In this document: one piece after another, positions 1 to 64,000 of the stretch
Position numbering within the stretch: the first letter of the stretch is position 1
Layout: each line of letters begins with the position of its first letter
DNA from: Whitmania pigra
Taxonomy: Eukaryota; Annelida; Clitellata; Hirudinida; Haemopidae
NCBI GenBank assembly: GCA_021613335.1
Contig: JAJTWR010000182.1
Coordinates: forward strand, 1,467,501 to 1,531,500
DNA: 64,000 nucleotides
Direction of reading: 5' to 3'
Translations under genes and position numbers: made by a program
The notes under the pieces: generated by a model
Databases searched by the model: none
The model's input: the letters and a program-made list of their open reading frames with translations, nothing else
What the model was told of the DNA's origin: nothing

Positions 1-1451
1 ATAAGAAGTCTTCTTGTGACGTCATGTGCCTTCCATAAGTTCCAGGACTTCAAAGACACCGTGCCCCTTTAATGTGATCAGCCCTTTCTGTCTCTCCGCA
101 TTAGCAACCGGGTCGTTTTGTTCCACCCATCTTTGAATGTTTTTGGTTTGTCATATTTGATCACCTTGAATTCCGTTTCAACGAGTAGTTTCACCTTTTA
201 ACGAATGAAAGGTAGGGGACACGAAAAAAACGAGATAATTAAGCTAAACCAGTGTATTTTCTAGCGATATTTTCACCAAAACAACGCACGAAAAACAAGC
301 CGGCCGCATCTCAGCTCTCTCGCTCGAAACTCTTACTACTACTACTTTTCAAAGATTTTATTTAGCCCTCTGACACTTTCTAGAACCATCATCAAAAAAA
401 AACATCACCCGAATATTTAAAGTCCTCATACGGGTCAGGGATCACCCAAGGACCATAATATAATTATTTTGAGTTCGAATAGAAGTATTGAAATGGTTAA
501 ATAAATTTTCGAAATATTGTCATGAATTATTGAAAGTGTTTTTTGTGCGTCCTCTTTGGCCCTTTCGTCTGTGTTTTCTCCAGGTACTATGCTTGAAAAA
601 TTTCCAGATCTTATATGTCTATTATATTACTACTACTACTACTAATACTAATGCCGCTGTTTGCTGGTGGTGGCCATGGGAAGTGAACAAAGTCAAACCA
701 CTGGAGTTGTGAAATAATTTCAATTGACTTTAATATCTTCATCATCATCGCCATCAACACCCTTTGATGACTGAGCAGGAGTCGAACATGCTGCCTGCAT
801 GTCGCGATTTCTTCAAAATGATGAATTGATGAATTTTAAGATGTTTCTTGTATTTAGGATAACCGAGTTGACGACGACGACGATGATGATGAAATAAAGA
901 TGAAGAAAATGAATAATGTCTTCGAAAATGAGTGCTTGACAACTTTGAAAGATTTGGAACATAAATCTCAAATGAATTCACGATTAAGACATTCACTAAG
1001 TCAAGCAATATTTCAAAGGCATTCTTATCATTAAGCTTTACTATTATTCTCTCGATAGTTACTTGAAGTTTGCAATTTCTTTATGATTGAATCTCTATTG
1101 TGATGGCGTGTAATGTACTTGACGTAAAAATCGACGCCTTCCATTCTCCATCTTGTCGAATTGAATAGACTATAATTTAAAAATCAACTTTCAAACCATC
1201 AGAACTGATAGCGCAGATAAATCAATGTACGCCCAGCTCACAAACGGCATTTTACAAAGGTTCAATGAAGCGCCAGTAAAACTTTTAATATTTTATTTCA
1301 CATATTGGGACATCAAACTATCAATATTGGATATGCAATTAAAAATGTTATCACGAAATTATCAGTCGAGGGTCGAGACTACTAACTATGCCCCTGAGTG
1401 ATTTATTAACTTTCAGAATAATATCCTTATTCAGAATAATATCCTTACTTA
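1..1451. other. Intergenic, no gene recognised
   Basis: AT-rich sequence with short open frames only. The frames at 488-712 (+) and 754-1008 (-) are low complexity (ACT and GAT/GAC runs) and have no recognisable domain or splice context. I see no gene here. Confidence 0.5.
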
Positions 1452-1459
1452 GTATCATA

Positions 1460-2366
1460 CAGAGACTACTTTAAAGTAGTTAAGAAGTAGTTAATAACTA
1501 ATAACTAAACACTTAAAAAAGTAGTTAATTAGTAACTATTTTTTGACTACTTTTAATAAAATAATAAAATTTTAAAATAAAATGAACAAAAATAATTTTT
1601 TTCAAATTTTCCAATTTTGGTATATCACTTTATAAGCTTAGTTTCTTTGATTTCAAATTTTGCTTATTATCGCCATTTCTTATTTCTGAATTATTACTTA
1701 GTAGCCGTATTTTGAAAACGTTTTATGTAAATTGTGAGACGTAATCGAAAACCTAAAACTCTGACGAACCATATTTGGTAACAATCTGTAAGTTTGATTC
1801 TCCAACATCATTTCTGATATTAGTTGTCTAATGATTCTGAAAAGCTATCAAACAAAAAATTGTTCAGCTCACAATCGATCATCAATCTAAGAATGACAAT
1901 CAAAAGTTTCTGACATTAGGAAAGCCTTCGACTTGTTTTGATTCGTAGATTGAAAAGTTACAAAACAAATTCCATGTCTTAGTGTAGCAGGGCAGGTTTT
2001 ATATAACCGACGATTTTAATATTAATTATCGGATAATTATATCGACAAGATGATTTTTTTAAGAGATCGCCTAAAACATCCACTTCTGGTTTGATTAATT
2101 TGGACAATAAAATTTTGTTGATAATGTTACACTAGTGTAAATAGATATGCTAATAAATTATGTCTTGTTCAGTTGTCTAGAAAATTAATTTTATCAAATG
2201 TCAACTGAAAAGTAGTTAAAAAATAGTTAAAAAGTAGTTAACTACTATGCAAGTAGTTAAGGAGTAGTTACTAACTACTTATTTACAAAGTAATTAAAAA
2301 ATAGTTACTAACTACTTTTTTATAAAAATAGTTAACTACTTTTTAAGTAGTTAAAGCCCATCTCTG
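1460..2366. mobile_element. hAT-type non-autonomous transposon with 8-bp target duplication
   Basis: The element is about 907 bp and is flanked by the 8-bp direct repeat GTATCATA (1452-1459 and 2367-2374), the target-site length of the hAT superfamily. The right end reads inward as CAGAGATGGGCTTTAACTAC. The left end begins CAGAGA and then lacks roughly ten bases of that sequence. Both ends carry many copies of AGTAGTTA in either orientation (about 1465-1560 and 2205-2352), like the subterminal transposase-binding repeats of hAT elements. The interior has no long reading frame, so it is non-autonomous. The intact duplication suggests a fairly recent insertion; the left-end deletion suggests decay since. 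Confidence 0.8.
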
Positions 2367-2374
2367 GTATCATA

Positions 2375-3300
2375 ATTATATTTATCATTTCAGCTTTATC
2401 ATCCATGCTTTTAGGAGCGGCCAGTACTGTTTTCTTTTATATGAAGGTTGTACAGACTTGTATTACACCGGTTAACAAATAAACTTTTCGCGGATATCTT
2501 AATATCCAATTCAAGTTCTTAATCAATTTAAACATCCTGCTTTCGAATATGTAAACCATTTGTCTCTATCATCCTCCATTGAAATATTCAAGTGATCTAA
2601 AATTTTCTATTTCCATTATTTCAAAATATACAAAATGCAATTTTTTATTTTAGTAGTTATTGCTACACGAAATACTAAACATAAACATGAACGTGACTAT
2701 ATCCAATAAAATTATTTACACTATGTGATAAAATACAATAATTTGTCAAACGTGTTCATGGTTTAAATTTCTTGGTTGTGGACTTCCGCTTATATTGAGT
2801 AGTTGACAAATCACGATGAAGCATCCAGCAGTAGTCTGCCTTTATCGCATTTTTGTACTAAGTTCACTTATTCAGAGTATTTCTTATTTCCAAGGAAATT
2901 GACTTGAATGTCATCCAAGCACCCTTTTGAACTACCTCATAGAGTCTCTTGTTCATTAGCTCTTCTTATTTTATGAACTTATGAATATACCTTATTTTAC
3001 CTCTGAATAACTCAACTCTGAAAACTTGTTGAGCAGGTACCGAAATGGTTCAGTTTCGCTGTCTAATGACTTGAAAAATTTTTTCATAAGTCCCAACTTT
3101 ATATAACAATTGGCATGAGAACCTTGTCACGATCAACCAACGACGGATGAAGAGCGCTTTTATTTCATGGCTTCATTCTGTCACTGATTGGCAAATTTTC
3201 TTCATATTTTGTTCTTCCCATCTCTGCTATGTTGCCAACAGCAACATAATCATAATTCATAACTGCTAATTTGAACATCACCTCTTAAAAAATCACCATT
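2375..3300. other. Intergenic, no gene recognised
   Basis: AT-rich spacer between the hAT-type element and the LINE relic. I see no supported gene, RNA or repeat. Confidence 0.4.
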
Positions 3301-3307
3301 ATCGATA

Positions 3308-4500
3308 TTACATGTATGTTATATATCTGTGTATATGTATGTTATTCCATAACGAAACCCCCTTTGCGCTGAAATAATTATTTTTTAGCTTTCCCGAAAC
3401 CTTCCTATATAATTTACGATCGCGCCCTCTAGTAGAAGCACTTTTTGTGACTTCGAAAAACTGGCTAGACAAAAGGCCTTCCCTTCCCGATAAATTTTTA
3501 AAGCCCTTGATGAGGTCCCCTCTATTTCTTGTCTTTTTCAAAGTAGTTAGTTTGGATCTACTAAATTTTTTTCTTAACTCAGCTTTACAAATCCTTTTAT
3601 CATCCTGGTTGCCCTTCTTCAGTGTACTCCGTTCAAAACTTTTACATCCTTTCTCAAATAAGGGTTCCAAACTTGTACAGAGTACTCAACTTGTGGTCCC
3701 ACTAATGCTTTATACAATCTCTGAATTACATCTTTGTCCCTACTCGCTACTGTTCTCTTTATCATTCCAAGTACTCTGCTTTTATAGTAACTTCCGTGCA
3801 CTGTAGAGATGCTTTTTCATTGTTCTGCATTATTACCTCCAGATCTCTTTCATGATCAGACTGCTGTAGAATGCTTCTCCAAATTCATATGCGATTTTGG
3901 TCTTTCTACATACCATATATATAATGGAGCATTTGTCTAGGTTGAAAAGCATCTGCCAATCTTCTGCCCATTTGAATAACCTGCTAAGGTCATCCTGAAG
4001 TGTATCCACATTCTCTTGCTACTTATTTTTCTGTCGTCAGCAAACTTGGATAATTTAGACCTTATGCCATCATCCAGATCATTTATATATATGCAGAACA
4101 GCACAGGTCCAAGCTCCGATCCTTGTGGGACACTGCTAAGCACTGGTTGCCAATCTGAATAAATTCCTCCCATGCCTACCTTCTGTCTCCTATCTATCAA
4201 TCAGTTTGTCAGCCAATGTAATAGTTTGCTCTCAATCCCACATGCACTGAGCTTTTTTTCAAGCCTTTTCAAGTAGATTGGTATGACACTATTCTTAGTA
4301 AAACCACGTAGGCTCTTGCCAATCACTTCGTTTCTTCCAAAAAATGTTGAAACAGCCTCTTTGATTCTTTTCATTACTTTGCAAACTATAGCAGTTAAGC
4401 TTACTGGCCTATAGCTGGATAACAAATTCCTACTTTCCTTCTTGAACAGAGGAAACACTAATGCGTTTTTCCAATCTCTTGGTATTATTCCTGAGTCAAA
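3308..4500 (-). pseudogene. CR1/Jockey-like LINE reverse transcriptase relic
   Basis: Three successive minus-strand frames together resemble the reverse transcriptase and C-terminal part of a CR1-like LINE. From 4458 the frame carries FPLFKKESRNLLSSYRPVSL (palm entry motif). From about 4200 it carries SVPQGSELGPVLFCIYIND (motif B) and KFADD (motif C catalytic pair). From 3801 and 3670 come the thumb and C-terminal parts, with RLYKALVGPQVEYSVQVWNP and RGDLIKGFKNLSG. The usual motif A stretch (AFDKVPH type) is missing between GFTK and the KKLSACGI segment, and the frames are separated by stops and shifts. It is a dead copy. The nearby tract at 4790-4925 looks like a second fragment of the same family. 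Confidence 0.8.
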
Positions 4501-4789
4501 GGATTTTTTTTGTTTATGAGTTTATTGAATCAAACAAACAAGCCGTTATATATACAGAAAAAAAAACAAAAAGCGAAAGCAAATAAATTCAAATAAACCC
4601 AAAGGGCCAGCCTTAAGGAAGCACACGCTTTCGCTGTGGGACTGATCCTGAAAGTAGGTCTATACAAAATCATAAGCTATACACTTCCACTCAATAAATA
4701 TTGTTTGCACGACATTTTGAATAGTAAATAAAGTAATTTGAAAAGGATTTGACAAATAAGTTTGCCAATGCTTCTCCTATAGCTAGTCT

Positions 4790-4925
4790 TGTCTCGTATA
4801 GTAATTTAGGATGTCTATGTCAGGTAGAAGAGTTACAAAAGGCTTCCTCCAAATTTATGTTATACTTTTGCATTCTTACTCCCTACATGCATAACGGTGA
4901 ATTTGTCTAGATTAAATGATTTTAT
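4790..4925 (-). pseudogene. Second small CR1-like LINE fragment
   Basis: Read on the minus strand from 4925, this encodes a short stretch (FNLDKF, then MHVG) that matches the 'FNxDKC..xxxVG' step just after the ADD motif in the larger relic (near 3946). No further coding is visible. It may be a separate truncated copy or a displaced piece of the 3.3-4.5 kb element. Confidence 0.4.
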
Positions 4926-6120
4926 TATTAATGAAATTACGAAAAAGACGCGGTCCATAAAAAAATTTGTCACACTAGTTTAGACCATTTTAAATCCCCC
5001 TCCGCCTCACACTGTCACAAATCTCAGACCCCTCTCTCCTAAAAGCAACTGATTCAACCAAAATCTTATACACATTCAACTAAAAACTTTATTTATATTT
5101 GATTTTTTATTTTTTTACATTAACGAACTATAAATTTCGTGATAATTACATAAAATACGTTATAATTTCTCAATCGTTTGAAACGCAATGACGTCAAAAT
5201 ACCGGGCAATAAACGATTAAATCACTGAAACAATCTTTTAGTAAAAATAAGCTCCCTCCACCATGATTAAAAGCAAATTTTCGATATCAAAATCATAATT
5301 TAAACAAAAACTTTAATTTTAATTTTTAATTTGTATGACGTTACACATAGGATTACCCCCACCCCCTTGTCACGAACTATCAGAATTTCTTAGACCGCCC
5401 CTCCAAACTCGAGCGTGACAACGTCCAAGCATATGCGTCGAAACCCTAGAAACGATAATTTCTCTCGTGAAGACTATTTGTTTTGTTCGTTGAATTTCCC
5501 TTCTGTTCTTGACAATGCCAACTGTTGTGCGAATATGCGTTTGATTTATATTGAAGGTTCTTAAACGAAGTCAACAAACATCTTGCGTGAATTTCAACGA
5601 TTTCATACAAAAGAATTTTAACTCGAATGTTTCGAAGAATCAGATGATCATTCTTCGTAGCAAGACAAAACGTCCTGAAATATGAGTTAAAAACTTGGTC
5701 TTGGGGCAAGAACCAATCAGGGATGGGTGTAAATTAAATTTCATTGGATGGTTTTAGGATCTCATACTTTTACGAGACAAATTGGGCGATGAGACATAAA
5801 TTAAGCTGTTCCTTTGATCGTCTAATTTCTTTTTATCCCTTCCCTGACTTCCTTACAATAAACCTCTTAAACCTCTAAGTTTTTTTATTATAGTGAGTTC
5901 CTATTGCAATGTGTATGATTTAAGCTGCAATTTAATATAGCTTATAGAAGGTTAAGTACGTGAAACCAAACGTCTTCATACTCTTGTTCAATACAGAACC
6001 TCTCGATTATCGGAATTGCTTATAATTTCCCAATGTAACTTATTTGATGTGATTAATTTACACTTAGTTTATTTTATTATTTTTTTTTTACAATAAAATT
6101 TATCTGTTTTATATGTTTTA
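4926..6120. other. Intergenic, no gene recognised
   Basis: It contains short C-rich tracts near 4990-5040 and 5345-5405 in an AT-rich background, possibly decayed MITE ends. A minus-strand frame of 87 codons at 5446-5709 has no recognisable domain and no clear splice partners. Confidence 0.35.
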
Positions 6121-6124
6121 TGTT

Positions 6125-6220
6125 TTGACGGGGTCATTTTGACGAGGCTATTTTGTCCTGGGATATTTTGATGGGGCTATTTTGTCGCTGGGCTATTACG
6201 ACAGGGTGCCCATTCAGCCA
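6125..6220. repeat. Solo terminal array of the 17.5-kb hAT-like family
   Basis: Five imperfect units of the type GACGGGGCTATTTTGTC end in GGCTATTACGACAGGGTGCC. The right end of the element at 17505-18216 has the same structure and ends GGCTGTTATGACGGGGTGCC. Only one end is present, so this is a fragment. Confidence 0.6.
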
Positions 6221-6838
6221 GCATCTATAGTCGCTTCACCTCCCTCCTCAATGAATATGACTTGTCACCTTTTCTCGTTTACTACTGATTACTCTCGTTT
6301 CTTTTCTCAATGTTAAAGTTGTGTGATAGTGAGCAGGTGAGAAGTTTCGGTTTTCTGCTCAGTTAATAAAATAAATAAATCGTACTAAACAATATATTTT
6401 TATTTATAGCTTAAAATCATTTTAAATTATTGAAAACTTTAATGTCTATTTATTAACATTCTTGACTTGATAGTTAATTTGCTTAGCGCGCAGAAGTAAA
6501 TATCGTTGAAAGAACAGTCTGACCTCTTGCGAATAAACTTGCAACGAAATTAAGCTATCTTTCAAACCCCCATTGAAACGCTTACAAATGCAATGTGGGG
6601 ACTAACCTTTAAATAAACGTTTGCATTAATCAGCGGCCTCTAAAACATGTAATTCATTTTGCTGACGGTCTCACTCAACTCAACGCTCTTAGAACCAATT
6701 CCAAGATCTTTCATTCATAGTTCAAATATTTACAACTCGCCATTGTAAAGAAAATCGTAGGCCTACTTTAAAAAAAAACAATATAAAAAGTTAAAATATA
6801 AAATGATCGTCATCATCATCAACATCATCATTGCTAGG

Positions 6839-7345
<507 letters not shown>

Positions 7346-8782
7346 GCTAGTGCAAATTCTGCGTAGTTGTAATAAGTTGTTAGGAGTAGTTTCAAGGCCA
7401 ATGAAAGCTGTCATTCGATGTTTTTCGATGTCAAGTGGGAATATGGAAATAACTTCACTGAAATTGTTAAAATGGTGAAATTTAATTTTAAAAATGTCAT
7501 TGCTTGGAATTGAACTCTTCACGTAGAACAATCCGCAACCATTTACAACAGCTTTCAAGGCTGCTTTCATGGCGTTTCTCTTCTCTGAACTTTTCTATAA
7601 AAAAGAATTAATCGCTGATCTTGAGTAGATTTTAATCTTAAATTTTAACCATGCACAAATTAGTTCACTAACTTCGGCGACACTCTCCTGGTTTTCTGTC
7701 ATACTCAGTCTCACATAAAAGTTATTTACATTCGAAAGGAATGAATCAAAAAATACTTCGATGGGTGTCTGAATAAAATATTTTTGAAATTTATAAATTG
7801 AGTCTACATAAATAAGGAGATTAATCGAGTTTTTTAAATAAATATAATATTTATTAATTTATTATCACACTAAAAAAATAATTCGTTGCCAAACGGATTA
7901 AAGATTTTATAGATTTAGATTCTTAAAATTTTACAAGTAACTGATTAAAATTATTTAAATGCTTTACGAATGTTTCAAATGTAGGTTAGTGATGGTTATA
8001 TCTTACGTGACCGACCCCAAGCATTGCTAGGGGTTCCACAATACTAATGTATTATGACATTATAACCCAACAGGGCGTTTTCATTTTAACAAAAAGAATG
8101 GGTAAACAGTTTGCAAAAATTCGTCACGTCAATTTCTTCATTCAACGAGAGATACATTGAATGAATTATTCGTTATTTCTTTTTAAACTTTAATATGCGC
8201 ACTTTTAACCATTCATCAGGCCACTATTACTTATTCATCTTGACAAGCTGGAAATACTTATAATAACCTTGCCTTGCTATTTATAACAAAATCAAATGTT
8301 GTATTATCATGAATATTAATTATAATATTATTAATAATTAGATTTATGTTTATAATTTTATATACATTTCATAAAAATTATATGAAATTATATTATTTAA
8401 CTATCGTAGTAATTTATATAAATTGTTGATTTACAAATTTTGCTTTTCAATTAATATCATTAATTTTTAAATAATATTTATTAAGAAGCATCTATCGACT
8501 TCTATCTACCCCTACCCAATATATACATTATGACGTCCTTGACTTTGCTTGTGGGAAATAATTGCGATCTGACAATTCGTTTTGAATAAGTGAACTGCTC
8601 TTTCGACCTGCTAATCCCATGCCCAGTAATTTATGCACCAACTTCGATTTGTTCCTCAGGTTTGAATTACTTTTAAGCCGAGGTTCCACATACTGAAACA
8701 GTTTTTTTTTAATGTTTGACATAGTTAATTATTTAAATCGTAATCGAACATTTGTAATCAAATTTCTCCATTTCGTGTTCTT

Positions 8783-9180
8783 CTAAAAGACATATTTAAT
8801 GAATATTATCGTAAAACGTCTTCCAACTTTGGAGGTGTTGTTGTTATGTATATTTGATACTTCTTGATTTTTTTTATAATTTTGATTCTTTTGGCTGAGT
8901 TTGGTAGAGCTGTTCCATTTGCTTGTGTTAATTCGATTAGAAAGTTTATGCTCACTCTGAAGCTTCTCTTGATGAAAATATGGTTTAAGTAAGGATAGGT
9001 GACAGGGAGGAATCGACATCACCCGATTGTTGCTGACCAAAGCCTGAACAGGTTTTGCCATCCATTGGCTATCGATGACAAGCAAAACAAATATCATCTC
9101 ACCAACTTGAGGAAAAGTTTTGGTTTCCCCACTTCCTCTGATAAATCTGAAATGACATTCCTGATAGATTATTAAGCAAT
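8783..9180 (-). other. Unrecognised minus-strand open segment, possible exon or retroelement fragment
   Basis: A TTTCAG acceptor-like site near 9168 precedes an open stretch that reads through FPQVGEMIFVLLVIDSQW and ends near HLSLLKPYFHQ. The QVGE...LKPYF pattern is loosely like the C-terminal module of LTR-retrotransposon integrases. The rest (Lys/Asn/Ser rich) has no domain. I cannot assign it, and it may be non-coding. Confidence 0.2.
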
Positions 9181-9760
9181 AAATTTTAATAAAAAGAAAT
9201 ACTTATACGAATCTAATTGCCTGTTCCATTTTTTGCATTCCATAATGTTTCTTTTTTTTTAATCTACGATTAATCATATTTATAACTTCAACTAATCTTT
9301 TCAAAAAGTGGCACCTTAGATGGTTTGATTTATAACATCCATTTAAAGAACGACAGATAAAAAATTATAATTGACACTTTTCACATAATCTTTTTATTTG
9401 TAGATATAGTCACTATTCAGTATATTAAATATCGATAAATTTGTAAAACTAAACCGGCGGTTCTTTGCCGACATGAGTTTCTGCAATTGTTTTTATCGTG
9501 AATTAACAAATCTAAAGACAGTTTTTAATAAATTGCATTTAGAAAATAAAAAATCATTATTTTAACTATTTTTGTTATCAAGCAGACGACTCCTTATATT
9601 ATTTCATCACCTTTAATTGTTTATTTGAATGAATGCCTATTTTAAATCTATTATGTAACGAAAGATATCTTTAAAGAAATATTATTGAAACAATAATTTT
9701 TTATGATAATAATAATAATAATAATAATTTGTTATCAATGCGTTTATAATAAAAAAAAAA

Positions 9761-9936
9761 AAAAAAAAAAATAATATATAATATATATTTATATTTAGGA
9801 CATATATATTTATATTTGTATTTATATTTATATTGATATTTATATTTTTATTTTTATTTATATTTACATTTACATTTACATTTACAATTGCATTTACTTT
9901 TACATTTACATTTATATTTATATTTATATTATTATC
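9761..9936. repeat. Degenerate TTTATA/TTTACA hexamer tract
   Basis: About 170 bp of imperfect ATTTAT and ATTTAC units. Low-complexity reading frames on both strands are by-products. Confidence 0.85.
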
Positions 9937-11573
9937 AATTTTTTTGGAACTCAACAACCATCGATGCAACGGTTATGTCGTTGTTTACTCCTTGCAGGTT
10001 GTTTATGTGCTTAGATTTATAAAATAAAACTAAATTTACTACATTATTTTCTATATATATCAAGAATGTATCAAAAATATCAATTCCATATACTTACGAA
10101 TTTGTACAATTTGTATTTTATCACCAGCATTATTTAATGAAACCTGTTACCTATAGTACGAAATTAATATAAACATCAAGAAAAATAAAAATCTGAACAT
10201 AACAACCCCATAAATTTGTCAATGAGGCATTCTTAAGGCATCTTGTACATGACTGAACATAATGCATTAGCATTATCAACAAAGTAATGGTTATGCTAGA
10301 CTTGAATAAGAAAAAATAATATGCCACCACCTTCACAGCCATCATGCATATCACAAAGTTCAAAGGTGATTTATAAATGTTATCATTTTTGCAAATTTAT
10401 AACTTATTATTTTATCTCTTTTATAAGAGTCAAGATATAATCAGTTTACAGTGGTAAAAAAAATACTGGTTCAATTTATGTGGCGTAACGTCAGAGGAGC
10501 TCAGCCATTTATATAGCACAATTTTTCCGGAATGGTGGAGGATGAAAGGTCATGACTAGCGTCGATGCCATAACTTGCAGCAAAATAGTATTCCTCAAAT
10601 ATGACATTCTTTCTTAAAGATTGAATTTACTGAATTTACAAAGTGATTCATGCTTCCTCATTGAATGGGTCTTGGAATCCTTTGAAATTGAAATAGCTGA
10701 GGTTATTCGATTTGCCTGACCAGTTTCTCCTAGATTTCGTCTGAAATCCAACAAAATAAAAATAATTCGATAAATAAAAATAAATAAATGACACTCTCGG
10801 AATGTAGTTTATAGATTATCCCATCCGAATAAAGATTGACGTTTTTTTTTTTATTATAAATAGACATAGAATAAATTCAAAATAATTAATTATATTGCTA
10901 GCATTAATTTAACTATGTCCTTCTTAATGTCATTGTACTTTGTAATACCAACCTCACTGCCCTATTCTCGTGACGCCCTTAAGCCAAGTAAAAGAATAAT
11001 ACTATTTGAAGCTAAAAATAATTATCGAGTCGAAGTGGATCAGACAGAATTTGTGTAATGTAGTCAGACCACAGCAGACAATGAATCCATGTAAAGTGAT
11101 TACATTGATGAATAATATTGTAAAAATAGTTCTTTCAACCTTTTCAGCATTCTCTCAATAAATGTGACCCTCCTAATTTGAAGTATGGTCACGCATCTGA
11201 GGTTTTCATCCGATTTAATTATAGCTCCCTCACCGTATCTGCAATGATTGTACGTGTAACAAGAAAATTTCACAAAATGCATTTCTATTAAAAAGAGTAA
11301 TTAAAATAATAAAATATCGATTTATTTTTTATTTCACGATTGAGCAAAGGACAAATGAATTGAATAAAACAACCTGCTTACAAGCAAGAAAATTTATCTG
11401 AAAGGTGTGACTGAAGCATGTCAATTGTATGAAAAGAAGGGACTAAAGTGGTAATCAACTGTTCGCTGGTTAACAGAAATACAACCCGCATGCCAGTTAT
11501 ATGTTATATTGCTTAATATCATATTAGCCCCTATCATTACTAAAATTACTCTAATTTGTATTAAAAGACGACT

Positions 11574-11650
11574 TGCAGGTTGGCTCAGAGGATGGCGTGC
11601 CTGCGAACGACGGTAAAAGCAACAGTCGTTTCGTGTTCGCAACCCAGCTT
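11574..11650 (+). repeat. tRNA-like sequence (possible tRNA-derived SINE relic)
   Basis: GGTTGGCTCAGAGGATGG resembles an A box, and about 45 bp later GTGTTCGCAACCC resembles a B box. No closing acceptor stem is apparent. Confidence 0.35.
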
Positions 11651-14600
11651 GCACCGCCACAAAGCGCCCCTTGGATGCGGCGCCATACAAATAGTTGAGC
11701 ACCCCTGACATTTACTCTTATGGCTCTATACAAATAAACATACATTGTGACTTTTGAAAAAGTAAATTGAAATAAAATAAGTCAATCTCGAAGTGAATCA
11801 CTGGATTGATTAGTTTTGTCTAGGAATTTTTTACGAAATATTGTGGAAATTGAAAAAAACGTATTCATAAAACTTTATTTAATGTTTGTAAGATGCGTAG
11901 TCATCTAAAGCAATCTTAGAAAATTCGTGATGCGAACGATCTTCATATTTATTTATTTCCATTCTCTCCAATCATTCCATACATTCACGAAATGAATCAG
12001 AAATATTTCATCTTGTACAAGTTCTCACAAACTCGTTGTAATAAATATGTTATTACAATGTGTCTCGTTAATTATGAAATGTTAATGCTATTAATAGCAG
12101 CACCTATGACATTTACAGAAGTAAGCTATTCTCAATATACGTAAAAAGGCGTCTTTTTTTCAAAGCATGACAATGAATGTTTTGGCACTAAATCCAAATA
12201 ATATAATGTAAAGAATATTCGGTTAAGTTGTTAGCGAATGCGTCAATATTATCATTCACTAATTGGGGTAATTGCTAGCAAAGATTCAATAAATTAGACT
12301 TTAGCAACAACTTCGGAATTCGTAGGATATAATAAATTAAGATGTAATAAATTAGCAGTCAGGGACATCCAGGCTTAAAATGATCAGTCTTTAAATTATT
12401 TCAGTAACGCCTTACTTTAGACATTTGTACTCTCAAAAATTTTAATCTGCAATTCATAATCGTAGGAAATGACAAATTCATTTTCATTCAAATGAACTTT
12501 GAAATTTTAATTAATCAATAAATAATGTATTTAAACAAATTATTATTACTATTATATGTATTATTATTGTTGTTGTTATATTTAATTAACTAACAAGAAA
12601 TAATTTAATTTTTTGTAACTTTCATTATTACGAAAAGAAGAGATATTTATACAATAATCAATATTATGCATTTAAAAATAGTTCAGTGAGCAACATAACA
12701 TTTAAATATATCATCCAACATTAATTTATTTGATAGATGTTGACTTAATTGATTGAGTTAAACAAATAAATAATTAATTAACTAGATTAATGAAGGGAGT
12801 TTCTTTTGTTTCAATGCAGGTTGATTCCTAACCATTACGCTCTCATAATAACACGAGATAAAAATAAGTTTCATTCGTTGAACTTCATTCAACAGAATTT
12901 AAGGATTCGTGCGTCAACTTTTCATCCACCTCTCACGCAGTTAATGCGTCTTTCAAAGTTCTTTCATTCATTTGGTCGACATACATCTTTCGCTATTTCA
13001 TATTTTGCATGACGTTTCGCATTTATCTCGCTTCATAAACAATGGGGGTTCTTTGACAAAAGCTGATCTAGGAAGTAAATCTTCTGTGAAAATCTGCTAT
13101 TTTTGTTAAATCCTGCCAGTGATCTTGCTATGAATAATTTAAGTCATTTTTAATCACTTTTCAACTATTGCCAAGTTAGCTTAAATTAGTCAGTATTGAA
13201 TTGTGTCTTCTGGTGAATATTAAAAGTATAAATTTGGTGATTAATATAATAAATAATTAAGATTAAAAATAATTAATTACTTCTAAATCATAAAATAAGT
13301 AACAATCAGTTAATTAGTCACGATCTTTGAACAATCTGCTATCTTTATAGTGCTGTTTGGTTCAGTGCATCTATTTAATGATGTTTTCAGGTATGACGCT
13401 GGTTCCAGGACGGCAAATAATTTTGACAAGACAAATATTTCTCGCTCAAACACGACTTGTGGCCTATTGTAGTATAAAGAGATTAAGAATGTGTTCAAAT
13501 GTTTGTATGGCAAACAAAACCACCAAACAATGTTTGCAGATATTCTGGCATCAAAAATTCACAGTTCTTTTGGAAATAGGCTCGTGTCGTGCGAATGAAG
13601 TCAACATCAATATTTTTGCCTTTGCCAGAAATTGGTGAGGATCTACGTGTCTATTACGCTAGAATTTCTTCTTTTGTGCAAAGATAACAAAGCAGTAGAT
13701 GATTTATTTCGAACCCCGAAAGTAAAATAAAATAGAATATTAAGAAGAAAAATAAAAAGTAATAGTGTTGAAAGAATGCTTATGATTTTACTTCACTGAA
13801 ATTTTTGTATATATTATTGAATTCTTTATTGGAGTTCTGTTCTGGTACGTTATCGTGATAATAAAAATAATAATAACAATAATGATAATAATAATTATGA
13901 TGACATTGATAATGATATTAATATGTAATATAATATAATAATAATGCCCTGGCCTCCGAAATGGATATAAGGCACTTTAAATAATGGTTAATTATAATGT
14001 AATTGTAATGTCATTCGATTAAACAGTGGTTTTCAAGATTTTTTCGATAATTATTCTCGTTTATGTCAAAATGCAAGATTGACTAAGAAATAATTCTTCA
14101 ACCGCTTTTGTTCGAATTGTTTGTTTTTGGCGCAAAAACATTCCAAGGATTTATTTATCCGTTTTTCTTGATTTTGCTATCCTATTTTATTTAAGGTCTG
14201 ACGTTGACGACAAATGTCAGCACTGTCATCGCTTTGTTATTCATTGAATTTGTCGGAAAAATCCACAATGTCATGGCGAGTAAACTTTTTTATCTTTAGA
14301 GTGAAGTCATTGAGAGTCAGTTTTAATTTTAACGATTGCAACCTTGTTCTCTTAGCTTGACAGGATAGCTAGTACGAAATGACAGACACTTTTGAAGACA
14401 AAAATATCTTCCACATTCAAGATATTGAAAGTTGATAAATGAAAGTGATCTTTATAAGCGTGGGAAGGATTAAATTCAATGGTCTTAAAAAGTTTTTTTG
14501 AATTTTTCATTTATTTTTCGATGTTAAGAAACTTTAAGAATTAACTTAAGGAATTTCACTCAAACTACGGTAATATATTAAACTTTGAAATTAAGCAGAA

Positions 14601-14833
14601 TAATACCATTTCTAGAGTAATAATCTAAACCGTATTTTATAGTTATTTGGCTATAGCTATAGCTGGTTACTACTTCCAGAGTTTACTCAAGCGGCGCTAA
14701 TTACACTTGTATGCAACATTAACGTAGTTTTAACTTGGTTGAATAACACGATTATTTGGACGAAGCAAGTCAATGGTTTTCCAATTTGTAGTGCAAAACC
14801 GAATTATACATCCTCATGAGACTGGATCATCCA

Positions 14834-15690
<857 letters not shown>

Positions 15691-16027
15691 TTAAAAAGGA
15701 ATTTGAGTTGATGACAAACCAAAACAGACGTTTGTCATATTTATTGCTTCTTCAACAATGGAATACAATCAAGTTAATGTTGGCAAGAAACGCAGTAAAA
15801 TATAATTCGGTGTAAGCTAAATACCATACAATCTTTTTTCTTAATAACGCAACTGTTCTTCACGATTGTCACGAGTTATTTCTGTTTAACAAGATAGAAA
15901 CTCTATAAATAAAAAGTATGATCTCTAAATATGCTACTTTGTAAATGATTATTAAATTAATGCAATAAGCGTTTTATGTTTAAAATACGACCTCGCATGC
16001 GATTCAAGTGAGGTTCTAACGAATTAG

Positions 16028-19000
16028 TCAAAGGCATCTCAAATCCAGAGGAACTTTAGAAGTTGAAAGGTCAAGGGCATGCAGGCTAAGATCCTCGGGT
16101 AGGTCGGTTGATGGGTTTGTCTGAACTCTGGACATCTTTCGACTGGGATGAGCTTCCAATGAGTTTGGCAGATTTGCGGACTTCTGGTTGGAGAGGTTTA
16201 AGCATTCCTGGTTGGCATCGATATTTCCGGTTGATTCAGTTAAAAGAGGATCGAATCCATTAATCGTTGATGGATTCTTCATCCACGACATCTGGTTTTC
16301 TCGGACGAATTCCCTAATTGACGTGGCGTACGAGGATTTGTGTGGAACGATTTGTCCACTGGAGAATTGCAATTCTTTGGCGATGGTCTCACTTCTTGGA
16401 CGGTTGGAGCTAGCAGAGACAATTCTTGTGTTAAATATGGGTTCTGATGCTGTTAAACTGGGAATGGTTTTCGGTGTCGAAGTGGTCTTTTCCCAATGAT
16501 CACTCGAGATGGCATCGGTGAATCGGCCGAAGTGTATCACGACTGCAGAAGAAAACTGCCCGGGTTGAACAGGCGAATTTTGTGGCGACGGCAGACCACA
16601 GTGTTCTCTGAAATATCAGACATTCTTTACATTAAATTGGTTGAAGATTTTTAAGAGTTCGCGTCATACGAAACACTTTAATTTGTCAATGTCAGACGCT
16701 TTAGATTCTACTCCGCTTTTGTTGGGCTTAATTTAAAAATAAGTCCATTGTTGGCATCAATTATGCGCCGTTCTAATCTAATGATGCAGCTTTTCGGAAA
16801 GAACCTAACAAATTATTCGTTATCATTGACAGTGATGGATAATATTAAAATAAAATTCTTTTTTTTTAATTTGATTTGAAATCATTCCAAAAAAGGATCA
16901 TTGATCATTGTTCTTACATTACCTTATCTTCAGTTCATAACGAGACAATGTTGAACATATTTGAGCTCGGCTTAAAAAGTTGGCTTACTTTTTAATAAGT
17001 AATTAATTAAAGTTATTACATAAAATTAAAGTTATTATTATTAAGATTAATATTGTTGTTGTTATTCTTGGATATTAACAACATTTATTTCCGATGTAAT
17101 GGTTATGGGTTTTTTTGTACTTCAGGGTTCTATTTTAGGTCCAAGTTTAATAGCTGAAAATATTAGCATATTTGCAATAATTGGTCCTTATATTAATACC
17201 AAAATAGCACTTCTATTATATTTTTTTCTTACTTAACCCAAATAACTCTATCACTCTGTGGGCCTATAGTTATAGTATACATTTATGAATATTAAACATT
17301 TTACAAATGATTTAAAGAAGTATTTTTTGTATCGTTTTTTTCGTCACCATTTTTAACTTCGACTAATTTAACTTTGTAAACAACACCATATATATACATA
17401 TAAGTAACATATTCAGTTTACAATTTACAATTTTAGTAAAATATAAAATTTGCTCATTTTCTGCTCTCTTATGATTATAATGCTTTCCCCAAGATATTTT
17501 CAATGGTGACCCGTCATAACAGCCCGGCGACAGAATAGCCCGACAAAACAGCCCCGACAAAACAGCCCCGACAAAACCGCCCCGACAAAACAGCCCCGTC
17601 GAAACAGCCCGGCGTCAAAATAGCACAGGACGGAAAAATCCCGTCAAAATGGCCCCGTCAAAATAGCCCCATGTCAAAGTATTTTTTAAAAATGTTGTGA
17701 AACTGAATCAAAATTTAATTCGAAATTAGTGGCTTGAATGCTTTGATCGTTTTGAGTATTGTTTGTTGTTATTATTGTTCTCCAGAAGTTTAATTTGTAT
17801 AGTCTTGCTTATTCAAATTTGTATCTGGCTTACAAATTTGTGTTGACATTATCCTGATCACAAGTTGCTTGTGAGGGGTCCTTTTCAAAATTGAAATACG
17901 TTTTGAACAGATTAAGAAATTTTCTGAACCAGTCAATTCTACGATCATTCATGCTGATGTCTTGTGAGAAAGACTCTTTTCCAAGAACCAATAACAATGA
18001 AATCATTGATGTTTTAGCATCGACTAGTGAAACGATGAAAAAGCTGTTATAATTTTTGACGCCGGGCTGTTTCGACGGGGCTGTTTTGTCGGGGCGGTTT
18101 TGTCGGGGCGGTTTTGTCTTGAGCTATTTTGATGCCGGGCTGTTTCGACGGGGCTGTTTTGTCGGGGCTGTTTTGTCTTGAGCTATTCTGTCGCCGGGCT
18201 GTTATGACGGGGTGCCATTTTCAATAGGCGATTGGAAATGGATGACACTTTTATGGCCACTCTGAATAATATTCATCCCATTAAAATGGCGTTATTTTAA
18301 CCCTCATCCGTTACTTTGCGATTTGTTTTGCTACTGTAATCTCATTTTTAAAATCATCCAGTTATCTTTCAGGACATTGTAAACTTATCATTTCTACATG
18401 TGGTCATGCATAAAAAATAAAAATCTGTTGAAGTAAATTATTGCCGGCATATTTTCTTAACCATAACATCTTCAAATAGTTGAATAGTTGGGTTCGAATC
18501 CGCGCTGCCATCGCGAGGGGCGCAGCCTTAACCATTGGGCCATGCGGGCGCACTCCCCCAGAATACGTCCTGTTTAAAATTAATTTCAGAGACGGAACGA
18601 GCAATGCCGGGTATAACATCTAGTAATTTGATAAAACCTTAAACAAAAAATTTAATAAAAATTTAATATTAAATTTTAAAAATTGTATTAACCATTAAAA
18701 AATAAAAAAATTAACAAAATCATTAAATTTATTAATTTATGAAAACATATTCAGAATCTTTTACTAATACCTCATACTACTTATTTGCTCTTCACAAGCA
18801 ATAACTGATCTAATAGAATTACATTGCATAAGAAATCTGATTCTTAAACACAACAAATCATAACATGGAAGTTAAAAATTCATGGAGCAATGTTTTGGCA
18901 GCAAGCAGTATAGCTCTCAAAACGCATTCGGACCAGGAAAAAGAATATGAATCAATTAAGGCCCTTGTTGATATTATGAGGGGTCCACGCAGGGAATTCA

Positions 19001-22000
19001 TTAACACAAAAGTAGCAGAACATGTTGCGAGGTATATAATACCACCTCTGGAGGATGGAAAAAACATTTCCGATGAAGATTACAAGCAAAGGTTGGAACG
19101 ACTGAAAACCTTGGTGAGAGTTATTCTTGGCATTTCCAAGGATGAAGAGTGTATTGGTTCCACCGTTACAATCGAGATGAGCGAATCATACAGGACAGTA
19201 GTTCGTTATTTTGTTCAAATTATCGATCATCTTCGACCGAAACATAAAGACCATGGGTTTGATCATGACCTGGAACCGTACCAGTTCATTACCCCTACAA
19301 AACCGAATGAAATCTATTTGGAAATATATAGATACCCTGCTCTGCTCAGTTTGATCGGGCCTTCAAAATGCCCACTAGAATTCTATACGACCAATCTTAT
19401 ACAAGCAATAAGGATAATATCCATCTTGTACAAAGTCAATCAACACTGGGGAAGTTTGTTTGGCATTCTCACGAGCCGACAAATAGTTCCAGATTCTGCC
19501 TTCCATATAAAAGACATCAACATCCAGGATATAGAAAAGATTCTTTGGACCAAGACGTTATTCCAATGTTACCCTTTTCTGTTTGAAACTGAATTGCGAC
19601 AAGAGTGGTGGAATTCTAAAGTTTTGAAACCACGTCGTTTAAGGCGACAGCTAACTGACAAAATCACTTTCACAGTTTCAAGAGGTGACACTTTGGAAAT
19701 TGTCGGAAAAATTCTTTCAACTGAAAACACAAATTCAAATTGGTTTTTTAAGTTTGCCAATGAAACAGGAACAGGGACTGGTCATACGAATGATTTTTAT
19801 ACAAAATTTTCCAAGGATATTCAAAGATATGACATGAATCTTTGGATTGGTGAATCTCAGTTGTCATCGGATGGTATCAATTACGTTAATTCTTACTGTG
19901 GGCTTTTTCCATCGCCATGCAAGAGCCTGGATACAAAGTCGAAAAATATTTTAAAAACAACCGGAATTTTAATGGCAAAAGCTCTGTTGGATGGGAGGTT
20001 AATGAATATAAATTTTAGCCCTCTTTTGTATAAATATCTGATAGGAGGAGCTGCAGACTTTAACTTGAGCGATCTCAAATATGTTATGTCATCGTTGACT
20101 AGTCATGTCGACATGCTCGTGGAAATTATGAAGGAGGCATTAAGGATTAAGAACGATATCTTTCTAACCTCCGAAGAACAACAACATGCGTTATCTGACT
20201 TACAGTATGGCGGATGTTCACTTGAAGATCTTTGTATAAATTTTACTCTTCCTGGATTCCCTGATATCGAAATGTTCAAAGGAGGAGCTAATACATACCT
20301 TTCTGCAAGCAACATTTTAGGATATCTTGAGTCGCTGATTTGGTGGTTCCTCTACAAAGGTCCACAGGAAAAATTAGAATGCCTGCGAGATGGATTCACA
20401 TCGGTGTTGCCAAAGGATAACTTAACCAGCATCTTTCCCGAGGATCTGGAAAGTATGCTGTGTGGCGAGGAAGTTGGTAAATGGACATTAGGAGATCTCA
20501 AGCAATTTGTTGCCTTTGGCAAAAATCTGAGACTAGAATGTCCTGTCAGTCATTATTTGTTTGAAGTTTTATCGTGTTTTTCCGCAAAGGAACAGAAACT
20601 ATTCCTAAAATTCGTCACCGGCTCGCCGAACTTACCCGTTGGAGGATTGATCTCTTTAAAACCGAGGTTAACAATTGACACCTTTAAAACTGCGGACAAT
20701 CCCAACAGGTATTTGCCAAAAGCAATGACTTGTACAAATACCCTGATTATTCCCGTGTATACCAGTAAAGAGGCACTGAAATGGAAACTGTTGCAAGCAC
20801 TACGTGTAGCTTCCGACTATTTTGGAATGGTTTGAAAAAAGTTTCGGCCGATTTTATTTATTTAATTGTTTAAATTTTAAGATTTATTTTATTTTAAATA
20901 AAGTATAATTTCTGTTTAAATTTGTTTTGATTTTGTGGATATCTCAAGCAGGGACCCATAATAAATGATCATCTCATGTTTTGCAGGGGGTTGCTCAGGG
21001 AATAGGCAGAATTGTGGGAACATAATTTTGAAAATCAAAATAAGATTATATTATATACACATTTAGCATGTTTGAAGTCGTTAGAATATTCCATTTTCAA
21101 TATTTCTGATTATCAAGTTATTTTTAGAATAAGGTTTGAATATTGCAAATAGAGGCTTCAAGCTATTTACACCAGTGGCGCACAACCCGCGGACCACATC
21201 AGGCCCTCGACCAATCGTCAAGTGGACCGCGAAGGCTGACAAAAAAAGTGAAAAACAGATCTTCCAGTCAATTTTCGTTAGCCCTCATCCGTTACTTGGG
21301 GTAACATGTCGCGCAAATGATGCGTCGACGCCTGTTTATCGAAGTCTCGGAGGGCCTCTCGCCCAGCCATTGATTAGAAGATGTTTGGTCAACACAAACC
21401 AACTCAGAAAACCGATCATGGATGGAATTCAAAATCTCGAGTTAAACTCGGGAGAACTTGAGACAATGAATGAAAGACTAAGATTAGCTAAAGTGAAGAA
21501 AACACAAGGACGTTGTCACCTGCGCGAGTTTGAAGTGCTGTAGACCTGCTTATCCATTTCACCTTGCCAACAGATCAAATGTGACAAATGCAACGTACAA
21601 TTTAGAGATATTATTCGTAGAAACATTGATCAATTTTATAATTACATTTAATATCAAATGAGCAATTGAATTAATTTTAATTTGATAAAAAAATATTGTT
21701 TACATTCATAAATTTAAAATAAATAGAATTGATATTGTTCAAACTAACTTTGCAAAAAAGTCTCTTAATTAATATTAAATGAAAACGAATATTGGTGCAA
21801 TTTGAACTCCAAGAATCCGGAATGTAACTTTTTAGCATGTACCGGACGAGGGTCAAATTCGTTGTCTAATTCATGGTTTGGCTCGAATTTGGCAATGTGC
21901 GTTTGCTTGCAGGATCAGCGCACCGAATAACTAAACTAGTAGAAAGCCTTTATATTCAAGTTAAACAATCGTATGCTTATTCTACTAAGTAAATTTCCAA

Positions 22001-25000
22001 AGACAATAAAAACAAGATTATAACAAAGGTTGTCGAGAGATTAAAGTCAGCAAAGTGGTCGTCCGTAAATTATGTTAACAAAATAGAGGGGTTTGAAAAA
22101 GTTTGACAATCTTCTTGACAAAGAGGTATGGAGGGAATTTAAGATTAATTGACGTCAACAGTGTTATTTTTGTGAAACAAATCTAAATTTTAGTTGATAA
22201 CGTCACTGCTAGTCTTTTTTAATTCAGCAGATCTTCAAAATCTATAACCTTTATATTGCTTCACAAGCAGAGCCGCCAAGTGACAGAAAATGCCAAAGGG
22301 TAATTTAAGAGGTTCGCCCGGTTTTCTCATTTTTGGCAGCACTTTTTACAATAACAATCTTAACTTTCTACGTTCTACCCATGAATATTATCCTTCATTT
22401 TCTAGATCTACTTGCAAGCTCTTCTCCATTCAATCTTACAGTTTAAAGTTACATATGTTAGTTCCCTCATCAATGAAAAATCAACTTCAACATCTTTATC
22501 TATCATTTAAAAAAAATCTTATAAATTGCTTGTTATAAATTACAAATTACATACTTACATTGTATGCTTGGTAACCTTTAATTGAAACATAAATTTTCTT
22601 TCATTTGATGCTGCCTGATGCATTTGTGTATGGGGATCGGTCTGATAGCTAAAGCATGCGTTTCCTTAATTATAATAAATACATTACCGGTAACAAGTAC
22701 AAAATAATAATAATATTAACATCGACAACAACAATGATTGCACCGAGAGACTTTGTTCGAGAGACGGTTCGTGACGACGTCGATTATAATTATTACCTTC
22801 AACAACTGAGATCCATAATATTTGTTCAGCCATGCATGAAATGTTTCTTCTCGACACATAATATTAATTTAGGTCAAGTGTTTGAACAGTCGAAACAAAG
22901 ACTAAACAGCATTTGCTAAAAGCTGAACAGACAGACGGACGCATAGATGGATGGATAGAGAGATGGAAGGAATAATACTTGTGCGGATGATTGTTTGAAG
23001 ACGGATAGCCTGGAGAAAATGTGGAACAAACACGTATAGATGGATGAGTATAATAGATGGTTGTGTGAATCAGTGATAAATGAAAGGATTAATAATCTGA
23101 CAAACCAGTGATTAAAGCAGTATTAGAATGTCCTGGATTTAGGAGAAAAGGCCCTTGATATGGGGCACTTGCGTGAAAAGAACCAGTAGCGACAATAGCT
23201 CATAACCACAACAATAACATTAGATTAAATTCAAGCAGTAATAATATTGATTGTAATGATTAAATAATAATATATATAATAATAGGATTATAATAATAAT
23301 AATACTAATAACAATAACAATAATAATAATATTAATTATAATAATAAAAGTATGTACAGCTTTGGAGTCTTGGACTGGCTAAGGCCCGAAATCTAGCAGA
23401 TAGACAGAATAAACAGGAATATCTTGACCATGGGAGGAGCCCATCACCCTAGAGCTGATGTTGATATACTGTATGTCAAACGACGGAACGAGGGAAGAGG
23501 TCTTCTTGAAATTGAGGCAGTCCATGATCAGACCATGGTTGGATTGGCAGATTACCTTGAAAAAGACTACTGCAACCTCATGAAAGCCGTCAAAATGAAT
23601 GACTGCAGTAAAAATAAACACTTTATCAAGAAACATGCTGATAAATTCAAACCCAGCTACCAGGATTAAACTCAAGTAAAGAGCTCAAAGAAAAAATTGA
23701 AAGAGGAAAACTAGAAAAAATAAAATCAAAACCACTGCATGGACATTTTTTCGAGCGTTCGACAAGCCTGGAATCGACATGGAGGATACAATGATGTGGT
23801 TGAGAAACTCCGGTCTAAAATGAGAGAGATAGAGAGAGCTTCATAATTTCAAGACCGAGATCTAAACACGCGATGCCAGCAAAAGAACATCCTTAAACTA
23901 CCAGTGGACAGCTCTTGCCGAATGTGTCAAAGACCGAGGAACATGTGAGTCATCTGGTTGCCGGCTGCACAACAATGGCTCCAACGGAGTACCTCAAACG
24001 CCATAAAAAAAAGTAGCAAACTACATCTACTGGACAGCTGGACAGTTTGTATGGTACTACAAGCACGAACCAGTCATAAACACTGATGCCGTCACCATCA
24101 TGTGGGATTCACCGGTCACCAATCGTGGCCAATAGACCAAACCTGGTGATCAATAACAAGAAAGAAAAAACTTGTTTGCTTATTGACGTGGCAGTCCCTG
24201 ACGACAACAACGATATAAAGACCTGGAAATTGAAGTCACAGAATGTGGAACGTCAAAACCAGAACGATACCATATTTGATGAGGCAAACCTCACTAGTAA
24301 AACGAGTTTTGATTTGATTTTAGTTAAAGTAAAATTCAGTTTTAATGCTCTAAAATAACGAAATATTTTGAATAATGATTGACAAATAAGTTAAAAATTA
24401 TTCTAGCATTGATTCGTCAAAAATGTTTTGAATGATCCGAAATGATTGATTCATTCTCAAGGGACCGTGCGATTCGAGTAATGCCAAATAATGGCGTGAG
24501 GCTGAGACCTTTTATCAAGATATTTGCCATTATTCACCGGCGTTATCAGGAGATTATTTGCCCGTTGAAACGTTTGTGATTCATTTCATTTAGCACCAGC
24601 CATCCGTGCAAAATACGAAATTACGTTGTCGTACAGTTAATAGGAGCAAAACAAGTTTTTTTTAAATCTTCGATCACTAGCCAAGAAGAAAATAATAAAA
24701 ATAGAAGTTTGGGTAGCTGTTAAATTATCGCGCCATGTTTTCTTCATAAGTACTCGTATTTATTTTCTAATCGTAATTTGTTTACTGCTTACTAAAATAT
24801 ACTTGTTCCGTTATTCACTTTTAGCCATGTTATTAAACGACATTTCAGAAATATTAATGTTCCTCCTAATTCAAACTTAACTTAAGACATAAATAAAGGT
24901 GAATAATTTAGAATAGAGAATCATAAATCTTGTTCAATTGATGACTGAAATCTATTTCATTTAAATTCTAACGAAAATCACTTTTTTAAATCAAGAATGT

Positions 25001-27233
25001 CATATTCGTGACCAGAAATCATTTGGATGACGTTTACAGCAGTTAGGAATAGGAGAAATCATCTAGTAATGGCATGCTGCGATTATAACGATCTCTCGTT
25101 AGGAAGAGGCTTGATTCAAATTTAACGTGAGAAAAAATTTTAGACGCCTTTTAAATGCACTCGTAAATCTTAGAGAACATTCTCGTTCAGAAGGCTGACT
25201 TCCCGTAGAGTTTTGTAAGAAAATTTCCTGTAGTCAGTCGGTATTTTCCCTATCAATTTCAGAAAAATCGTAATTGCTGACGCATTTTGGTTCGCAATTT
25301 TGTAGTCAGAACGGAAACCGTGAGGACAACTTATCATTTCGTGATAACTCACTAAACAAAGATAAATGTGTATGACTAAGTTGCTTTTACTGATTAGTTT
25401 CATCATTAAATTACTATTATTAAAAGAACTATTTAAATTTTAATTTGCGTCAGGCAGAAAGCGAATGTTTTGGTTCTGCTTAAACAAAACTGTTGATTGT
25501 GGCTTGGATTTCACTGCTATCCAACCGATTCTTGGATTTCATTGAACAAGATTTAACATCCGAAAATAATCTATCGAAATAAACTTGCATGAAAAGATCA
25601 AGTTCTTCCATAGAAATCATTCCAAAGTCTTACTTTTAAGTTTAGCCATCTAAAAATGTTCGAGACAAGCGCCCACTATTTGAAAGCAACTCAAGCAATT
25701 ATAGAACCAGCATGTGTTCGTATCGTGTTCTCTAAAATTTCTTTTGATCGCTCACCCAGCGAGATTCACTGATCTCTGCCAGTGACGATGGTGTTTTATT
25801 GCTACCCTATTCGTTCGGTGAACAAATTGCTTTCGAAAGCTGTCTATTTAATCATCAACCTATTATTCTCACTCACTCTACCCAAGCTAACCTCCTTAAA
25901 AGTAATAAAACATAATGTATATTAGAATTGGATCAATCAGTCTTTAACTGATATGACTTGGTAAACTCATGTTGTACGATATTTGTTACGTAAAAAAGTA
26001 TTTCACCCCTGTTTGAACAAATTTCGTTGGTCTAAGCGTAGTTTTAAATAGTTAAACACAAGTTTTCCATATATTTGCTTATATCAAATCCTATTTTTTT
26101 AAGTAACCAATGTCACTAACCTATTATCATTCTGCTCTGTTGACCTTGAGGAAGGTGGGGAAAGGTCAAGAGGATCGAGAAGACAATTTTTTGCATTTCT
26201 TGATCCCTGCTGGGATGTTCCAAAGGTATTTGGATGCGCGGCAATGCTTTCATGTCCTTCCATCATTGTACCTTTGCTTGAGTTTTGGATGTCTGTTTTT
26301 GGTTGCTTTCTTCTTTTTTCTTGTGCTGTTGTGTTTGTCTTGGGAATTTCCAGGACGGGTATTTTTGATGGCACTGAAAATTTTAATTTTTATTTTTAAA
26401 GGAGGTTTAGTTTGTCGACGATAGATTGAATGGTTAATTAAGATTGGGAGATACAAAGCAAAGGTAAACACTTGATTAGGAATGTTTAGAAATTATATTA
26501 CATTAAATTTGTTAATTATACTTATCAATTATAATTTGTCCCCAGTAATTTTCAACCCTTCTTTTTTTTATTAACACAATAAAATGCACTAATTTATAAT
26601 AAGATGCAATTTGTTTTATCAGAGAAAATAACTTTTGAAAATACCTTGTTCGTTTCCATCTGTCCTCTCAGAAGACCTCCTTTTTACATTTGGAGTCGTA
26701 GTTTTAAAATTGGAAAAGTTGCAGGGTGGAATGAAAGCTTGAGAGAGGGGAAAAAATGATGAGAATTGCGAGGTGGGGCCGCGGGAAGTTGAGGGAAAGA
26801 AGACCGGACTGGAGATTTCATTAGTGAAGGTATTTGTAGAAATAAACTTTGCCAAGGAAGTTATTGGAGATGACATAGATGTTGGTGAATTATGCGACAT
26901 GGGAAGAGAAGAGGACAGCTTTTCACTATCTGGTGGTGGTGAAAAAGATTTCTTTTCCGATGCTGGACACATTTGACTTTGAGACTTTGGTTCGACATCT
27001 GCTCCTTCGCATTTCTTTTCAGAATTTGCCTTGTACATCAACCAGAATTCCGTACACTGTGACGGCCTTCCTCGTCTGGATTTTCTTTTTCCATTAATAA
27101 TTTCTATTTCCAGGCTGTGTTCCCCTTCCGTTCTTTTGCCTCTCTTCGCTCTTGGAAGAGATTTTCGAAGTTCGCTTTTGCATGGCACTAAGGAAGGATT
27201 TAAAGTATTTTCCATAGTTTTCACAACTGTCAT
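16028..27233 (-). CDS. Predicted nuclear protein with CtBP-type PxDLS motifs, three exons, very long intron
   Basis: Three minus-strand exons join in phase: 27233-26645, 26373-26121 and 16607-16028, giving 1,422 nt and 473 residues. Each has a fitting acceptor or donor (GTATTT, TTTTCAG, GTTAGT, TTTCAG). Residues 53-57 are RRGRP, an AT-hook-like core in a Lys/Arg-rich stretch. A Ser/Pro-rich middle follows. PLDLS is at 264-268 and, at the very C-terminus, PEDLS (451-455), ALDLS (458-462) and PLDLR (467-471). PxDLS peptides are known docking sites for the corepressor CtBP, so a transcriptional cofactor or DNA-binding repressor is inferred. The start ATG at 27233 is a choice; an upstream exon is possible. 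The 9.5-kb second intron holds an opposite-strand HECT gene and several transposon remnants. I do not recognise the family. The link between exons 2 and 3 rests on phase and shared motif type only. Confidence 0.6.
17505..18216. mobile_element. hAT-derived element with inverted arrays of short repeats
   Basis: The ends are inverted (TGACCCGTCATAACAGCC and its complement at the right) and are flanked by the 9-bp direct repeat ATTTTCAAT (17496-17504, 18217-18225); eight of these bases fit a hAT target duplication. About 175 bp at the left and 160 bp at the right are made of 15-20-bp units such as CCCCGACAAAACAG, in opposite orientations. The core at 17870-18050 encodes, on plus, GSFSKLKYVLNRLRNFLNQS, like the C-terminal dimerisation segment of hAT transposases. 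It is therefore an internally deleted copy of an autonomous hAT element. Confidence 0.7.
18483..18552 (-). repeat. tRNA-like repeat, copy 1
   Basis: Read on minus from 18552 it begins GTGCGCCCGCATGGCC, continues AATGGTTAAGG (A box) and reaches GGATTCGAACCC (B box). A nearly identical 65-bp unit lies on plus at 31052-31118, after which the flanks diverge. The stems do not form a convincing cloverleaf, so a tRNA-derived dispersed repeat is more likely than a working tRNA gene. Confidence 0.5.
18865..20835 (+). CDS. Intronless HECT-type E3 ubiquitin ligase, TRIP12/UFD4-like
   Basis: A single uninterrupted 656-codon frame. From about residue 250 it matches the C-terminal part of TRIP12-type ligases. 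KLTV-like TFTVSR precedes the HECT N-lobe (from W293: FANETGTGTGHTNDFYTKF, then GLFPSPC, then ILMAKALLDGRLM). GGCSLEDLCINFTLPGFPDI and DGFTSVLPKDNL follow. The C-lobe ends FVTGSPNLPVGGLISL and KAMTCTNTLIIPVY. The catalytic thioester cysteine is C623 (codon 20731-20733), in the right context ten residues before the YTS turn. HECT enzymes accept ubiquitin from an E2 on this cysteine and pass it to lysines of substrates. The ARM and WWE domains of full TRIP12 (about 2,000 residues) are absent. The lack of introns, beside intron-rich neighbours, suggests an old retrocopy that has kept its frame. It lies inside the long intron of the opposite-strand gene at 16.0-27.2 kb. Confidence 0.88.
   Translation: MEVKNSWSNVLAASSIALKTHSDQEKEYESIKALVDIMRGPRREFINTKVAEHVARYIIPPLEDGKNISDEDYKQRLERLKTLVRVILGISKDEECIGSTVTIEMSESYRTVVRYFVQIIDHLRPKHKDHGFDHDLEPYQFITPTKPNEIYLEIYRYPALLSLIGPSKCPLEFYTTNLIQAIRIISILYKVNQHWGSLFGILTSRQIVPDSAFHIKDINIQDIEKILWTKTLFQCYPFLFETELRQEWWNSKVLKPRRLRRQLTDKITFTVSRGDTLEIVGKILSTENTNSNWFFKFANETGTGTGHTNDFYTKFSKDIQRYDMNLWIGESQLSSDGINYVNSYCGLFPSPCKSLDTKSKNILKTTGILMAKALLDGRLMNINFSPLLYKYLIGGAADFNLSDLKYVMSSLTSHVDMLVEIMKEALRIKNDIFLTSEEQQHALSDLQYGGCSLEDLCINFTLPGFPDIEMFKGGANTYLSASNILGYLESLIWWFLYKGPQEKLECLRDGFTSVLPKDNLTSIFPEDLESMLCGEEVGKWTLGDLKQFVAFGKNLRLECPVSHYLFEVLSCFSAKEQKLFLKFVTGSPNLPVGGLISLKPRLTIDTFKTADNPNRYLPKAMTCTNTLIIPVYTSKEALKWKLLQALRVASDYFGMV
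20897..20902 (+). terminator. AATAAA polyadenylation signal of the HECT gene
   Basis: A canonical hexamer lies 62 nt after the HECT stop codon, followed by T-rich sequence. Confidence 0.6.
21172..21240 (+). repeat. hAT-like transposon end (tentative)
   Basis: CAGTGGCGCACAACCCGCGG followed by ACCACATCAGG resembles the CAGTGGT.CTCAACC...GCGGACCAC start of widespread non-autonomous hAT elements. No matching opposite end was found. The 135-codon frame over it (21136-21543) has no recognisable domain and is probably chance. Confidence 0.35.
21855..22200 (+). repeat. Dispersed repeat, left inverted copy
   Basis: It shares several near-identical blocks with the reverse complement of 28253-28575. 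These include GGTTTGGCTCGAATTTGGCA, then GGTCGTCC(A/G)TAAATTAT, then GGTTTGAAAAAGTTTGACAA, then TTAAGATTAATTGACGTCAA, in the same order. Probably a MITE-type element. Confidence 0.75.
23350..24330 (+). pseudogene. 3' part of an R4/Dong-like LINE with restriction-like endonuclease, broken
   Basis: It opens with SFGVLDWLRPE, then LTMGGAHHPRADVDILYVKR and GRGLLEIEAVHD, the conserved segment after the reverse transcriptase in R4/Dong-clade elements. After frameshifts, a Cys-rich CRMCQ stretch (about 23910) and RPNLVINN with LLIDVAVPDD (24130-24205) mark the endonuclease core (RPD...D in intact relatives). Frames at 23424-23669 and 24086-24358 are the two best-preserved pieces. Stops between them show it is inactive. 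Confidence 0.75.
24360..26090. other. Intronic/intergenic, no gene recognised
   Basis: AT-rich sequence between the LINE tail and exon 2 of the PxDLS gene. Short frames only, no repeats of note. Confidence 0.4.
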
Positions 27234-28252
27234 TGTGCAGGCTTTCCACAATATAACAAAGGTTTCTTTTATGATGAGCCACTATTTTCGAGGGACTTAC
27301 TTTAAAACCAAAATAGTATAAACGACTTAATCTACAAACTTAGACGAAGATCTAACTTGTTGAATATAAATTTCTAAACTAATCTTCAGCCGAGCATGAG
27401 AAAATGAACAGAAGCGTGGCAACTACTCTACCTTAATATAGTATCGAGTTTGCTAGCAACGATCTATTCAATGCTGCCAATCACAAGGCCTTCTTTTGTA
27501 ATTCTCAACTCCCTCTCAGCCCATCTCCAGAAGAAAACTGTCACAGATGTATGGATTTAAATTAGGGTGCGTCTGGCATTCACTCGTTGAAAAGTTAACT
27601 CCAAGACATTCAAGAGATTTAAATATTAATCTATTAATTAAGACTAAGATCACCATGTAACTTTAACTTTGAATCTTCTATTAATTAAGTCAACAAATTT
27701 AGATTAATTTTTAACTCCTTCCCTCGATCAACAAATGTCAAACTTCTGAAGACAATCTAAACTAGGTCAAAAAAACTAACAACCAACCTATTGTTGACAA
27801 TTACTATTACTAAGACATATTGTTTTATAATTTTATTTTTTAAATTTATACCTCGAGGCATAATTGTAGTTGTGACTATTGACTATTTTATTTTGAAAAT
27901 AACTAAAGCAACTGTAAAATTGAATATTATTGCCAATTTTTTAGCTAAAGGGCTCAGTGTCGGATTTATCATTTCTATCGCTTTGTTGAACTGATAAACC
28001 AGACAAATCTTCTTCATCTAGCACCTAAAATGTCGGAATTTTCTTTAATAGTTTCATTCTTTTTTATGTTCGACAGTCGTCAGAATTGGCTGAAAGTTAT
28101 TTTTGACAAACAGATGTTAATTGTCATTCCCATGACACTGAGTCATTGAGCATGTCTCCTCAAAATGACTTGTGAACAGGGATCCGACATAAATTCCGGG
28201 CTCCTAGGCAGTGTCTGAACTAAAGGACTCGCAGTAATATTATTAATACATC

Positions 28253-28575
28253 TGTTAGTATTTAGATTATTTATCACAAAAAAACCCTGTTGACGTCAAT
28301 TAATCTTAAACTTTCTCCCCCTTGTCGAGAATTGTCAAACTTTTTCAAACCCCCCTATTTTGTTGATATAATTTATGGACGACCCCTTTTTGAATAGAAG
28401 TTCTTGAAACCCTCTGGAAATTTAATTATTACAGGAGGCATACACTTGTTGCGTATATTTGTTTATTTTAAATAGAAAAGGTTTTCTTCTAGGTTAGTCA
28501 TTCGGTGTTCTGATTCTGTACGCCAGCCCACATTGCCAAATTCGAGCCAAACCACGAATTAGATAACGTTTGAAC
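28253..28575 (-). repeat. Dispersed repeat, right inverted copy
   Basis: Reverse-complement partner of 21855-22200 (same block order). The two copies flank about 6 kb that includes exons 1-2 of the PxDLS gene and the R4-like LINE tail. Confidence 0.75.
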
Positions 28576-29449
28576 ACGCCATTTAAACGACATTGTCAAA
28601 ATGAGATGAATATTACTCAGAGTTGCCAAATAATTGCTTAAATGAATCAAAGTTGAGACCATGCAATATAATTTTCTAGGGTCAGAACTTAGGACTTCAT
28701 CATAATGGAATTTTAGCCTAAATTGCTGAACAAAATGTCTTTTTAATTGCGGAGTTACGAACTGATGTATTGTAGATTGGAGACCTTTTATTTATCCTTT
28801 CAAATGATTAGGTTTGGTGACGAAGGTAAGCAGGTCGCAATGTGCTACTGCTTACTGGCCTCCATTGGTTAAATCACAAATCACAGTTCAATTGTCTATG
28901 TAATATAAATTAACCCCTGTTATCAATGTTATTTTTTGATTTCTCTAAGTATTAACCCAGTCCATATTTTCTAATTGTTAATTTTATATTTAAAAATTAA
29001 TTCACATCTCACATATTCAAATATAAAAATTTAATTTGGTTTTTCTTCTTTTTATCAAACTTTCTGAATTGTCCTGCTCAGTCTGTCCCAATGTCACCGC
29101 TAGCGGTATTGTCCCAAAATGTCGCGACGGGTATATTTCAATTAATCTTAAATTCAATTTTTTTTGCTTTCCCACATTTTTTAGTTCAATAAAAAAATAA
29201 ATCGATTGATTTGCATTTTTAAGCATTATCTTAGTTAATAAATAATGCAGTTACCATCAGACAGCTCCTAAATCAAACTTAAGGTACTTAGGGCCACTTC
29301 GAATCTAAAATGCATATTGCTCCTGAGAAGCAATCTTAAGTTGCATATCCGAAAGCCTCTAAACTTGGGAAAACACATTTTTAATACTATTATTTCAATG
29401 TGAATCTAAAGAAGTTTTTCTAAATCTTTATCTTTCATTATCTCAGTGT

Positions 29450-30615
29450 TGTAAAAAGTACCACATTTTAGTAATTTGGTAAAAGTACAAGTTATACCTC
29501 AAATATTTACTTAAGAAAAAGTAAAAGTATTTCTTTAACAATTTACTTAAGTAAAAGTAAAACGTTACAGCAATTAAAAGTTACTTAGAGTAAAAAAGTA
29601 AAAGTACTGATGTCGCCGTTATTGTGATCATACATAATTCTATATTATTTAAATGTCTATGTATAAATTGTTGGTACTAACTGATAGTACTTATAGTCAT
29701 TAAGTAATTAGATAATAACATTTAAACTAATAAAAGTTTTTATTATTTATTTACAATCACAAATGTTTGCTAACTTTCAACATAATTAAGTTCTAGTCCG
29801 ACGGCTGCTCAATGTCTGACAAATGGCTGTAGAACTGTTGCTTGGTGAAATTTCCTCTTTCGCTCTCATAGTCGTAGAAACCTATCTCTTACGAGCACTT
29901 CTTGTCAGCAATTCATACTTCGAAACATGTGCTGGATGCATGCGTTCCACATGTTTCTTCAAGTTTGACGATGAACCTTCTTGAACACATAGTTTTTTCT
30001 TATTTGCACAGTTGGCATGCAAACTTACATGCTTTTGCTTCTTTGATTCAAATCAAAACATTGTGATTAAATATGGTCACGTGTGCTCTTCCATGTTGTT
30101 CCTCTTATCATTGCTGCCTATGTTCAAATTGGCTTCCGGTTATTGGATTATATATATGTTTATAATTAAGTTCTAGTCCGTCGGCTGCTCAATGTCAGAC
30201 AAATGACTGGGGAAACTGTTGCTTTGTGAAATTTCCTCTTTCTTTTTAATATATAAATTAATATTTTTAGTATGTTAAAAAACTTCGATATTATTAATCC
30301 ACAAACTGCGATATAACTAAAACTACCGGCGACAACTACAATAACAAAAGAACGACTGATCGAAAAAGAAAAAAAGTTCTCGAACCAACCAAAAAATAAT
30401 AATCGTTTAGAATTTAAAAAAAATAAAATAAAATTCAACTAATTTATAATTTTATATACGTTACTTTGTGACTCTTTGCGTCAAAAAAAGTAACGAAGTA
30501 AATGCATGACCAAAAATAGTAATTTGTTACAAGTAAAAATACAGAAAATTGTTACAAGTAAAAAGTACAAAAAACATAATTAATTACAGTAACGAATTAC
30601 GTGTACTTTCCTCAT
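29450..30615 (-). mobile_element. Decayed hAT element with BED zinc-finger remnant
   Basis: The left end reads CAGTGTTGTAAAAAGTACC and is followed by repeated AAAAGTA units. The right end (30440-30615) carries the inverted counterpart, without the last bases. On minus, 30025-29880 encodes SSSNLKKHVERMHPAHVSKY, the H...H half of a BED zinc finger as found at the N-terminus of hAT transposases. An internal 75-bp segment is present twice (29788-29863 and 30171-30245). No transposase catalytic region remains. Confidence 0.65.
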
Positions 30616-31051
30616 TTGAAAATTCTGGTCGCCCAAGACGTACAAAAGGACTTAAAGACATGACACCTTCTCTGCTTTATGAGTACGAACAAAGTCTTAG
30701 AGCTTCTACCGTTTCGCTAAAAGCGTTAATCTTTATTCTGCACGCAAGAACATGCCAAGTCTTTTTTTTAGGCAAACAATCTGATTCTGCTTATGCAAAA
30801 AGAAGGACCATTACATAATATTGATAAATAATAACAACAGCAACAAATAATTACAAAACCAATAATAAAACCTTTGCCTCTATAGAGATTTATTTATGGC
30901 ACTTTGAAAAAAATCACACCATCCAAACATAACCTGTAACACAATTTTCTCACGAAGACCAAGTATTAATAAAAAACTTCAGATAAAAAGCATAGGATTG
31001 AAATAGACGATCTTCAATATAACTTGAATTTTTGATCAACGAATGCTTTCG

Positions 31052-31118
31052 TGCGCCCGCATGGCCTAATGGTTAAAGGCTGCGCCTCTCGCGATGGCAG
31101 CGCGGATTCGAATCCCGT
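31052..31118 (+). repeat. tRNA-like repeat, copy 2
   Basis: CGCCCGCATGGCCTAATGG (A-box region) and GGATTCGAATCCCG (B-box) are spaced 40 bp apart. It is the same unit as the minus-strand copy at 18483-18552, differing at about three positions. Confidence 0.5.
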
Positions 31119-31554
31119 TGCGAAAGCACCGCCCTAATCATTTAGATAGTTAACGGACGTTAATAAAACATTATTTAGTGAATGCTCCCAAAATATATAT
31201 TTCCGAAGAAAAATCGATGTGTCACTGAAACTTCATGAGGTTTTTGGTTAATCAATGAGTTTTCGTAGTCTCGCAGCCGATGAAGCAAAACCTTGGTAAA
31301 GTGGCGGGTACCGAAACCCAGTGCCAGTGAGTTGGCTAGTCACTACTCCAATAATCCCCTAAAATGATCATTATATGTCATTGGATCGGATCTCATCTAA
31401 GTGACACAATTTTAAGGGGTTGTATCTTTAATCCTAATCCTTATATTGTTTTGTTTGTCAGCTCAGTTATCTCAACAACAAAATCAGGTTAGATCCAGGT
31501 TAGGTAAAAAAAATGTGTACATGTCAGATTTTGGACTACCAGCTTAAGGCCTGT

Positions 31555-31650
31555 AATATATAATATTATTATTATAATAATATAATATAATATAATATAA
31601 TATAATATAATACATGTTATATAATATTATAATTATTATTATTATAATAA
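31555..31650. repeat. (TATAA)n/ATT low-complexity tract
   Basis: Runs of TATAA and TTA. No other content. Confidence 0.8.
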
Positions 31651-32478
31651 AGAAGAATGATTTAATGCAAAGAGGTCGTTGTTGAATGATTATAGAATCG
31701 CGCCAAAATGTTAGACGTTTACAACAAAAGGTCCTTCGCAAGAACACAAGGTTATTGCACCTTTGATTGAGTGTCTCGACGTAAATGTCAAGTAACTGTA
31801 TGGTCAGACAAAACTTATCAGCCAGCCTAGGTATGAAGTATTGCATAAATAAACAAATTATTATATAAATTATCTTTTATTGAGAAACCAAAACCAATTT
31901 CATGCATACCTGGCGTAGATCTCACGGAATTCGGAACATAATACCTGCATACCATGTATTAATAAAGTAAAAATGACGAAGTAGTATTATTGTTATATTA
32001 TTATTGTCAATGTTATTAATTTTATTACTACTACTTCATTAATGTTGACATTTTTATTAATATTAACCGGATTCAATAGATTCAATTCAAGTATCGACCC
32101 AGATTATAAACCATTGTTCAGCTACTGGTATTGACTTTCTTGTCATATTTGATCAAAAAAACCAATAAACTTTCACATTCAGATGTTCGGAGATCGAAAC
32201 TTCTTTTTGAAATGCAAACGTTTAACAGGAAGACCAATTTGGCAATATGCTAATTTTCAGAAACGTTTGAAAATTGAACTTATCGAATAGCATTGTCCTT
32301 TCTAGAAGTTGTCACTTAGCCTGCTTAAAACACGAAAAGGCAACACGCCATTGTACTAAGTTTGTTTTTTGGATCTTGTATCGTAACGTTACTTGTTTAC
32401 AGATTGAAATGCATTCATAGCTGAGAGGGTTCATTTATTCGTTATATTTTTGCAATACAACTTTTACAATGACTTATA

Positions 32479-32652
<174 letters not shown>

Positions 32653-32659
32653 TAATTAA

Positions 32660-34110
32660 ATAATGTTATATATATTATATTATAATATTATATAATATAT
32701 TATTATAATTATATTAAAATATAATTATTGATAATTATTTCAATATAATAATATTATTACAATCTACCTCCGTAATCACCAGCCACAGCATCAAAATGCA
32801 AAAGTAACTGATTCGCGAAAAAAATTAGAGCAATAATAACTAAATTTTTTGAACTAATCACGTAAAACAAATAGAAGTTTTATCTGTAATGCCTGGATTT
32901 TGAGGACAAATGAATCCTAAAGAAGCTAAAATAATATTTGGAAAATATTAATGTTTTTCTTTAACTAATGATTATGACGTAATAATGCCTTAACAATCAA
33001 GACTTAAGCATAATTGTGGCTTCCTACTGAGATTAATTCTCACCAACCATGACAATGACATTCCTGACATTTTCACATCGTTCTGATTTCTTAAGTGCTG
33101 GATTTGACATGTCAAGTCCAGCATTTGTTTGCTGTTAGCAATTTATTAACTAATAGCATTGGTTAATTTCTAAATCTGATGGATAAATTGTTATTTTTAT
33201 TAATTAATATTTAGGGAAATTGGTAGATAAAATAATAAGGTTTATTTCAGCTGATTTAATTTTATCTAATAAGAAGCTGAGCGATAAATAAATAATAAAT
33301 AATTAAAAAAATTTTAATGCATAATAAAAAAATGTAAAATAAATAAATTTGTTATTGTTATTAACAATAATTAATAATTAAATTTAAAAATAATAGTCTG
33401 GATAACTAATGATACTGATTGTTTTCATTGTCGCATGGAATTTGATTTAAAATAATTACGCTATTTATTGCTAAAAATGGAAAATTTTTAATCATTTGAC
33501 ATGTTTAATTATAAATATAAAATCAAGAGTCTGTCGTCTGTCCCAGAGTTTTGATTGGTTAAAATAAACTCCATCCAACAAATAAACTTGGCCCAGAAAA
33601 TGAATAAATAATCCTAAATCCATTTTAAAATTTTAAAATTTTAAAAAATAATTTAATAAAATTGATTAAATTTTAAATTTGATTTTGATTCAATTTCTTT
33701 TTTTATTACTTGGTGCTAGAGCATGGTTTATATTGTTGTTGTAAAGTTAATCATATCTTGAATTGCTAATTAAAATGCCCAATAGACAATATTGGGAGAT
33801 TGACTTCAGTGAATGGACCTGGTAACATTAATAGTATTTTGTTGATGATTTCACAAATATATTCATTTTTGGCAGCAAGAACGGCCCTCAATTAATTTTG
33901 GTACTGTAGAAATCAGGTTACGAAAATCGGATGAGAGTTTACATTTAATCTACCTTCTGCAATATCCAGTTGTCAGTTTGAAAAATGTTGAGCACCATCA
34001 TTTCAAAGATGAACTCTCATGTTTTGTCATTTGAAAACATAAATTATACTTTCTGATGTTACTAAGAAAATGCATTGATGCAGACATATATCCTGATGTA
34101 TAAGCCAAAA
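32660..34110. other. Intergenic, no gene recognised
   Basis: Very AT-rich, with no open frame worth naming, up to the ACAT microsatellite. Confidence 0.5.
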
Positions 34111-34113
34111 GAA

Positions 34114-34298
34114 GACATACATACATACATACATACATACATACATACATACATACATACCATACATACATACATACATACATACATACTACATACATAC
34201 ATACATACATACATACATACATACATACATACATACATACATACACATACATACATACATACATACATACATACATACATACATACATACATACATAA

Positions 34299-34328
<30 letters not shown>
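34114..34328. repeat. (ACAT)n microsatellite, 5' flank of the retrotransposon
   Basis: About 215 bp of ACAT with a few slips. The same repeat resumes at 38099-38147 on the far side of the retrotransposon, so the element interrupts one microsatellite. Confidence 0.95.
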
Positions 34329-34329
<1 letters not shown>

Positions 34330-34373
34330 GTACAGACGGACCATCAACGGACTACCGACTTTGCTTCCAACGG

Positions 34374-37300
34374 ACTTTCGATTCTGAACAACGCCCAGGA
34401 CAATGGCGTGCCAGTTAGAAGATGTACGTGTGGAAGAGTTTTCGCAACCGAGAGGGGACTCAAAGTCCACCAAACCAAATCAAATTGCGGGTGTGAGGCA
34501 TTGAGACAGCGTACTATCGCAAAGTTGCAGATAGGTAAAACGCCGGACAACACCGGACAGGAGTCACACCACAGCTCCGAGTGTGTCCGAGTCTCTCGCC
34601 AAGGACAAGACCCCCCAAGAAGCAGGATAAGGTTCCCTCGAGGAAACGACAAGAAAGGCTGGTCAGGACTGGATGAGGAACTTAAGCAAGGACTTAAGAA
34701 AAGCCTGAAGGATGGATCAGTGAAATCCTTCAGTGACTTCATCTATAACAAGTGTATCGAGAGATTTGGGGTCGTGCCTGTCAAACGACCCCAGGAAATG
34801 AAGGACTCCAGGCGACAGCGTGAACTCGGACGCCTCAAAAGCGAAAAGAAAGCGCTTCGCCGTCGGTGGAAAGTGGCCAAAGAAGACGAGAGAGAAGGAC
34901 TCTCCGTCCTATGGGAGGACGTGAAGAGACGAGTGAGGGACTTGCGCCGCGCTGAAAGAGGGAGACAGAGGAAGTACGAGAGGAGGTGAGCTATGAGAAG
35001 CTTCTTTAGCGATCCGTACAGATACGGAAGATCGCTACTAGACCCTCCGAAATCGGGAGAACTTTCTGTAGAGCAAGACAAGTTGGAAGAACACTTGCTC
35101 AAAACGTATAGTGACGCACTCCGCCATGAGTCTCTACAGGAAAGGGCCGATATCCCAGCGGTGCCTCTGCCGATCAGTCCCTTTTGCTTGGCGGCTCCTT
35201 TGTTCGAGGAGGTGAGAGGAGTTGTGAGGAAAGCGAGAAACCGATCAGCGCCAGGGCCCAACGGAGTTCCTTATCTCCTGTACAAAAGATGTCCCAAGAC
35301 ACTATATCTGCTGCATTCCCTCATTCAGAGAGCGTGGTCGGGGGTCACGGTCGATGATGAGTGGAAAAAGGCAGAGGGCGTCTACATTCCAAAGGAGAAA
35401 GACTCCAATGGTCTGAGTCAATTCAGACCAATATCGCTGTTGAACGTAGAGGGGAAAATATTTTTCTCTATCATGGCATCGAGGCTCACGGAGTTCGTGA
35501 TGTCCAATCAGTACGTGGACATTTCAGTCCAAAAGGGAGGCATTCCAGGTGTACCCGGTTGTATCGAGCATACCTCGATGATCTGGGAAGCTATTCAGAG
35601 AGCCAAGAGAAACCGGCTGAGTTTGTACGTCGTGTGGTTGGACCTAGCGAATGCATACGGGTCGGTACCACACCAGCTCCTATGGAAAACATTGGAAGCC
35701 CATCATGTGCCTCAGCCCGTTATTCACATCCTTCAGGAATACTTTAACGGGTTCATGATGCGGTTTTCCACCAAGACGTACACTACAAGGTGGGTGTCTC
35801 TGGAGGTTGGTATAGCAATGGGGTGCACAATTTCTCTTTCCTTATTCGTACTGGCGATGCAGATCCTACTGAAGGCAGCCGGGTCTCGTACTCCAGAGGC
35901 GCACATTGGTAAACTTAAGCAAGGACTTAAGAAAAGCCTGAAGGATGGATCAGTGAAATCCTTCAGTCTTCAATCCGAAGAACCGGTGAAAAGCCTTGGA
36001 AGGGTTTTTGACAAGTCTCTCACCGACAAGAGCATGCAGGACGCCATTCTCCAGCAAACCATTAGGGGACTGCAGGCGATTGAGGCGGCACCGCTGCAAG
36101 GGCGGTTCAAAGTGTGGTTGCTCCAGTTCGTGCTCCTTCCAAGACTTCTCTGGCCGTTAACCATCTATGAGATTGGCTTGTCAGTGGTCGAGAAGCTAGA
36201 GAGGAAAGTTAACCGATACACCAGAAAATGGCTAGGCCTACCTCCAGCGCTGTCATCGGTAGCCCTCTACAGTAGGAGCACGAGCCTGCGACTACCACTA
36301 AGGTCCATCGTGGAAGAGTACAAACTCTCCAAAATAAGAACGCAGTGGATGCTCAACAACTCCGCGGATAGCAGGATCCGTGAAGTCAAGCCACTGCTTA
36401 GATCTGGAAGGAAATTCCGAGCGCAGAATGAGATCGACGAATCAGTTGCCGAGCTGATGTTCGAGGAAGTGAGAGGTCCTACCCAGACGGACCGTCATGC
36501 AGTAGGATGGAACCACCTGCCAAAATGGTCCCAGGCGAGCTCATCAGTCAGAGCCACCATGATTATCCAGGAAAGGAGGCGAAAAGTGGAACAGGACCGA
36601 GTCACGAGGGCAGTTCAGCAGTCACAGCAGGGTAAGTGGACAACGTGGGAAGACGTGATGCAACGATCCCTTACCTGGAGCGACATGTGGAAAATGTCCC
36701 CGCTCCGACTTGCCTACGCGATAAGGTCAGTGTACGACCAGTTGCCCTCCAGGGACAAGTTGCAGAAGTGGGGTATGGTGGAAGACACCGAATGCCGGCT
36801 CTGCGGCGGTACAGAGACACTGCACCACGTGCTCAGCAATTGCACGTATGCCCTTGCTAACGGTCGGTACACATGGCGACATAACCAGGTCCTTCGAGAA
36901 GTGTGCGAAGCCGCAAAAGCAGCAGTCTCCAAAGCAAACTCGCGTACGATCGCAAATCAGCGAAAGATTTACTTCTTGCGCGAGGGCTTCGCACACCTCA
37001 GCAAAAAGAGATGTCAAACCCCAAGGCGAGACATTCTTGCAGAGGCAAACGACTGGACCATCGCAGCCGACTTAGAAGGGATGAGGCACTACCCCCAGGT
37101 GCTGATAGAAAGTGGCAAGAGGCCGGATCTAGTGCTCGTATCGCCGTCGACGGATGCCATCATTCTGGTGGAGCTGACGGTTCCGTGGGAGGACAGGCTG
37201 CAATACAGCAATGCGCTCAAAGCAGACAAGTATGCAGATCTAACGATGGACCTGGAAGCGAGAGGATACCGCACAGACCTCTACCCTATCGAGATTGGCG

Positions 37301-37503
37301 CAAGGGGCGTGGTCGGCAAGTCGACTTACGCTTTCCTCACTAAGATCGGATTGTCAAGCCGAGAGAGAACAAAGGCTATGACAAGGATGTCTGAGGCCGC
37401 TGAAGCGGCTTCATTCATGGATCTGGCATATGAGAAGCCAGAAGAAGTCTTAACAGGCCACTACACGAAACCGGGGAAAGCCGTCGGTCTCCGGTATGAA
37501 TGA
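34374..37503 (+). pseudogene. Retrotransposon polyprotein: zinc finger, reverse transcriptase (catalytic segment lost), CCHC, RLE nuclease
   Basis: The N-terminal finger CTCGRVFATERGLKVHQTK gives target-DNA binding. A basic linker (KKALRRRWK) follows, then a TGA in place of the Arg codon found in the second copy. Reverse transcriptase motifs present: RSAPGPNGVPYLLYKRCP, FRPISLLNVEGK, motif A LDLANAYGSVPH with its Asp, and motif B GIAMGCTISLSLFVLAM. Motif C (the xxDD pair) and D should come next but are missing. Instead KLKQGLKKSLKDGSVKSFS appears, copied from upstream. The frame resumes at VKSLGRVFDKSLTDK, the normal thumb. C-terminal CX2CX7HX4C (CRLCGG...HHVLSNC) and RPDLVLVSPS...ILVELTVPWE (PD-X14-E) form the restriction-like endonuclease. 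The nuclease looks intact; the polymerase cannot be active. Confidence 0.9.
35912..35967 (+). repeat. 56-bp exact copy of 34679-34734 patched into the reverse transcriptase
   Basis: All 56 bases match the upstream segment, and flanking bases differ at once on both sides. It is in the same reading frame as the source and sits exactly where the motif C/D region is missing. Confidence 0.9.
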
Positions 37504-38098
37504 TCCATCGAACGACGGGGCCAAACCATTGGCCGAGAGACGCGGTGTTGTCGGGAGAAATGGGCCGACCGCGGACTCGCGAAGCAACATGAACTGCGGT
37601 CCAAACCGCGGCTTCGAAAAGGCCCGCGGTCGAGTCCCGAAAATTTCTATCTCCGGCTGCCGCTACAAAGAAATTATAAGGCCCAGTTTGCATATATTAA
37701 GGCGGTGTGAAGAAGCCACTGAGAGATGCATGACCGCTGTAGGCAAACTGGGGTGGAGGCGATCGACATAACAAGGCCAATGAGAGCCCCGCATAGTCGA
37801 AGTTTGCAGGCGACAAACAGACAGCATGCGACATGAAGGAGCCATTGAGAGCTTTCGCAGTCGCTCCAGTCCAGGCAGCAGTGACCGGCATAACAAGGCC
37901 AACGAGTGCCTCTCAAAGCCGGCGGTAAGAGTTGGGTCCAGCAAGACCAAACCGACAGGGACATCCGGCTGATCACCGGATGCGGCCCGCCCTCCGAAAA
38001 CGTAAGGAGACTCAAAGGGCCGAAACGTTTGAAGACGGGGGAAACTCCTCTGAGGATCCCTGTCGGAGCTCCAAGGCGGAGTATTTAGTAACTAGTAA
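37504..38098 (+). other. 3' UTR of the R2-type retrotransposon
   Basis: GC-richer than the genomic background. It has two imperfect copies of a ~125-bp unit containing (C/G)CATAACAAGGCCAA (about 37711-37790 and 37836-37910). The last 150 bp (ATCACCGG...GGGCCGAAACG...CCCTGTCGG) is shared with the derivative at 59380-59440, marking the family's conserved 3' tail. Confidence 0.7.
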
Positions 38099-38147
38099 CA
38101 TACATACATACATACATACATGCGTACATGCGTACATGCGTACATGG
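38099..38147. repeat. (ACAT)n/(GTACATGC)n, 3' flank
   Basis: About 22 bp of pure ACAT that passes into three GTACATGC units and runs directly into the Tc1 relic. Confidence 0.9.
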
Positions 38148-38720
38148 CAAGAGTGAAATGGGCCAAAACCATGCTCTCTAACCGAGATGGTTTGAGCAAT
38201 ATTATTTTTTCAGATGAGCAGAAATTTAACCTGGATGGACCTTATGGTCATGAGTTCTACTGGCATGACCTCAGATTAAAAAAAAAAACATTTTGTAGCC
38301 GAAATCATGGAGCAGGATCGGTGATGATTTGGGGAGGAATTTCCAGTAAAGGATTGACTGAATTAGTCTTTCTGGATGGGAGACAGCTTCGGTGAATTAC
38401 ATCAAAGTTTTAGGAGATCATTTCTTGCCTTTTGGAAAAATCATTATAGAGGAAATTTTATTTTCCAGCAAGATAATGCCCCGATCCACACTTCCAAGTT
38501 GACAGACATTTTTTCATAGCATAAATTTGAATGTTGGGAGTTGGCTTGTTTCCCGGACTTAAATCTTATAAAAAAATATCTGGGGAATGTTGTCAAGACT
38601 TGTTTATAACAATGGAAGGCAGTTTCACTCAAAACTGACCTGGAAACCCCATTAGGAGTGCCTGGAAAGAACGGGGCAGAAAATTCTTAAAAACCTTAAT
38701 AAAATCTATGGATAACGGTT
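38148..38720 (+). pseudogene. Tc1-type transposase relic
   Basis: IIFSDEQKFNLDGPYGHEFY carries the first catalytic Asp. It is followed by WHDLRLKKKTF, GAGSVMIWGGISSKG and, after frameshifts, FQQDNAPIHTSKLTD with the second Asp. At the third acidic position, relatives have PDLNPIENLW and this copy reads PDLNLIKK, so the Glu is lost. The N-terminal DNA-binding half is missing; the coding begins right at the microsatellite. Inactive. Confidence 0.8.
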
Positions 38721-38759
38721 GTTTTAAAGTTATTGACAATAAAAGAAACATTATTTCTT

Positions 38760-39960
38760 ATTAATAAACTTTCTTTCTTGTTTTTTCACAAGGTTTTTAT
38801 TCATTTTTCGATGATTTTTGAAAGTCTCTTTCCTATTTATTGGATGCCCCGACATCACGTTTTTGGAATTTTTAAATTAATGCATGAACATATTTTGACA
38901 AAAATTTAACAGGTAATCACAAATATATAAATACATAACATATTAAAACACTGTACTAAAGTAAGACGAAGACACGATCCGATTTCTAGTTGAATTTTTT
39001 ATCAAAAGTAAAAAGAAATTAAATTTTTAAATCAAATAATAAAAAAATAAAACAAAAATAAATTTGCAATCATTTTTTCAAATGCTTTACTGTCTCTTAC
39101 CTGCGAAATTCGTTCTTGTCAGTGGTCAACCCGGTCTGGCATTACATTGTAACTCCTGAGTTTTGATGACGATAATGATGATGATGTCAAGATATCATTA
39201 GATGCTGTTTTTGAATAGTAAATAATGAAAATACATTATAATCCCATATTTTCCATATTTGGGTGTGGCAGATTTGGCAGTGCCAATATCCAACCAGTAC
39301 GACCAAGATTTCCATTGATGCTGCTGTCAGATTATCACTAAGTGGGTCCTAATTAAATGAAAATAAAAGGTTTGAGGCCCTCAGAATGATTCATATTTAA
39401 ATATGATTAGGAACGTATTTATTTTTATGGCGCCATAAACGTAAGCAGGCTACCCTCTGAGCTAACTCGCACACCAGTAAATGCCTACTTTCCTAATAAA
39501 ATTATTCTTATTTCTATTTTTAACAATTAAATATTTTTTTCGTTTTTTTTTCAATATTATTGTTCTTCTGAGGCTCTGACGTAAATGCTTAAACATTAAG
39601 ACAGCTTGAGCTCGTCATGTTTTAGTAAAGCAAACCATCAAATCGATCCTTAGTAATGTTGTTATTTTGGTCGGAAGGCATCATATAAGAATTTATTTAT
39701 TTAGTATTTCCAGATTTTCTAAATCAAGTGCAGGACACTTCTGATTAGGACTGATCAGCGAAGTGGAGCGAGTACTGAGTTTGACGGAGTTTTAGAGATT
39801 CGAGGACCAGATCCAGAGAGCAGAAAATCAGATCCTCATTCCTGTTATTCAATTCCAATAACTGAATAGTTTCAATAATAAACATAACAGTTAACTTGTT
39901 TGTTTGCGAGCCCTGTATTATTTCAATATCTCCTTTAATGTTAGTTGGTTAAAAGGTTTA
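38760..39960. other. Intergenic; one tRNA-like half
   Basis: No gene. On minus near 39475-39440, GTGCGAGTTAGCTCAGAGGG followed by TAGCCTGC resembles the D-arm half of a tRNA or tRNA-derived SINE. Confidence 0.4.
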
Positions 39961-39973
39961 TTAATAACGATTT

Positions 39974-40124
<151 letters not shown>

Positions 40125-41370
40125 ATGGGGTTCCTCCATTTTTAGTCTTTAGCAATGGCATTTTGTCACGTCATATCTACTTTAGAACACTTGTTCGTAA
40201 ATAGCCGTAAATAAAATTTGATATTCTTCGATGATGACGTTTGGTCCGCTTTTCAAAACTTCAAAGAAACCAAAAACATTCTGAAGAATAAAAGGCATAT
40301 ATTGGTTTTATTTTGTTGTGAAGTTTCATTTCAAATAAGGGGTCATCCATAAAAGACTTTAGCAAAAGGGGGAAGGGGTCCTTAAAAAGCGTACTAATGC
40401 GAAATATTTTTTTTACAAAAGTGTGGATGTCTGCATAGTAGGGGGGTGGTACACAAAACGGGAAATTTTCGGACGAGTGGACGCTAAAAGACCATTTTTT
40501 GATATTATAAACTCTAAAATAAATATCATTTAATTAACTTTATTTAGTCAGCATGTTTTAGGCAGTGGGTTGAGAACCATGAAGTTAGAGCTGCTGACGA
40601 TGAATGGACCTAAAGTGATTCACAATCATGCGTAAACGATCTTAAAGTTTTCTAAGTACGTAGAATAAGTTAAAATTTTCCCAGGTTCTAAAAGAAACAT
40701 TCCTTTTTAAAAACCATTCATGGTCAAACAAAGGTGTTCATTCACATATTTTACTCATCAAGTTGTTTACATTTTACACAGACGCGTGGGTGTCTCAGAA
40801 CGCTCTCGAATTCACTCAATTTTTGAAATAATAACGTCGTACACGTATGAAACATTGATTCTATTGGCATAATATCTATGACTAATAAATCTGTTTAGTA
40901 AGATGAAGCAAGAATTAAATTGAATTTTATGTTAATTTGTTATTATATTGAAATAACACGGGGGTCCGCAAATTAGTAAGTTAACTACTAAGTTTATTAC
41001 AGCAAGTATTCAGTTAACGTAACTGAATAACCGAAGTTAAGTGTTTAAGGTTAAGTTTGACATACTAAAGGATGCAAATGGATTCTTGGGCTTCTGGCTG
41101 TCTGGACTGTCAAGTTAGATGATTAGTGAGATGCCTTTATAGCAATAATAAAGAGGCATCGTGTATAAAGAAGATATCAAATATAATTAAATATAAATTT
41201 AAATATAAATTTAATTATTTCAGCAATATAAACTTAATTATTCTGCTTTTCTTTAAACAATATCATGTAACAAGTGCTTAACACAGCGTAAACTGAAAGA
41301 TTGTACAAGTTCACTCCAATTTCAGATTGCATTCTTTAGATCAAACCACTCCGAGGCATGAGATTAAATG
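40125..41370. other. Intergenic, no gene recognised
   Basis: GGGGTCATCCATAAAAGAC at 40340 resembles the GGTCGTCCATAAATTA block of the repeat at 22.05/28.39 kb and may be another decayed end. Otherwise nothing is seen. Confidence 0.4.
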
Positions 41371-41372
41371 TT

Positions 41373-41378
41373 TTTATT
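41373..41378 (-). terminator. AATAAA signal for the OTU gene
   Basis: TTTATT on plus (AATAAA on minus) lies 148 nt downstream of the OTU stop codon. Confidence 0.45.
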
Positions 41379-41525
41379 CGATTTTTAGAAAAATTTGTGA
41401 AAAAAATAATTGTTTGACTTTGGAAGCAATTAAAAATAAAAACTAAAACAAGGATCGTCTAAGGAATATGGAAAATCTTCTCCCATTTCTCTGATAAAGT
41501 GTGCAGAAATACGGTGGAGCGATCG

Positions 41526-43023
41526 CTATATTTCAATGACTGGTTCGAAGTGGTTGCTACTATTGTGTAGGTAAAGCATCGTTGTTGCTTCAGTGGAAGA
41601 ACGCTGCTGATGATGGCGTTGACGGTTCGAAGTTTGGGGTTTCTCCAGGGGCTTGAACAGCTGCCAAAGAGGCCTGTCCCCGAAGGCGGCAAAGACCGCT
41701 ATGGGCGTGCTAAGCAGGGTCGCTGCCACGAATATCTCCACCTCCGTCCCCCATATACCTTCATGATGCATGCCAGTTTCTCTCATGTAGGATTCTACAC
41801 TGGGGTGAGAGGTCAATGGAAGATAGATGGAAGGATGCCTAATAAATTCCCGGACGAGTAGTTCTCTGACCTTTTGATAAATAAAACACTATAAAAGGCT
41901 TTTGTCGTTCAAATCGAGCGACTAAATTTTAGAACCTTAAAAATTGCATCGAAAAATACATATTTTATAAATCGTTGTATGTCGTTTGCGCAATAGACCA
42001 TGTGTGCAAGAGTCTATGTAGGCAACTATCAGTGAGCAATTGCCTATGTGCGCAATAATCCATGTGAGCAACAGTCTATGTGCGCAACTACCATGTGATC
42101 AACCGTCATGTGAGCAATCGCCATTTGAGCAACAATCCGGTTACCACAGATCATTTGGTTTTAGAAAGTGTTTTACCCTGCTAAAACTTAAAACTTGTGT
42201 TTTTAAATTTTATATATCTTTTTACAACGCATGGATTAAGAAATTCCAATATTTAAAATGTTAAGTAATTTAGAAAATCCTTTATTCGATTCAACTTGTT
42301 ATGCAGAACCGTTTATCAACGGTTGAAGGCAGCCTAAGTTGATTTTTATTTTTTATTTATGTAAAAAGCGGTGGCTGAAATTATGAAAGTCAGGCTATAT
42401 CAATGGGTTTACTTCGATTTAATTGATGTATTGTTATTTTGATGTAAAACAAGCTTCCTGATTTTCTGTTAAGCGACATGAAACGTAAGAATTTTTAAAT
42501 TACAATAACTTTGGTATCATTTTCTAATATTTTTGGGCAACACTATTTTTGCCGAATTGAAGAAATGCAACTTTACCGCCATGTGGGAATCTTCGGAACC
42601 GGTAACCCAAAAACTTAAGGAACGAAAAAGACAGTTTCCATCCCCTGATACTTGTTCGCATTGTTTAGGAGGAGTATCAACAGTGAATATGTGCCACGGA
42701 GATCTGTTATGCCAGAGCAAGCGTTCGACAGTTAGATCCAAATCGTCTGCTCTGTCTCTTTGCCAACGCCAATCTGGAGGGTTGAATATTAAAATTGATC
42801 CTTCTATTTCATGGTCGGATATTCTGCTCCTGCTCTTTCGCCTCTTTCCTTCGAGTCTTGACTTCATCTGCTTGAGATGGTCGTCACTTTTTGTGTGATC
42901 CTTGACAAGTTCTCTCACGGAGTTTCTCCACAAACCCCCTTGGATTTCTTTTCTAATTTCAAATTTTTGGAGTAGTTCTATGCAAGTGTCGGATTGACTC
43001 ATTTTATTCTTTTCAGAAACCAT
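41526..43023 (-). CDS. OTU-domain cysteine protease (deubiquitinase-like), two exons
   Basis: Exon 1 (43023-42577, 149 codons) and exon 2 (41870-41526, 114 codons plus stop) join in phase 0 across a 706-bp intron (donor GTAAAG, acceptor AAAAG). The 263-residue product has a charged N-terminal half (about 1-115, Lys/Arg-rich at 55-70) and a C-terminal OTU fold. GDGNCLFRSLSFWVTG supplies the catalytic Asp128 and Cys131. HPSVESYMRETG and GIWGTEVEIFVAATLL form the core helices and strand. YLHNSSNHFEPVIE supplies His256. OTU proteases cut ubiquitin chains; specificity cannot be told. The WGTEVEIFVAA pattern is common in small OTU proteins expanded in invertebrates and carried by some transposons, so a mobile origin is possible. 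Its start is 397 bp from the PEX5 start, head to head. Confidence 0.85.
41985..42140. repeat. Degenerate ~16-bp minisatellite in the OTU intron
   Basis: About nine imperfect units of the form ATGTGNGCAAnnnTCC, such as ATGTGTGCAAGAGTCT and ATGTGCGCAATAATCC. They have drifted from each other. Confidence 0.75.
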
Positions 43024-43419
43024 CTGCGGTGATTTTCAGTGCGAAATTGAAGCCATACCACCATTTTGACTAGTCATAAAAATATTAAAACTTATTTAGA
43101 ATAAGAATTTGTTTCCAGAAATTTAAAAATGCAATTGTTTAGATACAATAAATATATTTGTTTTCAAAACGTCATCTGCAAAGAATAGTTATTATTTTTC
43201 GATGTTGTTGAAAATGTGTTTGTTCATCAGGTGGCCGATTGGGAAGGCTTAATTGTTTTAAATATCAATCCTGACAGGTAGGCATTTTATCAGTTTAAGA
43301 TGAAAGTTAATTGTTTTGGTCTGATAAATTTAATATCACAAGTAAACTCGAAAATTATTAACGGGAAGTGAGTTTCTGAAATGAAAACTTTCTGACCAAA
43401 TGATCATTCTATTTCAGCA
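43024..43419. promoter_or_regulatory. Shared upstream region of OTU (-) and PEX5 (+)
   Basis: A 396-bp gap between divergent start codons, so the promoters must overlap or lie close. A donor-like CAG|GTAGGC at 43277/43278 and an acceptor ATTTCAG at 43417, three bases before the PEX5 ATG, suggest a non-coding first PEX5 exon and a 140-bp intron. No TATA box is evident. Confidence 0.5.
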
Positions 43420-45468
43420 ATGGACAGTCTACAAGGATTATTGGAAGGAGAATGTGGAGGGTCAAATCCTCTTTTGCAATTGAAAACACATTTTGCAAAT
43501 GAGTCTTTACAGCATGTAAAGTTTAATAATATGTTTTAGATAAATTTTAACTTGTTCTCAAATAATTGTGATGTATTTATTTTTACGGAATATGAAATGT
43601 TTTGCGTGTATGCATTAACAAGACTGATTACTTGGTAATGTTCCCTATATTCAATTATAAATCTCAAAATATGAAACTTAATTTATAAAAACATGGAATA
43701 ACATCACATATAGAACAATTATATATGGTATATATCATTATTATTATCTCATGTGAAATAATGATATACGGATTTATATTTATGATTTTAGATAATTGAA
43801 ATAAAATGTGTTGATGCTCGTGTAAACTTTATTTTGTTTATATTATTTTTTAAATTTCAGGATTTGGTAAACAGCTATTCCCAACAATCTGAGGATCTAG
43901 CTCAAAAGTCTAGTGTCAGTGTAGATTACTTTTTGTTCTTTTCTTGATTATTAAATTTGATTTTCTTAGTAACATTTCTACTTATGTTATTATTCTTGGA
44001 AGTCAAAATACCCATTATAACCATTGCTAGAAATATGGCAAGTTTATTTTTCATTTACCAACTCATATTTCTCTGTCCAGGCATCTAAAGATGACTACTC
44101 CCTCTCAGGCCTTTTTGGTAACCGGTTGCCAATGGTAACAGCCCCTGCCACGTTCGACATGGCATCCCTGTTGAATGAGATGAAACAGGTCGAGGTCATC
44201 ACACCATTGCAGCACCATCATCCACCAATGGTGCACAAACCTCAAGAAATTCAAATTATGCCTTCAACCGGTGGGAAATACTTCTGTGATGTTTTGGACT
44301 TCAGTGATGTGTTATTCTATTCAATAACACTCATGTTAAGTTATGAATTAATATTATTATTGTAACATCATGTTGAAAATTATTATTCGTTTATTGGAGA
44401 TGGCCATATTTAAAGTAATAATAGGTTTTGTGTTTAATATTGCATGGAAAGATCTATCAGTAAGCAGACAGTTGTTACTTCAGAGAGGATCATGTTCAAA
44501 TCTCACTTGAACCTTACTCTTGAACAATTTATCAATTTTATTCTCAAATTATTTAACAATTTGTTTTTTTTTTGCAGTGACTTGCTGTGACGCAAGCTCT
44601 AAGTGACACTGTTTTATTTGTTATTTTATTTTATTCAAATTTCAGTCCAGCATTCATTGTTGGCACACAAGTGGCTCGATGAAATAGATACAGAAAAATT
44701 CAAGCCATCAACAACTAATGTTCCATCTGCACCTTTAAGTGATTGGCCAACGAATCTCCAATCAAATTTCTACAACTGTGGTTTCACAAGGTTTGCTCCA
44801 AGATGGCCAACCTCCTATGAGGCTGTTTCGTTTCAGAAAGGTGACGATTGGTTAGATGGATTTGCAAAAGGAGAAAGCAGGTACATTGACAATTTGGGGA
44901 TATTTTGTTTAATAAGTTTGAAATTAAGTTCAGCTTTATAATGAGAAGCTGTTGCAACTGTTGTGGTATTGGAGTTGAAATTGCTGTACCAGTGTTAAAA
45001 TAACTAACTACATGGTAGGACAGAGGTACATTTACTGTGCAAATAATAAATTACATTTATATTTGTAATTAAGGTTTTAGTGGACCTGTCAATATTGAAC
45101 AGCTGCAATTTATTGTTATTTAAATTTGTTATTATTATTTTAAATTGTAATATTTCAATTGTTTATTTTCATTATTTGAAATTAAGCCCTTATTCATTTT
45201 CAGTGGTTTCCTTGACGAACATAATCACGAATATTCAAAAGTTCAAGAAGCATCCTTAGTAAATCAGGTAAGTTTCTGTAGTGCAACAACAATATACCAA
45301 TGACTGACAAAAATCCCAATCTATTGCTAATCAATTTCATTGCAAACATATTTTAAAACTGCAGGAAGAGACCAGCAATAACATCATCAAGGAACCAACA
45401 GAAGATGACAAAGAGTTTTGGGACAGGGCCGAGAGGGAGTGGTCGGACATTACAAAGTATTATTATTA

Positions 45469-45556
<88 letters not shown>

Positions 45557-48260
45557 AGTATAAACTTTGTTTGCTATCAATCCACTTCAATTGCCACTCA
45601 AATTCTGGGTGCCTAAAACTTAATATTCTCAAACTTCATTATTCATGATTTTACATTTGGTTTCTTTATTTATAATTTGACTAAGATTTAATGTCAGCAG
45701 TTGGAATGACACACCTTGGGGGCAAGAATATCTTGATGAAATGAATGCATCAAGAGTAGGCATCTTTATTTTTTAATTTCCTTTTTGCATTTGCATGATT
45801 ATCTGTCACTAAGGAGCTAACAATTCAAATGACAATGTGAACAATGCTTTGCCTTATCTTGTGAAGACCTACATATTGTTATCGGACAGTTATCAGCAGT
45901 AAATCTGTTACCATGATTTATCCATTAATGATCGTTTTTTATTGGACGAGATAAGATTGAGGCTTTTCTTCCTGACCAAACTGACTACTTATTCTGTTAC
46001 GTTTGTAGATTTAATTCAATCCAATTTGGTTTTGGGGTTTTTTTATTGCAATATCTCGCCTAAGATTTGTACTACATCGGTTACAGCATTTATATGTTTG
46101 AATCTCCAAGCTCTTATTATCTTTGGCGCCTCCTAAGGAACTGATTTTCATGGCAGGAATATGCATTTAAGAAAGAAAATCCAATGTTGGAACATCCAGA
46201 TGCTTTGCAGGAAGGCATCAGAAGACTGGAAGCGGGTGATGTTTCTAATGCTGTACTATTTTTGGAGGCGGCAGTTCAAAAGGAGCCAGAAAATCCAGAG
46301 GTTGTTAACGTTGCTCAGAGTAATATAAAAGTCTATTATTGTGTTGCTTGACTTGTGACTTACTTATAGATAATTCATTAAATGGTTCATAAGTTTTAAA
46401 TTTTAAACAGAAAACATTTTATGCCTATGTAGCAAATGTGCCAGGGTATTTAAGCTATGCATTAAAATTCTTTTTGCATACAGGCATGGTTTTATCTGGG
46501 CAGAAGTCAGGCAGACAATGAACAAGAGATTCCTGCCATCATTGCTTTTGAAAAGTCAGTTTTTACCAGTTACATTTTGTACCGATTAATAATAGCAATG
46601 GCATATTTAAGAGACTCCATCCATTATGCAAAAGAAACCAGTTAACAATTATTGGTGCAAGTCACTGATTTAATTAGGTTTTGTCAGTTGTTGAATGTTG
46701 GTTCTAATGAGAATTTTGGCCCATCATTTCCATTAAGCATTGTTGAATTTAACATTCCCTCTGAAATTTTGCATAACTGTCTTGACTTGTTGCCCACTAG
46801 ATGTTTGGACTTGGATGGAAACAATTTGAAGGCCCTCATGTCATTGGCTGTTTGTTTCACTAATGAGGGACATACCTACAAGGCCGTTGAATCACTGTTT
46901 AAGTGGCTCAAGTCAAACCCAAAATATTCTGAAATTGCTTCTAATAAAATTCTTGAAGATTATAAAGTCTCAATGAATGCCATTTCGTGAGTAACAATGT
47001 TGTAATTACAATGTAATAAAAAATCATTATCAATTATTTATTTGCGGCATCTGTAGACAAATGGTTAAGGCTCTCACTTTGAACTGAGATCCCTTAGAAT
47101 AATGAGGCCTCCAAATTTAATGACAAATTGTTTGCTACATTAAACCCAAGTTAAAGAGATCTATTTCCTTGTTGCTCCAGTTCCCATGATGACTTGGTCA
47201 AGCTTTTCCTGCAGGCAGCAAGGAGCTCACCAGAAGAGATTGATCCAGATTTACAGGTACCTTAACATTACGGGCACTACACTTCATTTGCCCGAAGTTA
47301 CTGCCTCATCAAATATGCTAAGCCAATCCAATGTTTGCAAGAACTCTTAACATCATAAAATCAGTAGGATTAGGAATATCCAAATTCACAAGGATTGAGC
47401 TGCAACCAAATTGCTAATCCATTGATTAAAAAATGTGCTTTAAGTTAACTAAGCAATAAAGTTACTTTAAAATAAATATAATCTGATAAAACATAAAACA
47501 CAAAATCTGAATTTCTGTATTATTCAAAGGATGGCTTGGGTGTCTTATTCAACTTATCAAGCGATTTTGACAAAGCAGCTGATTGCTTCAGGACTGCTCT
47601 TCACGTCCAACCTGAGGTAGGTTAATATAGAATTTCTGCATACTATTGAAATCTTCAAATCATGTCAGCCTGCACAAATGTGGCTGACGTGAGAGCATTG
47701 TGTGTGACATCCACCTTTTCATATTTATGCATATTTGCAACATCAAAGCAATTAGGTCAGAAACTCAAAATGGAAGAGATGCCTGATAATACATATGAAA
47801 ATTTCCACTTCATTGCACAGAATTCCATACTCTGGAACAAACTCGGAGCAACTTTGGCCAATGGAAACCGGAGTGAGGAGGCTCTGGAAGCCTATCACAG
47901 GGCTCTAAGTCTAAGGCCAGGATACGTCAGGACCAGGTTCAACCTCGGCGTAGCCTGCTATAATCTGAGGGCTTACAGGCAAGTACATTTGGATGCTCTG
48001 ATGCACTCATTAATACATTCTTCTAATGAGACTTTACTTTCTCAAGGGAATCTGTCGAGCATTACCTTTCTGCTCTCAACCTTCAGAAGAACAGTCAGGG
48101 GCCGACCGAGACCACGTCCTCTGCCGTTCGGCAGATGTCGGAGACAATTTGGACCAGCCTAAAACTGTCCCTCAGCTTGCTTGGAAGGGCAGAACTTCTG
48201 CCCATTTGTGCAGCACACCAGCTTGATGACCTGAATAGGGAATTCAATATGGCTTCCTGA
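43420..48260 (+). CDS. PEX5: Peroxisomal targeting signal 1 receptor PEX5, 14 coding exons
   Basis: Exons: 43420-43515, 43861-43920, 44081-44270, 44646-44880, 45204-45267, 45365-45456, 45701-45755, 46157-46300, 46484-46554, 46801-46986, 47181-47256, 47530-47616, 47821-47978, 48047-48260. They sum to 1,728 nt, 575 residues, all in phase. PEX5 binds C-terminal SKL-type signals of matrix proteins in the cytosol and delivers them to the peroxisomal docking complex. The N-terminus [14 protein letters not shown] has Cys12, equivalent to the conserved cysteine that is monoubiquitinated for export. WxxxF/Y docking motifs include WLDGF (185-189) and WGQEY (252-256). Residues 265-575 form the TPR cargo pocket, with [19 protein letters not shown] and [18 protein letters not shown] nearly identical to the human TPR7 region. 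The last intron has a GC donor. Length is slightly below human (about 600). Confidence 0.95.
44446..44520 (+). repeat. tRNA-like sequence in PEX5 intron 3
   Basis: An A-box-like TATCAGTAAGCAG is followed 35 bp later by a B-box-like ATGTTCAAATCTC. No convincing acceptor stem. A second tRNA-like 5' half lies in a later PEX5 intron at 47048-47100 (GTAGACAAATGGTTAAGG). Confidence 0.3.
45457..45556. repeat. (ATT)n microsatellite starting at a PEX5 splice donor
   Basis: The intron after exon 6 begins GTATTATTATTATTG and continues as about 95 bp of ATT repeat. The donor's own bases are thus part of the repeat. Confidence 0.9.
47979..48046 (+). other. GC-AG intron of PEX5 (68 bp)
   Basis: The exon ends TTACAG and the intron begins GCAAGT. 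The acceptor is CTCAAG. Only this choice restores the reading [14 protein letters not shown] expected from PEX5 homologues. The rest of the donor matches the consensus perfectly, as is usual for GC donors. Confidence 0.85.
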
Positions 48261-48313
48261 TGTCTGCAATATTTTGTTCCCTGTATCTATATAAAATATA
48301 TCAAACGTTTTGT

Positions 48314-48319
48314 TTTATT
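48314..48319 (-). terminator. AATAAA signal of the 48.6-50.3-kb gene
   Basis: TTTATT on plus, 237 nt beyond the minus-strand stop codon at 48556. It lies only 54 nt beyond the PEX5 stop. Confidence 0.5.
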
Positions 48320-48434
48320 GTTTTGATTGAGTAACTCAGAGCATTGTCATACAAAATACAAAGCTAAATATACGCAGACTGCATGTCTTTCAGTAGTGTG
48401 ACAAATCAAAAGCTATTCATTAAAGCGAAATATT

Positions 48435-48440
48435 AATAAA
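48435..48440 (+). terminator. AATAAA signal of PEX5
   Basis: 175 nt after the stop; a second AATAAA is at 48527-48532. Together with the opposite-strand signal at 48314 it implies overlapping 3' UTRs of the two convergent genes. Confidence 0.5.
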
Positions 48441-48555
48441 TGTAAAGCAGTCTTCAAACATCAATCAGAATTGAAACATGAACTCATTTCAATGAACTTA
48501 GAAAAACGTAGACTGTAATTACCGCAAATAAAGTATTACAGTTCATCTGGAAATG

Positions 48556-50314
48556 CTAATCGTTTGGCAGCAGATGACTTCTCTTTCTTTTCCTTCTGTG
48601 GATTATTGGTTCTGATTGGTCAATGTCTCTCAGTGGCACATCGCATGGTTGACCGATGAGTTGAGATAGAAAGTGGGAATTTTCTTCTTGACTGGATGGC
48701 TCGCTCTTGAGAACTATTTCTTCCAACTCCACCTTGCAATCTCTGTCATCTATCAATCCACTGGTGTTACACTTATCATCATCATCCACTATTATGAGAG
48801 CATCCTCATCATCTTCATCCTCATTCTTCTCTCCTTTGCAGGCGTTTAGCAAGGTGTCACATGACTTAGAAGTGCTATTTGACTTGCCATGCTTTGGGAT
48901 GCTGAAATCCAGAGGCTCAAAGAGATTTGGCAGCGCTTTTTTTGATGCACAATTGAATTTGTTTGAATTGTCCAAAGCTTTGAGATGTGTGGCCCTGCCT
49001 AGAGGACCAAACACATCGATGGGGTTGTTAGACAACCTTGAAGTACTGCTCATTGGGTTCTTTGCCCCACAGAGTATTGTCACTGGCATTCCCACCCTGT
49101 TTTGGGGCAAAGTTTTACTCTTGAAATTTGACATCCTGTCAACCATTTGAGCAGCAGTCAGCAAAGTCTGTATGGTATTGAATTGAGGCTTTGCTTCAGA
49201 TGAGCTGTGCGGTAAAGTTGAATTCCTTGCCCTCGCAATGGTGGGGGTCTTGTCTGCCATTGACTGGTTGATTTTGCTGCTTAGACATGCAAGTTTCATA
49301 TTGTTGATGGTGTATAAGTGAGTGGAGTTACTGTGGGAATTTTCAATGTTCTTCGGAGCAATTATTTCTTTACAAGATGATGAATGGAACTCGACCAAAT
49401 TGTCATGCAATGGGAGTACTGTGAGGTTTTTGTTGGCTGAGTGAATACTTTTTCCAAGAGGCACCAATTTGAGAATATTTGAAGATACTTGATGGTTTAA
49501 GATGTTGCCTGAATTTGATGAAGAACATGCACTTTTGTTGAGGGTAAATATCATTTGATTGATAGCCGAAGAGCTGGCTTGTAGCGGAATGTTTTGCTGG
49601 ATTTGGCTAGTCTGTGCTTCATTCTTGTCAACATTAGGGAGGTTTGTCAAAATGGAATTTGCGTTACCAGAATTCTCAACTTGTGCCTTTGGAAGAATTT
49701 TCTGCACTGCCTTGATGATTTTCTGGCTGAGATTTGACAAATCGGGTACTTTGTGGCAAGACAGGTCGCCAGCTATTACCACGTTTTTACCGCTGGTAAA
49801 TTATATTCACTTGAAAATAATGTTTTTTAATCGATTCAAGTTAGAAATGACGATGTGATTACCTCTCCGCCGCCCTGCTCTGATTAATGAGGTGGATGAG
49901 CATTTTGGCTAACTGTACATTGTCAGAGAGGAGAGTTTTTATAAGCTCGAAAACCTTGCAATTAATTTTCACTAATAGTTATTTAAGATATTTGTTTTAA
50001 CAAGGCATTAATACAGATGGGTGACATATTAACAGAGCCGTCATTTCAGTTTTTTATAAATGGGGCCAACTCTCACGCCATTTGAGATGACCTTTTTTGC
50101 TTCTATGCAGAAGACCTTTTTTTGCGTCAGGTCTAAAGTCAGTAGGGCCAATGGACCCCCCCCCCCCCCAAATGACGTCCCTTCCTTATTAGCGATAAGT
50201 TGTGCTTACCTGATCGACACTCTTCTCGTCCTTCAAGTTTAAACTCTGTAATTCGCAATAAATTCTTTTGTAGGAATCGATTTTATTGATTCTCGCAAAA
50301 TGTCTCTTAACCAT
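48556..50314 (-). CDS. Unrecognised nuclear protein with SUMO-interaction-like motif, three exons
   Basis: Exons 50314-50210, 49954-49863 and 49792-48556 join in phase (donors GTAAGC and GTAATC, acceptors TTGCAAG and TTACCAG) for 477 residues. The first ~110 residues are helical and well packed (VFELIKTLLSDNVQLAKMLI). Residues ~115-380 are Ser/Asn-rich and probably disordered, with EPLDFSIPK, close to a CtBP-type PLDLS site. An acidic block holds LIIVDDDD (about 398-405), which fits a SUMO-interaction motif. The C-terminus HRRKRKRS (464-471) is a basic nuclear localisation signal. A nuclear, probably chromatin or transcription-linked role is inferred; I do not recognise the family. The start could also be the in-frame ATG further upstream (the frame is open to about 50452). 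Its tail faces PEX5, its head faces NUMB. Confidence 0.75.
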
Positions 50315-51133
50315 GACAAGTGCCACCAAAATTGAATACATTATCGGCGAAGAGCGCCCCCAGACGCCAACGTCATTAGCAAGAACCATAGCAGAGACCG
50401 TTGCATTGCCGGATAAACTAATAAACTGTTGAAATGCAACTATTCGCAACACTTTATTTTGTAGTATATTTGATTATCAATAAAAAAAGAAATCAGCTTA
50501 TTTAATACTTTTGTTTAAATAATAAACATACAATATATCTATTTAAAAAACAACCCATGAGCTAGTAAGAACTGAAGAAACCGTTTTGCTTGATAAATTT
50601 TATTCTTCATGATGCGTTTAGTTTTTGGTTAAAACAAATAACCCTGTTCTATAATTTTGTTCAATTATTTAAATATTATTTTTAACTGTTATTTAAAAAA
50701 ACCTATGAGTTGGAAACATCAAAAGTATTATACGTACTTATAATTTCGTTATTTTGAAATTAATAATCCGCGTTTATGTTAAAAACATCATCATATAATT
50801 AGTATAAATGGCTGACGGTTGTTGATGAGAGTTGAGGTGTGTGGAGATCTTAGTTTTCCGCAGATTGTGTGATGGAAATGGTAATTAGTATCCTGATTTA
50901 AAGTTACGATTTGATTGTTATGGTAATTAATAAGGTTGCGGATGAAGGGGTCAAAGCATAAGCGTTGTCTGCTATTAAAGCTCCCGGATATTGTTTTATA
51001 ATTAAGCCTAAGGAACAATACGAATTATTTGTACTATGTTAATAAATACGCATCCTGCAAGTACGTGCTGGGCATGCTAACTTTAAGCGGACTAAAACCT
51101 TATTCGGGATAAGGGAATATTCTGAAGTGTCAA
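50315..51133. promoter_or_regulatory. Divergent intergenic region between the unknown gene (-) and NUMB (+)
   Basis: About 820 bp between opposite start codons. AT-rich, no clear core promoter motifs, no open frame of interest. Confidence 0.35.
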
Positions 51134-54100
51134 ATGGAAAGGTTTATTAGATCGCTAAGCCTTCGCAAGAAAGATTGCCCAAAGAATGTCGAAATAGGGG
51201 ACTCAAATAAACCCCAAGCTTGGCTAGATGATCAAAGACGTGTCAGAGAGTCATCTTGTAGTTTTCCAGTTGAGGTGAGAATCTAGCTTTTAAAGGATGT
51301 TTTGATTGAAATTATTGAGCGAATATTGAAATAAAATTTTCACATTTAAATGAAGTACTTGGGTTACATAGAAGTCTTCGAATCGAGAGGTATAGTTGTC
51401 TGTGAAAAGGCCATAAAAGCCTTGAAGACTGTAAGTTTGAAAATTCACAGAAAATGTTTTTGAAAACAAAATTTTAAGGTAGCACATGTTTGAACACTGC
51501 CTTGTCATAATACAGAGTAAAAGCAAATGCAAAAAGTCTGTCTTGTACGTCTCAGGGGATGCAATCAGAGTCATTGATGATGCCAACAAGGTATGCCTTG
51601 CAATAGCAAGTCCGACAACACACTTTGGAGCGCAAGCCATTTTGTGTTGTTTTTTTTAATGGCTTACTACTTAAACCTATTAACAAAATTATGGTGCTCA
51701 ACAAATGCATTTATTGTTATTATTATTAATTGAATATCATGCTTTAGTTTCTAATGGAAAGAAATCACACAGAATTTGCATTTTAAATATTTTCAATTTT
51801 TGATCAGCAATTATATTGAATCAAATATTGTTAAAAAGATTAAAGGTTGATAGATGAATTTATTTTGATAGGTTCTGCTGGTCGATCAAACGTTAGAAAA
51901 GGTGTCGTTCTGTGCTCCAGATAGGAATATTTACGAGGGGTTTGCCTACATTTGTAGGGATGCCACTGCTAAGAGATGGCTCTGTCATGGATTTCTTGCA
52001 ACCAAGGATTCTGTATGTTTTAAGCTGTGATTTTATGTCATACATTTACTTACATTACATGGTTTTAAATATCATTTGAAGCCCATCTTACTGTTATGCC
52101 TTGAGTTAAATATAAGATTATATATGACGCTGGCACTTATGGCGCTCTACAAATGCATAAAATTATTTTATTATTATATATGATTAAATATAATAATAAT
52201 CATTATCATCATCATTGTTATTATTATTGCCATCATCATCATCATAATATAAATTTTAAGTTTCTTATTGGCTGGACTTGCTAACAATTTGCTTTTCAAT
52301 GTGGTGACTAATTATGGAAGATATATATGAAGTAAAATGTTATTTGTTTATCACTATTTTATTTTTAATTCAGTAAATCAGCTGCACTTAAACACAAAAG
52401 CATTTTTACCTATAATTGATGATTGTAATTGTATTAACAGACAGTGACATTCACATTAATTTGACTGACATGTAAACATACATTCATATCACTAAGATTG
52501 TCAATATGAGATTCTTATATTGTGAGTTATATTACAAGTTATTTTATTATAACATTTTTATTATTACTGCATTTTTGTGCCACAAAAGACATAGTCGGCC
52601 ACAAACATTAAACAAACCTCACTTATCCCTGCAGGGTGAACGTCTGAGCCATGCTCTGGGATGTGCATTTGCAGTTTGTTTGGAAAAGAAGCAAATCAGG
52701 GAGAAGCAGAAGAACCTGGTGTCGTCTTCTAGTTATCAGGCACCCTTGTTTGCCTCGGACAAAAACAGATATGGGGATTCCCAGTTTGGCTCCTCCAGAC
52801 CTTTCTTTAGACAGGCCTCTCTCCTCGAAAGGATAAGTGACCCTCAGGTCACCATGGTGACAGGTTTTGACATGTTTATTTGGATTGCTTGTTGTTAGTA
52901 ATTTTGACACATCTTGCTTACTTTCACTTCAGGTTGTGTTTGGAAATAGATGAAATTAAACGTTTACATTATCTCCATCATTACCATCCTTGTTATGACA
53001 TTTTGGAGTATTGGCTTTGATTTGTAATAGCAATTAGTAGGTTAAATTTCAAGGTAAACAATGTTAAGAAATTCTAAATAACTAAAGCAGCTATTTTACT
53101 ACTATCTATTAAGTTAAGATATCAATGATGAATGATTTGATTATTTATTTGGGGCAACTTTCCCAATGACAGTCAGGCTTGCAAAAATAAATTATACTAT
53201 TAAAAAGATATAATAATACTATTTCATTTTATATATTTAATACTTAATTGCAGCATGAAGTTGTATCTGTGTGTAAGCACGAATCTAATTGCCTTCTTAA
53301 TGCGACACCTAGTGATAATTATGCAGACATCAAAGGATGTTATGATCGTTCACTAATGCCCAATAATCATGCCAGGATGCTTGCATTTAAATGTGAAAGG
53401 CTTGCTTTTTCTCATCTAACTTGGACTGAGTTCAGTACTAAGTGTTAAATTCCTCTGGTTTTAAATACTGGATGGTTGACAGTAATATTATATTTATGAT
53501 GTTGTTGTCATAACCATTGTCATTATTATTGTTATTATTATTATTATTATTATTATATTATTATTATTATTATTATTATTATTGCTATTATTATTACTTT
53601 TGTCCTTACTGCGATTACACACATAAGTTTTTCAAAACAGAACCTGTGCCCAGCAAGCCAGCCATCAGGAATGAATTTGAGATTAAGCGACCTCGTCCTT
53701 CGAGTGACTTCTTCAAGCGACAACATTCCCTCCAGCTCCAAAACAATGGTGAAAATCACAGGAGGTCAGAGTTCAACTTTTCTACATCTAACTATACTGA
53801 AGACGGAGATGTTTTCACCATCTACGAGGAAAACATCACCAACAGCATCAACAACAACAAAGACGGCAGCGGGGACGAGGACAACAACAATGCCGACAAT
53901 CGCGTGAATTTCCTTCCAGATTCCTGTCCAAGACAAGTACCATTGAATGGAGGAGTTGACTTTCCAGCTGACTCATCCCCCGATCCCTTCAACTCAGTCA
54001 TGACTCACAGAAGTAGAAATGAGAACTCTCTCAGTCCGAGCATCCATGACATTTCAATCAATCAAACCAGGAAGATGTCTGATGCAGAATGCTGGCTGAA

Positions 54101-54353
54101 CGACATTGCAGAATCTCTGTCCATTTCTAACGGCAACAGCTCCTCGTTGGACGATCCTCATCGCTTCATGCCATTGCACGCTGAGAATGGAAGCTCATTT
54201 TTATATGCAAGGGATTGCAGTTCTTTCCTGTCCGTGTCAAATCCATTTTCATGTGGTGTTGCCTTTGACAACAAGATATCCTTCAAGTCACAGGTGTCTG
54301 TTCCAGAGAATTCATTGGCTGCTTTTGGCAGCAGTGCCAACCCATTTCTCTGA
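51134..54353 (+). CDS. NUMB: Numb endocytic adaptor, PTB domain protein, six coding exons
   Basis: Exons 51134-51274, 51356-51430, 51516-51590, 51872-52012, 52635-52863 and 53641-54353 sum to 1,374 nt, 457 residues, in phase. Numb is a membrane-associated, asymmetrically inherited inhibitor of Notch that links cargo to clathrin adaptors. The N-terminus ([12 protein letters not shown]) keeps the basic, phosphorylatable patch that aPKC controls. Residues ~44-170 are the PTB domain: SCSFPVEYLGYIEV, then GDAIRVIDD, then [10 protein letters not shown], then YICRD, then [30 protein letters not shown] is the conserved second aPKC/14-3-3 site. The tail has DPF (alpha-adaptin binding) and two NPF motifs (EH-domain binding), the last one being the C-terminal NPFL. 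The exon 5 donor (ACAG|GTTTTG) was chosen because only it keeps phase. Human NUMB is longer (about 600-650), so the middle is shorter here. Confidence 0.94.
53520..53590. repeat. (ATT)n tract next to the last NUMB acceptor
   Basis: About 70 bp of ATT repeat ends 50 bp upstream of the splice acceptor at 53640 and forms most of the T-rich tract there. Confidence 0.9.
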
Positions 54354-54359
54354 TTGGTC

Positions 54360-55570
54360 AAATTAGTTTTCCCATCTGCAAGTTGTGTATTATCCTAGTC
54401 TTTTTTTTTACATTATTTGTTTAAGTTTGCATTATTTTCTATTATTTGGTTACTTCTATAAGTTTATCATAAAAAACAATGTTATGTTTTTTAAACCAGT
54501 ATTTCATTCACTTAAAATCTCTTCTGTTGCTTTTATTTGTTCATTTGGAAGTGAATAATGCCTCGTAGTGTGCCAATTTTGTTAAATATTTCCTCTGAGA
54601 ACTCTGTTGTGGAGTATTCATATTTAAGTTCTGGGTTCTCACTTTCTATTGTCTTCAGATTCTAAATAAAAGAACTTTCATTGTTTGATATATGCATGTA
54701 TAAATTCCTGTTGCTATCTGACAATGAATATTTTTACATTTGAGAAGACAAGTCTCTTTGGTTTTGCTTTAAATTTCCAAGAGTTGCTAGATGGCTGTGC
54801 ATATTGATTAGCTATTAATGAGTTTTATTCCTTTCACATCTTTTCACATGTGGTTGTAACCAGACCTTTTATTCCTACAACTTTATTTGCTCTGATTCCT
54901 TTTCTATTCCATCTTGTTTTCTTCTTATGGGCTGATTTTGTATGAGAAGTTCTCTAAAGAGCATTCAATGAATCAGTATTAATGATGACGAATGACGCCA
55001 GTTTTATGCTCTAAAATATTTTTGAGTTTCAGTGGAAACTTTTAATTAATAGTGCATACTCTCATGGATGTTGTAATCATATGCATAAGCCTGTTTCTGA
55101 ATTTACCACCTTGTGGTCGATTTTAATGATGGCGTTTTTATCCTAGTCTGCCCCAAAATGTTAATTTATAGGGTTGTTTTCAAGAACTCAGCATATTTTT
55201 AAATTTAGCAGGTTGCAACGTTGAAAACTCTTATGATATTTATTCTGCTGTAGCAGTGTTACTGAACATACAAATAGTAGGAAATGCATGACTCATAAAC
55301 CTAGTCTTTGCTTACCATATTAAACGATGCCAAATTTCAGGCGAATGTTATAATTTTTCAGACTGTTACTTTTGTTAACCTCACTAATTTCTCATTCACA
55401 TTAGAAAACGCCACTGCTTGATACTTGTCATCCTAACAATGAATGGATAGTTATCACATAAAGCTGTCCTCACGAGCTGAAGATGAGACAAATGACTGCA
55501 CTAAACTATAATAAACAAAAGTTTCCTTGGATGTTTTACAACTTTCAGGCTTTCATAAAATCATACAAAA
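54360..55570. other. 3' UTR/intergenic between NUMB and CIAO3
   Basis: AT-rich, no gene. NUMB signal AATAAA is at 54665-54670, 312 nt after its stop. Confidence 0.6.
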
Positions 55571-55575
55571 TTAAC

Positions 55576-55581
55576 TTTATT
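55576..55581 (-). terminator. AATAAA signal of CIAO3
   Basis: TTTATT on plus, 42 nt beyond the CIAO3 stop codon. Confidence 0.6.
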
Positions 55582-55622
55582 CACAAAACTGTAGACAAAA
55601 AAGTTTTCTTCCATGATCTTGC

Positions 55623-58550
55623 CTAAAAATCGAGAAAATCAGGAGCTTTGGGTACATGCCTAAACTGTGTTTTTGTCATCTTGTTAAATTCTTCTTGGTT
55701 CAGTTTGTCCAGCCACTCGGAGTAAAGTTGGACAACAGCTGGATGGACCCCCACCGGTTGCTTAGCAATGGAATTGTATTCTTCTCTGACTTTTGGCAAA
55801 CTCTTAGTCTGAATTTGACCGCCCCCATTCAAGCAGCCTGGAAATGTCAAAACAAAATGTTGTTAAAACTTCCAAGTTATGCTGACGACAATATCAGTGA
55901 GTCAAAAATATCAATTCTGCTATGGCAAAACATGCAAAACATGGTAAAACCAAGAAGATGGTTTCACGTATTTCACTAGATGTCAGAAATCATCGAAATA
56001 AAACAAAATACTATGCACAATACCTGTAGGGCAGGCCATGACTTCTATATAATCATAAGGCAGCTGCTTTTTTTTAAACTTCCTTGCCACATCTTGCAGC
56101 TTACGGAAGCCATAAGCGAATGCAAATCTCAGCAGAGGTTTCTTGGCTTCTACATTCCCCTTGGAGGATTCGTTTGAGCCGTCGGCATCGTTGCTGGACT
56201 CGTGATCGTCATAAATGAGCACTTCTTGCATGTCAGAATGTCTGGAGATGTGTTAGTCAATCATACAAGTAATTTGAGCATGTCGTTACATGCTAATGTA
56301 CCTGAGAACTTTGTATTCCAAAACATCGAGGTCTTTGTTGAAAAGCTCCTTAGCCGCATACTTCACTACATAATTCATGTAACCATCACTCTCTGATTTC
56401 TCATGGCTCCAACAGTCAGGATACTCCAGAAGCTCTAAGCTATAAATTTATTAAATAACAATTAATTTTAGTATTTACCTCTAATGGTCATTTAAACTAA
56501 GCATATTGAAGGTTAGCAATGTTGAGTTGTCCCTCCAAAATTTCAAAATTGCTTGACAAATGAGCTCACTTGTTGGAATCTTCGTAATCAAGTTCAGCCA
56601 ATGATATGCCTTCCTTTTCAATCATTTCTTGCAACTCACCTGTTTCGATAAACAACATTATCACCAAGACGGTATTTACCATCCTCTTCAGCATCATTAC
56701 CATCACCATCATTAAAGAAAATGACATTTTAATCTGAAGATATTATTTAGCAATAATTCATAACAACTTCAATGGTTCAAACCAGAAGTAAGGACACAGT
56801 CGACATCCTTGCAAGCAAGCTCTTCATCGTAGAAATCATTCCTTGAAGCCTCTAACTTTCTGTCGTAACAGGGTGCCACGGAAACGTGGAAGACTTGCGT
56901 CGGATTTTTCACTCCGAGTTTTCCTGCCAGGTGGTTCTTGATGATGGTGGCAGTCATCTGCTGTGCTGACTTGATCAAGCTCATGTGTTTGATGGTATTT
57001 TCCTCCATGCTCTTTTCCACATAGGAAACCCATGCGGGACATGCACTCGTAAACAGCGGGAGGTCATTTTGCTCTTGGAAGTGGTGAACAAACTCTTTTC
57101 CACTTTCCAGCAGACTCAACTCCCTGCCAACAGTTGTATCCAAGACGATGTCAGCCCCTATAGATTCAGCAACAATGCATTAGCAAAAAGAAGCTAAGTG
57201 AATCATCACAAAAATATAACTTAAACAATAAATTTATATTCCAGAGACTAATTAATTATTTTAAACTTAAAAATTACATAAATTTTTTAAAATTTTTCAA
57301 AAAACAAAAATATGCAGTTACAAAATAAGCCTTATGAGAACTACAAGAATCATAATCACCCATCCTCTTGAGGAAGCTGTTGAGTTTTTTGGAGGTTTCC
57401 TCATAGGAGAGATTATTTTTTACTGCAATAGAGGCCTTTGTTTGAGGAGATATTGATATGGCAATGAGTTTTCTTTTGTCTTTCTATAAAGATGATACAA
57501 AACATGTAATCACAAGTTAAAATAAGTAATGTTCAAGTAATCAATATGTCACTTCGTTAATTTCATAATTTTATAAACCTATAATAAGAATGCTCTTCGA
57601 AGAAACTAAATAAAGTAGAAATCCTCTTAATGTCAACAAAAAATTGTTGCAAGGAGGCATTACACTGGCTCAAAATATGATTTGCCTGTTGCACTAACAA
57701 TTTCCTCGTCAATGGACAAAAACTCCAGACTATTCTGAGATTATTAATATAGAATTTTTCTAAATCACAAAACTAATGCAAATCCTAAATATGAAAAGAC
57801 TTCAATATTGTGTCTTTGGATTGTATTCCATCTTCAAGTCACAATAAAAATCTACATTCTAGAGTAGCTTGATATTCCAAATTCTAGGAAAAATTAAAAA
57901 TTCTACTCCACTCTCAAAGATAATCTTTTAAAAGCAAATGCAAGATTTTTCTAAAATAAAAGTAACCTCTAGCATTTTGTTTTCTGACAGGAAGTCATAG
58001 AAAAAGTTGAGACTCTGTTCTGCAACAAGAACCACCTCAGAAGATGTGATGCAACCACTGCATGACAGGCAGTCCTTCAAACTTATCTGCACTTTCTCTG
58101 GTTTTTCAATTTTTTTCAGCTTTAAAAATTTGTAGTTTCAATGACAAATATTTAGTTGAAATTCTAGCAACATCAATGCTTGACCATAGCCATAATAGTT
58201 CTTATTATGAAAAAATATTCCTCAAGTAGCTTAAAATAGTTCATATCTATTAAACAATTAATTATAGCATGTTATTTAAATGACACTAAGCAGACCTCTG
58301 GTGCCACTGCAGATCCTTCAAACTCTATTTTCCTTTTGGTGTCAGATTTCTTTTCGAAACTGAAAGGTTTTACGCAAGCCTAAAATTTGAAGAAAACATT
58401 TTGCTTAAGATGCCGAACCACTTCCCATAACATATAAAAAATCTTCTTTAAAAAATGCTACTTAGTCAGTACAGTTGTAAAAGTCCTAAAACCAACCGAT
58501 GATGGAGCCAGATAATCATCTGGAATGTGCAGTTTAACTACACGGCTCAT
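55623..58550 (-). CDS. CIAO3: Cytosolic iron-sulfur assembly component CIAO3 (NARFL/IOP1), nine exons
   Basis: Exons 58550-58497, 58379-58296, 58119-57967, 57483-57360, 57157-56783, 56639-56570, 56439-56302, 56241-56024 and 55837-55623 total 1,431 nt, 476 residues, the human length. CIAO3 links the early Fe-S scaffold to the CIA targeting complex in the cytosol and is related to iron-only hydrogenases. The N-terminal cluster ligands are Cys20 and Cys63/66/69 (KDCLSCSGCITS). The C-terminal cluster ligands are Cys178 (FTSACPAWVSY), Cys235 (VSVAPCYDRKLEASR), Cys403 and Cys407 (VMACPTGCLNGGGQ). KDVDCVLTSG and RFAFAYGFRKLQ are also conserved. The protein ends in LDF, which fits the C-terminal [LIM]-[DES]-[WF] tripeptide used for docking to the CIA targeting complex. 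All splice sites are GT-AG. Confidence 0.97.
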
Positions 58551-58934
58551 TTTATCACAAGGTATTTAACTAGAATGACTTTTTGCCTCAATGCCTCAAC
58601 AATTTTAGTGTTGACTAGGATTTTGAAACCTTTAAACTAATTAAGATGCAATTGTAGGAAGCCGTCGAACAAAACCAATGCCTTTACATTAACGTTCACA
58701 ACAAAATACTCCCCATGCACCCCAGAGCAATTAAAGACTTCAAACTACAAGTTTGTTTGTTTTTTTACAATTGCTACATTAACAATTAATCTTTTGTCGG
58801 AAATTATGAACGATGTTGTATATTGTTGGGTACTGAATCAACAATAAAATGCATTAACCAGCGTAAATAGGTTACAATTATTTTTTTCAAGTCTCCGAGG
58901 CCAGGATCGCCAACAAAAATTTCTGTAAAATCGA

Positions 58935-59475
58935 AGAAATCACAACGGCAAAGTGAGCTTGAATGGCTGAAATACGAGAAGAAGGCACTCCGCCGTCGGT
59001 GGAAAAGTGCCAAAGAAGATGAGAAAGCAAGTATTTCAGTTGTGTGGGAAGAGTTGAAGGAACGTGTGAGAAACCTTCGCCGAGCCGAGTGTGTTAGGCA
59101 AAAGAACTATGAGAGGAGGAGAGCTCATAGGAAGTTTTTCAGTGATCCTTACAGATATGGGAGAGCGTTACTCGACCCTCCGAAGTCTGGTGAGCTTCGT
59201 GCAGGTAAAGACGAACTGGAAGCACCTTACTAATTCGTATCGAGATTCTCTTCGGATCGATGCGCAAAGGTCCTCGTGAATCTCATCGATAACCATATAA
59301 CGTGCGGTGCGTTACGATGAAGTCGGATAGGTAGGGTTTTCACCGACTTGGACACCCGCATGATCAACGGGTATGGCCCACCCCTCGAGAACGTCAGGAG
59401 TTTGGGCCGAAACGATTGATGACTCTAACGATCCCCTGTCGGTTAGCTCTACGTTAGGAGTTTCTAAGTTTTTTT
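58935..59475 (+). pseudogene. Internally deleted copy of the R2-type retrotransposon
   Basis: It encodes EKKALRRRWKSAKEDE, then NLRRAECVRQKNYERRRAHR and FFSDPYRYGRALLDPPKSGE, collinear with 34850-35070 of the large element. A one-base frameshift follows near 59220. From about 59370 it continues with the conserved 3' UTR tail. About 2.4 kb (reverse transcriptase and nuclease) is missing. It has Arg (AGA) where the large copy has its TGA stop. It is not flanked by ACAT repeats. Confidence 0.8.
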
Positions 59476-59479
59476 CGCG

Positions 59480-60095
59480 TCCCTAGGTCCAACGTCTTCA
59501 GGCCACCGTGTTGACAATTTTATAGGAAAAGTAAAAAAATATAATGTTTTTAATATTTTAATAAGCTAAAACCAAAAAACTTCCTGAAGTGAGAGAATTT
59601 CAAGTTATGTGACGTCAAAGTGATTGAAAAGGCTCAAATAATCTAAGTATGGATAAGTTGCAAAATTTGTTGGACTAGCGTGGCAGAGATGACCTTTGAT
59701 AGTTTCTGTTAATAAGCTTGAGATTTTGAGAGGAATTTTGTTTCGAAATGTGATTAAGAGGAATAGGACCAGAAAATGGCCATAATCATTTTCTGACAGT
59801 TATGTTTAAGACACATGACACAACACATAAACCATTAGCAGAGTAATGCATGCATTAATTATGCATCTGTTTACTTCACAAATAAAACAGATGAATAATT
59901 GAAATTTATTTGATTATAGTCCGTTGCATAACTGAGATAATTTGGACTTTAGTTAGTGTTAGGGATGAGTAAGTAATGATACGTATTAGAATAATGAAAA
60001 TTTCTAGTATGTTAGTTAGATTAAAATGTAAAAAGACTTAGAGTAAGCCTCTCCTGTTTTTGCAAATCCACTCATAGATGATGTCCGCACTTGCT
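59480..60095. other. Intergenic, no gene recognised
   Basis: AT-rich spacer between two LINE fragments. Confidence 0.4.
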
Positions 60096-60099
60096 GGAT

Positions 60100-60700
60100 T
60101 GCTAAGCATGGAACTCAAATCGGATAGATTCGTGTTGATTCTGATTTCTCTCCTCAGGCAGACTGGGCGGGACATTCCGTGAGAAATGTCGCACATTTTC
60201 GTCTTCGTGAGGGCACGTCTGGCACTTCCCGCCGGGAATGGTAGCTTTGTAGACCGTAAGGAGAGTGGATTTACTCACCCCCACGAGTTGCCCGAGATGG
60301 CTTTCATCGCGTTGAGTCTTTTTATGCACCGAGTCTTAACGGACTCCGTGTGGGCCGATCAGTTTAGTCTTGTGTCCAGAACAATTCCCAAAAAGGTGGC
60401 CGTTTGAGACAGGAGGATCTTCCACTCCGATCTTCAGTCGGATGCTTTTCTTTCTCGTCTGATTCTGGTTATCTGAAAAAAGAACTGCTTGGGATTTAGA
60501 TGCGGAGATCTTAAAACCGTTTGTAGATATAAACTTAGCCGTAATGCCGAGCTGTTTCTGCATGGCCGCTGTCATTGTTTCTATGGACCTCCCGGTCGTC
60601 CAGAGAGCAATGTCATCGGTATACATGGACAGCTCGACCCCTTTCTTTGGTTCGGGGATCGAGTTCATCTTGATGATGAGAATAATTGAAAGCATTAATT
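60100..60700 (-). pseudogene. Jockey/I-type LINE fragment: reverse transcriptase motif C and downstream
   Basis: From 60650 on minus, GVELSMYTDDIALWTTGRS contains the YxDD catalytic pair, followed by GFKISASKSQAVLF (motif D). A second frame (60329-60102) carries KCQTCPHEDENVRHF, a C-x2-C...H pattern as in the C-terminal zinc knuckle. The two lie close together because the thumb/RNase H part is missing. The family is distinct from the R2-type and R4-like elements. Confidence 0.65.
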
Positions 60701-60759
60701 ATACTTTCAAACAAAGATCGGAATGTAACCGAACCACAGAGTAAGAAAAAAGGTCAGCA

Positions 60760-61745
60760 ATTATCATGATTAATTCAGGACGATTATTAACGATTCACGA
60801 TTATGTTTCAGAACTGCACAAGCAACCGTGAGACTAATACTTTAACGCTTAAGAGACATCATTGACTTTCATGAATTTGTTTTCCCAAGAAACGGACATC
60901 ATCGGCTCCCCTGACTATTTATAAAAAGAAAGGTCATCTCAAGTTGTGACGATTGGAAACCCCTTGGAAAAAGCTGAAATGATGTACCTGCCAAGAATTG
61001 ATCTTTTGATCATTGATCTTTTACAATGTGTACGTTTGTGATTTTAAATAGGAAACTCACGATTCTTAAAAACTCATAACTTGAGCAGGAAATAATTAAG
61101 AAAACGCAAAAATGTGATTGGAAAATGCACTTTCTGGTGTAAAACTTTGAAGATATTAGCGGCTAATGTTGACCACGAAATTGATAGTGACATAAACCAG
61201 ACCCTCCTCAAATTTCGAATAAGCTAATTAAAGAAGGTCATCAGGACCTTTTGTCAACCTTCAGCTTTAACATACCCCAATACAAAATTACTAAGTCCAT
61301 GGAATTTCCACCTTGGAACAAATGGCGGACAAATACTGATTTGACAAATTCCAAGTTTAATTGTGCTGCCATAAATAGCACATATTATTAAGCTTTTCAA
61401 ACGTAACTATAACTACTACAATCTGGTAAATATTCATGGTGTTGGTAACCCGCCTACTAGCAGAATTTATTAAGGTTATCACATGGCTAACTCACATGAT
61501 GTTAGTAAAACCTTTCATTCTTCAATAAAAGCTAAAGGTGTCTTCTCGACACACCTCTTATTTCGAACATATTTCGTGTTAGAGTCAATTTTTCGGTAAA
61601 ACTTATCATTTTTTTGTGAAACTATAGCGCTTACTATTGCTTGCCTTTAAGTTCACTTTTAGTAGTTTGTCGAGAACCATAAAAAGCTCTCAAACTAGGC
61701 GCGAGAAATCTTTGCAACTTTTACAAATAGTTAAAAAAGAACTTG
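60760..61745. other. Intergenic and MFSD11 upstream region
   Basis: No gene. The last few hundred bases should contain the MFSD11 promoter and 5' UTR; no motif stands out. Confidence 0.4.
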
Positions 61746-61751
61746 TAACCG

Positions 61752-63896
61752 ATGGAAAAAAGTGTTGAAAGTTCACTTCCTAGTGCCACGGAGAGTCAGG
61801 TAAATTCAAGTATTGGGAGCATCCTTTCAAGTTCTGAGGCTAATGATGGATCTAAAGGATGGAAGCTTTTCAACATTGTTATGCTCGGAATCACTTTCAT
61901 GAGCCTGTTTACTGCTTTCCAAACTTGTGCTATGGTCGAGGTTGGTTTTGGGAATAAAGATTATTTGTGTTTATTATATCAGTTTTTTTGTCATTTAAGT
62001 TATGGATAATGCAAACTATAACATATTCCAGACGCTTGTTCTTGAAGGAGCCAACAATGAAACCAACCACACATCAGGAAATGGTTACACTAGGTGAATA
62101 CATTAAATATGTGTCTCGCCATTATTTGTTAAAGTTGCTCATTTGGCATTTCCAACACCATGATGAATAATTAAAATCATTAATTGTGCTCACATTACTC
62201 ATACAATTTTTGTATATCATGTCAAACAATTTGACATTAGCATTTTGAGGAGCCAAAGAATCCAAGCTACTTTGAGGATCAATGCACATCTAATACCATG
62301 CATACAACATCAAGCACATTGTTATTATAAATATTATTTCTTATTATAAATACATTTGCACATATTATTATGAACTATTATTATTTATCAACTTGTGGTC
62401 ATTAATAAAATTGTATTTATTTCAGCCTTGCCCTTCTTTATGGATCTTTTGCTGTTTCGAACTGGGTGGCACCCCCTGTGGTTGCTCTCTTTGGATCAAA
62501 GTGGGCCATGATTGCTGGAGGTTCACTTTACTGGTTAGTCTTGCTCATTATTGGTTATACCAGTAATGATGCTATTTATTTGTTATTTATAGCTGGATAA
62601 TGTCATATAAGCAATAATATTAGTAAGTATTGCTTGGTTAATAATATCAACTTTATTTTGAAACCAGCCTTTTCATTGGACTGTTCCTGAAACCCATGCA
62701 GGAGACACTTTACACATCATCTATTTTGGTCGGATTGGGAGCTGCAGGTAATTTTTGTTGCAAACATCTGTCAGTTAATGTTTAACTTCTTGAATTGGAA
62801 CTTGGCTTTAATTTAAAATGAAAAATAAAATAATAATAATAATAAAACAACAATCATTAAAACATAAGACTGTATTTCAAATAACATGTCTTGTATTCTA
62901 GTTCTATGGACAGCACAAGGTAAATTCCTTGCCCAAAACTCCAACTTGAATACCATGACCAGAAACACTGGCATCTTCTGGGCTCTTTTCCAATCCAGGC
63001 AAGTTTCCATTCACTTAGAATACATAATTCACAATTCAAATTCATGGCATCACAAGATTTCTGAAGAATTGACCACGTGTGGATGTTAATGACCAAGATT
63101 TTATCATGCGTTTGCATTCCAGCAAACTTTCAAGTGTGCACACGTTAGATGTGTCATTAAAGATGTAATTGTTTCAGTAGCATTGAATTATTTAAGTCTT
63201 GCCTAATCTGTTATGTTCTTGCTAATAGAGGACCTTTTTAGTGAGACATTTAATTGCTTGGACTTATCACTTAATTGGTGCTTGTCTGAAGAAGATGTTT
63301 TGTTTTCTTTGGAATATTATGTCTCTTTTCATTTTCATTCTCATAAGATGCCGATGCAAACCATGCATTGGATTCAGTGCATCATTATGATACGCTGAAC
63401 ATAATATTTGATAATGTACTTGGTAACATTCGACAAACTCATGATTTAAAACCTCATGATTCCTTTTTTGAATTTATTGTCAATATTCACTCAAATGCAC
63501 ATCATCCTGTGATTCCACATTTTGATGTTGAAAATTAATGTAAACATGATTGACAATATTTATTATTATCTTAAATCAATAAAAATATTTAGTATTGATA
63601 AAAGAATAAATAATGTTCTAAAAGTTATAGCTCATTAAAAGGTCATTATGTATTAATTTAAATTAATAGCATGCTACTGTTACAATCATAAATTTGAACA
63701 CATTTCATTTATTTTAAATTGTTATTTCCAGCCTTATTTGGGGAAATCTCTTCGTTTATTTCAAATTCTCCGGTCTCGAGAAAATCGACTCAGGCGTACG
63801 AACAATACTTTTTATCAGCCTCACAGTTGTTGGTTGTATCGGAGTGTTGCTAATGCTGCTTTTCAGAAGCCCATCGAAGCGATCCAATGAACCGAA
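61752..63896 (+). CDS. MFSD11: MFSD11 (UNC93-like major facilitator), 5' part, six exons
   Basis: Exons 61752-61940, 62032-62093, 62426-62533, 62668-62747, 62902-62998 and 63732-63896 encode 233 residues and the gene continues past the right edge. After a Ser-rich N-terminal extension, GWKLFNIVMLGITFMSLFTA starts TM1, followed by FQTC as in human MFSD11. A glycosylation-prone loop (NNETNHTSGNGYTS) follows, then LALLYGSFAVSNWVAPPVVA, AAVLWTAQGKFLAQNSN and NTGIFWALFQSSLIWGNL, the UNC93/MFSD11 signature region. The visible part covers roughly the first half (TM1-6). Substrate is unknown. Exon 5 uses a GC donor (62999-63000). At the right end, AA|GTAATT could be a donor; read through, the frame stops at once (TAA at 63898-63900), too short for the family. 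Confidence 0.92.
62999..63731 (+). other. GC-AG intron of MFSD11 (733 bp)
   Basis: The exon ends CAATCCAG, the intron begins GCAAGT and ends TTTCCAG. Only this junction yields ALFQSSLIWGNL as in homologues. Confidence 0.85.
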
Positions 63897-64000
63897 GTAA
63901 TTTTTTTGAACATCTGCTTCATTAAGTTTTACTGCTCTCTGTGAGTATGTTGTGAAGGCCTTTGGTTCTAAAAATAAGTTTCAATTTGGTTTTTGAATTC

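Follow-up and report, generated by a model that had tools for sequence, protein, structure and literature searches.

In the human genome, Pace et al. (2009; PMC2671141) describe 824 cases in which a transposable element is broken up by sequence copied from no more than 5 kb away; the average donor distance is given as 1.2 kb, with the donor mostly located within 5 kb, and the breakpoints sampled in that study show microhomologies of 2 to 9 nt, fillers of 1 to 68 nt, and deletions of 1 to 15 nt. In the account of polymerase theta-dependent repair in Caenorhabditis elegans (PMC4490562), deletions accompanied by inserts of nearby sequence make up 24% of the deletions at transposon breaks. In the pertinent passage of PMC2912911, an internal deletion and a template switch are merely listed among uncharacterized insertions. 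The case described here lies within a stretch of 64,000 nucleotides of the Whitmania pigra genome (the window), in which a young copy of an R2-type non-LTR retrotransposon, recognized by homology to 20 fetched sister copies, occupies positions 34335 to 38100 of the forward strand (ends approximate).

A repeat scan of positions 30001 to 40000 confirmed the observation from which the analysis started, made in a sequence-only reading of the locus: the segment at 35912 to 35967 of the forward strand (the patch) is an exact copy, 56 of 56 bases, of 34679 to 34734. The latter is the native, donor-like place of these 56 bp, on the same strand in the N-terminal region of the open reading frame (ORF), and sister copies that reach this far carry them at the same place. 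The two copies are spaced by 1233 bases (3 × 411), and because this distance is divisible by three, both are read in the same frame, each yielding the peptide LKQGLKKSLKDGSVKSFS. The 56-mer has 13 exact matches in the genome, of which 2 lie in the window and 5 form a tandem array (contig C367), and the donor can therefore not be assigned to a particular copy. A chance repeat is ruled out by the complete identity together with two unique junctions, and by our own reckoning such a repeat would have a negligible probability in an element of 3.8 kb. Because identity ends at both edges of the 56 bp, a more extensive duplication within the element is ruled out as well. A donor variant lacking 2 nt, with which the whole 59-nt patch would be collinear, was not found anywhere else in the genome when up to 2 mismatches were allowed. 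Dating of the patch by donor/patch differences is uninformative (0 found, compared with 0.26 expected if the patch were as old as the copy). The array itself, located near the end of contig C367, consists of five exact 56-mers at steps of about 2683 bp (G000:C367:333314-344098; locus L073 covers 332900-336100). Its tandem unit holds about 350 bp of the retrotransposon (window 34520-34869), and in an ungapped comparison of 518 bases, neighboring units have 96% identity.

At the left junction, the acceptor and the donor have AA, the first 2 nt of the patch, in common, that is, a 2-bp microhomology. At the right junction, a 5-nt filler, CTTCA (35968 to 35972, forward strand), is located between the patch and the acceptor and is not collinear with the donor; the donor stretch ends with CAGT, and the acceptor also has CAGT just before the rejoined base. 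Given that CTTCA recurs 2 nt farther on in the donor and within the end of the patch, the filler may be templated or untemplated. With up to 3 mismatches allowed, neither junction sequence has a second occurrence in the 178-Mb assembly, and the event is thus private to the window copy.

Sister copies were sought in the same assembly (178 Mb, 381 contigs) with positions 35600 to 36300 as the query, which produced at least 73 matching pieces, 40 of 427 candidates being scored. All 20 fetched copies are continuous through the site; 19 were aligned directly, and the continuity of L064 was read with L055 as the reference. Between the acceptor flanks (window 35913 and 35973, forward strand), the 19 aligned copies have about 218 bp (1 to 2 bp fewer in L067 and L071), compared with 59 in the window. 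The comparison at this site is with paralogous copies, all of which lack the patch. The segment of about 218 bp encodes motifs C (FMDD) and D; FMDD is present in all 19 sister translations, those of L067 and L071 being frameshifted farther on, and is absent from the window copy, so that the patch indeed sits where motifs C and D belong. A protein search identified 740 relatives among 7989 scored candidates, and the motif C pattern was found in this block in 117 of the 120 relatives listed; the three exceptions are P0011, which does not cover the block, and P0066 and P0081, which differ at the second aspartate. The FMDD of P0003, a related full-length protein, aligns onto the FADD of R2 structures. 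In the window copy, 73 residues are replaced by 20 (a net loss of 53), and about 218 bp are replaced by 54 to 56 copied bp plus 5 nt. The initial interpretation of a deletion filled with a copy of nearby sequence therefore stands, with a size of about 218 bp rather than about 250 bp; its prediction that sister copies would have the missing segment and no patch was borne out, whereas the loss of 80 to 90 residues that it anticipated was too large. Beside the site, at a position matching window 35993, L063 has a 12-bp insertion that by eye partly mirrors the adjacent bases (TTCCAAG beside CTTGGAA) and resembles a small hairpin-templated insert.

The missing segment starts near GGTAAA and ends with CTACAG, which by eye resemble splice sites and might suggest splicing of the transcript prior to insertion. 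Splicing of this kind is inconsistent with the junctions, since the GTAAA retained in the window copy would have been lost and no 56-bp copy would have been gained; this origin is scarcely credible. An artifact of assembly or reads has to be considered in a family with many near-identical copies. By reasoning, however, both junctions must exist in the reads to be assembled, and if the assembly had collapsed at the 56-mers, the intervening DNA would be missing or doubled, and two new junctions would not result. The contig is 3.1 Mb long, both junctions are unique, and the only full-length match of the left-flank DNA among the 40 of 132 candidates scored is its own place; we regard an artifact as quite improbable.

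As initially claimed, the frame stays open across the patch: an 836-aa ORF (34993 to 37503, forward strand) comprises the reverse transcriptase (RT) up to motif B, the patch, the thumb/linker, a CCHC knuckle, and the nuclease, with the motif names given to these segments being our presumptive assignments. The ORF matches RVT_1 (E value, 1.8e-15) at profile positions 1 to 140 of 205 only, matches zf-RVT as well, and aligns with R2 proteins and with L1 ORF2p of solved structure; a non-LTR RT domain is present that, in the window, is truncated at motif C. A C-terminal PD-(D/E)xK-type nuclease region is found in which R922, P923, D924, E939, and K955, which we take to be the catalytic residues, are conserved in relatives and retained in the window; the alignment of this region to the R2 nuclease is weak. 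In the relatives P0001 to P0005 (1057 to 1067 aa), the N-terminal region and the RT are encoded in one frame. A Cys/His cluster is visible by eye in the N-terminal part, in which no Pfam finger was found. The knuckle (C813, C816, H824, and C829 in the joined frame; at least 95% conserved in relatives) has the form CX2CX7HX4C, which fits the spacing CX2-3CX7-8HX4C stated for restriction-like-endonuclease LINEs in PMC5678591. Taken together, the R2 alignment, the CCHC spacing, the C-terminal RPD...E...K region, and the one-frame relatives suggest that the window element is one copy of a single-ORF R2-type family. Site-specific insertion is described as general in the restriction-like-endonuclease group (PMC5678591), but in this genome the 3′ flanks vary widely among copies, several having one repeat context in common, and the family does not look site specific.

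The flanks and ends of the window copy were read partly by eye. The host site is a CATA-type microsatellite, and the copy is 5′ truncated relative to some sister copies. Its 3′ end is directly adjoined by a remnant with broken frames (window 38150-38520) that, by eye, we take to be a Tc1/mariner-like transposase; elsewhere in the window, a 656-aa open frame with a HECT domain (PF00632) is located at 18865-20835, with 37 protein relatives found. The 3′ ends of L025, L027, L028, L037, L041, L042, L047, and L072 lie in one downstream context (CATCACGGCACTGGCC...) that by eye resembles the sequence beside the 5′ end of L044, a possible head-to-tail arrangement or a repeat in common. In L065, about 125 bp before the 5′ end of the copy, 468 bp of internal element sequence (369-836; 96% identity) lie in the orientation of the copy and could be either a template-jump product or the remnant of another copy.

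Over the 3500 positions compared with at least 6 of the 20 copies, the window copy carries only 8 private substitutions (0.22%) and is young; 5 of these are nonsynonymous, 1 creates a stop, 1 is synonymous, and 1 is noncoding. The private in-frame stop codon (34987 to 34989, forward strand) splits the N-terminal and RT parts of the single ORF. It is found in four loci that are the window copy itself and in none of 55 rows from other loci, which overlap, with several per copy (49 sense codons, 4 gapped, and 2 not covering the site). A private 1-nt insertion on the same strand (37417, approximate), seen against all 10 copies from L053 to L062, shifts the frame of the C-terminal tail and changes the last residues, with the loss of two tryptophans near the end that are at least 95% conserved in relatives. 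Among the columns conserved at this level, 147 are unchanged in the window copy, 7 fall in its gap, and 8 differ, namely, 4 in the patch, 2 near 36712-36754, and the 2 tail tryptophans. The sequence-only picture of an intact nuclease without a polymerase under a long frame must accordingly be given up: the stop cuts off the N-terminal part, and the insertion shifts the tail. Catalytic-looking nuclease residues remain in an incomplete protein. Because the catalytic DD of motif C, as assigned by alignment, is gone, the product is not expected to reverse-transcribe. The frame that is open through the patch might also point to a nonautonomous subfamily or a domesticated endonuclease deliberately devoid of the polymerase core; the chances of this are remote, considering that the patch is private to one copy, that a stop lies upstream and the tail is frameshifted, and that only 1 of the 7 private substitutions in coding sequence is synonymous (5 are nonsynonymous, and 1 creates a stop), which gives no sign of constraint, albeit in small numbers.

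We consider it probable that the window holds a defective genomic copy with a repair scar, left by synthesis-dependent or alternative end joining after insertion. Presumably after insertion, the RT region would have undergone a double-strand break or fork stalling and lost about 218 bp; through AA, one 3′ end would then have paired with the beginning of the donor segment, 1.2 kb upstream, in the copy itself or in an identical sister copy, would have been extended by 54 nt, as shown by the identity, and, after the addition of 5 nt more, would have been joined to the other end. The style of joining is polymerase theta-like, and a similar enzyme may have been responsible. The frame would have stayed open by luck, with a net change of −159 bp and no stop in the patch in that frame. 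Repair is favored by the exactness and privacy of the patch, by the 2-bp microhomology on the left and the 5-nt filler on the right, and by the agreement in distance, microhomology, and filler with the repair-mediated duplications presented in PMC2671141; conversely, the 218-bp loss exceeds the deletions of 1 to 15 nt tabulated there. Patching of the break with a cDNA fragment made by the RT of the element from its own RNA appears improbable; if this did occur, a retrotransposon copy was sealed by the enzyme of its own family, ending its own career.

The patch could alternatively have arisen during insertion if the RT of the element left the RNA at 35973, copied 56 nt from the part of this or a different RNA that encodes the N-terminal region, and returned at 35913. 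This route requires two internal jumps, out and back, and the extra 5 nt would suit untemplated nucleotide addition. R2 enzymes jump between templates in vivo, for example, to small cellular RNAs, as reported in PMC3414825, but the jumps described there go to other RNAs, at the 5′ end of the element, and for their internally deleted elements, the authors of that paper considered nonhomologous recombination the likelier origin. Template switching is possible but, in our judgment, unlikely.

To separate post-insertion repair from at-insertion template switching, internal deletions of at least 15 bp were counted across the family. Sister copies are rich in internal deletions of a similar style: 38 were found in 44 copies (window included; one common to L042 and L047 counted twice). 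Among these, 17 have an overlap of 0 or more, with a mean of 2.1 bp compared with 0.69 for random breakpoints, and the overlap is at least 2 bp in 11 of the 17, compared with 17% expected at random. The remaining 21, including that of the window, have fillers, some of which may reflect where BLAST pieces end. When fillers are set to 0 overlap, the excess of microhomology shrinks, which weakens the case for repair (mean, 0.95; 11 of 38 with at least 2 bp versus 17% expected, by our own reckoning), and overall the excess is modest. Seven fillers of at least 8 nt were tested, and only that of the window has a strong match outside the deleted interval, so a long, distant template is unusual in the family, which also counts against repair; the fillers of L020, L046, and L048 have matches inside the deleted interval, and neither the filler of L070 nor either of the two in L044 gave a match exceeding the 95% level for shuffled sequences.

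Internal deletions rise with private divergence, a proxy for age that varies with the copies sampled. Across 45 copies with 36 events (the deletion common to L042 and L047 being left out of both), a rate dependent on age only fits far better than a constant rate per kilobase (likelihood-ratio statistic, 33), and the fit does not call for an additional at-insertion term (0.6), which argues against template switching. In this regression, L055, as the coordinate reference, necessarily has 0 deletions, coverage of the element is partial at many loci, and the deletion counts and regression table were transferred by hand between analysis steps. The age effect persists without the window copy (44 copies; statistic, 34) and in L051 to L072 plus the window (23 copies; 15.3). 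Below 3% private divergence (39 of the 45 copies), the statistic is 5.2, and below 2% (36 of the 45), it is 2.7 (Spearman P = 0.057); in the latter range, the age effect is weak and an origin at insertion is at least as likely, and below 2 to 3%, the copies would accommodate an at-insertion component equal in size to the post-insertion one. In a copy as young as that of the window, only about 0.2 post-insertion deletions are expected, which counts against repair; the fit below 2% gives 0.26 at insertion versus 0.15 after, and that below 3% gives 0.24 versus 0.16. Thus, the accumulation of deletions with age favors post-insertion break repair over template switching, although, taken alone, the youngest copies fail to distinguish between them. 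It is on this basis, an age fit that holds over 45 copies and is weaker in the youngest, that we consider repair after insertion probable and template switching unlikely.

The event is real and private, and the dead retrotransposon copy most likely bears an ordinary scar of templated repair. The window copy shows, in clean form, how such an insert can sit within a coding element and illustrates a trap for automatic annotation, in that a dead polymerase can go unnoticed when the frame is open and the nuclease motif is retained. The more useful by-product is the family-wide picture of internal deletions, many with microhomology or short filler, that accumulate with age; because they do, copies of the element could be read as a history of error-prone repair in the genome.

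Compared with R2 proteins of solved structure (9nl3, 9dou, 9nl2, and 8gh6), the RT and thumb/linker of the window element align, and the nuclease aligns weakly; unlike these, the window family is distant by sequence, has FMDD as motif C, and has copies that are not confined to one site, and the window copy lacks motifs C and D. Like SIDEs, the internally deleted R2 elements treated in part of PMC3414825, it is an R2-type element with an internal deletion, but SIDEs are mobilized as families, whereas this is one dead copy. As in polymerase theta joining according to the results excerpted from PMC4490562, homology is minimal and a deletion is accompanied by an insert identical to nearby sequence; the inserts there come from close to the break, in contrast to the 56 nt from 1.2 kb away in the window. 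Also close are the interrupted elements of PMC2671141, in which, among the cases detailed, at least 50 bp from nearby is inserted with microhomology and short filler at the joints. The window has an insert of 56 bp (at least 50), a donor 1233 bp away (less than 5 kb), with identical donors existing elsewhere, and joints with AA, CTTCA, and about 218 bp lost. Two differences stand out from the breakpoints and screen as described there, namely, this loss, compared with 1 to 15 nt, and a donor that is itself a repeat, whereas that screen required a single-copy donor, excluding repeats. Apart from its larger deletion, the window event closely fits the published repair-mediated duplications.
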